Shown here: positions 1-64,000 of the stretch, in pieces | Numbering within the stretch: position 1 is the first letter of the stretch | Layout: every line of letters begins with the position of its first letter | Source: Ovis canadensis | Taxonomy: Eukaryota; Chordata; Mammalia; Artiodactyla; Bovidae | Assembly: GCF_042477335.2 (NCBI RefSeq) | Contig: NC_091254.1 | Location: 100,217,001-100,281,000 of the forward strand | Length of the DNA: 64,000 nucleotides | Direction: 5' to 3' | Translations under genes and position numbers: made by a program | Notes under the pieces: generated by a model | What the model saw: only the letters and a program-made list of their open reading frames with translations | Told to the model about the DNA's origin: nothing | The model's database searches: none

Positions 1-2010
1 TCCAGATTTGCCGGCATATTGAGTGCAGCACTTTCACAGCATCATCTTTCAGGATTTGAAACAGCTCCACTGAAATTCCATCACCTCCACCAGCTTTGTT
101 CGTAGTGAAGCTTTCTAAGGCCCACTTGACTTCACATTCCAGGATGTCTGGCTCTAGATGAGTGATCACACCATTGTGATTATCTGGGTCGTGAAGATCT
201 TTTTTGTACAGTTCTTCTGTGTATTCTTGCCACCTCTTCTTAATATCTTCTGCTTCTGTTAGGTCCATACCATTTCTGTCCTTTATCGAGCCTGTCTTTG
301 CATGAAATGTTCCCTTGGTATCTCTAATTTTCTTGAAGAGATCTCTAGTCTTTCCCATTCTGTTCTTTTCCTCTATTTCTTTGCATTGATCACCGAAGAA
401 GGCTTTCTTATCTCTCCTTGCTATTCTCTGGAACTCTGCATTCAGATGCTTATATCTTTCCTTTTCTCCTTTGCTTTTCGCCTCTCTTCTTTTCACAGCT
501 GTTTGTTAGGCCTCCCCAGACAGCCATTTTGCTTTTTTGCATTTCTTTTCCATGGGGATGGTCTTGATTCCTGTCTCCTGTACAATGTCACGAACCTCAT
601 TCCATAGTTCATCAGGCACTCTATCAGATCTAGGCCCTTAAATCTATTTCTCACTTCTACTGTATAATTATAAGGAATTTGATTTAGGTCATACCTGAAT
701 GGTCTAGCGGTTATCCCTACTTTCTTCAATTTGAGTCTGAATTTGGCAATAAGGAGTTCATGATCTGAGCCACAGTCAGCTCCCGGTCTTGTTTTTGTTG
801 ACTGTATAGAGCTTCTCCATCTTTGGCTGCAAAGAATATAATCAATCTGATTTCGGTGTTGACCATCTGGTGATGTCCATGTGTAGAGTCTTCTCTTGTG
901 TTGTTGGAAGAGGGTGTTTGCTATGACCAGTGCATTTTCTTGGTAAAACTCTTTGCCCTGCTTCATTCCACATTCCAAGGCCAAATTTTCCCGTTACTCC
1001 AGGTGTTTCTTGACTTCCTACTTTTGCATTCCAGTCCCCTATAATGAAAAGGACATCTCTTTGGGGTGTTCGTTCCACAAGGTCTTGTAGGTCTTCATAG
1101 AACCATTCAACTTCAGCTTCTTCATTGTTACTGGTTGGGGCATAGACTTGGATAACTCTGATATTGAATGGTTTGGCTTGGAAAGGAAGAGATCATTCTG
1201 TCATTTTTGAGACTGCATCCAAGTACTGCATTTCAGACTCTTCTGTTGACCATGATGGCTAGTCCATTTCTTCTGAGGGATTCCTGCCCGCAGTAGTAGA
1301 TATAATGGTCATCTGAGTTAAATTCACCCATTCCAGTCCATCTTAGTCTGCTGATTCCTAGAACGTTGACATTCACTCTTACCATCTCTTGTTTGACCAC
1401 TTCCAATTTGCTTTGATTCATGGACCTGACATTCCAGGTTTCTATGCAATATTGCTCTTTACAGCATCGGATCTTGCTTGTATCACCAGTCACATCCACG
1501 GCTGGGTACTGTTTTTGCTTTGGCTCCATCCCTTCCTTCTTTCTGGAGTTATTTCTCCACTGACCTCCAGTAGCGTGTTGGGCACCTACCGACCTGGAGA
1601 GTTCCTCTTTCAGTATCCTATCGTTTTGCCTTTTCATACTGTTCATGGGGTTCTCAAGGCAAGAATACTGAAGTGGCTTGCCATTCCCTTCTCCAGTGGA
1701 CCACACTCTGTCAGACCTCTCCACCATGACCCGCCCGTCTTGGGTGGCCCCGCAGGCATGGCTTGGTTTCATTGAGTTAGACGAGGCTGTGGTCCTCGTG
1801 TGATTAGACTGACTAGTTTCTGTGATTATGGTTTCAGTGTGTCTGCCCTCTGATGCCCTCTTGCAGCACCTACCATCTTACTTGGGTTTCTCTCACCTTG
1901 GGCGTGGGGTATCTCTTCACGGCTGCTCCAGCAAAGCACAGCCACTGCTCCTTACCTTGGATGAGGGGTATCTCCTCCCGCTGCCCTTTACCCCATGGTC
2001 TCCTCCAAGT
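1..2010 (-). mobile_element. BovB (RTE) LINE, 5' part, cut by window edge
   Basis: Minus-strand copy of the 5' half of BovB: the untranslated leader (about 1780-2010) followed leftwards by the start of ORF2. The encoded protein is an AP-type endonuclease joined to a reverse transcriptase that copies its own RNA at nicked chromosomal DNA. Endonuclease blocks visible on the minus strand are ETWNVRSMNQSK (about 1430), GDWNAKVG (about 1035), NQIDYILCSQRW (about 830) and GSDHELLIAKF (about 765), which include the Asp-Asn and Asp-His catalytic signatures of the family. They lie in different reading frames, so the copy is frame-broken and inactive. The left edge of the window cuts the element before the reverse transcriptase. 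Confidence 0.93.
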
Positions 2011-2442
2011 CCCTTCTTTAAACTTTGACCCTGCGTTCCAATACAGTTGCCTTGGATTCACTTCCCCCCATCTTGCTTCCCTTCTCCGACCTTCTTCTGC
2101 TTTTCCTTTTCGTCTTTCTACGAAGTTCTCAGCACCCTATGTACTTCTGATATTTCCACTCAGTGACACTTAAATTGCCATCTGCCTCCTTCCTAACTGG
2201 GGTGAGAAGAGCCTCACCTGCCAGATCCCAGAGGGAGAAGGGGGATCGGCGTGTCTTCACCTGCCAGTCAGCACAGCTGAACCAGAACACCACGTGGTCC
2301 AAGACTGTTTCTCCCTTAACTTTCAAAGTCCATTCTGCCTTGGTGGGCTTGATCAGGTGTGGATGAAAACACAGATGGGTTAAATATCCCACATCCCAGG
2401 CCATCTTCAGGAAAGCCAATTCATACTCACTTATGTATCACT
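2011..2442. other. Unassigned intergenic DNA between two BovB copies
   Basis: No gene, RNA or confident repeat seen. The stretch separates a minus-strand BovB 5' part from a plus-strand BovB 3' part. Short open frames have no recognisable domain. Confidence 0.5.
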
Positions 2443-3015
2443 GCAGCCGTGAAGTTAAAAGACGCTTACTCCTTGGAAGAAAAGTTATGACCAACCTAGA
2501 TAGTATGTTCAAAAGCAGAGACGTTACTTTGCCGACTAAGTCCGTCTAGTCAAGGCTATGGTTTTTCCTGTGGTCATGTATGGATGTGAGAGTTGGACTG
2601 TGAAGAAGGCTGAGTGCCGAAGAATTGATGCTTTTGAACTGTGGTGTTCGAGAAGACTCTTGAGGGTCCCTTGGACTGCAAGGAGATCCAACCAGTCCAT
2701 TCTGAAGGAGATCAGCCCTGAGATTTTTTTGGAAGGAATGATGCTAAAGCTGAAACTCCAGTACTTTGGCCACCTCATGCCAAGAGTCGACTCATTGGAA
2801 AAGACTCTGATGCTGGGAGAGATTGGGGGCAGGAGGAGAAGGGGATGACAGAGGATGAGATGGCTGAGTGGCATCACGGACTCGATGGACATGAGTTTGA
2901 GTGAACTCCAGGAGATGGTGATGGACAGGGAGGCCTGGCGTGCTGCGATTCATGGGGTCGCAGAGTTGGACACGACTGAGCGACTGAGCTGAACTGAACT
3001 GAACTGAACTGAACT
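2443..3015 (+). mobile_element. BovB LINE, 3' end
   Basis: Plus-strand 3' part of BovB. It carries the C-terminal ORF2 stretch with VVMYGCESWTVKKAE (about 2568-2612) and RRRRG near 2840, and ends in the BovB tail of repeated GAACT units (about 2990-3015). It is 5'-truncated, as expected from incomplete target-primed reverse transcription. Several other copies in the window share this sequence. Confidence 0.93.
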
Positions 3016-3049
3016 ATGTATCCCCCTCCTTTAGCCTAAAAATTCCGAG

Positions 3050-4130
3050 GGGGTCAAGAATTTCACAGCAGACGGGACACCTCCTGGGGGAGGGCAGAAT
3101 ACGAGCACACAGAAACCAAGTTTCTTCTCCTAAAATCCCCTGGCAATTGCTTGGTAATGATTTTCCCCAAGACGACGTGGACACCGTCTCCTAAATGACC
3201 TTCACAAATTTCCTTCCTAAGTGCTAACATGCTTGTCAACCTCTGTACCAAGCAATCGTTGCCACCTGCTTAATCCAGGCTCCTGTGGGTCTGTGCCCCT
3301 TCTAATCCCTCCCAGGGGGTGACCAGGCCCCCTCTTCCACCCTACTGGGTGGGTTCCTCCTCACCTGAGCACTCAGTTCCCCTGCTGCCGTCCACTACCT
3401 GCTAACGTGAAAGCTCCAGGCATTGAGAAGCAGAATCCTTCCAGAAGGGCAAGGCGCCTTCCCCCCTCTAGAAGATTCCAGCCTCAAGGCTTCGGAATAT
3501 TCCCAAATGGGACTTGTCTCCTCAAAGTGAGGAGTTTCCCGGCCCGTGCACCTAATGTTGTAGCCGTGCATTCTGGGAAACAAACTCACTCAGAAGGACA
3601 GTGCAGATAGCGGAGTGCAGTTCATTACACCGTCGGGCCCGAGGCAGAGTCTCCTCTCAGCCAAGGACCTCGACCAGCTTTTCTGAAAACTTTATATACC
3701 CTAAGTGCACGTGCCCAAACCCACCTCCCCCAATTCCCTGAAACTAGTCTGAACAAACGAAGAGAAAGATACAATCAAAGTTAACCCGTGATTCTATGCC
3801 TTAACCCTAGGTAGTTAACAGTGGACAGTTATCAATAGGCCTGTGGTCGTACCCCAATAAGCATAATAGAATTTATGATTCTATTCGGTTACACAGATAA
3901 TTAGGGCATTCTTTTAGGCGATGGAGAGTCTACGTATGAGCCCTGGGGCTCTTCCATGGTTGAGGGGGTGGGGAGTCTGGTTTTCCAGTTGGCATGTCGT
4001 TTCCGTAGATACTGGGCATAGAGCTCCAAGTCCACAGTCCGGCCCAAGATGCAGTCCTGCTTTCAAGATGCAGCCTGCTCTGTCTGTTTCCTCCTTCACC
4101 AGCACTTACTAAATGCTCTTGCTCGCATTT
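3050..4130 (-). mobile_element. Endogenous retrovirus LTR fossil (ruminant LTR, family tentative)
   Basis: I recognise this as a common ruminant LTR-type interspersed repeat lying on the minus strand. A TATA box (TATATAAA on the minus strand, 3691-3698) sits where a U3-R boundary is expected, with U3-like sequence to the right (to about 4130) and R/U5-like sequence to the left (to about 3050). Both ends are approximate and the family is uncertain; a BTLTR1-like or other bovine ERV LTR is possible. No retroviral gene was recognised beside it. It is old and decayed; treat it as a solo-LTR-like fossil. Confidence 0.5.
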
Positions 4131-4833
4131 CTCTCTGAATGATCTTGCTATTTTCTGTTGCTGGGCCCTCAAGTCCCCCAGTCTCTCCTTTTGCAGCATC
4201 TTATCCATCCGTCCACGCAGGGTCGTCTTCATCTCCGACATTTGTCTCTGTTTCTGGAGCTTTGCCTGAAGCCTTTCCGGGCAGGAGCAGAGCTAGATGC
4301 CCTCCTGCTGCAGCCCCGCGGCGCGACCCCTGGACGGGACTCTCCAAAGCCCGTGAGCGGAAGAGTCCCACTCTGGCGGAAGGGACTGGAACCCTCCAGG
4401 CCTTGTGAGAACCTTGGGGTTGGCGCCTCTGATCATTTCTGGTGGCTCTTTCCCAATCTTGGAGTCTTCCTGAGATTGTAGCAATTCAGCCACAGAGGTC
4501 TCAGAAGCTCCATCTTTGGGCCACGGTCTCCTGGGAGGGAGCAGGTGGCTGGGGCCCCCTCAGTGCAGCCGGAGAGGTCTGGGCCCCCTCACCTGAGTTC
4601 TGTCCCGCAGGCTCACTCTCACTGCCTGATGGCGTTGTCTGGAATACTGTCATTTCCTAGATTTGTCTGGTTCTGCAGTTGTTTCAGACTCTGCCTGGTA
4701 AATCAGACAGAAAGTTGAGTCTGGGCCACATAACACTGTCTTATCCAGAACAGAACCGTCCAGACGTAGTTTAATGAAGGTTTTTTTTTTTTTTTTCCCA
4801 AACCGTGTTTCCCACCCACTGGTAGGTACTTGG
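4131..4833. other. Unassigned intergenic DNA
   Basis: GC-rich DNA next to the LTR fossil. It may be part of the same old insertion or unique flanking DNA; I cannot tell. A run of 16 T lies at 4781-4796, just before a SINE head. No gene is supported. Confidence 0.45.
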
Positions 4834-4910
4834 GGCTTCCCTGGTGGCTCAGGTGGTAGAGAATCTGCCTGCAACTCAGGAGACCTGCGTTCAGGCCCTA
4901 GCTTCAGTGT
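4834..4910 (+). mobile_element. Bov-tA SINE, tRNA-derived head only
   Basis: The sequence matches the tRNA-Glu-derived 5' head of Bov-tA (GGCTTCCCTGGTGGCTCAGG, then the B-box-like GGTTC region in altered form). The BovB-derived second half of the SINE is absent. It directly precedes a BovB fragment. Confidence 0.8.
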
Positions 4911-4919
4911 TTTGTTAAC

Positions 4920-5866
4920 CTGCAGTTTTTAACGATATAGGGTAGAAATAAGAAAAGGAGTACGTCAAGGCTGTATACTGTCACCCTGCTTATTTAACTT
5001 CTATGCAGAGTACATCATGAGAAACGCTGGGCTGGAAGAAACACAAGCTGGAATCAAGACTGCTGGGAGAAATATCAATAACCTCAGATATGCAGATGAC
5101 ACCACCCTTATGGCAGAAAGTGAAGAGGAACTCAAAAGCCTCTTGATGAAAGTGAAAGAGGAGAGTGAAAAAGTTGGCTTAAAGCTCAACATTCAGAAAA
5201 CGAAGATCATGGCATCCGGTCCCATCACTTCCTGGGAAATAGATGGGGACACAGTGGAAACAGTGTCAGACTTTATTTTGCGGGGGCTCCAGAATCACTG
5301 CAGATGGTGACTGCAGCCATGAAATTAAAAGACGCTTACTCCTTGGAAGAAAAGTTATGGCCAACCTAGATAGCATATTAAAAGGCAAAGATATTACTTT
5401 TCCAACAAAGGTCCATCTAGTCAAGGCAATGGTTTTTCCAGTGGTCATGTATGGATGTGAGAATTGGACTGTGAAGAAAGCTGAGCGCTGAAGAATTGAT
5501 GCTTTTGAACTGTGGTGCTGGAGAAGACTCTTGAGAGCCCCTTGAACTGCAAGGTTATCCAACCAGACCACTCCTGGATGTTCATTGGAAGGACTGATGC
5601 TGAGGCTGAAACTCCAGTACTTTGGCCACCTCATGTGAAGAGTTGACTCAATGGAAAAGACTCTGATGCTCGGAGGGATTGGGGGCAGCAGGAGAAGGGG
5701 ACGGCAGAGGATGAGATGGCTGGATGGCATCACCGACTTGATGCACATGAGTTTGGGTGAACTCCGGAAGTTGGTGATGGACAGGGAGGCCTGGCGTGCT
5801 GCGATTCATGGGGTCGCGGAGAGTCGGACACGACTGAGTGACTGAATTGAACTGAACTGAACTGAG
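4920..5866 (+). mobile_element. BovB LINE, end of reverse transcriptase to 3' tail
   Basis: Plus-strand BovB starting inside the reverse-transcriptase domain. The open piece at 5017-5310 includes NNLRYADDTTLMAESEEEL, holding the YADD active-site motif, and KLNIQKTKIMASGP. It continues through VVMYGCENWTVKKAE (about 5446-5490) to a TGAAC-type tail near 5850-5866. The coding sequence shifts frame after about 5310, so it is not functional. 5'-truncated. Confidence 0.93.
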
Positions 5867-7718
5867 GGTAGAGGGTAGCAGAGTCTTATCAGATGTGAGT
5901 TTTTATTTCCACTGTGTTTCTCAGAGTACGTGCTGGATCCTGATGTAAAATGCATTTATTGCTGTGGGTTATGGTCCAAAAGTTTGAAAGATGCCGCTTA
6001 CCATCGTGAGTCGATGTGGCCCAGCCCCACGGAGGTGAGTGCTGCTGTGAAGGCCCTTCAGGGTTTCCTGGGCTGCTCGCAGCTTAGCCCTGGGTCCCAG
6101 GACCCCCAGGCCGACCAGGGTGGTCGCTTCCCAACTCTGCCCCATTGGGGGTTCCCCGGCAGCCTGTGACTTACAAGTGGTCTTGTGCCGAACTCTGTGT
6201 GGTTTCGTGGAATGCTCTAGGGTCTTGCTGGAAACAACAGCCATCCCCAGGCGAGGCTGCTGAAGTAGCCTGGTCAACCCTGCTTGTCTGAGACTAGTGC
6301 CTCGGCCTGAGGCTGGGCCTGGCGAGGGCACACGGGGGTGGGGGGCCTGGGCCCAGGTGCAGTTCACACCCCCAGGCTGCCTCTGTGGTCACCTTTCTCC
6401 ACCCGTTTCCTTACCTGGGACGCAGCACAGGTAAGGGGCGTGGGAGAGAAGGTACTGCGGTCGCCTTGCCGGTGTATCTGGCTGCAGGGTCTGCTGCTGC
6501 TCAGCAGACGCTGGTTCGGCCCGGGGCGTCCGCACACTCAGCTCTAGCACAAGAGCCGCGTGGGGGTCGCTCTCCAGAGGCACCTCGTGGGGCTGGGTAT
6601 GCGGAGGCCGTGGCTCTCGGAGGACGACCGGGCAGGTGACCTTGCTGTGCTCAGGCAGGACGCAGCTCCCCGACCTGCAGGCCTTGCGGGCTGGAGCACA
6701 GGCTCTGCGCCTGTTTGGGATGCAGCGTGGGCCCGGGGCGGCCCCCTGGGCCAACTGCCGGGACTCCCGGATTCAGAGGCGTGTCCACCAGGGCCAGTGT
6801 GGCTGCGTGTGGGGCCCATTGGTTGGGCGACTGAGAAGTCCTGCTGGTGCTGACCTCACGCTCTGGCGGTGCCGGACGCCCTGGTGCCAGCCGGTGACAT
6901 GTTGTCCTGGAGCAGTGAGGCGGTGCTGTCCTGAGACCCGAAGAGCCGTGCGGTTCTGAGGGGCCTGGCCGGAGCCCCAGGGGTGCATCTGCGTGGCCTG
7001 GGCGGCCCTGGCACTGTGTGCTCAGCTGCCCTGCAGGCTTGCAGAGCCCCCTGAAAGGGCAAGGTTGCTGGGCAGACGGAATGCCACAGACGCCCCTTGT
7101 GTCCGTTCACAGAAGAGCCGGTTTACCGGAGGCGGAGATAAACACGCCACAACAGGAAGGTTTACATTTTTAGAATTTGCGGGTCACCAGCTTCTATTTA
7201 GAACATTGTTTTCCCTTTCTGGCTGATAAAGTGTTTGTTAGAAAACTACGTAAGCTGGCTTAGACTGCATTCTAAAGATCTGAAACCCAGACGCGAAGCC
7301 TCCCTTTCCTGGAGCGGCCTCCTTGTGAAGTCACAGTTCACGGGGCTCCCTTCTCAGGCGCTGGCACTGGCAGGGCCGTGGGGCTCGGGGGCCAGGGCAG
7401 AGCCCCTGCACGCCGCCCCGCGAAGCTCCAGGCGGGCTTTGAACCTTATCACTGGGACAAAGACTCGGGTTTTGCAAAGCCTGAATGGAAGTCTCCTTTT
7501 CATATCTCCTCATCTTCCAAGCAGATTTTCTTAGCCAAGTAGGTCTGAACACACTGCAAGCTGATTTTAAGTTGAGGCAGAGCAACCGCGAGGAGACTGT
7601 TCCTGGGAGGGTTAGTGGTGGCTTCTTCCGGCGGGAAGCAGCCACCAGGAAGGGCCTGGACGGGGTAGGAAGAGGCAAGGGAGGTGGGCGCAGGCGTGAG
7701 GCGCTGAGAGTCAGCTAA
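5867..7718. other. GC-rich unique intergenic DNA
   Basis: No repeat family, exon or RNA gene recognised. Open frames on both strands overlap each other, have proline/arginine/alanine-rich composition typical of GC-rich non-coding DNA, and show no domain. Confidence 0.55.
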
Positions 7719-7870
7719 GGACACAGAGCCCTCTCCATCAGTGCTGAGCTGGGGACACAGAGCTCCCTCTATCGGGCACAGGGCCCCCTCCAAGGGGGCT
7801 GAGCTGTAGACACAGAGCCCCCTCCATTGGGGCTGAGCTGTGGACACAGAGCCCCTTCCATCGGGGCTGA
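7719..7870. repeat. Short minisatellite, about 35-bp units, about four copies
   Basis: Imperfect copies of a unit containing GGACACAGAGCCCCCTCCAT followed by a GGGGCTGAGCTG segment. Units differ by short insertions and substitutions. Confidence 0.75.
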
Positions 7871-8483
7871 GTCGCGGGCTCTGCGGGGCCCAGGACCCTC
7901 CCCGTTAGCCTCCCACCTTCTGCTTCTGTGACTCCCCAAGTCTCCGTGTAAGACTGACCATCAGTTGCCATTTGCTGAAACATCAGGGTTCCCACAGCTT
8001 TCAGCACGCTGGGCAGCAGGCCTTGGAGCTGGCACCTCCCTGGAGTGTAGTGATGCGTGGTGGCCTGACCTCCGCTTGCTGCCCAGGTCACTGAATGCAC
8101 ACACACAGCTGCAGCGGCACGGAGCCCGCGGGGGAGGGGATGCGGCCTCCATGGGCCTGAGGGCTGCCACATGCCTGGGGCCATGTGGCTGAGAGCAGCC
8201 ACCCGTGGAGGGTGCAGGGGGTGGGCCCTTTCACTGTGTTCTTGCATCTCGGCGCCGGTTCTGTCTTTTGCAGCAAGCACGAGTTATTGCTGCAACAAGC
8301 CCGTGAGTATCGAATGTTGGAGCCCCTGCCGGTGGGGAGGCCCGGGCGCAGAGCGAGGGGCCTCTGTAGATGCAGAGGCCAGGCTGTGAGACCCTCCCAG
8401 GCTTCGTGCTTGGAGGAGGCGCCTCCCCTGGTGTCGAGGAGGCTGAGCGTGTGGTGCTGCCTGAGCCCGTGTCTCCGGCCAGC
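7871..8483. other. GC-rich unique intergenic DNA
   Basis: No gene or known repeat recognised between two minisatellites. Confidence 0.5.
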
Positions 8484-9110
8484 CGCGCCCAGCCTCAGAG
8501 GTGCTCAGGGCCGCCCAGCCTCAGAGGTGCTCAGGGCCGCCCAGCCTCAGAGGTGCTCAGAGCTGCCCAGCCTCAGAGGTGCTCAGGGCCGCCCAGCCTC
8601 AGAGGTGCTCAGGGCCGCCCAGCCTCAGAGGTGCTCAGGGCCGCCCAGCCTCAGAGGTGCTCAGGGCCGCCCAGCCTCAGAGGTGCTCAGGGCCGCCCAG
8701 CCTCAGAGGTGCTCAGGGCCGCCCAGCCTCAGAGGTGCTCAGAGGTGCTCAGGGCCGCCCAGCCTCAGAGGTGCTCAGAGGTGCTCAGGGCCGCCCAGCC
8801 TCAGAGGTGCTCAGAGCCGCCCAGCCTCAGAGGTGCTCAGAGGTGCTCAGGGCCGCCCAGCCTCAGAGGTGCTCAGAGCTGCCCAGCCTCAGAGGTGCTC
8901 AGGGCCGCCCAGCCTCAGAGGTGCTCAGGGCCGCCCAGCCTCAGAGGTGCTCAGGGCCGCCCAGCCTCAGAGGTGCTCAGAGCTGCCCAGCCTCAGAGGT
9001 GCTCAGAGGTGCTTAGAGCTGCCCAGCCTCAGAGGTGCTCAGAGGTGCTCAGAGCCGCCCAGCCTCAGAGGTGCTCAGGGCCGCCCAGCCTCAGAGGTGC
9101 TCAGTGCTGC
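8484..9110. repeat. Minisatellite, 26-bp unit, about 22 copies
   Basis: Tandem copies of a 26-bp unit (core CAGCCTCAGAGGTGCTCAGG plus GCCGCC). The array is very homogeneous; the main variants swap GGGCCGCC for GAGCTGCC or GAGCCGCC, and several units carry an extra 11-bp AGGTGCTCAG-type duplication. No stop codon occurs on the plus strand, so three overlapping open frames run through it; these are artefacts of the repeat, not proteins. Confidence 0.95.
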
Positions 9111-12084
9111 CTGTCTGTTGGGCGACTCACTGGGTGGTTCTGTCTGTAACAGCCGTCAGGCTCTTTGAAGAGTCAAATGACCTGGTCTCTGCTGAGGCCA
9201 GGGGTGGGCTCCTGGCCAGGTGCCAGGCCTGCTGTGTCACTGATTGTCCAGCTGACAGAAAGGAGGGGTCATGACAAGACAGCAGTGGCATCCCCCAAGC
9301 TCGTCCCCCTGTTTGGTGACGGGTGCCCTCAGTGCCCCGGCGGGTGGGCCAGGCGGGGCTCCGGGTGGCTCCTCCCTGCTGCCCGTGTGATGAGCTGCAG
9401 CCCGAGCCGCCTCCCGACTCATGCCAGCGGCACCCCCTGTGGGGAGCTGGGTCGGTCCTTCGTGGCCAGAACGTGTGCACCTGTAGGAAGCGGGAAGGGC
9501 GACGCTCGGGCGTCTCGGCCGGATCTGCCTTCCAAGGCTCGTCTAACAGCGCCACGGGGGAGGCTGCCTGGGGACCCCGGAGTCGTGTGCAGCCTCAGTT
9601 TTGAACCCACCACCTGCTGACAGAAACTGAATCTGGGATTATGAACACAGGTGAGGCGTAAACAGAGGATTGTTTCCTAGATGAGCTGGTCTGAGCCTTG
9701 AGCTTTAAACAAACTGGTAAACTTTGCTTTCGTTAGTGCAAAAAGCCTGGATTGGTGAGAGCTTGAAGACACCTAGAAATCCTCCTCTGAGGAGGATCAA
9801 AAGCGTTCCCAGTAGCCGCGGGAGCCCCTGGGGTTGACCAGCTGCTTTAACACTTGTGGCGTTGGTTTCAGCTTCAAGGACAGGCCAGGTGAGCAATGAC
9901 CTGTGAGGCCGTCCCCAGCCAAGACACTAGCACGTGGACTTGGGCTCATCTCCTGAGGTCAGCAGAGCCAGAAGGCCCATCTCTGCAGGCTCCCGACCCC
10001 AGGCTGCAGTGCAGTTTGTCTCTCTGTGGGCGTGACATACTGTAGTTTAAAAAATTTTAAAACCTGACTCTCACGCAGATGCAGAATGAACAAGTGTCAA
10101 ATATTTATGCTCTCATTAACGAGGGAATCAGAGAGTTAAGTTTTCCAAGAGCTTTTTAAGGACCTGGTGTCCACAGCCGCTGAGGGGTATGTGTGCAGGG
10201 CTGCAGGGCTGGACACAAAGCTGGTGTGTGTCCCTCGGTGTCTTGTGGGAGGAAGTTATTTGCCCCTTTGCCAGTAAAGCTCTGAGCCCACAGTGACTCT
10301 GCAGCCCGACTCTGTGACCCACAGGGCGCTGGGCCCAGGTGAAGGCCTGAGGGGCTGGGCAAAGGGACAGGCTGACGGTGGGGTCTCACCTCACGCTCTC
10401 TGGCCAGATCTCCAAGTCTGGGGTATTTTTTTCAACACAGATGGTGCTATCCTCTCTGAGAAGAGGCCACCGTACTATCAGACAACATGGTGTGTCCTCA
10501 GGTAGCGTTTAGCCTGCTTTGGCTGGTGACTGGAGCCGTGACTCCAGGTAACGGGGAAGCTGGCTCACAGGCCTGATCCCCTCGTGAGCCCCCTGGGGTC
10601 AGTGCCCACCCTGGACACCTGGCGGAGGGGCCTGCAGGTGCCCCTGAGGACCACCCATCCTCAGAGCGGGCCTGCTTCCCGAACAGTACTTTATCTGACG
10701 CTTAGTGGAGAGTGAGCCTCCTGCTGGAGTTTCTGTTTGAAAGCCAAGAATAGACTGTAGGCTGTTGCACCTATAAGGCGGATTCCAGGTGGTGAGTCTG
10801 GTCCCATTCTCAGACCCCACAGGCTGTGGCGCCCACCTTGGCAGCTCCATCCCTGGTGGGGTGCTGTGGGATTTGCTGTTGTTTGGTGCTCAGGGACCCT
10901 CAGACCTGGAGGCGGGCCCTCCCAATCAGGGCAGGTGGGTACTGGCCGGGGACGTGAGGCTGCACACGCTCCCCACACCTGTCTTGGCCGTCTGCGAGCA
11001 GGAGGGGAGCCTCGTGTCTGCTCCCCTCCCTGAAAGTCACGAGGGTCTTGGGGCTTGGACGTGGGGGTGACTCCGTGGTACAGGCCAGCCACCCCCGTCT
11101 TCACAGGTAGCGCTGTGTCCCCTGAGGAGGCCCGTCTGTCCTCTGTCCTGGGCATGTGTGCCGGGTAACACCCTGGTACTTACTTAGCTGCCGACCCCCC
11201 ACCCTTCCCCGCTGCAACTCGTGAAGCCCAAGGTTGCAAGCAGCCTGTTTGCTTGATGAGGACATTTCCCGGGAGCTGAGCAGGGTGGGGTAACTGGTCT
11301 CCAAACAGCCGGCTTCCAGGTGACCGTCCCGGGTGAGTGAGGACAAGGGTCTGCGCTCAGTGGGGGCGGCACTCTCTCCAGAATACGGCGCGGGCCTTCC
11401 TCCCAGCCAGGGTGCTGGGCTCTGGGACGTGTGTGAGTCGTGCTCCACGTGAAGTCACATCTTCTCCTGCTCTTTATCGAGAGAGGCAGGGCAAGCCACC
11501 GATTAGTTACGGCTACTGCTGCTGCCAGACGCTCTGTGGTCATGGAGGACAGAGCCGAGCCCGGCCTGGACGCCCTCCGTCCCTCGGCCCCCGAGCCGTG
11601 GAGGCCGGTGTTCTGGTGCCGAGAATGAGCTCATGCCGTCCAGGGATTTAACAGAGCAGATGACTGGCTGCCCTTGTGCTCAACGCACGTGCGGTTTCCA
11701 AGTGTGAGTGGGCGGCCTGGCACTGCTGCAGTGTTGGGGGGACCCAGAGGCGGACGCGGGCCGGAGCTGCTGCCCCCTTCTCCACGCTGCTGCCCTCCCT
11801 CCACCTGGCAGGCTCCCCACGGGAGGCTGGCACCCCCATCTGCTGCCTGCAGGTCGGGGACCACGGCGTTGCGCAGGGGCCTCACGGGTGAACAGCCCAG
11901 ATGGGCTGCAGGGCCCTGTGTGCGGATCGAGGTCATCTTTGTAAACTGGAGAGGACTTGATAATCACTGAGCGTCGTGACGGTGCTGGAAATCCCAGGTC
12001 TGTGGTGTCTGAGGGCTGCGGTGTTCCCGGGGGCGGTGGGGGGCCCAGCCACCTCTTGAGAGTTGCGTTTTGAGCACTTTCATC
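9111..12084. other. GC-rich unique intergenic DNA
   Basis: About 3 kb without a recognisable gene, RNA or interspersed repeat. Somewhat AT-richer near 9640-9780 and 10040-10150. Open frames are short and low-complexity. Confidence 0.5.
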
Positions 12085-12195
12085 ACACTATTTTGCTTTC
12101 ATTCCCGTTTTGCAGACGGGGGTGTGAGGCTCAGAGAGGTTGAGCATCTCGCCTGGTGTCAGAGGCAGACGCGGTTGAGCTGAGCTGGAGTCCGG
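12085..12195 (-). mobile_element. MIR SINE fragment
   Basis: Reverse complement of the MIR core: a GTTTTGCAGACGGGG-like segment, then GAGGCTCAGAGAGGTTGAGC and a decayed GTCAGAGGCAGACG-type segment. MIR is an ancient tRNA-derived SINE shared by all mammals. Confidence 0.7.
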
Positions 12196-15100
12196 TTCAG
12201 CGTCGCTCTGGTCTCGCGGTGACCCCAGGGCCGTGGGGGAGGGCGTGGATGAGCTCCTGCCATCTCTCGTGTTGGGAGACATCGCCGTGTCTCTGCTGGG
12301 GACCTGTTCCTGACGGGTCCACGTTGTCCGCTCAGTGCTGAGGTCGCCTGCTCTCCGTGTGACACCTTTAGAAAGCAGTTGTTCCCCGAGCGTGCGGCCT
12401 ACGTCCTGTTCGCAGCTTCTCCAGCTGAGGGGCACCTGGGGTGTGTCTGCTCTTCGGCTGCTGTGAGTGATGCTGGTGTGAATGTTGGTGTGTTTGCTGT
12501 GTCCCTCGTACTTCCTGCGTGTTCCCATAAACACGGCTGTGTCATTTTTCAGCTACGGTTAATTGTTTCAGAAGTGCATTTTGAAAATATTATCAGTGCC
12601 CTTATTTCCATTCCATTAAATTCAATATGGTTAAATTACATAAATTTTTTTGATATAAATGAAATATTTAAACATAATATTGTGAGTTTCAATGTACTTG
12701 CTTTTCAGGTTTTCAGTATCTTTCTCAGACTTCTCCTGTTCCAGAAAAACTGCTAAACACACACATAAATGCACACGTGCAGAGGTGCCTGTTCTTGCTT
12801 CTGTCTTAGGCCCCGGGGTGTCCCTGCGGGCTCTCACTGTCTGGTCCTGGGGGCACCGGGGGTGGGAGGAAGCAAAGCATCATCGTCACCATGGTAATTA
12901 CCAATAACTGGTTTCCGCCAGGGCCCACAGGTGTCTTCTTGACTCTGAAGGAAGCGCCTGCAGGAAGCTTGGCTGTGTGAGCTTGGTGCTGGGCCCCAGT
13001 GGCTTGGCGGTGATGTGGGCTATGGGCACCATGGTGCCGTCTTTCGCCCCACGCCTCTGTCCTGTGGCTCAGCTTTCACGCGGTCTTGGCCCGAACAGCC
13101 CGGCCCCCCTCCTGGCACTCCAGCCCTGGGCACCCGGCAGCCACAGGCTGTCCCTGGGGCCCGTGGCCTCTGTCCCCAGCGGTGCCAGCGTCCAGCCACA
13201 ACTCAGGCAACCTGTTCCCAGACCACTCGGCCTCCTGGGCCCCGAGGCCCTGGGGGCTGCTGTTTACCTGAGGTCTTGCCGTTTGGCTGGGGCTGCAGAA
13301 ATTGGGGTTCCGCCTGACCCAAGTCTCCAGCTGACTTCCTGTTTCTGGTTCTGAGATTTGGGCCAAAGGCCGAAGAGCGAGTGGCTGAAAGACTGTTTGA
13401 CCTCGCTGACACGCCAGGGACCTGAAAGGAAGCGTTGCAGCGTGTTTAAGCGGGAAGTGGCTGCAGGTCCCACGGCCTGTCTGGCACGTGGCCCAGCCCA
13501 GCGCCGCCACCCCCCCAGTAGTGAAGGAGCCCCGAGGGGTGGCAGGCCACCCATGCAGCCCCCGACGCGCCCCCGGTCTTTCAGACTCGTCTCTAGGGCT
13601 GGAATGCGGCAGAGGAAACGCTTTTGTGCAGCCCAGCTTATCTAATTTCCCAGCTTGTTGCTCCGTCTTATCAAAACAGGCCACTTCCTGTGTTACACAA
13701 GGCGGGGAGGTGTGAGTGGCCGTAGCGAAAGCCCGGTGTCGGAGGAGGGGGCCCTCTGCCCCTGGTCTGGACGGACGGGCGGCTTGGGGCTTGGACTGTG
13801 AGGACACTGGGTCAGGGACACGGTGGGCTGGGCAAGGGGAGGCCCTTCACCAGCTGGCCTTCCCACTTGGAGCCGCCTGCAACGTGGTGCCTGGCGGGAG
13901 GCGGGCCAGGAGGGCAGCGGAGGAGGCGGCGTGTGCGCAGCCCAGGTGTGTTCCCCCCAGATTGTTGTGAGTGAGCGGCCTCGAGGGCCCCTCATCCACC
14001 CAGGTGGAGGCTGTGCGCCCTTCCCGAGGGCAGAGCCCGCCCCTCGGAGCGGTCCGTGTGGCGGAGGGGGCTCCACACGCGCTGGGACCGCGCGCAGCCA
14101 GCCCACCCCCACCGCAAGGACCCAGCCGCCAAGGCCTTGCTTTGTCTACACCCCACGTACTTCCTCATAGGGTTATTTTAAGCCAGTCCTGGACGTCACA
14201 GCATTTTATCTGTGAGTATTTCAGAAAGTATTTCTAAAAGCTAGATAAGAACTAAAAACACCCCAGGAAACCACAACTCGTATTTTACAATGAAAATAGG
14301 TTGACAGTGATTCCTCCCCGTCATCAGATAGCGGATCTCCCCGGCTGCTTCCCCAGCTGTGTCTCCTGCAGTTTCTCACTGTTTCAGCGGCTCTTTTGCC
14401 ATCTTCTGGTCCAGGCCAGACCAGGCTCTGGGCTGGGCGCGGGGAGGGGTCAGGCGTGGCCCAGGGCAGCTTGGGGCACATTCCTGTGCACTGGGGCCAG
14501 AGTATGGGGCCCAAACCGTCAGGAACTTGGCCGCCCTCCGCCCAGGGGAGTGTCTGCGCCCAAGAGTGGAGGCGGGTGTGTGGAGGGTGCAGAGGCCGGA
14601 TGGAGAGGTGGGCTGGGACCCCGGGCTGGGGCCACGACAGCTCCCCTGGATGAACTTGATCGAGGCTACAGGCACGTGAAGTGTTCATGCGAGCTGGCTA
14701 CCCGGGAGCCTTCCTTCCCAGGGTTCTGCAGTGACCCCTGACCCCCAAGCCCCTCGCCCATCAGCCCCCCGAGGGAGCACCTTGTGTTGGCAGGAAGTCC
14801 TGAAGCTCAGCTCTGAACGTGCGTGCGGCTGTGACCGCCGTTCTGCTCCTGAGTCCCTGACCCCCAGGCTCACCGTCCTCGTCCCGGGTGTGAGGGGGTA
14901 GAACCACAGGATCTCCGGGCGCCGGTAGAGTCTGCAGTCAGGGTCAGCTCCCTGCAGCCCTGAGGCCTCCCTGACTCCGCCCTGCTGGCCTCCCTCCTCC
15001 CCTCCTTCGCTCGTCAGGACTCTGAGGTTGCACTCGCCCCGGGGCCATTGGTACCGTCGCCCGTCTCAGAGCCTCCGCGTCCACAGTCCCGTCGGCCACA

Positions 15101-16439
15101 AGGGCACATTCGCAGATCAGGGGTGGGTTGGGGGGGGGCGTTACCGCCGCCTACACGAACAGCTTTGCCCCAAGTGAGCAGACACCTCCCCAGGGTGCCC
15201 CTGGACTCCGCGGCTCCCAGGCTCCATCAGGCAGTTTTGCTGAGATTCTGGGCCAGCATGAATGGTTTGAAGAGATGTCCTGATCAACAGTTGTGTCGTC
15301 AGCTGTTGACAAGACATGCAGCCGTAGTTCCTGTGAGAAGTGGCCTTTCAGACACAGACATCCCTGAGCTGGGGCTGCCCCGCACCCGTGGCCATCTAGC
15401 GACGGGATTCTGGGCCCTGGATCCCCCCCGTGCTCCAGACGTCGGGGCCAGCGTCATGGTGCAGCTGCCGCCGCCTCTCCCTGGGGGATCACGTGTGAGA
15501 GGCTCAGGGCCGGTCAGTTGTGCCCCCGAGGCCTGCAGCCCCACCCGTCCTCACCAGGACCCTCTCCCGAGGTTCTCGCATCCATTCTTGCATCCATGAG
15601 TTGATGACTATTTACCAGATTCACATCAGCGTCCTCCAGGAACCATGGAGATGTGGAGACGAGAGGCACGAAATCAATTAAAAATTTAAATATAGAGCCT
15701 TTTGCAAAGAACTTACTTTCTTTAATAGGGCAGATCTCAACCAATAAATTGTCCAGATGGCACCTGGAGTGTGGGTCCTGACAGTGAGGTGAGAGGTGGC
15801 TCTGGGGGAGGTGGCTTCCTCCCACCTGGGGTGGGCCTGGGGGACGAGATGAGCCTGGGGGGGGGGGCTCCATCTGCGAGGATGCATGGGGCACGTACCC
15901 TGAGTGGGGACTGAGGCCGGGGCTGGAGGCAGGGGTCTGGGGAGACCTCGGGCGTCTCTGAGGTGACTTGCCCAGAGGCAAGTCTGAGTGGGACTGGCTA
16001 ACCCCGTGAGCAGTGGAGCCCAGCCACAGCCCGTGGGCGCGCCGGCCACACGGTCACGGCGAGGGCCTCGGCTGAGGACGAGGGGGTCGTCAGCAGGACA
16101 AGCTTGCTGCCAGCCGGTTCACTGGCTGGAGGGCCAGTGCGGCACGCAGGAGCTCTGCTCACCAAACCCTTTCATGTTTCAGGGGAAGGGACCTCGTAGG
16201 ACAAGCACCCACTAGCCCAGCCCTTTATCTGCTTCGGACTTGAGGACCGCTAGAATTGGTATGTCAGCTTGAGGAGCTGAGATGAATGGACCGCTGACCT
16301 CTGGCGTTTGCTGAGATGCTTGTCATCTTTCTTGAAAATTGCACCAGCCACCCCTCCACCGCGTGCTGGGGAGTTAGGGAGCGGCCATCTTGCTTTGTTC
16401 CCCATCTGAAGAGAAAGCTGTTTGCTGTTTCACCGTAAT
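12196..16439. other. Unique intergenic DNA, GC-rich with one AT-rich block
   Basis: No gene supported. Most of the stretch is GC-rich; an AT-rich block lies at about 12540-12745. Long open frames at 13076-13807 and 15048-15599 overlap frames on the other strand and have no domain, splice-site support or conserved look. Confidence 0.5.
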
Positions 16440-16665
16440 CAGTATATTAAATGTAGGTCCTTTAAATGCCCTTCATCAGCTGAAGCAATCACCCTCTGTT
16501 CCGCTGTGCTCTTCTAATGCGGGTTTATCTAGTTTGCTGGGTTTTTAAAGTCACGAATGTTGAATTTTGTCAAAGGCTCTCTGTACATGTGTCTCCACAC
16601 ATCTCAATGACTGTATGGATTAATTTTTTCTATAATACTGTAAACAACAGAAATGGATTTTTAAT
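16440..16665 (-). mobile_element. L1 LINE fragment (ORF2 region)
   Basis: Antisense L1: the GTTGAATTTTGTCAAAGGCT stretch (about 16559-16578) matches the L1 ORF2 reverse-transcriptase region read in reverse. Short, strongly diverged and truncated on both sides. Confidence 0.65.
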
Positions 16666-17162
16666 TAAAATTTTAATCTTTGAGGTAATTGAAGATTCAG
16701 GCTCAGTTGTAAACAGTAAAGCAGAGAGACTGCTGTGCCCTCTTCTGCATTCCCCTCCAGCAGTAGCACTGTGGACAGAGTCGCAGCCGGGGCGCGGAGG
16801 GCGGCAGAGGCCAGCAGGGGCTGGGGCGCCGGGGGCGGCAGAGCCAGAGAACAGCTCCGTCTTCACGAGGGTCCAGCAGGCGCCTGCCTTCAGTCAGGCT
16901 CCGGTACCTGCAAGCACTTGGTTTTATGTTGTGTCTGGAATTTACACTTTTTATGTTTGGAAAGACGGGTTCATGGGGAGCTACTGCATGAAGTGGGGAC
17001 TCTTCTTCTCTGTACCTTTTATGCTCGAAGGAAACGACTGCTCTTTGGTCAAGTGTACAGAGAACTTACCCCGTTTTTCTTTATTATGTTTATTTCAAAA
17101 GGCTGTTTGTGTGTGAAAGGGTTCTGTCCATACGTGTAACAAATGTGAGTTATTATTGTTGG
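16666..17162. other. Intergenic DNA, possibly further old L1 sequence
   Basis: The CAGTTGTAAACAGTAAAGCA region (about 16706) resembles sequence I associate with old L1 3' regions in antisense, but the match is weak. No gene is seen. Confidence 0.35.
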
Positions 17163-17751
17163 GTTGTAAGGGCTCCAGAATCCCTGCAGACGGCGACTGC
17201 AGCCATGAAATTAAAAGACGCTTACTCCTTGGAAGGAAAGTGATGACCAACCTAGACAGCATGTTCAAAAGCAGAGACATTACTTTGCCGACTAAGGTCC
17301 GTCTAGTCAAGGCTATGGTTTTTCCAGTGGTCATGTATGGATGTGAGAGTTGGACTGTGAAGAAAGCTGAGCACTGAAGAATTGACGCTTTTGAACTGTG
17401 GTGTTGGAGAAGACTCTTGAGAGTCCCTTGGACTGCAAGGAGATCCAACCAGTCCATTCTAAAGATCAGCCCTGGGATTTCTTTGGAAGGAATGATGCTA
17501 AAGCTGAAACTCCAGTACTTTGGCCACCTCATGCGAAGAGGTGACTCATTGGAAAAGACTCTGATGCTGGGAGGGATTGGGGGCAGGAGGAGAAGGGGAC
17601 GACTGAGGATGAGATGGCTGGATGGCATCACGGACTCGATGGACGTGAGTCTGAGTGAACTCCGGGAGTCGGTGATGGACAGGGAGGCCTGGTGTGCTGC
17701 GATTCACGGGGTCGCAGAGTCAGACAGACTGAGCGACTGAACTGAACTGAA
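17163..17751 (+). mobile_element. BovB LINE, 3' end
   Basis: 5'-truncated BovB on the plus strand with VVMYGCESWTVKKAEH (about 17328-17377), [20 protein letters not shown] (about 17611-17670) and a short GAACTGAA tail at 17739-17751. Close in sequence to the copies at 2443 and, on the other strand, 36110, suggesting a similar subfamily age. Confidence 0.93.
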
Positions 17752-17754
17752 GGA

Positions 17755-17988
17755 TGCATGTGTGTGCGCTAAGTTGCTTCAATCGTGTCTGACTCTGTGG
17801 GTCCCCACAGACTCTAGCCCACCGAGGTCCTCTCTCCTTGGGATTCCCCAGGTGAGGATGCTGGTGAGGGTTGCTGTTCGCTTCCCCAGGGGACCTTCCC
17901 GACCCAGGGCTGGGACCCGCGTCTCTTCTGTGTCCTTCGTTGGCAGGCAGGCTGTTTACAACTAGCACAACCTGGGAAGCCCCCGGCT
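17755..17988 (-). mobile_element. Bov-tA-type SINE
   Basis: Minus-strand SINE abutting the BovB tail. The BovB-derived half (GTGTCTGACTCTGTGGG, then GGGATTCCCCAGG) and the region corresponding to the tRNA head (ending CCTGGGAAGCCCC) are recognisable but diverged. Confidence 0.8.
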
Positions 17989-18339
17989 GTAAGGGTATCA
18001 TCTGACAGAGTTTAAAATGATGCTGTTAATTTTATTAGCCTTTTCTCCAGTTCTCTGGATTTTGTATCCAGAGAGATGACCAGGTTTCCCTTAGAGCAGC
18101 CTTTTTCCCCTTCGAGACGGTAAAGCTGTGGAAACATGTGGCAGCAGAAAAATCGTGTCCATCTATTGCTTTTCTTCTTTCCTTTCTTCTTTCAAATGTA
18201 AACCCTTGCTTCACCTGAAATGTATTCTAATACGCGGGGTGAAGAATAAAGTGCAGGAATTTTGCTTTCCCCAGATGGATAGTTTATTGAATGGTTTACT
18301 ACTTAAATATCTTATTTTGACTCAGTGTTAGCCTTTTCT
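17989..18339. other. AT-leaning intergenic DNA
   Basis: No gene recognised. Short open frame at 18128-18331 without a known domain. Confidence 0.45.
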
Positions 18340-18475
18340 TTCAAGTGTTGCTATACCTGTTTCACAGATGAGGTATCTGAGATCAAGTTAAATAAGTTAT
18401 TCAAGGTCTCAGGGCTAAAAACTTTGTGGAGCCAGAGTCAAATCAGGTTTGCAGGCTCCAAGGTCACCCTCGTCC
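18340..18475 (-). mobile_element. MIR SINE fragment
   Basis: Reverse complement of MIR: TTTCACAGATGAGGTATCTG, then a TCAAGGTCTCAGGGCTA segment and GGAGCCAGAGTCAAATCAGG, in the order expected for antisense MIR. Confidence 0.8.
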
Positions 18476-19684
18476 CCTCTTCTAGCTGAAAACCCTGTCT
18501 GACGTCAGAGCTCCGTGGGTCCTCTGGACCCCATCTCCCGGGCGACTGGTTTAGAATAGCTGCCGGCAGCACAGACGCCTGTGGTTTCGGGTCTGATCTG
18601 CCTTGCAGGAGGCACTGTTCTCACAGGAGTGTCCTTGTGGCCTGAGACAGCTGAGCGTCCTTGGATGACCCAAGGCAGGTCATCCTTCACCAGATTTGGC
18701 TTCAGGACACCCTGACAAGACTCTGGAATTGATTGCGGAATCATGTATTACCATCTGAGATGCACCAATTGGATTCAGATGGAAAAGTTGGAAGAAGTGG
18801 GACGACTCCTGCCTTAGAGACAGGCGCGAAGGGGTGGCTGGCAGTGAGGACGCTCCTTCCCTTTACCTGCGCTTTGTGGTGGGAGAAGGGTGCTGTGCTG
18901 AGAGGTAGAGAGCAGTCGGCCTGGCCGACGGGTGGAGCCGGGGAGCGCTGCTCCTCACAGCGCCGGCGCCCCAGAGGGTCAGCATGAGTCGGGTCCCCGT
19001 CTGTGGCAGCTGGCTGGCTGTGGTGCCTGACCCAAGCGCAAGGCATGCAGCTAACTGGGAGATGCAGGACCATCACCCGCTGCACGGGAGCAGACAGCCG
19101 CCAGCTCACTCATGGATTCCAACACAGTAGACGTGGGAATGCAGACTCAGCTGCTGCCCACTCAGTGAAGGACCTGCAAAAATGACGCTAGCTGCTCTTC
19201 GCTGTGTGGGAGGTGAGCCTGTTGGTTAAGGAGCTGGGGTCCTGGCTGGTGGGGCCTGTCCACTGGGACAAAGTCAAAGGCTCCACCCCGATGCACCTTG
19301 CGGGGCCTTTGCCGGTGGCAGTCTTCAAACATGCAAACAGCAGTGATTGAAGGTTTAGAGATTTATTTGGCTGGAAAAGTTATTTTCGAGGTTATCAGAC
19401 ATTTTAACTATTAGGAGTTGGGGCAGAAGTAAAGCAAAGAGGCTGAGGAAGAGGCTGTGTGGAGGGAGATCATCCCGAAGAATAACTCTGGCGATTTGGA
19501 ACTTTGAGCAGAACCTGGTTTTGGATGAGAGAGCCAACCAGAGAAGAGAGTCCACGCCCTTAGCCAGGTCCTCTTGGCAGTTTGGTTAAGCCCAGTCAGG
19601 ACACTGCTCCTGGACCGTGCATCCTGATGGGTGTGGAGAATTGGGAGGTAAGATTTGCATACCATGGATTATAAAGCATTGATC
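18476..19684. other. Unique intergenic DNA
   Basis: No gene or confident repeat recognised in this 1.2 kb. Confidence 0.45.
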
Positions 19685-19814
19685 GGAGAAGGCGATGGCA
19701 CCCACTCCAGTGCTCTTGCTTGGAGAATCCCAGGGACGGGGGAGCCTGGTGGGCTGCCGTCTATGGGGTCGCACAGAGTCGGTCACGCCTGACGCAACTT
19801 AGCAGCAGCAGCAA
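19685..19814 (+). mobile_element. BOV-A2-type SINE (BovB-derived monomer)
   Basis: GGAGAAGGCGATGGCACCCA to the GTCGCACAGAGTCGGTCACG segment matches the BovB 3'-derived monomer of BOV-A2, ending in an AGCAGCAGC tail. Confidence 0.85.
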
Positions 19815-19842
19815 GCATGGAAAAATTGATCATCCTATGTAG

Positions 19843-20063
19843 CCTTCAGGTTTACCCGATAGTTCAGTGGTAAAGAATCCACCTGTAAATGCAGGAGACT
19901 AGGGTTCGATCCCTGGGTGGAGAAGATCCCCTGGAGAAAGAGATGGCAACCCACTCCAGCATTGTTGCCTGGGAAATCCCATGGACAGAGGAGCCTGGAG
20001 GGCTACAGTCCACGGGGCTGCAAAAGAGCCCCACACCGCTTAGCGACTGGGCCACAGCAGCAG
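19843..20063 (+). mobile_element. Bov-tA SINE, near full length
   Basis: A tRNA-Glu-derived head (AGTTCAGTGGTAAAGAATCC, then GGTTCGATCC, the RNA polymerase III B box) is followed by the BovB-derived tail (TGGAGAAAGAGATGGCAACC onward), ending with CAGCAGCAG. Confidence 0.88.
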
Positions 20064-21765
20064 TGTCGCCTTCACCCCTTTCAGTGACTCCCCACAGCCC
20101 ACTGGGGAGCAAGGGTCCTGCTGCTTCCTTCGCAGGCACGGGTCTGCTCTCGAACCTGGCGAGTGTGGGCGCGTGCTGAGTGTGGCCCCCGCCTGTGGAG
20201 CCATCCTCGTCGTCCTGGCTCAGGAGGGAAGGGGTGCCGAGCCACCGCCCTCCCCTTTCAGGTCACCTGGGTGGGGACTCTGTGCTTCTGTTATTGGGCC
20301 ACGTGTGGATGAGTCCTCGGTTCCCTGGGGAGGGGCTAGGGTGGGGGGGACCCCAGCAGCGCTCACACAAAGGGACAGCAGGTGGTTCCCAGCGAATGCG
20401 GAGAACACGGGACACGGGGGAGCCTCAGGCTCGCTCACGAGGTCCACCCACGGCTGATGGTGGCCAGGGTCAGAGTCACCAGACAGGCCGGGGTCCCAGG
20501 CGGAAGCTCCGGAAACAGCTGCAGGATGCTCCAAATCCCCTGGCCGGGTCTAGAAGCAGATTCCTGTCGCTGAGATGCCCTTTTCCGTACAGCACAACAG
20601 GAGCTTAGATTCTCTGAACTGTCAACACAACAGAGGCTTTTGGCTCCCGTGGGCCTGAGGGTCTTATTTCAAACTTGAAAGGGTGTGGAGTAAGAATACA
20701 TCATTGCTAATTGGATCTCAGGCTCCAACAAAGCAGAAATAAGGTTTATCATAACCACCCACAGACTGAAGGAAGATGAAAACAGTGCTCTGAGTTTAGG
20801 GACCACAGGCAGAGCCGCCCCTCCGGCCGAGTTGGCCCCGAAGGTCTCAGCGTCTCGTGACCAGATGCCCGGCTGCCCCCACAGCCTCGCACCCCACCCT
20901 TGGTGGCGGCCTCTCTTTCTTCCTGCCTGTGGAACCTGCAGGGTGGTTTCAGGAAGAAAATATATCAAGCTGTGCGGGAAGCAATGAAAAATCAATAATT
21001 AGAGGCAAGTTTCCAAGAAAGAGATGAGAATGCTGCCACATGCCCTGTGAGTGCTCTGTTCCCTACGCGGCGGGAGCTTTCCCCGCCCCGGGACCTCGCC
21101 TCTGCAGGCCCCCGCCCCCCACCCAGCAGGTGCCTCTTCAGGACGGGTCCCCACCCCCGCTCGTGGGCTCCGACTTCCAGGGGAGGACTTCACACTCACT
21201 GAGGGCTCCAAGCTTCCTGCGCACATTTTCCAGCACCCAGGATCCTGGCTAAAATAGCAGGTACTGCATGAATAGGGAAAAATCGTAACTCTCTTGGTGG
21301 ACTCTTCTTAAACTCTAGGTAATGCATGCTTTAACATGTTTTGCACAGCTCCTCAAGGTAGAAAAATAAACTTTTCTCCAAAACTCTCCAACAAAGTGCC
21401 AGTGTTTCAATATTCAAATAGATTTTGTTTAATTAAAAACACCAGTTCAGTGTAAGGCCAATCAAGAAACAGACATCGAAAGTCGTAAAGACGTTTATTT
21501 CTTTGTGCCCCGAGATAGTCATTACAGGACAGCATGATGGATGATTGTGAAAAATACAAACAACTCAAGTGTCCAAGTGGGAGGTTATTAGTCGGCCCTT
21601 GGTGGGTCCTGTGGATGGATGAGTTAAAGCAGTGAACCCTGGTGCTGGTCCAGAGTTAATGGCATCCGCCTGTTCATGCACGAGGGACGGTCACGCGTTC
21701 TGTGTCACAATAAAGTGGTACCTGTGATGCATGGGAACAACTGTATTTTTCTTGAACTGTGATGG
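20064..21765. other. Unique intergenic DNA
   Basis: No gene recognised. The part at 21270-21480 is AT-rich; 21480-21740 may hold a decayed L1 piece (CAACTCAAGTGTCCAAG), not certain. Confidence 0.45.
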
Positions 21766-21975
21766 GCATCTTTGGTGGCTCAGCAATAAAGAATCCACCT
21801 GCCAATGCAGGAAGCACCAGTTTGGTCCCAGGATTGGGAAGATTTCCTGGAGGAGGAAATGGCAACCCATTCTATCATTCTTGCCTGGAGAATCCCATGG
21901 ACAGAGGAGCCTGGTGGGCTTTAGTCCATGGGGCCGCAAAGAGTCACACTCGAGTTAGCAACTAAACAGCAACGC
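21766..21975 (+). mobile_element. Bov-tA SINE, near full length
   Basis: Head TGGCTCAGCAATAAAGAATC, BovB-derived part GGAGGAAATGGCAACCCATT, and the segment TCCATGGGGCCGCAAAGAGT, in Bov-tA order on the plus strand. Confidence 0.88.
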
Positions 21976-22685
21976 TGTGATATAAAATCTCTCAAAGAAA
22001 ATGGGGCAGAAACGTTCACTGCCGTTTTCCCGGGTAATTTCTTCCTTTTTTCATTTGTTTTTTTTTTGCTTTCCCTGTGATGAGCATTTTACGATGGCTT
22101 CAGGTAGTGAGTGTTCTCTGCTCTGTACACGTGACTGCTGTTGTGGCCCGTTCGCCTGCGGGAAGTTCCTGGAGCTGACTCGCCGCACCTGGGGGGGAGT
22201 GGGCGGGGCCTGCGGGCGGGCCGCCTCCCCCCGCCGCCCCACCCCCAGGCGGATTCGGAAACAGGCGGGAAGGCACGCAGTGCTGGCACGTCGCGGCCTC
22301 CCAGTGCAGCCTTCACGGGGGAATTACTGTGTTCCTGGAAGAGGCGTGAATCATTCGCTCACAGCTCCATTGTCTCGCCGCATGCCTTCCCTGTGAGGTT
22401 GCCGCTGGTGGCCCGGCAGCCTGCCGCCGCAGGGCTTGGGAGTCTCCAAAGACAGTCTGTCCGAGTGTCTCAGTGTCTGCCTCTCTGGGCAAGTGCACAC
22501 GTGGCTTTGTGCTCACTTTCCCCAAATAAGCCTCCTGGCAAAGGCAGAGGACCTGTGTTGGTGACTTGGGTTATCAGTGCCTTATTGGAGCATTTTCTGA
22601 AACAGACCCAGGAAAACGGCCAGAAGGAGAGCTGGTCTTGGGGAAATGCTCAGATGGAGCCAGGATAATTAATACCCCACATGTG
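21976..22685. other. Unique DNA with a small CpG-rich patch
   Basis: CpG-rich, GC-box-containing DNA (GTGGGCGGGGCC at about 22199) at 22150-22330. No exon could be recognised; it might be a small orphan CpG island. Confidence 0.45.
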
Positions 22686-22895
22686 TGCGGGCACGCTCAT
22701 CGCATGTCAGTCGGGTCTGACTCTTTGCCACCCCGTGGACTGCAGCCCACCAGGCTCCTCTGTCCATGGGATTTTCCAGGCAAGAGTACTGGAGTGGGTT
22801 GCCATTTCCTCCTCCAGGGATCTTCCTGACCCCGGGGTCAAACTCATGTCTCCTGTGTTGGCGCGTGGATTCTTTACCACTGAGCCAACTATGAA
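22686..22895 (-). mobile_element. Bov-tA SINE
   Basis: Minus-strand copy: GACTGCAGCCCACCAGGCTC, CCATGGGATTTTCCAGGCAA, GGATTCTTTACCACTGAGCC, in antisense Bov-tA order. First of two Bov-tA copies in tandem in the same orientation. Confidence 0.88.
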
Positions 22896-22920
22896 ACCAC
22901 CAATAGTAATAATAAATAAG

Positions 22921-23126
22921 TGAAGTCGCTCAGTCGTGTCCGACTCTTTGCGACCTCATGGACGGTGGCCCACCAGGCTCCTCTGTCCATGGGATTTTCC
23001 AGGCAAGAGCACTGGAGTGGGGTGCCATTTCCTCCTCCAGGGGGTCTCCCTGACCCAGGGATGGAACCCGGGTCTCCAGCACTGCGGGCAGATGCTGTAC
23101 CGTCTGAGCCACCAGGGAGGCCCCGA
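22921..23126 (-). mobile_element. Bov-tA SINE
   Basis: Minus-strand copy from AAGTCGCTCAGTCGTGTCCG (about 22923) to TGAGCCACCAGGGAGGCCCC (about 23105). It is well preserved and younger-looking than its neighbour. Confidence 0.9.
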
Positions 23127-23611
23127 TAATACTGCCCTCAATAAAAAGAATGAAAGTCCAGCACGAGACTCTCCAAAACTGAGGCATTTGGAGGAAAAAA
23201 CTGTCCCTGTCCAGTTACCAAGAGCTGAGGCGGGAGAACCTGGGGGAAGGAAGGACAGAATCTTCACGGAGACCATGTGCTGAGCAGGAGGCCTCCAAAC
23301 TCATGCTGTCTCTCAAGCTGTGATGAATTTACACTATTTTAAAGGGAGAGAAAAGTCAAGGTTTAGAAACGTGAGACAGGTCACTGGTATTCAAATACCA
23401 TGCTTAAAATTGCAATCGATGTTTTAAGAGAGCAAGCAAAAATGCAGGGTTGATAATACTCCAGAAGCACGGAGAAGTACGGAAAGGTGATGTCCCCAAA
23501 GGAGCCGGTAGAATCTGAAGGTTTTCACCCGTAGATTTGAGGGCAGTCGCGGTGGAGGAGCCAGAATAACAAAATGGCCGCGGCAACAGCTGCTGTCTAC
23601 GGGGCGCTGTC
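23127..23611. other. Unique intergenic DNA
   Basis: No gene or confident repeat seen. Confidence 0.45.
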
Positions 23612-24076
23612 ACACCACTTTGCCGACAAAGGTCCGTCTGGTCAGGCTGTGGTTTCCCCAGTGTATGGATGTGAGAGTGGGGCCATAGAGAAACCTGAGC
23701 ACAGAAGAACGGATGCTTCTGAACTATGCTGTTGGAGAAGACTCTCGAGAGTCCCTTGGACTGCAAGGAGATCCAACCAGCCCATCCTGAAGGAGACCAG
23801 TCCCGGGTGTTCATCAGAAGGACTGATGCTGAAGCTGAAACTCCAATATTCTGGCCACCTGATGTGAAGAGCTGACTCATTGGAAAAGACCCTGATGCTG
23901 GGAAAGATTGAGGGCAGGAGGAGAAGGGGACGACCGAGGATGAGATGGCTGGATGGCATCACCGACTCAATGGACATGAGTTTGGGTGAGCTCCGGGAGC
24001 TGGTGAAGGACAGGGAGCCTGGTGTGCTGCCGTCCATGGGGTCACAGAGAGTTGGATGCGACTGAGCTGAACTGAC
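23612..24076 (+). mobile_element. BovB LINE, 3' end
   Basis: 5'-truncated BovB, from ACTTTGCCGACAAAGGTCCG to the end near 24076 (GACTGAGCTGAACTGACAGG). More diverged than the copies at 17163 and 36110. Confidence 0.92.
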
Positions 24077-24260
24077 AGGATGTGACGCGCATGCTGTCTT
24101 GTTTAAGCCCACAGCAAGCCTCCGGGAGAGGCGTCTCGTATCAAGTGCACAAATAAGGAGACGGAGGCATCCAGCAACTGGGTGTCTTGCACAAGACCAG
24201 ATAGTTAACAAGCAGTCAGATCCACGTGGCAGCCCACACATGACTTTCAAGCCCTTACCA
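24077..24260 (-). mobile_element. Possible MIR-like fragment
   Basis: The order CAAATAAGGAGACGGAGGCA, then CTTGCACAAGACCAGATAGT, then a CAAGCAGTCAGATCC segment resembles a strongly decayed antisense MIR. Weak. Confidence 0.4.
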
Positions 24261-25686
24261 GCAATGTGGAAACCGACTCAGAAGCTAGTTCCAGAAACTT
24301 TCGGAAAGTAAACCTTGGCAAGGATACTACAGCCAGCCTTGCCCAAAAGCAATGTTGAAGGGAAGACTCCACCCCCATCTGCAACCCCAGGCACCTATTC
24401 GTCAAAGTGTATGTTTGAAGAAAGGAGAAAGGATCATAGACACACCCAGGAGGAAGTGAGAGGGGCTGTCTGAGCCCTCACCGCCCCCCGCCAGACTTCT
24501 GAATCGAAAATGCTTGGGGGATATCAAGTAAGCACTTCCAGTGCGTCCCTCTCTGCCGCGGGTCCCTCTCTGCTGTATGTCCCCGGCTGGAGCCTCAAAG
24601 GGACACGTCTGAGGCATCGCTCTCGCTTCTCCCTGTCAGACCCTCCCGGGCCCTCACCTTCCCCGCTTCTGCCCTCAGAGCTCCACTCACTCGGGTGCCC
24701 AGCTCCTCCCAGCCCAACCTCCTTGGAAAAGGAATTTCTGACTAGAAGTCCCAGTAACCATAAGAGCCGTCCACTTAGATATGAAGCCGGAGCCAGATGG
24801 ACCGTCACCAGGAGCTGGCATCTGGTCAGGTGTAGCCAGAGGCTTGTCCCAGCTTGCCCTGGTCATTCGACCTCACAGAAGCATAGTCCACGATCTGCCT
24901 GTTTGGATTCCCTGGAACCCACTTATGTTGCTGAGGTGGGGTTTTATTCTGTTTCAGAGCAAGTGGTGCATATATAGAAAGCAGTGTGCAAAGGTATTTC
25001 AAGATATTTACAAGCAATGAAAACGCAGATGCAACACAGCGGTATTTATAACATGAGCCCAAGCGTTAGTTCACACAGAAGTGTTTCTCAGATTTCAGTC
25101 TTTTGCATGCTAATTCCAAAGTTTTGCCATATCTGAGTATCTGCCATATCTAAAAAATAATAATACTTTTAGTATTTACTTCATGCGCCTTTAGTAGGTT
25201 AAAATTTTAAATACATCCCGTGCCACCTGAAAACATATCTATAAAATCAGCTTCCTGGTACGTGCTGCATGTTTTTTCTACAATACCCTGAAATAATTAG
25301 CAGCTTTTAAAATAAAACGTATCCATCTGCAGACCATCTCAAACTCCTGGTAGACTTCCTCCACACTGAGACGGGAGGAGATGGGTCACTGCCTTCCTCT
25401 GGAAAGGGGCGGTAGGACAGAACGAGAAGAGCGGGGTGCGTAGCCGAGGGCAGTCACAGAGGAAATCCCCTGCCCCTGCCCCCGCCCCCCGGACAGAAAC
25501 TCCGCTGCAGTACCGCCACGCTGGTGTCATCCTCCTCATTTTGGTAGGAAAATCATCGATCAGAAAAATACAGGCAAGTCCCAGTGAAAATCTTGGGAAG
25601 GACAGCTGGCTCTAGTAGGTAATCTCTTATCCCAAGTACACGTTTGCAGTAATAGGGTTCTGATGGGCACATCTGATACAGGGAAT
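24261..25686. other. Unique intergenic DNA with an AT-rich block
   Basis: GC-balanced DNA to about 24980, then an AT-rich block at 24990-25330 with no repeat family I recognise. No gene supported. Confidence 0.45.
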
Positions 25687-25822
25687 GTTGTTCAGTCGCT
25701 AAGTCGTATCCGAATCTTTGTGACCCCATGGACTCCAACACGGCTGGATCCCCTGTCCTTCACTGTCTCCCAGAATTTGCTCAAACTCAGGTCCATTGAG
25801 TCGGTGATGCCATCCAAATTCG
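25687..25822 (-). mobile_element. BovB LINE, short 3' fragment
   Basis: Antisense BovB 3' end: GTTGTTCAGTCGCTAAGTCG, then TCAGGTCCATTGAGTCGGTG. Only about 135 bp remain. Confidence 0.85.
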
Positions 25823-25985
25823 TGAGCACTGCACACCATTTGAAAAACACAAGAAAAATACAAAGAACGAAATAAAATCATTGAGAGATCACCACTGTTG
25901 AGGCTTTCACGCATACTTGGTGTCTTAACACATGTTTAGATGCCTGACTATGCGTGTCACGCCAACATATGCACGCACCGACCCT

Positions 25986-26188
25986 TGTGTGCACGCTCAG
26001 GCATGTCCAGTTCTGTGACCCCACAGACTACAGCCCGCTAGGCTCCTCTGTCCGTGGGATTTTCCAGGCAAGAAGACAGGTGGGTTACCATTTCCTGCTG
26101 AGGGGATCTTCCCAATCCAGGGCTCAAACCTGCGTCTCCTGCATTGGCAGGGGGATTCTGTACCACTGAGCCACCCAGGAAACCCCAT
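25986..26188 (-). mobile_element. Bov-tA SINE
   Basis: Minus-strand Bov-tA: ACTACAGCCCGCTAGGCTCC, GGGATTTTCCAGGCAAGAAG, and the head end ACCACTGAGCCACCCAGGAA. Moderately diverged. Confidence 0.86.
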
Positions 26189-27084
26189 ATGAACATGTAC
26201 ATTTCGCAAAAAAAGTGTTTGGGCTATCCACTTGATTCTGCAACATGCTTTTTCTACTTTGCAATAATGTTAGCACTTTTCAAGTTTCCTAAAAACTCCT
26301 CTGAAGTATTATCCTAAAGGCTTCATGGTATTTCCGAAGTGGAAATGAGAACCGATCTGGCTGGTACCAGACCATGGGCAGCTACAACTGGGCACCCGTT
26401 CACTGCAGGCTTCACGTCAGGCACAGACGCCCGGACACGCATGAGCTGCGGTGCCCATTTGGCCAAAACGGAGCATTTGTGGTGGGATAGCACCATCACG
26501 GCTCCCCGCTTCCCCCACGCTTTTCACTTATCAGACCGAACATTACAACCAACGAAAGGGCTCCAAGAGCACGCGGTGTCTCTCAGATGCGCTCTGCCTC
26601 ACGCCCTGCGGTGGAGCCCGCGTTCCACCTGCTCCGCACACATGCGCACCGCGGGCGCTCCTGTTCGCAGGCGTCTTTTCTCTTGGCGCTGGGGCCTGCC
26701 GTTCCCCGTCTCTGGCCCCGCGTCCGGTGCTGCGTCCGCATCTCTCGCCGCTCGAGTCTCTCCCTGGCAAGTCTGTTGTTTCCTCAGCATAGGATTTGTC
26801 ATGTTCCTGGACCTAATTCATCCTGAGGTTTAATAGGCTGTGTTGCTATTTTAAATGGATCCTCTGCCCTCACCATTCCTGGCTAACTGGTTCTGTCCAG
26901 CGTCTGGAAAGGCTGTTGGGTCTGTACCGTCATTTTATCGCCCATCCTTGCCACTTCATTTTTGTTTTGCTAATTGTGAGCCCATTCCTTTGGGTGTTTG
27001 GGAAAGTTTTTTGACTTGAAGCTCTGATTCTGGAATCAGCCAGACCTGTGTTTACATTCCTAACACACCCTTTGCTGGATTCAG
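26189..27084. other. Intergenic DNA with a CpG-rich patch
   Basis: The part at about 26560-26760 is rich in CpG (for example ATGCGCACCGCGGGCGC). No coding exon recognised; the open frames across it occur on both strands and have no domain. Confidence 0.45.
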
Positions 27085-27603
27085 GCCTTTTGCCCCCGAG
27101 CTTTATCAAGATCAACAACAACGTGTAAGTTTAAGGTGTACAGCTTGGTGATTCAAGGCATGCATCTACCGTAAAATGATCACCACGAAGGTCAGCTCTG
27201 TGAGGTCTGCGCCGCCTCACAGAGTGAGCACATTGTTCCAGATGTGCTAAGAACATTTACCATCTGCTCTCAGCAGACTTCACATATTCAGCACAGTGTT
27301 GTTAACTGCGGGTGCTGCTGTGGGCTGCCCATCAGACCCTCGGAACTTATCCATCTTAAAACGGAAAGCTTGTATCCTGTGACCAACATCTCCTGAAAGC
27401 CCAGCCCCTGTGGGGAAGCCGCTCCACTCTCCGTTGCTGCGAGCTGGATGCTTGAGAACTGCACAAACAGGTGAGATCATACTGTGTTTTCCCTTCTCTG
27501 ACTTACTTTACTTGGCATAGTGGTCTCATGGTCTCAGGTTTTATCCATGTTGTGGAAAATGGCAGAATTTGCCTCTTCTTCACGGCTGCATAACTGTTAT
27601 CCA
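27085..27603 (-). mobile_element. L1 LINE, 3' region, interrupted
   Basis: Antisense L1 3' untranslated-type sequence: TAAGTTTAAGGTGTACAGCT, then AAAATGATCACCACGAAGGT. It resumes at 28029 after an insertion of BovB and a Bov-tA. Old and diverged. Confidence 0.75.
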
Positions 27604-27865
27604 GTTTGCTGTTCAGGCACTGTCGTATCCGACTCTCTGCGACCCCGTGGACGGCAGCACGCCAGGCCTCCCTGTCCACCACCAGCTCCCGGAGCTTGCT
27701 CAGTCTCAGGTCCATTGAGTCAGTGATGCCGTCCAACCGTCTCATCCTCTGTTACCCCCTTTGTCCTCCCGCCCTCAATCTTTCCCAGCATCAGGGGCTT
27801 TTCCAGTGAATCAGCTCTTCGCATCAGGTGGCCAAAGTAATGGAGCTTCAGCATCAGTCCTCCTC
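27604..27865 (-). mobile_element. BovB LINE 3' fragment inserted in L1
   Basis: Antisense BovB from the 3' end: CACTGTCGTATCCGACTCTC to CAGGTGGCCAAAGTAATGGA. Truncated where a plus-strand Bov-tA abuts it. Confidence 0.9.
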
Positions 27866-28028
27866 AGATGATAAACAGTCTGCCTGCAATGGAGACCCAG
27901 GTCCAATCCCTGGGTTGGGAAGATCCCCTGGAGGAGAGAATGGGAACCCACTCCAGTGCTTTTGCCTGGAGAATTCCATGGAGAGAGGAGCCTGGACGGC
28001 TGCTGTCCGTGTGGATGTGACTGAATGA
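27866..28028 (+). mobile_element. Bov-tA SINE
   Basis: Plus-strand Bov-tA with AGTCTGCCTGCAATGGAGAC, GGTTGGGAAGATCCCCTGGA and CCATGGAGAGAGGAGCCTGG. It lacks the first part of the head. Confidence 0.85.
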
Positions 28029-28830
28029 TCATCCAGTTCACACGTGCGTAATCATCCAATATACACGTGTGTGTACTTATGATAATCACGGGTGAATCAG
28101 ATGCGGCGCGTGTGATAAGCATGCGTGTGTGTGTGCGTTACAGCGCACAGCACTCACAGCCGTGACGTGATGCTCACCTGGCGGCAGACACCTGAGCTGT
28201 TTCCACGTCTCGTCAGTGGCATTCCCAGCAACAATGCAGGAGGCTTCCCTTTCTCCACACCCTCACCAGCGCTTGCTACTTGCCTTTTTCACGATACCCA
28301 CTCTGACAGTGTGAGGAGCTATCTCTCTGTGGTTTTGACTTGCGTTTCACTGGTGATTAATGGTGCTGAGCATGTTTCCACGGCCTGTTGACCACTGGAC
28401 AATGTATATTTAGGTCCTTTGCCCATTTTTAAATCAAATTACCTGCCTTGCTGTTGAGTTGTATGAGTTCCTTACAGCAATATCCCTTACCAAATGCGTG
28501 ACTCGCAAGCACTGCCCCCGCGCGGTAGGCTGCCTTTCTGTTCTGATGATGGGCTCCTCTGCCGCGCGGTAGGCTGCCATTCTGTTCTGCGCAGAAGGTT
28601 TTACTTTGATGTAACCTGATTTACTTTCGCTTTTGTCATTTGCGCTTTAGGTATCAAATCCCAGACCTTTGCCACGACCGGCATCTAGCTGTCCCTCTGT
28701 GTTTTTTTCTAGGAGTTCTACAGTTTTTATCCAGTTTGAGTTAATGTTGGTGTTATGACAGGGGTCCAGTCTCATTCTTCTGCATGTGGGTATTCAGCTT
28801 CCCCAGGGCTGCTCATTACCTTCTGAAGCC
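28029..28830 (-). mobile_element. L1 LINE, continuation into ORF2
   Basis: Antisense L1: TTAGGTCCTTTGCCCATTTT and GGGGTCCAGTCTCATTCTTC are characteristic antisense L1 segments. A 44-bp tandem duplication (GCGGTAGGCTGCC...TTCTGTTCTG) lies at about 28519-28590. Same element as 27085-27603. Confidence 0.75.
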
Positions 28831-29839
28831 TCGGCTCCTTGTCTGTACAATGTTAGTACAGGGGCCTCCCAGGGCCCCGACTGTGTGTGAGACCGTGACC
28901 AGACATTCTTAGAGAAGCCACACGGAGTGATGACAGCTTTGTTTCCTTTCTCCACCCCTCCCTTCGTCTTCTGGTGTCCCAGCTCTCATTTATTTCTGTT
29001 TTGGCCTTCCTGCATCAGGTGGGACTTCCAGGCCGCTGAGCACAGTGGACACAGAGAGGCTTCCGGCCAGGGCCCTGGCGGCACCAGGAAGTGTGCTTCA
29101 CCCGGAGACCCCGCTCTGTCCCTGCTTCAGCTCCCGTCAGCAGCCCCTCCAAGTCCACAGTCGTCTCCTGCCCTGGACTTGAAGCCTGAGCTGCTTTAGT
29201 GCGCACGCGCCGCAGTCTGGGAGCCTGACCTGGGCTCGGTGCCCTGTGGGTCGGATGTTCAGCAGTAAGCCCCTCAGTGTGAGCTCGCTCAGCACAAGCC
29301 CACAGTGGTCTCCAGGACCAGCTGGGCTCAGGGTCTGGGACCCCTGTCTGGGTCCACCCTGCGCGTTACCCCTCTCTGCCTGGGGGTCTCCACCTCTCCC
29401 TGCCTCCCTCCACCCACCCACCCCAGCGGAAGGATTTGCCCTGGGCAGTTAGCCTGATGATGCGGTAAGACTTTCCTCCCCACCCCCTTCTCCTTGCTTA
29501 TCTCTAAGTCTAAAGACATGTTGAAATGTGTTGGGCAAAAACATCTGGGCAGCTTCCAGGTAGAGGCAGGCTTATCTTCGCGGAGAGGATTTATGAGCTC
29601 AGACTGGTAGCCGAGAGAGGAGAATGAACCTGGCAAGCAGCACATGTTCAAGAGACTTTCCCACCGAAGTGAAAGGCAAAAACACGCTAAGGGTGTTGCC
29701 TTTTATTTCCGTTGTCAACGTTTTTTCATCAGATAGTGTTGCTAAATCACATCAATGCCTTCTCAGGGTAGGGGAAAAAACAAACATTCCTTTTCTGATC
29801 TACTTCCTTTTTGCTTCCTCAGTGTTGCTTTTCTGAAGG
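28831..29839. other. Unique DNA between L1 pieces
   Basis: No gene recognised. GC-rich to about 29460. It separates two minus-strand L1 blocks that could be parts of one element or two separate ones. Confidence 0.4.
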
Positions 29840-30890
29840 CGCAGGTGTTGGAGTTTCGGTGAAGCCCAGTTTATCAAGTTTCTCTCATGGCCCGTGCATT
29901 TAGGGTCCAAAGCGATCTTTGTGAAAATCCAAACTACGCGTTTTCCTCCTGGAAATCCTGCATAGTTTTCATTTAACATTTGGGGCTAAGATCCATTTTG
30001 AGTTAGTTTTTGCGTGCAGTGTGGTAAGGGTCAATGCTGATTTTTTTTTCTCCACGTGAATATCCAGCTGTCGTAGCAACAGTTGCTGAAAGGCATTCCT
30101 GTTTTCAATGAGTTGGAATGACTTGGCCATATACATGTGGGTGTATTTATAGTAAGACATAAAGACAGTTGATTTTTTTATGTTGGGCTTGACTCATGCC
30201 ACCCTGCCCAATTCATGATGTTTCTCCTGGTGCTTGTCTTAGCATGCATGAATAGGAGCCGATTTTTGTCAGATGGTTTTCTGTGTGTGTCCCCTACCGA
30301 TAGGACCATGTAGTTTTTCTTCCTCGGTCCGTTAATACGGTGAATTGCACTGGATAATTTAAAAACACTGAAGCAGCCTCGCATCCCGAGGGTGAACTTC
30401 GGTTATTCCTGGCGTAATGTGCCCCACGTGTTGCTGGGCTCTGCTAATGCTTGTGAAGGATTTCTGCATCGTGTCTTCTTAGCTTCCCTTCAGCTGAGAT
30501 GGTCTGACTTCCCCTCAACCTGAAGCCGTTCTGGCGGACACAGGCCTCGAGGCCGACCCTTCCTTTAGCGTCTGAAAACGCCAGGCTCTGTCCTTTAGGC
30601 TTTCTTCCTTTCTCATGAGACAATGTTGTAATGTGAGTGGTTTTCTGAATTTGTTGATTTAAATGTGTAAAACATCATTTCATTTTGTCCTCAGCTTTCG
30701 GAAGTTTGACTTTGCTGGTTTTTTTTGGTGTGGATTTCCCCTTTTTGGAATTCTTTTTTCCAGCTTAATTCTGTGGGTTTAAGGCCTTTTGCAGAATCTC
30801 AGCTGTCCCTGTCCTTATTTGTGTTTTCTTTAGCATTTCCAGCTCTGTCTTCACGCCCGTCTCCTCCAGGACCCTGCGAGGTGAAGCCGT
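29840..30890 (-). mobile_element. L1 LINE, ORF2 fragment
   Basis: Antisense L1 ORF2: GTGGTAAGGGTCAATGCTGA (about 30022), TATCCAGCTGTCGTAGCAAC and GTGAATTGCACTGGATAATT are diverged forms of well-known antisense L1 segments. No long open frame remains. Confidence 0.75.
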
Positions 30891-32843
30891 GGCCCTGCAG
30901 TCCCTAGCGTTCTGAGAGGTTTGGTTTTCGGTCTGATTTCTCTCTGTTGCTCAGACTTGGTGGTTCTTATCGGCTCAGCTTTCCGGTCACTGATTCTTCC
31001 CTCTGTCTCCTCCATTTTTCTGAGCCAGTCCATTCGGGTTTTTCTTATTTCAGTCCCTCCTTCCAGGAGAGCCATCTGCCCAGCTAGTCTGGATGCCAGT
31101 TGGGAGCTGTCTCTCTGGGCCCCAGGGAGCAGGTCTCAGGACCCAGGGAGCATGGTCAGACGCCGGGAGGACGGGTTGAGTCCGGCCCAGCCTCCCGCGC
31201 CAGGATCAGGTGGGCGTGCAGGGGGCTGGGTCGTCACGGGGCCACAGCTACCCGCCCAGCACACTGCCCCTGCTTCCCTGGACACAGACAGGCTGCCAGC
31301 CAGCCCCGGGGTGGCGGTCGGTCCCCTGATGTCTGCTCAGGTTCACAAGGCAGTCTCTCTATGTGGCTTCATTTCTCAGACTCAGGCTGTTCCTGGGACG
31401 ACCAGGACACACACAGTGGCGGAGGCGACAGGCACCCGACGACCCGCGTGTGTCCCCTCAGGGCGCGTGCACAGACGGGGAAACGCCCACGATGGCCTCA
31501 CCTGAGCTTGTGTCCTGACGAGGGCTGGGCGCAGGAACCGCGGGGCCAGCCTGCCTCCGGCCCAGGCCTCAGTGCTGCGCTCTGTGCCCCCAGCCAGCGG
31601 AGGCGGCGAGAAGCCTCGGGCCCTGCTCTGCCCGGCAGGGACGTGGCCACGGGCGGCGGGTGGGTGAGACAGCAGGTCAGCCTTCCTCTCCCGCCAGCCT
31701 GGGACTCCCGGCTCACAGAGGGCCAAAGGCGTCCCCTCCGGACCCACGACGTAAGCACAGCATGTTTTCTTAATCCCTCTCACTGTGTCTGTACCTGGTT
31801 CCACGTGATGTGCTCAGTGGAAGGAGAACTCGTGCTTGGCTCGAGCAGACGCTGAAGTTGGAAAGAATGCTGTCCTGCGGTGGGTGAAGGAGCCGGAGGG
31901 AAGGCTGGAGGAGACAGGGGCGGCAGGGGCGGCTGCCCACGTGACCCTCGCAAGTGGGCTGGCCTTCGGTCCTGGCGCCCGGCAGTGCCAGCGGCGTCTG
32001 GAACGCCTGCGCGTGTGCTGGGCAGTGACTTCCTGGCTGATTAGAAGTCAGGTCCGTATTGTGGCTGCATCTCGGGAGCCGTCTGCCTGAGCCCTCCCGT
32101 GATCAGAGGCCCCGCTCCCGTGAAAGCGCAGCTCAGAGCATCTCTGCTCAGAGCGGGTCCTGTGTCCTAACCACACTCTCAGTCCTTCCCGGTTCAGAGT
32201 GCCACAAAGCTGGCCGCGCAGAGCGACAGCTGCAAGTCCCCACCAGTCTGTCCTTCTCAGACTGTCCAGACGGACGTTGACATTTTGGCCCGTGACTGGC
32301 TTGCAGAAAACTACAAGAGGATTTTAGAAGAAGCGTGTTCTTGGCAAGCAAATTAGAGAATCCTGCTGTGTTTCTGTGACTTTCCTCTGCAACTGTGGTT
32401 CCAAATCATAGACAGCGGTTTCCTAGGAGGTAAAATCCCAGGAGACGGAAGGCTGTGGGGGCCGTCGGTGGGTAGATGTGGGTGGGGGGCCACCGTCCGG
32501 GAGGTTCGGGCGTGTGCTGAGGTTCGTTAATGCAGGTACTGGAGGGGTGGCGATGCCGCACGGCCAGCTCTCTCAACACCCTCCTGGCGGTGCAGAGACA
32601 GCGCTTGTGAAACCAGGACACTGCGCAGCAGAGCTCACAGCTGCATCGGTCATGCTCGGGATGTCTCTGGAGGGCAGAGCCAGGCAGGCGGCAGGATTGT
32701 GTCCCCAGGGGAGGACTTCAGGACAGGCATGCCTGAGTCCGCCTGAGCCTGGCGGACCACGCAGATGGAGGTTCCGAATCCGGGCTTTGCTTCCTCCTCT
32801 GGACGCAGTCACCGAAAAGCGTCTCAACTGTGACTCCGCGCAT
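30891..32843. other. Intergenic DNA, GC-rich to the right
   Basis: 30910-31070 may be a further decayed L1 piece. The rest is GC-rich with overlapping open frames on both strands (31100-31855 and 31382-31804 among them) and no domain. Confidence 0.45.
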
Positions 32844-33044
32844 GGCTGCTCGATCATGTCTGACTCTTGCGACCCCACGGACTGCAGCCCGCCAGGCTCC
32901 TCCGTCCATGGGATTCTCCAGGTGGGAATGCTGGAGTGGGCTGCCATTTCCTTCTCCGGGGGATCTTCCCGACCCAGGGATCCGTCACCTGTGTCTGCTG
33001 CGTCGCAGGAGGACTCTTGGCCCGCTGAGCCCCGGGGGAGCCTC
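32844..33044 (-). mobile_element. Bov-tA SINE
   Basis: Minus-strand: ACTGCAGCCCGCCAGGCTCC, TCCATGGGATTCTCCAGGTG, and a diverged head end CCGCTGAGCCCCGGGGGAGC. Confidence 0.86.
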
Positions 33045-34411
33045 ACTCACTGAGTGAGCACGATGGCCTGAGGGCTGTGCTGTTCCTGAGACAGGGATCG
33101 AGAGGCCGCCGCGCTCCGACTTGAGGGCAGGGGACACGACCGCTCCATCTGTTGCCTCTAGCGGCATGGTGGCCAAGGCTGACCCTGGTTCCGTCTCTCC
33201 GCCCCGCTGCCCCAGGAACCAGATGGCCACGTGGACCTCACCCTGCAGTGATGCCCCAGCACGTGGGGTGAAAGAGGAGGAGAAGGAAAGGGAGCCAGTA
33301 AGATGCGAGACTGGAGGGGCAGCAGGGGCTGGTGGGCATCGTCCCGCCACCTGGGGGACAAGTACGTGTGGGCGTCACCCGTGGGTGGTCCCGAGGAGGT
33401 TCTCCCCGAGCAAGCAGCTCAGGCCAGCGCAGCAGCTGCCGGCCTTCTCTGCGGAAGCCGCTGTGGCCGTGACTGGGAGTGTGACCACCGGCATGGCCCT
33501 GGGGCCCAGCAGGGCGGGGAGAGGGCCCAGTCGACACAGCTCGGATTCAGGCAGGAAACGGGCTCTGAACACAGGAGGGTCCCGAAATCACAGCGGTGAG
33601 AACCTTCCACCCAGAGTGTCCTGAGGACAGAAGCTCTGCAGAAGCCCATCCTAGGAAAGCGTGTGGAAGGAAGTTCTTGGCCCCAGGCTGGAGCAGACTG
33701 GCTTTTGCCCAGACCTGGAGGCCCAGCTGCCCAGGGCCTCAGCGCGGCGCTCAGAGGCGTGTGCGGTCCGGCCCACTGCCTGTCATGCGGTTCAGGCTGG
33801 GCTGCCTTGTCACTAACCCTCACGCGGACCTTCGAGGGCCACCCTGAGCTCGCTCCTTCTCCTCCTAGAGGGTCATCTCTGAGCCCTGAGAGACGGTGGC
33901 CCCCAAGCCCCCGGGTCAGCACCCACTCTGGCCGTGGCTTGGAGGACGCGCCCGGACCTCCTGAGCTCTGCAGGGTCCTTGTCAGCTCACCTTTCCTGAC
34001 CAAGGAGGGTGGAGTATGCACCCTGGCCTCCTGAGCTCTGCAAGGTCGTCGTGGCCCAGCAGAGCAGCGTGTGGAATGTGTTTATTTAGTTCCTGGCTCG
34101 CAGCAAGTGCTTGATAAGTTTCAGAGATCGTCCCAAATATTTCTAGCGCTGCTGAAGCCGAGTGTTTGAAACTGCATCCGGTCCATCTTGGAGCCTCTGC
34201 AGCAATCCCGGCTCCGCCTTGGCTTAAACTTGGGCCTGGGAGCTGACCCCTATAGGTCAGAGAAGCCCTTTCCACCTGTCCTGGGGAGGCCTGGGGTCCC
34301 TGGCCAAGCTGCGAGCAGCCCTCAGTGGTGGGTGGGCAACCAGACGGAAACCGCACAGCTGGTAAGCGCCTGTGTCCAGGCCTTGACTGAGGCTGACCCT
34401 GCCCCTGCCCC
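33045..34411. other. GC-rich unique intergenic DNA
   Basis: No gene or repeat recognised. Open frames on both strands are composition artefacts. Confidence 0.45.
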
Positions 34412-34764
34412 TGTTGCAGAAGACTCCTGAGAGTCCCTGGGGCAGCAAGGAGATCCAACCAGGCCATCCTAAAGGAAACCAGTCCTGAGTATTCATTGGA
34501 AGGACTGATGCTGAGGCTGAAACTCCAGTAGTCTGGCCTCCTGATGCGAACGGCTGACTCACTGGAAAAGACTCTGATGCTGGGAGGGATTAGGGGCAGG
34601 AGGAGAAGGGGACGGCAGAGGATGAGATGGCTGGATGGCATCACCGACTCAGTGGACATGAGTTTGGGTGGACTCCAGGAGTTGGTGATGGACAGGGAGG
34701 CCTGGCATGCTGCGGTTCATGGGGTCGCAGAGTCCTACGCGACCGAGCGACTGAGCTGACTGAC
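34412..34764 (+). mobile_element. BovB LINE, 3' end
   Basis: 5'-truncated BovB: AGAAGACTCCTGAGAGTCCC to the end near [37 protein letters not shown] is readable at about 34624-34674. Confidence 0.92.
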
Positions 34765-35479
34765 CCTCCGCCCAACGGCGGCCGAGCCGGTGCCCTCCCG
34801 CCTGGAAGTGGTGTCACCGCGTTCACCCTGCACCCCCTCTGGCCCCAGGTGAGCAGACTGGAGGCCTGCACTTTTGCTGACTGTGGGGCAGCCCTGTCTC
34901 CACAGGGTCCCCGTCCCCTGCTTCTCCTTCGCTCCCGACCCTACTCCAAAGGGCGGAGCTGTGCAGCTGCAGCTCAGTAAAGGCTTTATCTGATTAAACT
35001 TTAAAGTGCGGACATGAGAGATTTTCTCCTTTAGTTTTTACTGCTTTAAAGGAAAAATACCCCAAATGCAATGTGAGTCTCCCCTCAACTCTCTCAGCCA
35101 CCTCCTCCAGGAAGCCTCATGGAGGAGCCTGGCCCTGCCTCCTCTGCAGCCCGGCTGGGACTGCCTGCTCCGCACTCGCTGTCTGTTAAGGTCCCCGTGT
35201 GGCCGCTTTTGTGTGACCACCACCTCTCGAGGCCAGTGGTCAGCCAGCCTGCTAATAGAGTTCACCAAGAGAGGATCAGCCTGGACTGGCAAATTCACTC
35301 GATGTTTTGTCACTGTCTTTATTGAGTGAGTGTGGAATTCCACCCACTGATACCCACTGACCGACCGCTCGATGGTAGCAGGTGCTGGGTTTCTCCCTCC
35401 TGCAAGGGAGGTGGGGGTGATGCAGGCACGGGATCCGAGGGAGACGGAGGAAGGAGCAGGGGCCTCTGCCCGCAGGCAG
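34765..35479. other. Unique intergenic DNA
   Basis: No gene recognised. An AT-rich patch at 34975-35060 is unassigned. Confidence 0.45.
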
Positions 35480-35900
35480 CACTCTGCGCACCCGGCTGTG
35501 CACCCAGCTGTCCACCCCGTCCACTGCCCGTCCAGTCCTGTCCACCCAGCTGTCCACTCTGTCCACCCAGCTGTCCACCCCGTCCACCCTTGCCCCTTCC
35601 ATCCACCCACCTGTCCACCCCGTCCACTACCCATCCACTCCTGTCCACCCAGCTGTCCACTCTGTCCACCCAGCTGTCCACCCCATCCACTGCCCGTCCA
35701 GTCCTGTCCACCCAGCTGTCCACTCTGTCCACCCAGCTGTCCACCTCATCCACCCTTGCCCCTTCCATCCACCCAGCTGTCCACCACCGACCACCCCCCT
35801 GTCCACCTGGCTGTCCACTCTGTCCACTCACCTGTCCGCTCCTGTCTGCCCCTTGTCAACTCTGTCCACTCACCTGTCCACCTCGTTCACCCACCTGTCC
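35480..35900. repeat. Minisatellite with higher-order units (CTGTCCACCCAG type)
   Basis: Variants of a 15-16 bp unit (CTGTCCACCCAGCTGTCCAC). A larger block with landmarks CTGCCCGTCCAGTCCTGTCC (35523 and about 35690) and CCCTTGCCCCTTCCATCCAC (about 35587 and 35754) recurs at about 167 bp, giving a higher-order period. Frames open on both strands are artefacts. Confidence 0.9.
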
Positions 35901-36109
35901 CTCCCCTGTTTTGGGGTGTGACTCTGCTGCAGAGAGGCCAGGGCAGGGAGGCCTTGTGGTTAGAATTGGCCCTACCTACAGCCTCGCCTCCCCCCCCCCG
36001 CCCCCCGGCTTCTTCCTCTTCCCCACACCAGGCTCGGTTCCACGAGGGTGGCACAGTCAGGAGCTCAGCCACTGCTGCAGGAGGTGACGCTCTGTGTCTG
36101 TTGCTACGG
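35901..36109. other. Unique intergenic DNA with C-run
   Basis: Short unassigned stretch; a C-rich homopolymer-like run lies at about 35990-36007. Confidence 0.4.
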
Positions 36110-37537
36110 GTTCAGTTCAGTTCAGTTCAGTCGCTCAGTCGTGTCCGACTCTTTGCGACCCCATGAATCACAGCACGCCAGGCCTCCCTGTCCATCACCA
36201 TCTCCCGGAGTTCACTCAGACTCACGTCCATCGAGTCCGTGATGCCATCCAGCCATCTCATCCTTGGTCGTCCCCTTCTCCTCCTGCTCCCAGTCCCTCC
36301 CAGCATCAGAGTCTTTTCCAATGAGTCAACTCTTCGCATGAGGTGGCCACAGTACTGGAGTTTCAGCTTTAGCATCATTCTTTCCAAAGAAATCCCAGGG
36401 CTGATCTCCTTCAGAATGGACTGGTTGGATCTCCTTGCAGTCCAAGGGACTCTCAAGAGTCTTCTCCAACACCACAGTTCAAAAGCATCAATTCTTCAGT
36501 GCTCAGCTTTCTTCACAGTTCAACTCTCACATCCATACATGACCCCTGGAAAAACCATAGCCTTGACTAGACAGACTAGACAGGCAAAGTAATGTCTCTG
36601 CTTTTCAGTATGCTATCTAGGTTGGTCACAACTTTTCTTCCAAGGAGTAAGAGTCTTTTAATTTCATGGCTGCAGTCACCATCTGCAGTGATTTTGGAGC
36701 CCACCCCCAAAATACACTGGTTCCATCTATTTCCCATGAAGTGATGGGACCGGATGCCATGATCTTCGTTTTCTGAATGTTGAGCTTTAAGCCAACTTTT
36801 TCACTCTCCTCTTTCACTTTCATCAAGAGGCTTTTTAGCTCCTCTTCACTTTCTGCCATAAGGGTGGTGTCATCTGCATATCTGAGGTTATTGATATTTC
36901 TCCCAGCAATCTTGATTCCAGCTTGTGTTTCTTCCAGTCCAGCATTTCTCATGATGTACTCTGCATAGAAGTTAAATAAGCAGGGTGACAATATACAGCC
37001 TTGACGTACTCCTTTTCCTATTTGGAACCAGTCTGTTGTTCCATGTCCAGTTCTAACTGTTTCTTCCTGACCTGCATACAGGTTTCTCAAGAGGCAGGTC
37101 AGGTGGTCTGGTATTCCCATCTCTTTCAGAATTTTCCACAGTTTATTGTGATCCACACAGTCAAAGGCTTTGGCATAGTCAATAAAGCAGAAATAGATGT
37201 TTTTTCTGGAACTCTCTTGCTTTTTCCACGATCCAGTGGATGTTGGCAATTTAATCTCTGGTTCCTCTGCCTTTTCTAAAACCAGCTTGAACATCAGGGA
37301 GTTCACAGTTTACGTATTGCTGAAGCCTGGCTTGGAGAATTTTGAGCATTACTTTACTAGCGTGTGAGATGAGTGCAATTGTGCCGTAGTTTGAGCATTC
37401 TTTTGCATTCCCTTTCTTTGGAACTGGAATGAAAACTGACCTTTTCCAGTCCTGTGGCCACTGCTGAGTTTTCCAAATGTGCTGTCATATTGAGTGCAGC
37501 ACTTTCACAGCATCATCTTTCAGGATTTGAAACAGTG
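36110..37537 (-). mobile_element. BovB LINE, reverse transcriptase to 3' tail
   Basis: The longest 3' copy in the window (1.43 kb). The right end is in the reverse-transcriptase fingers/palm; the left end is the tail, seen here as TTCAGTTCAGTTCAG at 36110-36130. A 226-codon open piece (36626-37306) reads FIDYAKAFDCVDHNKLWKIL, KGVRQGCILSPCLFNFYAEY and NNLRYADDTTLMAESEEEL, covering RT motifs with the FIDYAKAFD and YADD catalytic aspartates. A frame change near 36690 separates it from the C-terminal coding part. It is 5'-truncated, with no endonuclease. Confidence 0.95.
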
Positions 37538-37828
37538 GGGGAAGCTTGAACGAGCAGAGCCTGGCCTCGGCCCGGGGAGTGCAGACGGGCGTGCTTTCTG
37601 TGCTTGGTAAGTCGGTCAAGGTGCTGAGTCACAGACGTGAGTTTTCACTCTGGCTCATTCATCTGTGGTCTGAGCTACACGTTTCCTCTTCTAAAAAATG
37701 TGATTATTGACTAGATGAAGTGAACGTTGGCTTTAACCTTGTAAGTCAAAAAAAGATTATTTTATTTTATTATGAAAATATTGAAAGACACAGTGTCACT
37801 TACTTTTTAAAACCAGCCTTACCTATTT
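37538..37828. other. Unique intergenic DNA
   Basis: No gene or repeat recognised. Confidence 0.4.
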
Positions 37829-38090
37829 TGTGGAGAAGGCGATGGCACCCCACTCCAGTACTCTTGCCTGGACGGAGGAGCCTGGTAGGCTGCAGTCCAT
37901 GGGGTCGCCAAGAGTCGGACACGACTGAGCGACTTCACTTTCACTTTTCACTTTCATACATTGGAGAATGAAATGGCAGCCCACTCCAGTGCTCTTGCCT
38001 GGAGAGTCCCAGGGACGGGGGGAGCCTGGTGGGCTGCCGTCTATGGGTCGCACAGAGTCGGACACGCCTGAAGCGACTTGGCAGTCACCT
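37829..38090 (+). mobile_element. BOV-A2 SINE, dimeric
   Basis: Two BovB-derived monomers in tandem, starting GGAGAAGGCGATGGCACCCC (37829) and TTGGAGAATGAAATGGCAGC (37961), joined by a CTTTCACTTTTCACTTTCA linker. Low divergence suggests a young insertion, though the first monomer lacks a segment. Confidence 0.9.
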
Positions 38091-38794
38091 ATTTTGGGAG
38101 CTCCCTGTTTCTCACACAGTTAACCACGTATGCACACGTATGCACACGCATCTACAGTTTCGGTCTTGCTCGTGCACTAGTGTTCCGACTTTCTCCAGAT
38201 AAGGTGTTCACACGTGTCTTTACAGACGGACACGTTACCAGTTGTCCGTGATAATGAGCCATAAGGTGGGCCTTGCGCTGCCTGTTGCTCTGGACACTTG
38301 GGTGGCTTTCTGTTTGCAAACGTGCGGCTCTGTCATTTGTCCCCTGTCGCTTCCTTATGGGGTGTGACGTGTCGAGAGGTTTGATGTGTGATGAGTTTTC
38401 ACATCCCTCCTCACATCTTGCCAGCTTGCCTTCCCAGAGCGGGAAGGAGGCCCACTGTCCCAGCGTCTCCTGCCACACACTGCCCCTCAGTTCCTGGCCC
38501 CAAGTCCTCGGTTTAAACCGTTGACCGGAAGTAGAGCAGTGCCCGGCTTCTTGTGCATTTCCAGGGTCGCAGGCAACAATCCCGAGCTCATCGTGGGGTT
38601 CCTCTGTAGGACCTGGTCCTCCCTGCACAGGCTGCTGTGTGTGCCCCTGGAATTTTTCACGTCAGCCCTTTGTGATCAGGGATGACCCAGCACCCTCCCC
38701 TCAGTGCAGGCTCGCCAGGCTGGAGCAAGACCTACCTTCTGGGTGAGAACACCACTGGCGGGGGACTGGGAAGAGTTACATCATCTTCATTAGT
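38091..38794. other. Intergenic DNA, possibly old L1 at left
   Basis: 38160-38330 has a weak look of antisense L1 3' sequence. No gene supported. Confidence 0.35.
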
Positions 38795-38998
38795 GCATGA
38801 GTTATTCACTGGTGTCAGGCTCTTCATGGCCCCATGGACTAGCCCACCGAGCTCCTCTGTCCGTGGGATTCTCCTGGCAAGAACACTGGAGTGGGCTGCC
38901 ATTTCCTTCTCCAGGGGATCTTCCCGACCCAGGGATCAAACCTGGGTCTCTCACGTGACAGGCACTACTTCACCACTCGAGCCACCAGGAAAGCGCAA
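38795..38998 (-). mobile_element. Bov-tA SINE
   Basis: Minus-strand: TCCGTGGGATTCTCCTGGCA, GGGGATCTTCCCGACCCAGG, and the head end GAGCCACCAGGAAAGCGC. Confidence 0.87.
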
Positions 38999-39049
38999 TT
39001 ATCTCATCATGTTTTTAGCTAAAACAGTCTCGTACACAAGGCACCGCCC

Positions 39050-39990
39050 AGCGCAAACCGCAGCGGGGCCGAGAAGCTCACTCGGAGCTGCTTGCGCGCT
39101 TGCTCTCGCTCGCCTCTGGATGCGGCCCTGCGTCACTTCCCACGGCTGGTCCTGCTGGCCCCTGGCCCGCGACGTCAGCGAGGGCAGGCGCCGGCCCGCG
39201 CCTGGGCGCTGTGCGCAGCACCCGCCGAGACTGCTCTGGGCGCGTGTTTGAGCTGCTCCGAGTGGCCTTCATACACAGAGCCGTGCCCAGCAAATTTCCT
39301 TCTAGAGCTCTTAAAACGGGCTTGGAGGCTTTTCTTAAGATTTGTCTGGAAACAGTTATGTAATTTCAGCCTATGTTATGCAGTCAGGTTCGGAACATCT
39401 TATCAAACTTGCTCTGAGGGTTGGTAGCTGGGTTCTCCGGAGGCGAGTTACTAGCGTGCGGGAACAAGCGGCCTCTTTCACGGCCCCGTGTGGCCACCCC
39501 TGTGAGCAACGAAGGGCTAATTCTCAGGTGGATGTGGCAGGATTAGGCCTCCTAATTCCCTCGGGACACTGGGCCCTTTGTTCCCGTGGCTGCCCTGCTG
39601 TCGTGAGCCACACACCCTGACCCTGAGCGGCCCCGCGGTCACACACGCCCTTCACCCCGAGCGGCTCCATCCGCAGGGCCGCCGCCTGCTGTGCCGGAGG
39701 TGTCGCCGGGCGGGAGGCTGGGGCCACTGCCCTGCCGCAGCTGGGCCGGGCTGCGGGCACCAAGGTGGGCCCAGGTCCGCCCCGGCGCCTCTGATCGGGA
39801 ACCGGGAACCGAGGAGGCAGCAGCCGGCTATCCAGGGAGAGGCGGGGCGGGCTCTGCGTCGGTGGAGAGGCCGCCGCCTGCAGGGACCCGCCTGACCGCG
39901 GCGTTGGCGCCTCAAGCCCCGAGCAAGCGGCAGCTTCCGGGGAAGCTGCTCTCGCCGGGGAGCCTGCGGTCACCATGCCGCGCTGCTTCT
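39050..39990. promoter_or_regulatory. Orphan CpG-rich segment (possible CpG island pair)
   Basis: Two CpG-dense blocks, 39055-39260 and about 39600-39990, flank a less CpG-rich middle. The right block has a GC-box-like GAGGCGGGGCGGGC near 39840. Unlike the surrounding GC-rich DNA, CpG is not depleted here, as in an unmethylated promoter. I see no coding exon next to it; it could belong to a long non-coding RNA or an unannotated 5' exon, or be an intergenic island. Direction unknown. Confidence 0.5.
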
Positions 39991-40499
39991 GTGTGTTCTT
40001 GCCCTCTCCTCCAGGAGGCGAGACTAACCCGGGAACAGAGGGGAGCCGCAGGCCTCGGCAAAGCTCCCTGTCCCCTGGGCTTCCCTTCAGCCGCACCGCT
40101 GCCCTCCGTCGCCAGTGTGGGCCCGTCCTTGACATCCGTGTAGACTGTCCGCCGTCAGCTCAGGGCCAGTTCTCAGCTGAATCTGCTCCCGACCACAGGG
40201 ATCCCTTGCTGGGTTCGAAAGATCCTTAAACTTGCAGTGCTGGTCATCTGCGCATCTCACAGCCCTTAGGACCTTGTGCCTTGTGCCAAGGCTGCCAGCA
40301 GACAGGTCATCTCTACTGGCTGGCCTGAGCCGCAGGCCGTCTGTTTTTGCGTTTCCTGCGGAATATATTGTGGACAACAGGCATTGTTACGTGGATGAGT
40401 CAATAGTTGCTCTCTGAATGTTGCATTGACCATACATGTGACTGACTGTGAATTCATTCACTGAATTGATAACTGTTTGATGAACAAACATCTGTTAAA
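39991..40499. other. Unique intergenic DNA
   Basis: No gene recognised between the CpG-rich segment and the L1 block. Confidence 0.4.
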
Positions 40500-41032
40500 G
40501 AGATGAAGAGTATTATTCCCTTTCAATAATAGAAGGAACACTGGAAAGAGGGCCAAGAAAGAAACAGAGGACCACACTTTCAACCAGCTGGACCAGACCA
40601 CAGGCGCCCTCAGAGAACCAGGAGACACACAGGCCGCAGGTGAGACGGTCCCCAGGAGAGACACAGGCCGCAGGTGAGACGGTCCCCAGGGGAGACACAG
40701 GCCGCAGGTGAGACGGTCCCCAGGAGACACAGGCCGCAGGTGAGACGGTCCCCAGGAGAGACAGGCCGCACGTGAGACGGTCCCCAGGGGAGACACAGGC
40801 CGCAGGTGAGACGGTCCGCAGGAGAGACACGTCAGGCCCCAAGACGATTCTCAGGACGTTTTGAAACATTGAGCTCACACACACTACCTTCTCTGGTCAC
40901 AATGGAATGAAACTGTAAATCAACAACAGAGGAAACAGGAATATTTGCAAACACATAGGAAGTGAATAACGTGAACAGTCAATGCATCGAAGAAGAAGCC
41001 ATGAGGGAAACTGGAAATCCCTCTGAGAAGAT
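40500..41032 (+). mobile_element. L1 LINE, ORF2 fragment containing a minisatellite
   Basis: Plus-strand L1 ORF2: CTTTCAACCAGCTGGACCAG before, and CTCTGGTCACAATGGAATGA after, the array at 40619-40832; both are diverged L1 ORF2 segments that are close together in intact L1. The element continues after a BovB insertion at 41033. Confidence 0.75.
40619..40832. repeat. Minisatellite inside L1, 32-34 bp unit, six copies
   Basis: Copies start at 40631, 40665, 40699, 40731, 40763 and 40797 with core AGGCCGCAGGTGAGACGGTC followed by CCCAGG. Nearly identical units; length differs by 2 bp through loss or gain of GA or CA. Confidence 0.92.
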
Positions 41033-41272
41033 ACCTGTTGCCCAGTCACTCAGTCATGTCAGACCGTTGGCAACCCCGTGGACTGCAGAACGCCAGGCTT
41101 CCCTGTCCTTCATTATCTCCTGGAGTTTCTCAAACTCATGTCCACTGAGTCAGTGATGCTATTCAACCATCTCATTCTCTTTTTCCCCTTCTCCTCCTGC
41201 CCTCAACCTTTCCCAGCATCAGGGTCTTTTCCAAGGAGTCAGCGTTTTGCATCAGGTGGCCAAAGTATTGGA
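41033..41272 (-). mobile_element. BovB LINE 3' fragment inserted in L1
   Basis: Antisense BovB: TTGCCCAGTCACTCAGTCAT to CATCAGGTGGCCAAAGTATT. It splits a plus-strand L1. Confidence 0.9.
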
Positions 41273-41520
41273 AAGGAAATACTTAGACAAGAATTGGAAG
41301 GGAAACACAATATGTCTGAGCTTAAGGGGCGCAGCAGTGACAGTGCTCAGAGGGAAATTCATTAGCTGCAAACACCTACGCTGAGAAAGTACGGCTATTT
41401 CAGAAGAAACTCCATGTTCATTGAAACATATTTAAAACACCCAACACATGAAAACCTTTTAAATGCTTCTCATTAGATGGACGGATAAAGGAATGCGGCG
41501 TATGTGTGTGTGTATTTAGA
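41273..41520 (+). mobile_element. L1 LINE, continuation
   Basis: GGAAACACAATATGTCTGAG and GCTCAGAGGGAAATTCATTA continue L1 ORF2 after the BovB insertion; from about 41400 the sequence jumps to a later L1 region (TTAGATGGACGGATAAAGGA), implying an internal deletion. Confidence 0.7.
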
Positions 41521-41934
41521 CAGCTGTTCCTTGACTTACAGTGGGGATTGTGTCCCAGTAAACCTATCATGAATGAAAATATTTAAGTCAAAAATGCATT
41601 TAATACACCTCAAACATGCTCAGGACACTAAAGTCTATTTCATAACAAAGTGTTGAAGAGTTCACATGATTTATTGAACACCGTACTGAAAGTGAAAATC
41701 AGAGTGGCCGTCTGTACAGGGTGACTGCAAGTGTGCAGGCCATTTGCCCTTGTGACCTCGGGGAAATGGGGCGTCCGCCCCTGCCCAGCATCAAGAGCCC
41801 ACCATCGCCAGCCCAGAGAAGGTCAGACTCAAAACTCAGAGAGCAGTTTCCACTGGACATGCAAGCAGTGCCGCTGTGTGAACCCGAGAGCAGTGCGCTC
41901 AGTGAGAGGGCTTAGACACGAATGTCACAAGGCG
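41521..41934. mobile_element. Ancient DNA-transposon-like repeat
   Basis: TTCCTTGACTTACAGTGGGG, AAAATGCATTTAATACACCT and TTGAACACCGTACTGAAAGT match an old mammalian interspersed repeat I know from many genomes and believe to be a non-autonomous DNA transposon. I cannot name the family. It lies between two parts of a plus-strand L1, so it probably inserted into it. Confidence 0.45.
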
Positions 41935-42149
41935 CAAGCTTCCTTTTACATGAAACGTCCAGAGGCGGAAAGACCTTAGAGATGGACGCAGCCTGGTGGT
42001 CCCTGGGGCTGGCAAGTGGGAGGCGCAGGGGTTACTTAATGGTTTGGGGGTATTTTTCTGGGGTGAACATTTTGAAAAAATTTTAGAACCAGAGAGAAGT
42101 GGAGAGAAGTAGTGGCTATAGACATTGAAAATGCACCAAATGCTACTGG
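41935..42149 (+). mobile_element. L1 LINE, 3' region
   Basis: ACATGAAACGTCCAGAGGCG and TTTTTCTGGGGTGAACATTT are diverged L1 3'-end segments on the plus strand. Interrupted by BovB at 42150. Confidence 0.65.
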
Positions 42150-42486
42150 ATTATGGACTGCAGGAGGCCCAGCCAGTCCAGCCTAGAGGAGACCAGCCCT
42201 GGATGTTCATTGGAAGGACTGATGGTAAAGCTGAAACTCCAATACTCTGGCCACCTCATGTGAAGAGTTGACTCATTGGAAAAGACTTCGATGCTGGGAG
42301 GGATTTGGGGCAGGAGGAGAAGGGGACGACAGAGGATAAGATGGCTGAGTGGCATCACTGACTCGATGGACATGAGTCTGAGTGAACTCTGGGAGTTGGT
42401 GATGGACAAGGAGGCGTGGTGTGCTGCGATTCATGGGGTCGCAAAGAGTCGGACACGACTGAGCGACTGAACTGAACTGAACTGAT
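42150..42486 (+). mobile_element. BovB LINE 3' fragment inserted in L1
   Basis: 5'-truncated BovB from GGACTGCAGGAGGCCCAGCC to a GAACTGAACTGA tail at about 42470-42485. Well preserved 3' end. Confidence 0.92.
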
Positions 42487-42545
42487 ACACTTTAAAGTAG
42501 TTAATTGTGTGCTAGGTACATTTTACATCAGTAAAATACATGTGA
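42487..42545 (+). mobile_element. L1 LINE, 3' terminal piece
   Basis: ACACTTTAAAGTAGTTAATT and TACATTTTACATCAGTAAAA are the typical end of old L1 3' untranslated regions, completing the L1 split by the BovB before it. Confidence 0.75.
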
Positions 42546-43252
42546 AAGAGAGTTGTATTTCTGAGCAAGCCCATCCTCTCACTGTGGCAGTTACTGAGGT
42601 TTTCAGTTAACAGATAAAATCTGGTTTGGCCCTCGCTCTTGTTTTGCTGCCATGTCAGGGTCTTTGGGGACCAGATCGGCCCAGAGGCTGAGGCTCTTGC
42701 AGACGCTGCCTGTGGAATCTGCTCCTACGAGTCTGAAGAGCACATGGATTCTCCCCAGGAGTTGCCTCTGAGCCTCCGGCCTCCTGGGACATGGTCAGAG
42801 CAAGGTCAGAGCTCACTCTGCTTCACCTGGCCGTCGTGGCTGGTGACTGCTGCACTCTCTGCACCTGTGGGGTGACCGTCCCCTGGGGCTTCACTCAAGA
42901 AGGGGGCTCTGAGTCCTTGAGTGGGCCTCAGAGGCATCATGGGCAGCCTGCCATGCAGGCCGAAGGGTGGGGCAAGGGCTCTGGCCTACCAGAGGCTCGG
43001 CAGGAAACCACCAGCTTTCTCCAGACTCCAGTCCCTCCGCCCCACCTGCCTGCACCCTTCCCTTCCTTTCCCTTCCCTTCTCAGGGTTGGGTTTCTTGAA
43101 TCTGGAGTTAAGCTCCAGGACAAGAGCTGGGCATTCTCTCCCAGACCCCCTCCTACTCCACCCCCAGCAATCCGGCTTGGAGGAAGCCCTCCATCCCGTG
43201 ACAGGTGGCCCTCTTGTGCAGGGTGGTCGCCCGCTTGTTGGGGGTGCATTCG
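42546..43252. other. Unique intergenic DNA
   Basis: No gene recognised. A CCTTCC/CCCTTCC pyrimidine run lies at about 43056-43082. Confidence 0.4.
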
Positions 43253-43531
43253 TACCGGGGAGCACTCATTGGGCGGGAGCACTCATGCTGGGGAGCACTC
43301 ACTGGGGAGCACTAATTCTGGGCTGCACTAATTCTGGGCTGCACTTGTCGTGGGGGAGCACTCATGCTGGGGAGCACTAGTTGGGGGAGGACTCATGCTG
43401 GGCCACACTTTGTGGGGGAGCACTCATTGGGGAGCACTCACTGGGGAGCACTAATGCTGGGCTGTGCTAGTGGGGGAGCACTCACTGGGGAGCACTCATG
43501 CTGGGGAGCACTCCTTGGGGAGCACTCCTGC
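43253..43531. repeat. Minisatellite, GGGGAGCACTCA type
   Basis: About 18 irregular copies, most 13-16 bp with some longer spacers, with core GGGGAGCACTCATGCT; variants include GGGCTGCACTAATTCT. Degenerate and not coding. Confidence 0.85.
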
Positions 43532-44756
43532 CCGGTGGCTGTCCCTGCTTCAGTGAGACCGCAGCAACCATGGGATGACTAAGGAGATTCAGTCACGTCT
43601 GTGTTTGCCAGAGTTTCCAGTCCCTGAGGCCAAGCTCACCACCACATGCTGACCCCAGCCAAGCAGACCTGGGCGCCAGCCCTCGGCCCTCTGTCCTCAT
43701 TTCTGGTGGGCAGCGGCCTTCCACGCCCAACACGCGGCCACTTCCAAGCCCAGCTTTGTCAGCATCCCAGGCTGGGTCCCCAGCGAGCATCCTGGAGACT
43801 GACCCCTGGCCTGGGCGGCCCTTGGCATGTCCACACAGACCCCCTCTTCCTGGTAAAAGGATGTCTGACTGCGGTAGAACCCACAAGACCCTGGAGGCCC
43901 CGGAACAGGAGGCACCGCGTTCCTCCAGCTGTTGTGAAAGCCTCGCTCCAAATGTGGCCCAGCAGTCAGAGTAAAAGTGGAATTTCTGTGTATCCTCTTA
44001 CTCGCTGACCATGTGTCTCGTCTTCCCAGCCAGAAGGCCTCATGGAACGGCATCCCGGGCAGACCGCAGGGAGGAAGGTCACATCCCTGACCTGTGGGGG
44101 GGGCTTCCACGGGCTTGTTCAAGGGACTGAGCCGGGGAGGGGGTTCATCAGGCAGGGGGAGTGGCCTGGGCCAGGGTGCCATCCATCTGGGGGTGGGGGT
44201 CCCGCTGAGTGAGAACAGAGGCTGGAGCTGAGGGTGGAGCCTGGAGCCGAGTCCCCAGGAGGAGGGGGACCGGGGGGTGGAGGCCAGGGGGACCGGGCAG
44301 GCTCTGGGCCTCCACGCCTGTGACGGACACAGACAGCCTGTGCACCCCCAAGGGTCGTGACCCCAGGATGTGGTTATGAGCTCCACTCCTGCCTTCCTTG
44401 GGAGCCCCAACGCCCAGCTGACCCTTGAGGGCCCCAGGTCCACTTTGCTCTGGGACCTCTGGTGCTGGTGCTGACTGTCACGCCCCTGGGTCACCGTGCC
44501 CCACTGTTCTGTCCAGGAAGGAAAAGGGCCCGAGGCCAAGGAGACGGCTGTGTTTGATTAGGGAGATGTCCAGAGCCCTACCTTGGGAGGCCGGGGTTTG
44601 GGCCAAGATCAGAAGAATCTAAGCCCTGGCCACACTAGTTGGGTGGAGGGGCTCCAGCAGGCAGCGCCAGCAGCAGCGTCTCAGCCAAGAGAGACGTTCA
44701 GTCCTCCCGGACTGCAGAGATGCTTGGGGCCCTGGCCAGCAGGCCCTGCTCCCCTA
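43532..44756. other. GC-rich unique intergenic DNA
   Basis: The long minus-strand open frame at 43697-44539 has no domain and overlaps plus-strand frames; I do not call it a gene. Confidence 0.45.
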
Positions 44757-45010
44757 ATCAGTGGTCAATCTAAAAAAGAGGTGGAAAATTTTATCTGAGC
44801 CAACCTGAGGATTATAACTCAGCAGACAGTCTTTCAGAATCTCTGAGGACATTCTGCCCCTCAGAGGTCAAAGTACAGCTAGATAAGTGAGGCAAAGGGT
44901 CTTGCGTCAAAGTCACATATTAACGATTCACATCGTCCAGCAAGGCGAGTGGTGGGTCGTTGCAACTCCTTACAGGATTGGGAAAGAAATGTCATCTCCT
45001 AAAGAGTCAC
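44757..45010. mobile_element. Probable ruminant interspersed repeat (LTR-like fossil)
   Basis: AAAAAAGAGGTGGAAAATTT, AACCTGAGGATTATAACTCA and GGAAAGAAATGTCATCTCCT match a repeat I recall from artiodactyl sequence, probably an LTR. Family, orientation and ends are uncertain. Old and partial. Confidence 0.3.
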
Positions 45011-45077
45011 CTCGCGAGTGCCCGGAGGAGACCTGCTTTCCTTCCTGGGGGCAGGCAGGCCCTTCTGCATCTCCACC

Positions 45078-45190
45078 TCGCTGTCCGCATCTCGTCCTCC
45101 CTGCCGTCCGCCCCCTGCCGTCCCGCCATCCGCCTCCCTGTCCGCCTCCCCGTCCGCCTCCCTGTCCGCCTCCCCGTCTGCATCCCATCT
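45078..45190. repeat. Short minisatellite, 12-bp CCGCCTCCCTGT unit
   Basis: Alternating CCGCCTCCCTGT and CCGCCTCCCCGT units, about eight copies including degenerate ones. Strongly C-rich on the plus strand. Confidence 0.8.
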
Positions 45191-45234
45191 GCCTCCCTTC
45201 CGCCCTGCCACCCCCTCTAGGAAATTTGTTAATT

Positions 45235-45860
45235 TCATGTGAATTTTTGTATTAAATTTTTTTGGAATGAGGCAAGAGTTTTAAGGGACTTTCTTTGTTT
45301 TATTGCAGATGAACATCCAGGTGACCCAGAGTCATTTCTGGAAAGAGTATTTTTTCCCCCTTGAATTGCATCAGCACCTTTGTCAAGCCAGCTGACTGCA
45401 CCTGAGCAGGTCTGTTTCTGGAATCTACTCTTTGCAGTTCATCTGTTGGTCTGTTATAGCCATGATATATCACTCTTGATCAGCGTTACTTGAAATGATC
45501 TTGGAATCATGCAGTAGAAATTCTCCACCCTTGTTCGTTTCCCTGCTTGCTCTGGATAAGTCCTATACATTTCTATACAAATTTTAGAATTAGCTTGAAT
45601 GCTCATTTCTACTGAAACCATTTTAGGGGTTTGACTGGGACTGTGCTGATTCTGCAGGTTGGCTGGGGGGGATCGGCCTCTTGATGATTCTGACAATACA
45701 GAGGCTCCACTCCGTGGCCTCAGTGTTCCTTTATTCACCTGGCTCTCATTTAATATCTCTCAGCAATGTCTCTGCACTCTACGCCTATGGGTCTTGTGTG
45801 TGCCTTTTGTCAGGTTTATTTCTAAGCATCGATGTGTCTAGTTTTGTCCTTTGAACGAGT
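45235..45860 (-). mobile_element. L1 LINE fragment
   Basis: Antisense L1: AGTTCATCTGTTGGTCTGTT, CAAATTTTAGAATTAGCTTG and TCAGGTTTATTTCTAAGCAT are diverged antisense L1 segments. No coding capacity left. Confidence 0.7.
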
Positions 45861-46429
45861 TGCCGCTTCATAAGATGCTGCGCAGGGGTGCCGAGAGGTC
45901 CCACACACCCGCTGCTGGGTGTCCGCAGGTGGTGGGAGCTTACTTGACAAGAGTAACTGTTCAAAACCAGGAGCTTTATGTAGTTAGCACTGTTAACTAG
46001 ACTAGTTAGTACAGGTAACACCAGTAACTATACCAGTTAGCACCGTTAACTGGACTAGTTAGCACAGGCAACACCATTAAATAGACTAGTCGACGCGGTT
46101 GCTAGGCTATTTAGGACAGTCAGCACCGTTAACCAGACCGGCTAGCACAGCCCGCACAGCTGCGAGACTACGGGGCTCACGGGGCCGCCGGCCTTGGCAG
46201 GGTCGCGCTCCTTTGGGGTGTCTCGTGCAGGGACCCCACGACGTGTGGACCCTGAAGCCGTGTTCAGGACGTGAAGCTTACATCCCCGCAGAGGACTCTT
46301 CATGTTGTTCTCCCCAGCCCTTGGCTTCTCCTCCATCACGATGATCAGTCATTTCAGGAGCAGAGCGTAACTGCAGTGCACTGGTTCCAGGATGGGCCAG
46401 GGCTTGTCTAACCACGGAGGACACGCAGG
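45861..46429. other. Unique DNA containing a degenerate tandem repeat
   Basis: The only structure is the degenerate repeat at 45985-46150 listed separately. No gene supported. Confidence 0.4.
45985..46150. repeat. Degenerate tandem repeat, AGTTAGCAC / GTTAACTAGAC type
   Basis: About four diverged units of roughly 40-50 bp built on GTTAGCACCGTTAACTGGAC followed by TAGTTAGCACAGG and a CAACACC segment. Spacing and sequence vary, so this is an old or fast-decaying array. Confidence 0.7.
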
Positions 46430-46590
46430 TGTTTCTGGGCTGTAGCTGTCACAGGTAAGGCTGCTGTGAACGTTTGAGTATAGACTTTTTTGTGAATGCA
46501 AATTTTTGTTTCTCCAGGATAACCCCGGAGAGCAGTTGTGGGTTGTATGGTAGATATATATTTAACTTTTTAAGGAAACTTTGAGACAAA
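46430..46590 (-). mobile_element. L1 LINE, 3' region fragment
   Basis: Antisense L1: AAGGCTGCTGTGAACGTTTG and GTGGGTTGTATGGTAGATAT. Opposite in strand to the L1 piece that follows at 46640. Confidence 0.6.
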
Positions 46591-46639
46591 CAGAATGGAT
46601 GGAGGTGAGTCAAATGTGGCGGGGGAGGGCGGGGGCGGG

Positions 46640-47500
46640 AGGACGTAGGACCAAATTTAGGGAAAAGAGTCTTGGAATTTTCCTTTCAAAAATCCATTTG
46701 TAAAGAAATAGACCTACTATATATGGTAAATCAATTTTCAACAAAGGTGCCAAGACAATGCAAAGGGAAAAGAAAGCTTTTTCAACAAATACTGTTGGAT
46801 CCACTGAATGTCCTTATAGGGAGAAAAACATGTCCTTTCTCTCATACAGCACACACACACACAGCTCAGATGGGTTAGACATAAACGTAAATTCTAAACC
46901 TGTGAACCTTCTTCAAGGAAACACGGGAGACAGCCTTTCGCTTGGGGCAGGCAAAGATTTCTTAGAACACAGAAAGCATGAAATAATCATAAAAATTGAT
47001 CAATTGGGCTTCGTTGCTATTAAAAACTCCTCCTATTAAGAAAAAGACAAAGGACAGAAACCTACGCAGCCCTGACACCCAGCCATCCCACCCTTTGATG
47101 TTTACTCAGGAAACAAAACGTGTGTCCACACCAAGGTGTGAACAAGAAGCTTCCTTCAGAATCGCTGAAGCCATGAGCAGACCACATGTCTCCCCTCTGG
47201 TGACACGTCTGCCTCACGGAGCACAGGGCTGCTCAGAAATAAAAAGGGAAGAAACACACGGAAGGACAGGTGAGTCTCAAAGTCACAAAGCCGAGTGAAA
47301 GAAGCCGGGCTGAAAAGAGCCCACGTGTGTGGTTCCGATCGTACAAAATTTGTAGGCACAGGCAGACAGCTGGCTTCTGGGATGTCCTGGAGAGGTGTGA
47401 TGGACACAGTGAGGTTTCTGGATTCAAACACACACCCAAACCTAATTACACACTTCAGGTGCATTCAGCTTATTGCTCTCTAGTTTTAATTTGATAATCT
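46640..47500 (+). mobile_element. L1 LINE, ORF2 C-terminus to 3' region
   Basis: Plus-strand L1: ATGGTAAATCAATTTTCAAC, AATTGATCAATTGGGCTTCG and the 3' region (GTGTGTCCACACCAAGGTGT). A CA microsatellite (46849-46863) lies inside. Degenerate. Confidence 0.75.
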
Positions 47501-47537
47501 TACACCAACGAAAAAAATACTTAAAAAAATGTGAGTA

Positions 47538-47985
47538 GGTACTGACAAAGGTCCGTACAGTCAAACTGGTTTTTCTAGTAGTTGTACAAAAGTGAGAGTT
47601 GGACCGTGAGGAAGGCTGATGCTTTCCAACTGTGGTCCTGGAGAAGACTCTTGAGAGTCACTTGGACTGCAAGGAGATCAAAGTAGTCAATCCAAAAGGA
47701 AATCAACCCTGAATATTCACTGGAAGGACTGATGCTGAAGCTCCAATACTTTGGCCACCTGATGCAAAGAGCCAAATCACTGGAAGACACCTTGATGCTG
47801 TGAAAGATTGAACCCAGGAAGAAAAGAGGGCGGCAGAGGATGAGATGGTTGGGTGGCATCCCTGACTCAACGGACATGAGTTTGAGCAAGCTCCGAGAGA
47901 TGGTGAAGGACAGGGGAGCCCGGCGTGCTGCAGCCCGTGGGGTCACAAGGAGGTGGACACGACTGAGCAAGTAAACAGCAACCGA
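47538..47985 (+). mobile_element. BovB LINE, 3' end
   Basis: 5'-truncated, diverged BovB: GACAAAGGTCCGTACAGTCA to GGTGGACACGACTGAGCAAG. More mutated than the other copies, so probably older. Confidence 0.88.
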
Positions 47986-49602
47986 TGGCTCAGGGCCAGG
48001 CCCGCCGGCCCACCTTGTCCTGTGGGGTCTGCCTGGACAGGAGCATCCCCGCAGGGCTGTGGGCGGCCACCTGGACGTGTGCTGGGCTCCGTCCTCAGAC
48101 GTCCGCACACCACCCACTCCACCCACCCACCCCCATGCAGCGTGGAGAGGCTTGCTCCTGCTTGTCTGGAACCCGGGGCCAACCTGGCCTTTCAGCCCAA
48201 TCTTTTCAGCTCCCTGGGGTCTCGGCCCGGCCAGCTCTGGCTGAGGTGTGCAGGCCTGGCCCTCACCCGTCACAGCACCCGGGCAGCCCTCACAAGGTCC
48301 TGGGGACCATGGCCTGTGCCTCTGTGCGGCGGCCCTGCTTCAGACGGCCTGGTCAAGCTCACGGCTCCGATAGGCCACATGCGAAGTGCTGGCTGCTTGG
48401 TGCCGCGGTGCCCTTGGCCAGGCACCTTGGTGGAGGGTCTCCTGCAGCCATCTGGAGCGAAGGTACGAGACCCACCATCTGCTGCGGGAGGGGCCGCTGG
48501 GTCTGGGCAGGTAAAGGCCGTGGAGGAGCATCCCGGGAGGGCCTGGCGCCCGGCTCGCCTCTCCACCTGCTCACAGAAGTCAGTGGGCCTGCCTCTCCCC
48601 TGACCCGAATGCCCAGCCTTGCCCGGGGTCCTAGTATGGGAAGGCCTGTCCTTGCCTCCCTGGGGTCTCAACTCCAGGTCAGGACCCAGTCCTTAGGCAC
48701 GATGCCTCCAGGAGCCTCCGCCCCAGGACCTCCAGCTGCTTGGAGGAAAAGTGGAAAACAGCTCCCAAAAGCCGCCTTTGGCCCCGGGCCACTGTTTTCT
48801 CTCCTAGCAAACTTGGCCCCCATGTGCTGTTTGACCAGGAAAGGTTTGGCCGCTGTCTGCCTGCTGCGAAGCGCAGCCTGACCGAGGCCAGAACAAACAG
48901 AGCCTTGGGGGGCTGGCTGCTGGCCCAGCAGCCCGCCTCTCTCCGCAGCCCTTGCTTTTGCTGGATTTCAGACTGTCCCCTTAAATCTCTCCCAGAAGAC
49001 CCAGCTTCTTCCCCTTTAGCGAGGGAAGGGGTGGCAGCCTGATCTCCCAGACATCTGTCTCACAGCAGCCAAACTGGGGGTGCTGTTGGCCCCGCCGCCT
49101 GCTTCCTGTTGCTGTGGCAACTGCTGTTTGCGGTAAACTGCACTCAGGAGGCTTGGGGCTCCTTTTGGCCGTGAGCTGCTGGAGGCCTGGACGTGCCTTT
49201 GTTTTTACGTCTTCTCTTTGCTCCCCCGGAGAAGTGCCTGGCACAGAGAAGCTACGCCTCAGCTTCACAAGCGTGCACAGCTGTGGAGTGCCCTCTCCAC
49301 ACCAGGGCCAGTGCCAAAGGTCAGCTGAAACTCAGCAACTTTGCAAACTGCGATCACAATCGGAAAAGCCCCTTGCTGCACGGAATTTGCAAAAATGACT
49401 AGCTTCCTAAAACCCAAAAGGGCTGTGTAGGACTGAGCTGGTGAAGGCAGGGCGGCAGCCAGCGTGAAGCTCCTTAGTGCTTGCGGAAAAGACATTGACC
49501 CGCAATAGGTTTTCACCAGGTCCAGAGGATCTTTCAAGAGCTCAGAGTTGGAAAGCACAACACAAGTGCCAGGAAGTGTGGGTCCCTCAGAGACCAGCCC
49601 TC
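47986..49602. other. GC-rich unique intergenic DNA
   Basis: A 298-codon plus-strand open frame at 47985-48881 starts at the end of the BovB and overlaps others on both strands; no domain, so not called as a gene. Confidence 0.45.
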
Positions 49603-49740
49603 AGTAGGGGGCGGGGCGTGGGGGCTGTGGGGGCGGGGAGTGGGGGGGCGCGGTGAGCAGGGAGCGGGGGCGGGGAGCGGGGAGCGGGGGCTGTGGGGGG
49701 CGGTGAGCCGGGCGAGGGCGGGGGACGGTGAGCGGGGAGG
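49603..49740 (+). repeat. G-rich CpG-containing low-complexity island (G-quadruplex-prone)
   Basis: Repeated GGGAGCGGGGGCGGGGAGC motifs with many runs of three to seven G on the plus strand. Short loops make G-quadruplex formation likely. A degenerate tandem structure of 7-17 bp units is visible. Confidence 0.85.
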
Positions 49741-50832
49741 CAAGCAGGATTCTCGGCAGGGACTCCCTGTCCTGCGCTCAGCCCCCGCCGCTCGCAGAGC
49801 CCATGTTTGTCCAGGCCAGAGTCCAGCGTGTCTCAGCCCTGAGCCGCCAGGCAGGCTCCAGGGTCCTGGCTTGGACTGTGGCCCTGGCCTCTGCATTCTC
49901 CTCGTAGCCGGTCAGGCCCCAGGGTGACGGCTCAGCCCCCCTTCACAGCTCAAGACCCCGTCGGCTCAGTGCCTGCCTGTCAGTAGCTGGGGGTCAGTTG
50001 AGGCTGTGCTGGGCTCCGAGAGCTGCAGGGCCACCTCCGGGGATCCTCTTCCCAGCACGGGTGGCCTGACCTCGGGGCCCAAACCCAACAGCACAGCATC
50101 TCCAGCCCTGCTTGCCTCCAAGCCCAGCCTTCCCTTGCCTTCCTTTGACCTAGCTGGTACAGTGGCCCACTTCCACAGAACAGGAGTCCCGCCTTAATCC
50201 CACCTGCCAAGTCCTTGTCCCCTGTGAGGTGATGTCCCCCTTGGTCCAGGAGTTCAGACACAGGTGCCTTGGGGGAGCGGTCTCCACGCGGCCCACCTGG
50301 ACACTCGCTCCCGGAATGCAGTCTCCCCTCCTATCTCCGCCCTGGCTCAGCCAGCCCCACGGCCAGCACCTCCCTGGTGGCCCTCACCTGCCACCCCGTC
50401 CCTTCTGGATGCTCAGCTGCCCCACAGTGGAGACTTCCTGAACACAGCACCAGCCTTGGCCTTGCGCCTGTGTGCCCAAGACAGGGTGACCTCCCAGAGT
50501 GGGGCGGGGACACCCCTGAGGGAGGCGGGACCAGGGTCTCCGCAGGCCCTGGTGAGAGGCCTGGAGGCTGTCTCAGTTTCCCAAGCTGGGAATGGGCACA
50601 AGCGCAGGAGGCAGGGTCAGGCCCCGACCAACCTCACAGCTGCTGGCCAGCTCGTGTGCTGCGTGGCCCCGGCCAGTGTGCTGACCTCTCCGTGGCCCCG
50701 GCCGTGGACAGCACAGAGCGAATAACAGTGCCTATTCCAGAAGAGTCACACAGCGCCGAATGGGTCATCCACCGAGGAGCTGGTGAGTGCTGGGGTGGAG
50801 CCATTGTGAGGAGGGGCCAGGGTCTCAAGGAG
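49741..50832. other. GC-rich unique intergenic DNA
   Basis: No gene or repeat recognised. Confidence 0.45.
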
Positions 50833-51274
50833 CAGGTGTCAGGCGGGGAGGCCAGGCAGGGGAGGCCAGGTGTGAGAGGCCAGGTGGGGGAAGCCAGGCA
50901 GGGGAGGCCAGGCAGGGGAGGCCAGGTGGGGGAAGCCAGGAATGGGAGGCCAGGCAGGGGAGGCCAGGCAGGGGAGGCCAGGAATGGGAGGCCAGGCAGG
51001 GGAGGCCAGGTGTAGGAGGCCAGGTGTGGGCGGTCAGGTGTGGGAGGCCAGATGTCGGAGGCCAGGCAGAGGAGGCCAGGTATGGAAGGCCAGGTGTGAG
51101 AGGCCAAGTGTGGAAAGCCAGGCAGAGGAGGCCAGGTGTGGACGGTCAGGTGTGGGAGGCCAGGTGTTGGAGGCCAGGCAGAGGAGGCCAGGTATGAGAG
51201 GCCAGGTGTTGGGGGCCAGGTGTGGGAGGCCAGGCAGAGGAGGCCAGGCATGGGAGGCCAGGTACGGGAGGCCG
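50833..51274. repeat. Minisatellite, 15-bp GGAGGCCAGGCAGGG unit
   Basis: About 29 copies of a 15-bp unit, GGAGGCCAGG plus a variable pentamer (CAGGG, TGTGG, TGTGA, AATGG, TATGG). The unit is a multiple of three, so pentapeptide-repeat open frames appear on both strands without meaning. Confidence 0.93.
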
Positions 51275-53829
51275 GCCCGAGCTTCTCAGGAAGAGTGTTT
51301 TCAGGCTCTAGGGGGAGGGCCGCCTTCCAGGCAAGTGACTGTATGTTCTGGACTCTCCCAGGCACCCATGAGCCGAGGACTCGGCAGACTTGGGATACAG
51401 GGCCTGCTGCCCATCTACTCCCCGTGTGAGGGGAAGACTGAGCTGGAGCCTCAGGCCCCTGGAAGCTTGCCTGCCCTTCCTTCCTTCCTTGGGGTCACAA
51501 TGGTGTCCCCCACCTGGACGCGCAGCTGCTCTGCTGGCTGGCCTGGAGGCCCCCGGCTCCTCCCTGGGGAGAGGGTGCCCTTACTCTCGACCGTGATATC
51601 AGTGTTCCTATAGAACCCCTTTGTAGCTTTCTCAGTGACGCCTGGAATCTCCCCTGTGAGCTCTCATTTTTCAATGGGTGCCCCCAACCTGTCCCACTCC
51701 TGACTGGGTCAGGGAAAACACAAGCTGAGCCTGGAATATCTTGTGGGGCCAGAAAGCCAGGAAATGTTCCCCAATTTAATTAATTAGGAAAGTTAGAGCT
51801 TGTAGCAGATGCAGGGCACACCCTGGGAGTGCTGCCAGCAGCCACAGACTCAGGCTGGCGTATTGTTACCCAGAGTGACACGTGTGTGCGAGCCGGGCCG
51901 GTGGAAACAGCCGCTTGTGTAAACAAACCAACAGGGACGAGAGCAGCGCTGCTTTCGGGAAACGTTCCCTCGACAAGTGACAGGGAGAGGGGGAAAGAGC
52001 AGGGCGCCTGCGTGAGCCCGCTCCAGCTGCGGAGGGTCACGGAGCAGGAGGACAGACGTCCGGAGGCACGCAGAGCCTTGCACGCCTCTCTGGAGTCGCC
52101 TCAGCGTCAGTGAGGCTCCACGGCTCTATCTTCATGTCCACAGTGCAGCCAGCTTGTTCTCCACGGGGCGGGGTGCGGGGTGGGGGTGGGTGTCTGAGCA
52201 TGCTGGGGGCTGCCCAAGGACTGTCCCTGTGACAAGCAGAACCCTCCCCCAGGGAGCCAGCCACTGGTCTAGAGGGACTGGGCAGATGGTCAGCTGGGCA
52301 GCTGGTGAGCTGGATCGGTAGTCAGCTGGGTTGAGTAGTTAGAAGGGCTAGGTAGTAGGTATCGAGCGTGGTCAGCTGGGTAGGCGGTCAGCTGGACTGA
52401 GAAGTAAGGTGTGTTAGCTTATTAGCGGGGTCAGGTAGTCAGCTGAGTCCGCTCCAGGTTAAGTGAGCGCCCCTGCAGGGGCCGCGGCGTCTGAGCTGCC
52501 CTGCTTCGTCCTGCCCTGTCCTGTCAGACCGCGTGTGTCAGCAGCTGCGCTGCAGGCTGTCCTGGGACTTGTCAGACCGACATCCAGTGCCCCTCCCTGC
52601 CTGCCACTCAGTGGCCCGGGTGATGCCAGAGCTGCCCCGGCAGGACCCTCACCTATTGCGATGAAAACGGAGGAGCCAGGGCTGGTGTTCCAGGCCAGGG
52701 AAGTCCCTGGTTTGGGGGGCACAGACCAGGCTGGAGGTCCCCAGGCCAGTGGACGCTGACTGGGGCGCACATCCCCAGAAGCCGCGGGAAATGAGGTCAG
52801 AGCCCCACGCTTGGAGGAGGGTCTGGGTGAGACCCTTTCATTCCGGGAGAACTGGGAGGCAGGCCTGCTTCTAGGGCAGGCGCCGGCGGCCGTGGACCCC
52901 GAGCAGGGCTCGCGCACGGGCTGGGGTGGGGCCCAGCAGTGCAGCACCGGGGTGGCGGGCAGTGCTGGTCACTGAAGAAGCCAGAGTCTTCCTCCTAACC
53001 CACGTGATCGCCAGGCTCCTCGGGAAGCAGGGGCCCAGGTCTGAGGGCCCTGTCGGCTCTCCGAAGGGCATGGAGTCCAGGACGTGCGAGGGTGAGGACT
53101 GAGGCGAGGGCAGCTGCCTGTAGCCAGGGAGGGCCTGGGAGCAGCCGGCAGGGGCCAGGCCCGGAGAAGCTGGAAGCCGCAGCTCTCTGCCCCAGCACCC
53201 TGCACCTGTGGGCCCAGGACCCCGGCCCACAAACGAGGCTCAGGAGGCTCCTGCGTCTCAGGCCCATGGAGGGAGTTTGTGGCTGAGAGGAGCAGCCCCT
53301 GGTCAGGCAGATGGGCAGGTAGGTGGTGCTGTTGCCCTGGGGGTCTTGGGTCTGTCTTCCCCTGCCCTGGACAGCCCCTTGGCGCTTGCCCTGCTTTCTG
53401 CCTGGGGAGGGGCAGGCGGGGACGCTTCGCATTTTCCTGGCCCACTCCCTGGCCTGCGATTCTGACTGCCAGCACTGACCGCTGTCCTGCCCTGTCCAGG
53501 AACCCATGTCAGGCCCTGGGACCCGGGATGCCCCAGAAAGTGGCATCAGCCCTGGGCCGGGCTTGGGGTGCTCCAGGTGAGGCCTTGGTGGAGTCCTGGG
53601 GCTGTGCTCGGGGAAGGACAACTCACGGATGGAAGGGGTTCTTGCCCTCGCGTGGCCTGGGCTGCTGTTCCCCACCACCTCTGAGGGTCGCCCCAGGGGC
53701 CTGTTGGCCCTGGTGAGCCCCTCACCTCCCAAGGCCTCAGTAGCACCCCACTGCGGCCAGGCTGGCCTTCCTCAGCACCATGCTCGTCCCTCCCGCCTGG
53801 ACAGCAGGGTGTCTGGAGCTGTGGCCCCA
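51275..53829. other. GC-rich unique intergenic DNA with a small degenerate repeat
   Basis: At about 52275-52445 irregular GTCAGCTGGGT / GGTAGTAGGTA motifs form a degenerate tandem repeat. Otherwise nothing recognised; open frames are artefacts of composition. Confidence 0.45.
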
Positions 53830-54078
53830 GGCTCAGGGCACCGGGGGCACCGTGGGGACACTGGGGATGCGGGGGCGCCTGGGGACATCAAGGGGGCACT
53901 GGGCACATGGGGTATGGGGGCACCTGGGGGCACCTGGGGGCACCTGGGGACATGGGGTATGGGGGCACCTGGGGGCACCTGGGGGCACCTGGGGGCACCT
54001 GGGGACATGGGGTATGGGGGCACTGCCGGGGCACTGGGGGCACCTGGGGGCACCCAGGGGCACCGTGGGGACACTGGG
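53830..54078. repeat. Minisatellite, 10-bp GGGGGCACCT unit with longer variants
   Basis: Tandem GGGGGCACCT units grouped with ACATGGGGTAT spacers. Plus strand is G-run rich. Confidence 0.9.
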
Positions 54079-54461
54079 CACGGGGCTCTAAGCGCGGCGC
54101 CCTGTGCGTGAGCTCTGCATTTTATGTCACGTGAAGTGCGTCAGAAGATCACGGGGAGCCTCTCTTTGGGGCCTGGGTTTCACACGGGCCAAGTGTCGTC
54201 CACCCCTGGAGGTGTGCAGGACTCTAGACAGAGGGCAGGTCTGTCTGTCCATCCTCCCAGGACTCGAGGTCACGGCACAGGCAGGGCCGGGATCCAGGAC
54301 CCTTGACCTCTGCGCCCTGGAGGCAAGAGCAGGGCTGCTCCGCACAGGCCTGGGTCAGGCCCCTCCGTCCGCCCGCCGCTCGCCACCAGCACAGCCTCCT
54401 TCTGGATGCTTGTTAGTGAGCAGAGGAGAGTGCGGTCTGTAGGGTGAGGAGATGTCAGGCC

Positions 54462-54478
54462 GCCGCCTCCTGGTGGCT
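54462..54478 (-). promoter_or_regulatory. CTCF-like motif, minus orientation
   Basis: On the minus strand the bases read GAGCCACCAGGAGGCGG, a close match to the CTCF core CCASYAGRKGGC. CTCF is the zinc-finger insulator protein; the match is by sequence only. Confidence 0.55.
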
Positions 54479-54515
54479 CCGGCTGGACGTCAGCGGGAGG
54501 CCGGAGGGCGGGCCC

Positions 54516-54533
54516 GCCACCAGGGGGCGCTCC
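54516..54533 (+). promoter_or_regulatory. CTCF-like motif, plus orientation (strong match)
   Basis: CGCCACCAGGGGGCGCTCC matches the full CTCF core consensus (CCACCAGGGGGCGC). It lies about 50 bp from the minus-strand motif, pointing away from it (divergent pair). Confidence 0.7.
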
Positions 54534-54973
54534 AGCCTCCCGGCGGGAGCTCAGAGAAGGCCGCGGACTCGGCCCTTGCTCATCCGTTTCCTTGGAGCTG
54601 CAGGAAGAGACCAGCTGACGCTCGGGCACCGTGGCCCCCGAGGGCAGCTGCCTGGGTGCGGGCTGCCCTGCTAGTGACCCCTCACCGCCACCCGCCACCC
54701 CGCCTTCCTGCTGCAAAAGCAGGGGGAATAACTGGGCCCGCAGTGTGGACGGGAAGGATGCCAGTCCCTGCAGGGCGGGCGGCGGGGTGCAGGGCAAGCC
54801 CCGCCCTTGAGGGCCCGCCGCTGTGGCCACGAGCGCCGCCCTCAGCCCGCCTTCCCCAGGCCCCTTCCCCGCCCAGCCCACCACCCGCGTTTCCTCCTAA
54901 TCTGTCAGCCTGGCGGCAGGTGGCTGCTCCGGGCGGGGCAGCCCAGAAGCACCGCTTCCCAGGGGATGCAGCT

Positions 54974-55269
54974 GATGTCTGCTGGGCAACGAGCAGAAAG
55001 TCAGGACGCGCTGGGCGTCCACGCTTGTCTCCCCCAAGAAGGGAGGCGATGTCTGCTGGGCAACGAGCAGAAAGTCAGGACGCGCTGGGCGTCCACGCTT
55101 GTCTCCCCCAAGAAGGGAGGCGATGTCTGCTGGGCAACGAGCAGAAAGTCAGGACGCGCTGGGCGTCCACGCTTGTCTCCCCCAAGAAGGGAGGCGATGT
55201 CTGTTGGGCAACGAGCAGTAAGTCAGGACGCGCTGGGCGTCCACGCTTGTCTCCCCGCAGACTGGAGGC
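54974..55269. repeat. Tandem repeat, 74-bp unit, four copies
   Basis: Units start at 54974, 55048, 55122 and 55196, each opening GATGTCTGCTGGGCAACGAG. The first three are almost identical; the fourth differs at a few positions and diverges at its end. Very high identity implies recent duplication. Confidence 0.95.
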
Positions 55270-57004
55270 TTGAGAGGTCAGGGTTTGTTCAACCACCATG
55301 TTTCCCCGGAGTATCACCTGGCGCAAGGCAGGCTTTCAGCCAACACACGTCGATGGTGGGCAAGTGTTTATGAGGATAAAAGGAAACATCGTAAATAAAA
55401 CAAAACAAGAAAATAAAACACCCCCAAGACTAGTGCAATGTGGTGTCAGTTTTGTAGAAAAGCTGTGTTTACCTATCTCCATAGACAGCTGTCTCTACAT
55501 ATTTGAAGCAGAAACAGAAATCCTGCCAGTGGTGGTATGAAGGTCTCAAGGGGACAGGTTACACGCTTTCTGCCAGTTCCCACGTAGCCCACAATGAAAG
55601 TGCACGTGCGATTCAGGGGAGACTAACAATGCTGAGAGGAACAGGCTGGCAGCAGGGACAGGCCTTGGGGTGGGGAGGCTGTGTCCACCAGAGCCACTGG
55701 GCTGGGCCTGTCCTGGGGGCCCTGCGGCCTTGAATTCACTGGTCTGAGCAGCTATGGGCCTGCAGGGGCTGGGGAGGGAGCTGGGTCAGGCCGGGGGGCC
55801 AGCCTCGCAGGCTAAGTTGGGGGCCCTGAGGAATGGGGTCCTCCTGGAGGTAAATGCCCCCCTCCCGCCTGCAGTCCGCAAGGGCTGGCCTCCAAGCACT
55901 GAGATGGACAGACAGCTCCACAGCCCGCGGGGCGGCAAGGGTCGGTGCTCAGCCTCCCTCCTGCTCGGGGGTGAGCGATCTCGCCGCCAGCAGGGACCTT
56001 AGGGCTCGCTCTCGGCGAGGCTGTCAGCTCTTCGTACCCTGCAGGTCCGGGTCACGGTGTCGTCTCTGCCGGCTGTGGCCCAGCTCCCCAGGTAGGGGTC
56101 TCTCTGTGGCCTCAGCGGGCCTGGGGGGCCAGGTCGAAGGCTCTCAGGCCGCGTCCACCTGCCTTTCTAGAGCCTGGCCTGTGGGCTCCACCACTCCCAC
56201 CCCCCACCGTCTGCTGGTTCTCACGAGCCGCCCCGACTGGCTCCCTGCAGGCACCCCGGCTGACCCGGGAGGTGAGGGCTGCCCTGCACGGGGCCCTTCC
56301 GTGGCTCTGAACAAGGCCAGCTGCCTGTGGTGGCCAGGGACGGACAGGGAAGTTACCGGCTGCGGACCAGTCACACTCCTGGCCTGTGGCCTCCTCTGGC
56401 CGATTCTCCGGAAGCTTCTCTCAGTGGCCATCTTGGTGGCTGGGTGCCAGGACAGGGAGCTGCCACTCAGGGGCAAGGACGAGGGGACACTTGCTTGGGA
56501 GGCTGTGCCTACTGGTGGAGGCCGTGGGCCGTCCTCAGGAGGCGCTGTAATGCTGTGTCCTCCGTCTCGGGCTGAGCCAGACACGTGGCCGGAGGCGGGC
56601 TGCCAAGCCCCAGCTGGTTACCCGGACAAAAGAGCCGCAGGCCTCGCGGGGTCCCCCTGGGGGGCTCCCCTTCAGGCCCTGCCTCCCCCGCCGTAGGCAG
56701 CGTCTCCCTGTGGCTGCCTCTCCCCCGTGGGGTCCTCAGGGCTCCCAGTCCAGCTGTAGGAATGCCCGCCCCTGGTCCTTTGGGGACGAATGCCCACGCC
56801 CCTCAGTGCCCTGGTGGCAGCTGTGGTTGGGGCCAGGCCCCTGGGGGTCTGGGGCTACGTGAGGTGCTGCATGACCCCGTGACCCGGGAGGGGAGGTGTG
56901 ACCCCCTGACCTGGGAGATGAGGCCCTGAGCTGCCTGCCCTCCCTGATGTACATTTCCTGGGACAAGGTCTGTGGCAAGAAGGGGTGGGGCCCTGGAGAG
57001 GTGC
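55270..57004. other. Unique DNA downstream of the C13orf46-like gene
   Basis: AT-richer at 55340-55520, then GC-rich. No gene or repeat recognised; it lies past the poly(A) site of the minus-strand gene. Confidence 0.45.
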
Positions 57005-57022
57005 AACCCCTTTCGTTCACTT

Positions 57023-57028
57023 TTTATT
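57023..57028 (-). other. Poly(A) signal of the C13orf46-like gene
   Basis: AATAAA on the minus strand, 57 nt downstream of the TGA stop. Position fits a short 3' untranslated region ending near 57005. Confidence 0.6.
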
Positions 57029-57084
57029 GCGTGTTTCGAAGATGGCCTCATCGCTTCCCGGGGCGGAGCATCCTGTTGGAGCGG

Positions 57085-57376
57085 TCATGGCGCCTCTGAA
57101 GCAGGCTCCTCTGGTGTCTCAGGACAGCTGTCTGCGTCCTCACCCCTCCCTGGCAGCTGGCCCAGGAGCCAAGTGGAGGCCCGGTTACTGGCCAGAGGGG
57201 CAGGTCTGGGGTAGGACCCGGGAGGCAGCCTGCCCTCCGCCCGCCCCACGCCATGCTCTGCCCCTCCCTCAGCCTGCTCCCTCCCCGAGCCTGAATCACC
57301 TTCTCCAGGCTGCCCACTCTGCTTCACCTTCTTTCTGGTGGAGTACGGGATGCAGCATACCCAGCTGGTCCTGGAC
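57085..57376 (-). CDS. C13orf46: C13orf46-like, terminal coding exon
   Basis: The first base completes Glu; the exon then reads SRTSWVCCIPYSTRKKVKQS and continues for about 76 more residues of Gly/Pro/Ser/Arg-rich sequence to TGA at 57085-57087. The acceptor CCTCCAG|GTCCAG is the first copy of a minisatellite unit that repeats eleven more times upstream. A poly(A) signal lies 57 nt beyond the stop. I recall the human protein ending soon after the CCIPYSTRK block, so the long tail may be a lineage-specific extension. Confidence 0.72.
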
Positions 57377-60300
57377 CTGGAGGCCAAGGGAAGGGGTGAG
57401 AGGCACGCCACCCTCCCACCAGCTCAGCGTGAGTGTGGGTCCTGGTCCTGGACCTGGAGGCCAAGGGAAGGGGTGAGAGGCACCCCACCCTCCCACCAGC
57501 TCAGCGTGAGTGTGGGTCCTGGTCCTGGACCTGGAGGCCAAGGGAAGGGGCGAGAGGCACCCCACCCCTCCCACCAGCTCAGCGTGGGTCCTGGTCCTGG
57601 ACCTGGAGGCCAAGGGAAGGGGTGAGAGGCACGCCACCCTCCCACCAGCTCAGCGTGAGTGTGGGTCCTGGTCCTGGACCTGGAGGCCAAGGGAAGGGGT
57701 GAGAGGCACCCCACCCCTCCCACCAGCTCAGCGTGGGTCCTGGTCCTGGACCTGGAGGCCAAGGGAAGGGGTGAGAGGCACCCCACCCCTCCCACCAGCT
57801 CAGCGTGGGTCCTGGTCCTGGACCTGGAGGCCAAGGGAAGGGGTGAGAGGCACCCCACCCTCCCACCAGCTCAGCGTGAGTGTGGGTCCTGGTCCTGGAC
57901 CTGGAGGCCAAGGGAAGGGGCGAGAGGCACCCCACCCCTCCCACCAGCTCAGCGTGAGTGTGGGTCCTGGTCCTGGACCTGGAGGCCAAGGGAAAGGGCG
58001 AGAGGCACCCCACCCTCCCACCAGCTCAGCGTGGGTCCTGGTCCTGGACCTGGAGGCCAAGGGAAGGGGCGAGAGGCACCCTACCCCCTCCCACCAGCTC
58101 AGCGTGGGTCCTGGTCCTGGACCTGGAGGCCAAGGGAAGGGGCGAGAGGCACCCCACCCTCCCACCAGCTCAGCGTGGGTCCTGGTCCTGGACCTGGAGG
58201 CCAAGGGAAAGGGCGAGAGGCACCCTACCCCCTCCCACCAGCTCAGTGTGCATAAGCTCGCCAGCCAGAGACGGCTCCCAGGCCCCTCTGGGGCCCTCCC
58301 CTCTCTTGCCTCGGCTTCTCCATCCCAACAGGAGCCCCTTGAACCAGAGAGGCCTTGAAGGCCCGCTGAGCGTGACGCCCCGTCCACCCACAGCCCAGCC
58401 GTGAAGAGGCGTCGCAGGTGGACAGTGTCCACCCCAGCCCAATCAGTGTTTGCAGAGGACTGCGGCCTGTGCCTATTCCTGTTGGGGGGACTCTGGGGGT
58501 TCCACTCCCAACCAAGGCTCTCTCTGGGGTCAGACGGCTCCTCTTCACAGGGACCTCCTTGGCTCTGGGCCAGTGTCCCAACGGGCCCCTGACAGGCACC
58601 TCAGTGCCTGAGAGGGCCGACTGAACGGACTGAGGCTGCAGGTGAGCAGGCAGGTGACCCCGCCTCCCTGGCACGCATCTAGGCACCCCCCCCGCCCCCC
58701 CACCACGAGCAGACTCTGTCCTGTTCGCCAAGGAGTTGCCAGCCGCCGAGGCCTGGTTCCTAGGCCTGGCCCCTCCACAGGTTCTCTGGGGCAGCTGAGC
58801 AGAGTGTGGGAGCCAGACCCAGAGGCTGAGAGGTGGGCCTGAGCCTGCCTGGCCTGGGGCAGAAAAGGAGCTGCCAGGCTTTGACCCAGTCCATCACCGC
58901 ATCCAGTAAGAAATGACGAGAAAAGCAGATGCTAGCATAAGACTTTCCCAGCAAGCCTAGCTCCGAGGCTGTGCCAGGCAGTCCTGACACCCTGGTAGAA
59001 GCTGTGTGCCTGGCCGTGTGAGCAGAGATCAGCACAGGCTTGGGGGTGACACTTCCTCACAGGGACACTGTCCCCCCGGAACCCAACCCGGGGAGAGGCA
59101 GTGACAGCCACCGCCAAGTTGCAAAGGGCCGGGACACTGCGGCCAAGCGCGTCTGGAGGCGCAGGAGCGTGGCCGGGGGGTCCCCTGCCCGCAGCTCACC
59201 CATGCTCCAGCCTCTGCTCCCGGCCCCTCAGGGCCCAGGCTCCCAGACGCCCCCACTGCCTCCAGTTGGTGGCACGTGGGTATTTTAAACCTTCCCTCTC
59301 TGCTGTGCCACTTCATGTGGCTCCATTTATTTTAAACGACTATCAGTTTACAAAGTGAACAGAGAAATTCTTCTTTTTAAAACTGTGCAAGCAAATCACC
59401 CAAGGTATTAATTTGGTCAATTCAGATGAAGAGCGGATGAGCTGCTGTTTTCTTCTCTGTATCATTTAAAGTGCCACTGACCCACAGCCCTTGGGCGCAT
59501 GTCGCACCTCCTGCTGGCTTCAGAGCCTCACGATCTCCACCCCGGAGGGTGGAGGCGTTGGCACAAACACCCCCTGCCCCCCAGGCTCCCCTGAGTGGAC
59601 GCCTCACTCACTCGTCCTCCGACACATCCCCCATGTCCTTCTGGGACCGCTTCTCTTCTTTCGTGATGCACGAGACCACCTGCGGGGCGGGAGGCATTAG
59701 GGACCGAGGCTGGACCTGCTGGGCCCGCCGAGAACAAGACGGGATGTGGGGACGGCCCCGAGCATCCTCCCATGTGGCGGGGTTCCGTCAGGCGGGGGTT
59801 TCTAACTAGGGGACCAAGACCAAGGAGCCATGCCCTTGACCCTGGAATGCAAGTCAGAAGGCCTGGTCCCTCAGTCCAGCTCTGCGCTGGCTGAACCTTC
59901 TTGAGTCCTTGAACCCTGTCCCCTCGGTAACCTTGGGATGAGTCAGCAACCAACTCTCTTCAGCATGCATCCTGTTCTGAGGGCAAAGAGCTAGGAAGTA
60001 CCGCCTGGAAAGGAGCAGCCCCCGAGGCAGGGGCTTACTTTTGCCAAGAGAGAATTAGAGAGAGTGTCCAAAGAGGCGGCTACTCACTACAACAGAAACA
60101 GAATATTTGTGTTGGAAAGGCCAATCAAGGTTGACCACTGGGTCAACCACTTCTGTTTACAGAGAGTGGTGCTGCAACGGTGGTGGTGTTGAGGGTGGTG
60201 ACGGCGATGCTGACGCTGATGGAGACAGTGAGTGGGGTGGTAGTTTGATGATGGTGGAGACAGGGACGATGGCGGCGGTGGTGAGGGTAGTACCTGATGC

Positions 60301-62618
60301 TGGGGCTCTCCGGGCGCCAGGCAGTGTTCTGAGGGCATGACAGAACAACGCTGGGCTGCGGTATTGAGAGTCCCATTTTGCAGATGATAAAACTGAGGCA
60401 TGGAAAGGCATGGTGACTTGTGTGAGCCTTCCCTGCGTGTGGAGACTAAGTCTTCCAGCTCCTGGCTTGGACCCACTCACCACCCCAGCACAATCCCACA
60501 AGAGGTTCTTGAGGCCCCCGGGCACCTCGAGTGTTGACCCAGGCCCTGGGGTCTCTGGTGGTGCAGGAATGCGTGTGAGTTGGCGTGAGGGACTGAGAAA
60601 GAGACCAGGCGCCCTCTGGTCCCTAGGCCAGTCCTCAGAGCCCGGGTCCCGTCTCTCCTCCGCGGCCAGCACACCCTGCTTGGGTGGGGTCCCGGGACTG
60701 CTGTGGGCCCTGAGCACGCCGCTTCCTGTGGGTGGCCGGGCTTGCTCAGCTCTGGCACTTACCTCCTCAGCACGGTCTCCCAGGTCAATCTCCACAAACA
60801 CAGATGGTTTCTGTGGAGGGAAATCAGAGACTCGTGGATGACGGGCGTGGCTGAGCCGGGGGAGTGCAGCTTCCTGGGAGGGGCGTGGGCTCGAGTCCCG
60901 CGGTGCTCAGGTCTGGGCATTCGTCGCCCCGGGGTCTCTGTTCTTGGCTGTGCGTGGTGGGAGCTGTTGGCAATGGGGCTGGCGAGGCCTCCACGGCAGC
61001 CCTGGCAGAGGGTGGGGAGGTCTGGCCTCCCCCACACCCTCGGGCACCTCGTATCGGGGCCCCTGAGGACCCAGAGGGGCCCCCGCCTTTACCTGCTGAG
61101 AACCAGAGCCTGGGTGAGCAGGCGCGCCGAGATCTGGGCGGCTGCTGCAGGCCCACATGCGCCCGCGGGCCCCGCTGCAGGCCCACATGCGCCCGCGGGC
61201 CCCGCTGCAGGCCCACATGCGCCCGCGGGCCCCGCAGCATTCCCACATGTGCCCCCGGGCCCCGCTGCAGGCGCCCCTCCGCCTGGTGCGCAGCCGCACA
61301 CAGGGCCGGGGGCCTGGGGGCTGTGTGGGGGCCGCCCCGCGTCTCAGGCTCAGCCCCGAAAGAGCTTCCTGTGGGAGTGCCTGGGTCGACACCGGGAGAA
61401 GTGTTCCTGGGAGTGGAGGGAACCCCAGAACCCCCGGACATAGGCCCAGGGCCTCCGTTGTAAACCCTGGCATGACCACCCAGCTCCTCTCCACCCCCGT
61501 GAGCATGGGGGAAGGAAGGCCCCTCCTGGGGGCGGGCGGTGTCCAGGGAGGGCTGTGCCCCAGGCTGCGGGCCGGGCTGGGCCTCCCCGTCACAGCTGAG
61601 CTGAGGGAGCCTCAGTCAGGACCCCTGCTGCCTGGCCCCCTGAGCACAGCGCTGCTTTGGGAGCTGGGGTTAAGGCGCCCCTGGGCAGACACAGGCCCGG
61701 TGCCGAGGGAGCTAGGGGCTGGTCCAGCCCACAAGCCCAGCTCCGGCGGGGGACCGACCGGCGTCCACAGCAGAACCGCGCCCTGCAGCCTTCCCGCCTA
61801 ATCCGCCACTGAAGCGAGACTCTCTTGCCTCTTTCTCCAGAAGGTCGTCTAGCTTGAGGGACTCAGGCTCCTGTTCCTGTAAGGAGGCGGCGGGACAGAC
61901 TGGGTAAACGGGGCAGGGCTGAGCCAGGGGGTGGCCGCCCAGGCCGGGGGCCCGGCCCACCTTGTCCTCCGGGGTGCACTCGTCCCCGTCCTCCCCTCCA
62001 GCTGGCTGCTCACGGCGGGTGCTGGCCTCCTCCACCTTCGCGTCCTCCGGCGCCTGCCCACAGGCATCCTGGCCCCCGTCCTGCTTGTCCTCCAGGCTGG
62101 CCTGGCTGCAGGGCGTGGAGAGAGTTGGGAGATGGCTTCATGCTAACCCTAACCCTAACCCTGACCCTGGGAGCCCGTGCGGTGCCCCTGCATCGGCAGA
62201 GGGCCGGGGGCGGTGGGCAAGGCAGGCCCAGGGGGAGAGGAGGTGCAGAGGCATGAGGGACGCATGGCTCCGAGGGGCCCATTCCGACCCAGACCTGCCC
62301 AGCACGAGGGTTGCCCAGGGCCCCAGCAGCCTCCCGGGCAGCAAGCTTTCTTCCTGAGATCCTGGGGAAGGACTGCAGAGACAGGTTCCAGGGCCGAGGT
62401 GCTGGGCCAAGCCAAGCTGCGCTGCTGTTTGCGGGGTGACCAGCCCCTCTGAGCCTCCCTGGACCCTGTCACCCTCCATCAGGGCCTTCAGGCCTCACTC
62501 CCGCCCTGCCTCCCACGTCCCCGCAAGCGTCTGCACCGCTGCCTCCGCTGTGCCAAGGCTGCTCACCAGCTGGCATCTTCTGCTTCGCTCCTGACGTCCT
62601 TCCCCGGGTCTTCGGACT
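57085..62618 (-). CDS. C13orf46: C13orf46-like protein, 3' six coding exons (gene span)
   Basis: Minus-strand gene. Coding exons 62618-62567, 62105-61961, 61876-61829, 60810-60763, 59679-59612 and 57376-57085 join with matching phases (2/1 split, 0, 0, 0, then 2/1 split) and give 653 nt of continuous frame ending in TGA. Conserved-looking blocks: SEDPGKDVRSEAEDAS, EQEPESLKLDDLLEKE, KPSVFVEIDLGDRAEE, KEEKRSQKDMGD, and SWVCCIPYSTRKKVK with its Cys-Cys pair. The middle is acidic and low-complexity. I recognise these blocks as the vertebrate C13orf46 family, whose molecular function is unknown to me; no enzyme domain, signal peptide or membrane segment is visible. The amino-terminal exon(s) were not found and should lie right of the window. 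In cattle the symbol would follow the C12H13orf46 style. The family call rests on memory; the gene structure rests on the sequence. Confidence 0.75.
57371..58260. repeat. Minisatellite of a splice acceptor, 71-78 bp unit, 12 copies
   Basis: Copies start at 57371, 57448, 57525, 57597, 57674, 57746, 57818, 57895, 57973, 58044, 58117 and 58188, each opening CTGGACCTGGAGGCCAAGGG. On the minus strand every unit holds a pyrimidine tract (CTCACCCCTTCCCTT), CCTCCAG, and the first bases of the last exon. It fills the 3' end of the last intron and abuts the terminal coding exon. Units vary mainly by a 6-bp AGTGTG presence/absence and C-run length. Confidence 0.95.
58261..59611 (-). other. Last intron of the C13orf46-like gene, left part
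   Basis: GC-rich intron sequence. An AT-rich block lies at about 59280-59470, just downstream (in gene direction) of the 59612 donor. No repeat family recognised except the minisatellite to the left. Confidence 0.5.
59612..59679 (-). CDS. C13orf46: C13orf46-like, VVSCITKEEKRSQKDM exon
   Basis: 68-nt exon. Acceptor CGCCCCGCAG, donor GGACGA|GTGAGT. It encodes VVSCITKEEKRSQKDMGDV followed by SED and two bases of a Glu codon. Lys/Glu-rich, mixed charge. Confidence 0.8.
60175..60300. repeat. Simple GGTGNTGA-type low-complexity stretch
   Basis: Degenerate trinucleotide-like GGTGGTGTTGAGGGTGGTG and GATGATGGTGGAG pattern within the intron between exons 60763 and 59679. Confidence 0.7.
60310..60480 (-). 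mobile_element. MIR SINE fragment in intron
   Basis: Antisense MIR: CCCATTTTGCAGATGATAAA and ACTGAGGCATGGAAAGGCAT are followed by a decayed core. Same strand as the gene. Confidence 0.75.
60603..60621 (-). promoter_or_regulatory. CTCF-like motif in intron
   Basis: On the minus strand the bases read GGGACCAGAGGGCGCCTGG. The AGAGGGCGC core fits CTCF; the 5' part is a weaker match. Confidence 0.35.
60763..60810 (-). CDS. C13orf46: C13orf46-like, KPSVFVEIDLGDRAEE exon
   Basis: 48-nt, phase-0 exon with canonical sites: acceptor CCCTCCACAG and donor GAG|GTAAGT. This is the most recognisable block of the family. Confidence 0.8.
60811..61828 (-). other. Intron of the C13orf46-like gene, with minisatellite
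   Basis: GC-rich intron beginning with a GC donor. It contains a 30-bp minisatellite (listed separately). Open frames across it on both strands are artefacts. Confidence 0.55.
61144..61270. repeat. Minisatellite, 30-bp unit, about four copies, in intron
   Basis: Unit CTGCAGGCCCACATGCGCCC followed by GCGGGCCCCG. Three copies are identical, the fourth diverges (GCAGCATTCCCACATGTGCC), and a partial fifth follows. CpG-rich. Confidence 0.92.
61829..61876 (-). CDS. C13orf46: C13orf46-like, EQEPESLKLDDLLEKE exon with GC donor
   Basis: 48-nt, phase-0 exon. The acceptor is CTCCTTACAG. The only donor that keeps frame with the next exon and the expected protein length is GAG|GCAAGA, a GC-type donor with otherwise good consensus. 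Without splicing there, the frame reads on into intron sequence. The order of this block before KPSVFVEIDLGD agrees with my memory of the human protein. Confidence 0.7.
61961..62105 (-). CDS. C13orf46: C13orf46-like, acidic central exon
   Basis: 145-nt exon. Its first base completes the Cys codon; it then reads QASLEDKQDGGQDACGQAPE... through ...GDECTPEDK. Acceptor CGCCCTGCAG, donor AAG|GTGGGC. Composition is Glu/Asp/Gly/Gln-rich and probably disordered. A telomere-type repeat lies 39 bases upstream of the acceptor. Confidence 0.72.
62144..62168 (-). repeat. Short interstitial telomere repeat (TTAGGG on minus strand)
   Basis: CTAACCCTAACCCTAACCCT followed by GACCCT: three exact telomere units and one variant. 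It lies in an intron of the C13orf46-like gene, 39 bases upstream (gene direction) of the 62105 acceptor. Confidence 0.85.
62567..62618 (-). CDS. C13orf46: C13orf46-like, first exon visible in window
   Basis: 52-nt exon. The acceptor is CTCCTCAG (62619-62620 is the AG) and the donor CAGCTG|GTGAGC. It encodes (E)SEDPGKDVRSEAEDAS and the first two bases of a Cys codon. It begins after the first base of a codon, so a preceding coding exon must exist. Confidence 0.7.
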
Positions 62619-64000
62619 CTGAGGAGGGGCAGCAGAGCTGTGGTCAGCCTGTAAGGATGCTGATGGCCACCCGTGGGGAGCCCAGGTCTGCTGCCCCTGT
62701 GTGCATCCAAGTCCCCCGGCATCCTCGCCCGGGAGGCCACCAGCCCTGACGTCCCCATCAGTATTTTGCAGGCTAGTATTGTAGCTGGGCTGAGGGGGTC
62801 CCCGTGGGGCCTCGTCCCCTCGGTGGAACTTAGGGGGGCCTATGGTGTTGCTGTGTTCTCCTGGAGGCAGCGGAGTGGGGACAGGGGACGCTCGGCCTGC
62901 AGCCAGTGGGCTGTGCCACCCCTCTGGAGGTGGCATCTGAGCCGCAGTCGCCCCGAGGCGCTTCAGGGGCGGGTTTTTGACTGGGGGGGGGGTCTCTCCG
63001 TGAACAGAGCACGGCGCCTCACACACGGGGAGCAGGGGGGCCGCGTCTCAGGGCCTCGTGGGGCTGGCAGCATGAGTCCTGAGTTCTGAGTGGGAGGCCG
63101 TGGCTTCCTGGTGAGATGCAGGCTACTCGCTCCAGAGCTCGGAGGTCACAGTGGGGTTCCCACAGGCCCTGGGGCCCCAGAGGACCCTCAGAAGGGCCCC
63201 AAGCTTCCATACTCCAGCCCCACAACCTTGCAGCCCCTTTGAGCCTGAGGTGCCCCTTGGCTGCTCCAGAACCCCCCCAGTGGCCTGGTTCCCACCCCCA
63301 GCCCCACACACACACCCTGGGCCCTGGCCCTGCAGCCAGCGCAGCCTCGGGAGGCCCCCAGCTTTAAAGAACGCTTTCGGCAGGATGCCTGGCAGGACGC
63401 CTCTGGCGGCCACGGTCCTGGAGGGTTTCCTACAGAATCTGCTGGCCAGGTCAGCTAGCCACTCAGGGTCTTCTCAGCTCGCAGGCCTCGGGCCTGGGGG
63501 CACCACCAGGGAGGCGGTCAGGGCCAGCCCCCTGTGGGCGCCCTGCCAGCTGCGCCTCTTCATTCTCTGTCCTTCCCCTGGCCCCGAGCCTGTGTCCCCG
63601 GCTCCTGACATCCTCCAGTGCCATCCTTCAGGGGGACCTGGGCCCCCTGCCCGGGGTTAAGTGGCCTTCCGCGGAGGGAGTTTTCTGCCAGGCGCCCTGG
63701 GCTGGGTCATTCCCTCGCCTCAGGCTGGGTTCCCTGCAGGTGAGAACTGGGTGCTGGGCGTCCTCCTCCATTTCCAGCACCCGCACGGGCTCCAGGGCCC
63801 CTGCTGACCTGCGCTGTGCTGTCCCCAGGCAGGCCCTGTGCACCCACAGACAAAGTCCTGAAGGCCAAGGGCTCAGCCGCAGTGGGCCTTCAGAGCACAT
63901 TTCAGAGCTTGACCGCTCTCAGCAGGAAGGGCCCAGGGGGTCAGGAGCCGCTGTTCGCAGGCAGTGCTCCAAGGTGACTTCTGGAAAATCTTTAGCAGCC
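62619..64000. other. GC-rich DNA upstream of the visible exons, gene content unresolved
   Basis: Should be intron and 5' gene or flanking DNA. I looked for the missing first exon on the minus strand and found no convincing one. A minus-strand Met at about 63772 opening MEEDAQHPVLTC is in the wrong context and not similar to what I recall. Confidence 0.45.

Follow-up and report, generated by a model that had tools for sequence, protein, structure and literature searches.

Minisatellites whose units extend across an intron-exon boundary have been described in amphioxus as "mirages" in the genes Adh3, BflGb6, BflGb9, TnC, and PGBD5 (PMC3087553, PMC3902484). The BflGb6 unit consists of the 3' end of an intron and the 5' part of the following exon, and its boundary units are reported to be excluded from homogenization (PMC3087553); length instability together with undisturbed regular splicing was reported for the amphioxus arrays (PMC3087553, PMC3902484). 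In human segmental duplications, De Grassi and Ciccarelli (2009) tied 27 intron modifications to tandem repeats at exon-intron boundaries; these repeats, with 30 bp units in four copies on average, lie in recent duplicates and can form introns from exon sequence (PMC2812944). A third related system is VNTR6-1 of TERT, a G-rich intronic minisatellite located some 3.5 kb away from the exon it affects, for which both a splicing effect and length variation were shown experimentally (PMC11830802).

Here, we describe a sheep minisatellite in the last part of an intron of C13orf46, in which every unit carries a complete 3' splice site. As in the amphioxus mirages, including BflGb6, the units of the sheep array span the boundary, the AG splice signal is repeated, and the authentic copy stays joined to its exon; unlike them, it lies in a mammalian gene and has 12 identical acceptor cores with 12 exon bases in each unit (PMC3087553, PMC3902484). 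The exclusion of boundary units, an observation made in BflGb6 and not part of the definition of a mirage, does not hold in sheep, where the boundary unit is inside the homogenized pool (PMC3087553). The human repeats are likewise mammalian minisatellites at exon-intron boundaries with a bearing on splicing, whereas the sheep gene appears to be single-copy and the acceptor itself was multiplied within the intron (PMC2812944). Like VNTR6-1, the sheep array is an intronic, G-rich minisatellite whose transcript strand may, judging by computed scores, form quadruplexes; VNTR6-1, however, is not described, in the available text of that report, as carrying a splice site (PMC11830802). These comparisons suggest that the array is a mirage minisatellite in a mammal, an arrangement already known from amphioxus. 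The initial annotation, made from the sequence alone, had called such an array unusual, which is fair for a mammalian gene, although splice-site arrays had already been published for amphioxus (PMC3087553) and, in human, for duplicated genes at their exon-intron boundaries (PMC2812944). A search of titles and abstracts in the open-license literature found no report of an array at this locus, and no nearer precedent was present in the available text of PMC3039753 (a Y-linked minisatellite), PMC12776774, or PMC12923665.

Structure of the Array

The array occupies positions 57365-58250, on the minus strand, of the window (the whole 64,000-nucleotide stretch analyzed); of these positions, 874 form the end of an intron of 2235 bases, and the other 12 are the beginning of C13orf46 exon f. 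Tandem Repeats Finder called it at 57365-58246 with period 77, 11.8 copies, and a score of 1350, and, in the longer call at 57365-58250, with periods 149 and 221 and scores of 1421 and 1501; such scores leave no room for a chance origin. The acceptor core, GGCCTCCAG followed at the intron end by the exon start GTCCAGGACCAG, is identical in 12/12 units, and the splice signal CCTCCAG/GT (the slash marks the intron end) recurs in every one. Thus, the minus-strand array of 12 copies with units of 71-78 bp that had been proposed was confirmed, whereas its limits (57371-58260) needed correction, and the exon-derived bases common to all copies number 12 rather than ten.

From the distal end toward exon f, the first six unit cores lie at 58182-58245, 58111-58172, 58038-58101, 57967-58028, 57889-57951, and 57812-57873, with first exon bases at 58193, 58122, 58049, 57978, 57900, and 57823, respectively. 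Cores 7-12 lie at 57740-57802, 57668-57730, 57591-57652, 57519-57581, 57442-57503, and 57365-57426, with first exon bases at 57751, 57679, 57602, 57530, 57453, and 57376. The successive spacings of the acceptors are 71, 73, 71, 78, 77, 72, 72, 77, 72, 77, and 77 bp. Exon f continues directly from unit 12 only, whose AG is at 57378-57377; in units 1-11 the exon-derived bases are followed by GACCCAC(ACTCAC)GCTGAGCTGG, which leads to the following unit.

The array was described from one haplotype, so the term VNTR in the initial annotation is an assumption; its GC content is 0.69. A genome search with the array gave at least four overlapping matches, which, among the matches listed, fall at this locus only. 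The exact 23-base acceptor pattern had no match in the viral_contigs or genome_contigs collections, neither of which is a mammal collection, and protein searches with the antisense and sense frames of the array returned nothing at E <= 0.001, with about 8000 candidates sharing most words scored in each, which makes them weak tests.

The C13orf46 Gene and Its Chromosomal Setting

The C13orf46 exons in the window, all on the minus strand, were placed at 62618-62567, 62105-61961, 61876-61829, 60810-60763, 59679-59612 (exon e), and 57376-57300 (exon f, 77 nt). A protein search gave 122 relatives, 120 of them listed; Pfam family PF27972 was found in 114 of the 120, and the six others are unnamed metagenome entries. 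The window agrees with the sheep model P0001 at 145 of 147 compared residues, the first 60 residues of P0001 have a 100% identical stretch elsewhere on this contig, beyond the limits of the window, and an Ovis-hybrid prediction has a tail of 62 residues with a 100% match in the window, all of which points to sheep or a close Ovis species as the source. The exon before the array ends, as had been noted, at donor 59612 (GTGAGT from 59611). The C-terminal end of P0001, QPGEGRGEDADSCPETPEEPASEAP, maps to the donor of exon f (GTGATT from 57299) and a further exon (exon g) from 57149, across an in-frame intron of 150 nt; the coding start of exon g extends over 57149-57087 on the minus strand, with the stop codon running from 57087 to 57085, and a candidate AATAAA polyadenylation signal, recognized by its letters, lies at 57023-57028 on the same strand. 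Exon f is thus probably penultimate in this model-based structure, and the initial description of it as the terminal exon was probably wrong.

Ruminant C13orf46 models often end in KVKQSA, KESA, or similar, whereas the window and P0001 read on (KQSGQPGEG...), so that an older stop seems to have been lost in both (57376-57085, minus strand, in the window); after exon e, this loss leaves a 97-residue frame, or a 47-residue frame if spliced. The models of pig, peccary, and camel (P0023, P0026, P0050) appear to lack about two codons at the beginning of exon f (57376); sheep has a hexamer similar to CAGGAC at this point, and the exon start itself may be a small repeat. The predicted Ovis-hybrid protein P0107 has a distant last exon at 33378-33563 on the minus strand, far past the polyadenylation signal candidate, which is probably a prediction error. 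Elsewhere in the gene, exon c ends in a GC donor (GAG/GCAAGA; 61829-61828, minus strand). A genome-wide search for a retrocopy of the C13orf46 mRNA, from which its actual splicing could have been read, found none, and its three matches were all at the gene itself.

The 100.5-Mb contig has TTAGGG repeat as its last 10 kb, and 234 kb separate the window from this end; the array is thus a GC-rich minisatellite near a chromosome end, as subtelomeric minisatellites are. A short telomere-like run, GGGTTAGGGTTAGGGTTAG, is present at 62161-62143 (minus strand), upstream of acceptor b of C13orf46, and the window contains no exact copy of the 18-base pattern formed by three TTAGGG. Another array near the gene, at 54974-55256, has a 74-bp unit in 3.8 copies with a 99% match and is probably recent. 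Altogether, 17 merged arrays (period at least 7, after removal of a 5-base row) account for 4011 of the 64,000 bases of the window (6.3%), and one of the 13 listed C13orf46 boundaries falls inside an array. Such an overlap is about what chance would give in so repeat-rich a region.

Origin and Turnover of the Units

The 12 bases shared by all units belong to exon f and encode part of a C-terminus conserved among mammals. At the level of sequence, this shows that the bases were copied from the exon into the intron. The tandem duplication across the intron-exon boundary postulated by the initial annotation is upheld by this, and by the limit of the array, which lies 12 bases inside the exon.

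The unit cores differ by edit distances of only 0-6 over 62-64 bases, and four pairs are identical (units 9 and 12, 6 and 11, 7 and 8, and 5 and 10), a pattern of homogenization among the units. Unit 12 is at an edit distance of 0 from unit 9 and of 1 from units 6 and 11; because it equals unit 9 over 126 bases, the unit of the working acceptor shares in the exchange. This identity of the working acceptor with unit 9 is newly described here. Units 9 and 12 (57652-57591 and 57426-57365, minus strand) are also the only two with GTGGCG where the others have GTGGGG or GTAGGG; this difference reduces the quadruplex score computed for the sequence immediately upstream of the working acceptor (1.12 vs. 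1.60-1.84). On the transcript strand, the best 25-nt G4Hunter score of the units ranges from 1.12, in these two, to 1.84, as computed values only.

Only Acceptor 12 Leads to the Conserved C-Terminus

Directly after the residues encoded by the 12 bases, 104 of the 120 listed relatives have retained, with minor differences, a W-V-C-C-I-P-Y-like motif; the residues at the motif are DESRTSW in 14 ruminant models, DETRTSW in 30 others, and DETKTSW in 19. After joining exon e, the conserved C-terminus was obtained from acceptor 12 (57376) and from none of the 11 upstream acceptors. Acceptors 1-8 run into a stop inside the array; acceptors 6, 7, and 8 share the frame of exon f but are blocked by a TGA at 57426, and acceptors 9, 10, and 11 reach exon f in another frame. 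The open frames following the upstream acceptors have 32-133 residues.

All 14 motif-bearing ruminant models listed, which read SEDESRTSWVCCIPY, agree with acceptor 12, as do two ruminant models that enter exon f in another frame (P0016, P0043), whereas P0015, P0022, P0040, P0073, and P0107, also ruminant, are uninformative, stopping before exon f or skipping it. The ruminant models are annotations, mostly from other species, and sheep P0001 is the one likely to come from an array-bearing genome. Twelve peptide words derived from the array were absent from the 120 listed relatives, which are annotations in which decayed transcripts would go unrecorded. These comparisons with models support acceptor 12, the "unit 1" of the initial annotation, as the working acceptor.

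If the f-g intron is spliced, as models P0001 and P0016 have it, the stops from acceptors 1-8 fall 124-726 nt before the f-g junction, that of acceptor 11 falls 24 nt before it, and those of acceptors 9 and 10 fall 10 nt after it. Transcripts whose stop lies more than 50 nt before the last junction are usually subject to decay; by this rule, the transcripts of acceptors 1-8 would be decayed.

These results also bear on the proposal that allele length could alter the C-terminus because the unit lengths differ modulo 3. The lengths do so differ; nevertheless, as long as acceptor 12 is used, the array stays within the intron and differences in its length leave the frame untouched, and, as no upstream acceptor keeps the C-terminus, the modulo-3 differences yield no alternative normal proteins.

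Splice Signals of the Twelve Acceptors

The 11 further near-identical acceptors that had been noticed upstream in the intron do share the core in full, and on an approximate matrix, all 12 score 7.8-8.4, units 1 and 4 highest, compared with 2.9-7.4 for the five other acceptors of the gene. The units differ at -21, where a G/A difference separates CTCAC, the branch-point consensus, in six units (6, 7, 8, 9, 11, and 12) from CTCGC in the other six (1-5 and 10). No AG intervenes between CTCAC and the acceptor, and the CTCGC units lack any adenosine from -32 to -3. At the working acceptor, the predicted branch point CTCAC lies at 57396-57400 (minus strand) with its A at 57397, a match to the consensus only. 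This variation between units in the branch point is newly described here, and, judged from the letters, it may matter for acceptor choice. In cattle, 90.47% of the predicted branch points are of the TNA type, at a mean distance of 29.16 bases (PMC8531310). A TNA candidate, CTGAG, is present in all 12 units at -48 to -50, with an extra AG at -32 in the way in units 1 and 3, and acceptor b of C13orf46 also lacks a yTnAy; thus, the absence of CTCAC is no proof of a dead acceptor. The A variant is clustered near the exon. We rejected this as proof of selection, because neighboring minisatellite units are related by descent, and the clustering of the A/G variant may be plain minisatellite turnover.

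By the accepted rule, the spliceosome takes the first AG downstream of the branch point (PMC8531310), and an AG closer than about 12-15 bases to the branch point may be bypassed (PMC1431707). An upstream acceptor would therefore be favored if the branch point chosen is upstream of that acceptor. Because no difference exists between units 9 and 12 over 126 bases, nothing local separates acceptors 9 and 12; if acceptor 12 is used, the choice would have to come from the exon side.

Explanations for the Array

We proposed, with a probability of about 75%, that the array is a mirage-type minisatellite that is intronic, mostly tolerated, and not a switch, and that the acceptor next to exon f is the one used. 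Under this model, the 3' portion of the intron that precedes exon f would have been duplicated in tandem together with the first 12 exon bases, and slippage, unequal exchange, or conversion would have multiplied the units in this region, which is rich in minisatellites and close to a chromosome end. Pairing across the 77-nt exon with donor 57299 would favor the nearest acceptor, and the lack of a consensus branch point at -21 in six of the 11 upstream copies, including the five farthest, would favor acceptor 12 further. The remaining copies would be removed as intron or give low-level transcripts, of which those from acceptors 1-8 should be decayed. Against this stand units 6-9 and 11, which have full signals, as well as the local equality of units 9 and 12.

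Full signals in six acceptors and the early stops that follow acceptors 1-8 would agree with a splicing dial, in which the share of C13orf46 pre-mRNA lost to unproductive splicing and decay depends on how many upstream acceptors there are and on the state of their branch points, with array alleles tuning expression. In cattle IRF7, a branch-point variant has been associated with the use of an alternative acceptor (PMC8531310), TERT splicing is shifted by an intronic minisatellite (PMC11830802), and C13orf46 is listed among the transcripts of high-fertility bull sperm (PMC8141864). The array peptides are absent from the 120 listed relatives, which argues against such tuning, albeit softly, since decayed transcripts would go unannotated; on balance, we regarded it as unlikely. 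We gave equally little weight to its specific form, in which the count of CTCAC units (six of 12) sets the share of productive to decayed transcripts and conversion toggles the branch point of the working acceptor itself.

The preferred model of a tolerated array was further set against the possibility that an upstream acceptor is the main one in sheep, so that the normal sheep protein has a C-terminus encoded by the array. The first-AG rule (PMC8531310), upstream scores as high as that of acceptor 12, and the 32-133-residue frames would agree with this, but sheep P0001 ends as acceptor 12 predicts, and the C-terminus that would be lost is the one conserved in 104 of 120 listed relatives, which makes it very unlikely. 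Because tandem arrays are error-prone in assembly, a wrong copy number or order of units was also considered; the differences among the units are ordered (edit distances 0-6), the variants need several units at least to hold them, and the contig extends into telomere repeat, which suggests long reads, so that an artifact seems highly improbable. Scarcely credible, finally, is a seed of new exons or introns, as modeled for amphioxus mirages (PMC3087553), in which the AG/GT of all 12 units acts as a recursive splice site or micro-exon: array peptides are missing from the 120 listed relatives, and we rejected both forms on donor scores, since in the approximate scan no GT inside the array, GTCCAG included, passes 2.5, whereas the weakest donor of the gene scores 2.96.

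Taken together, the results describe a natural mammalian intron that contains twelve nearly identical 3' splice sites, only one of which leads to the conserved protein end, and suggest that the mirage structure of lancelets occurs in a livestock genome. With this array it becomes testable whether the spliceosome chooses the first AG that follows a branch point or the acceptor giving the best exon definition, and two of its features, the branch-point variation from unit to unit and the position of a working splice site inside a homogenized pool, are worth testing.
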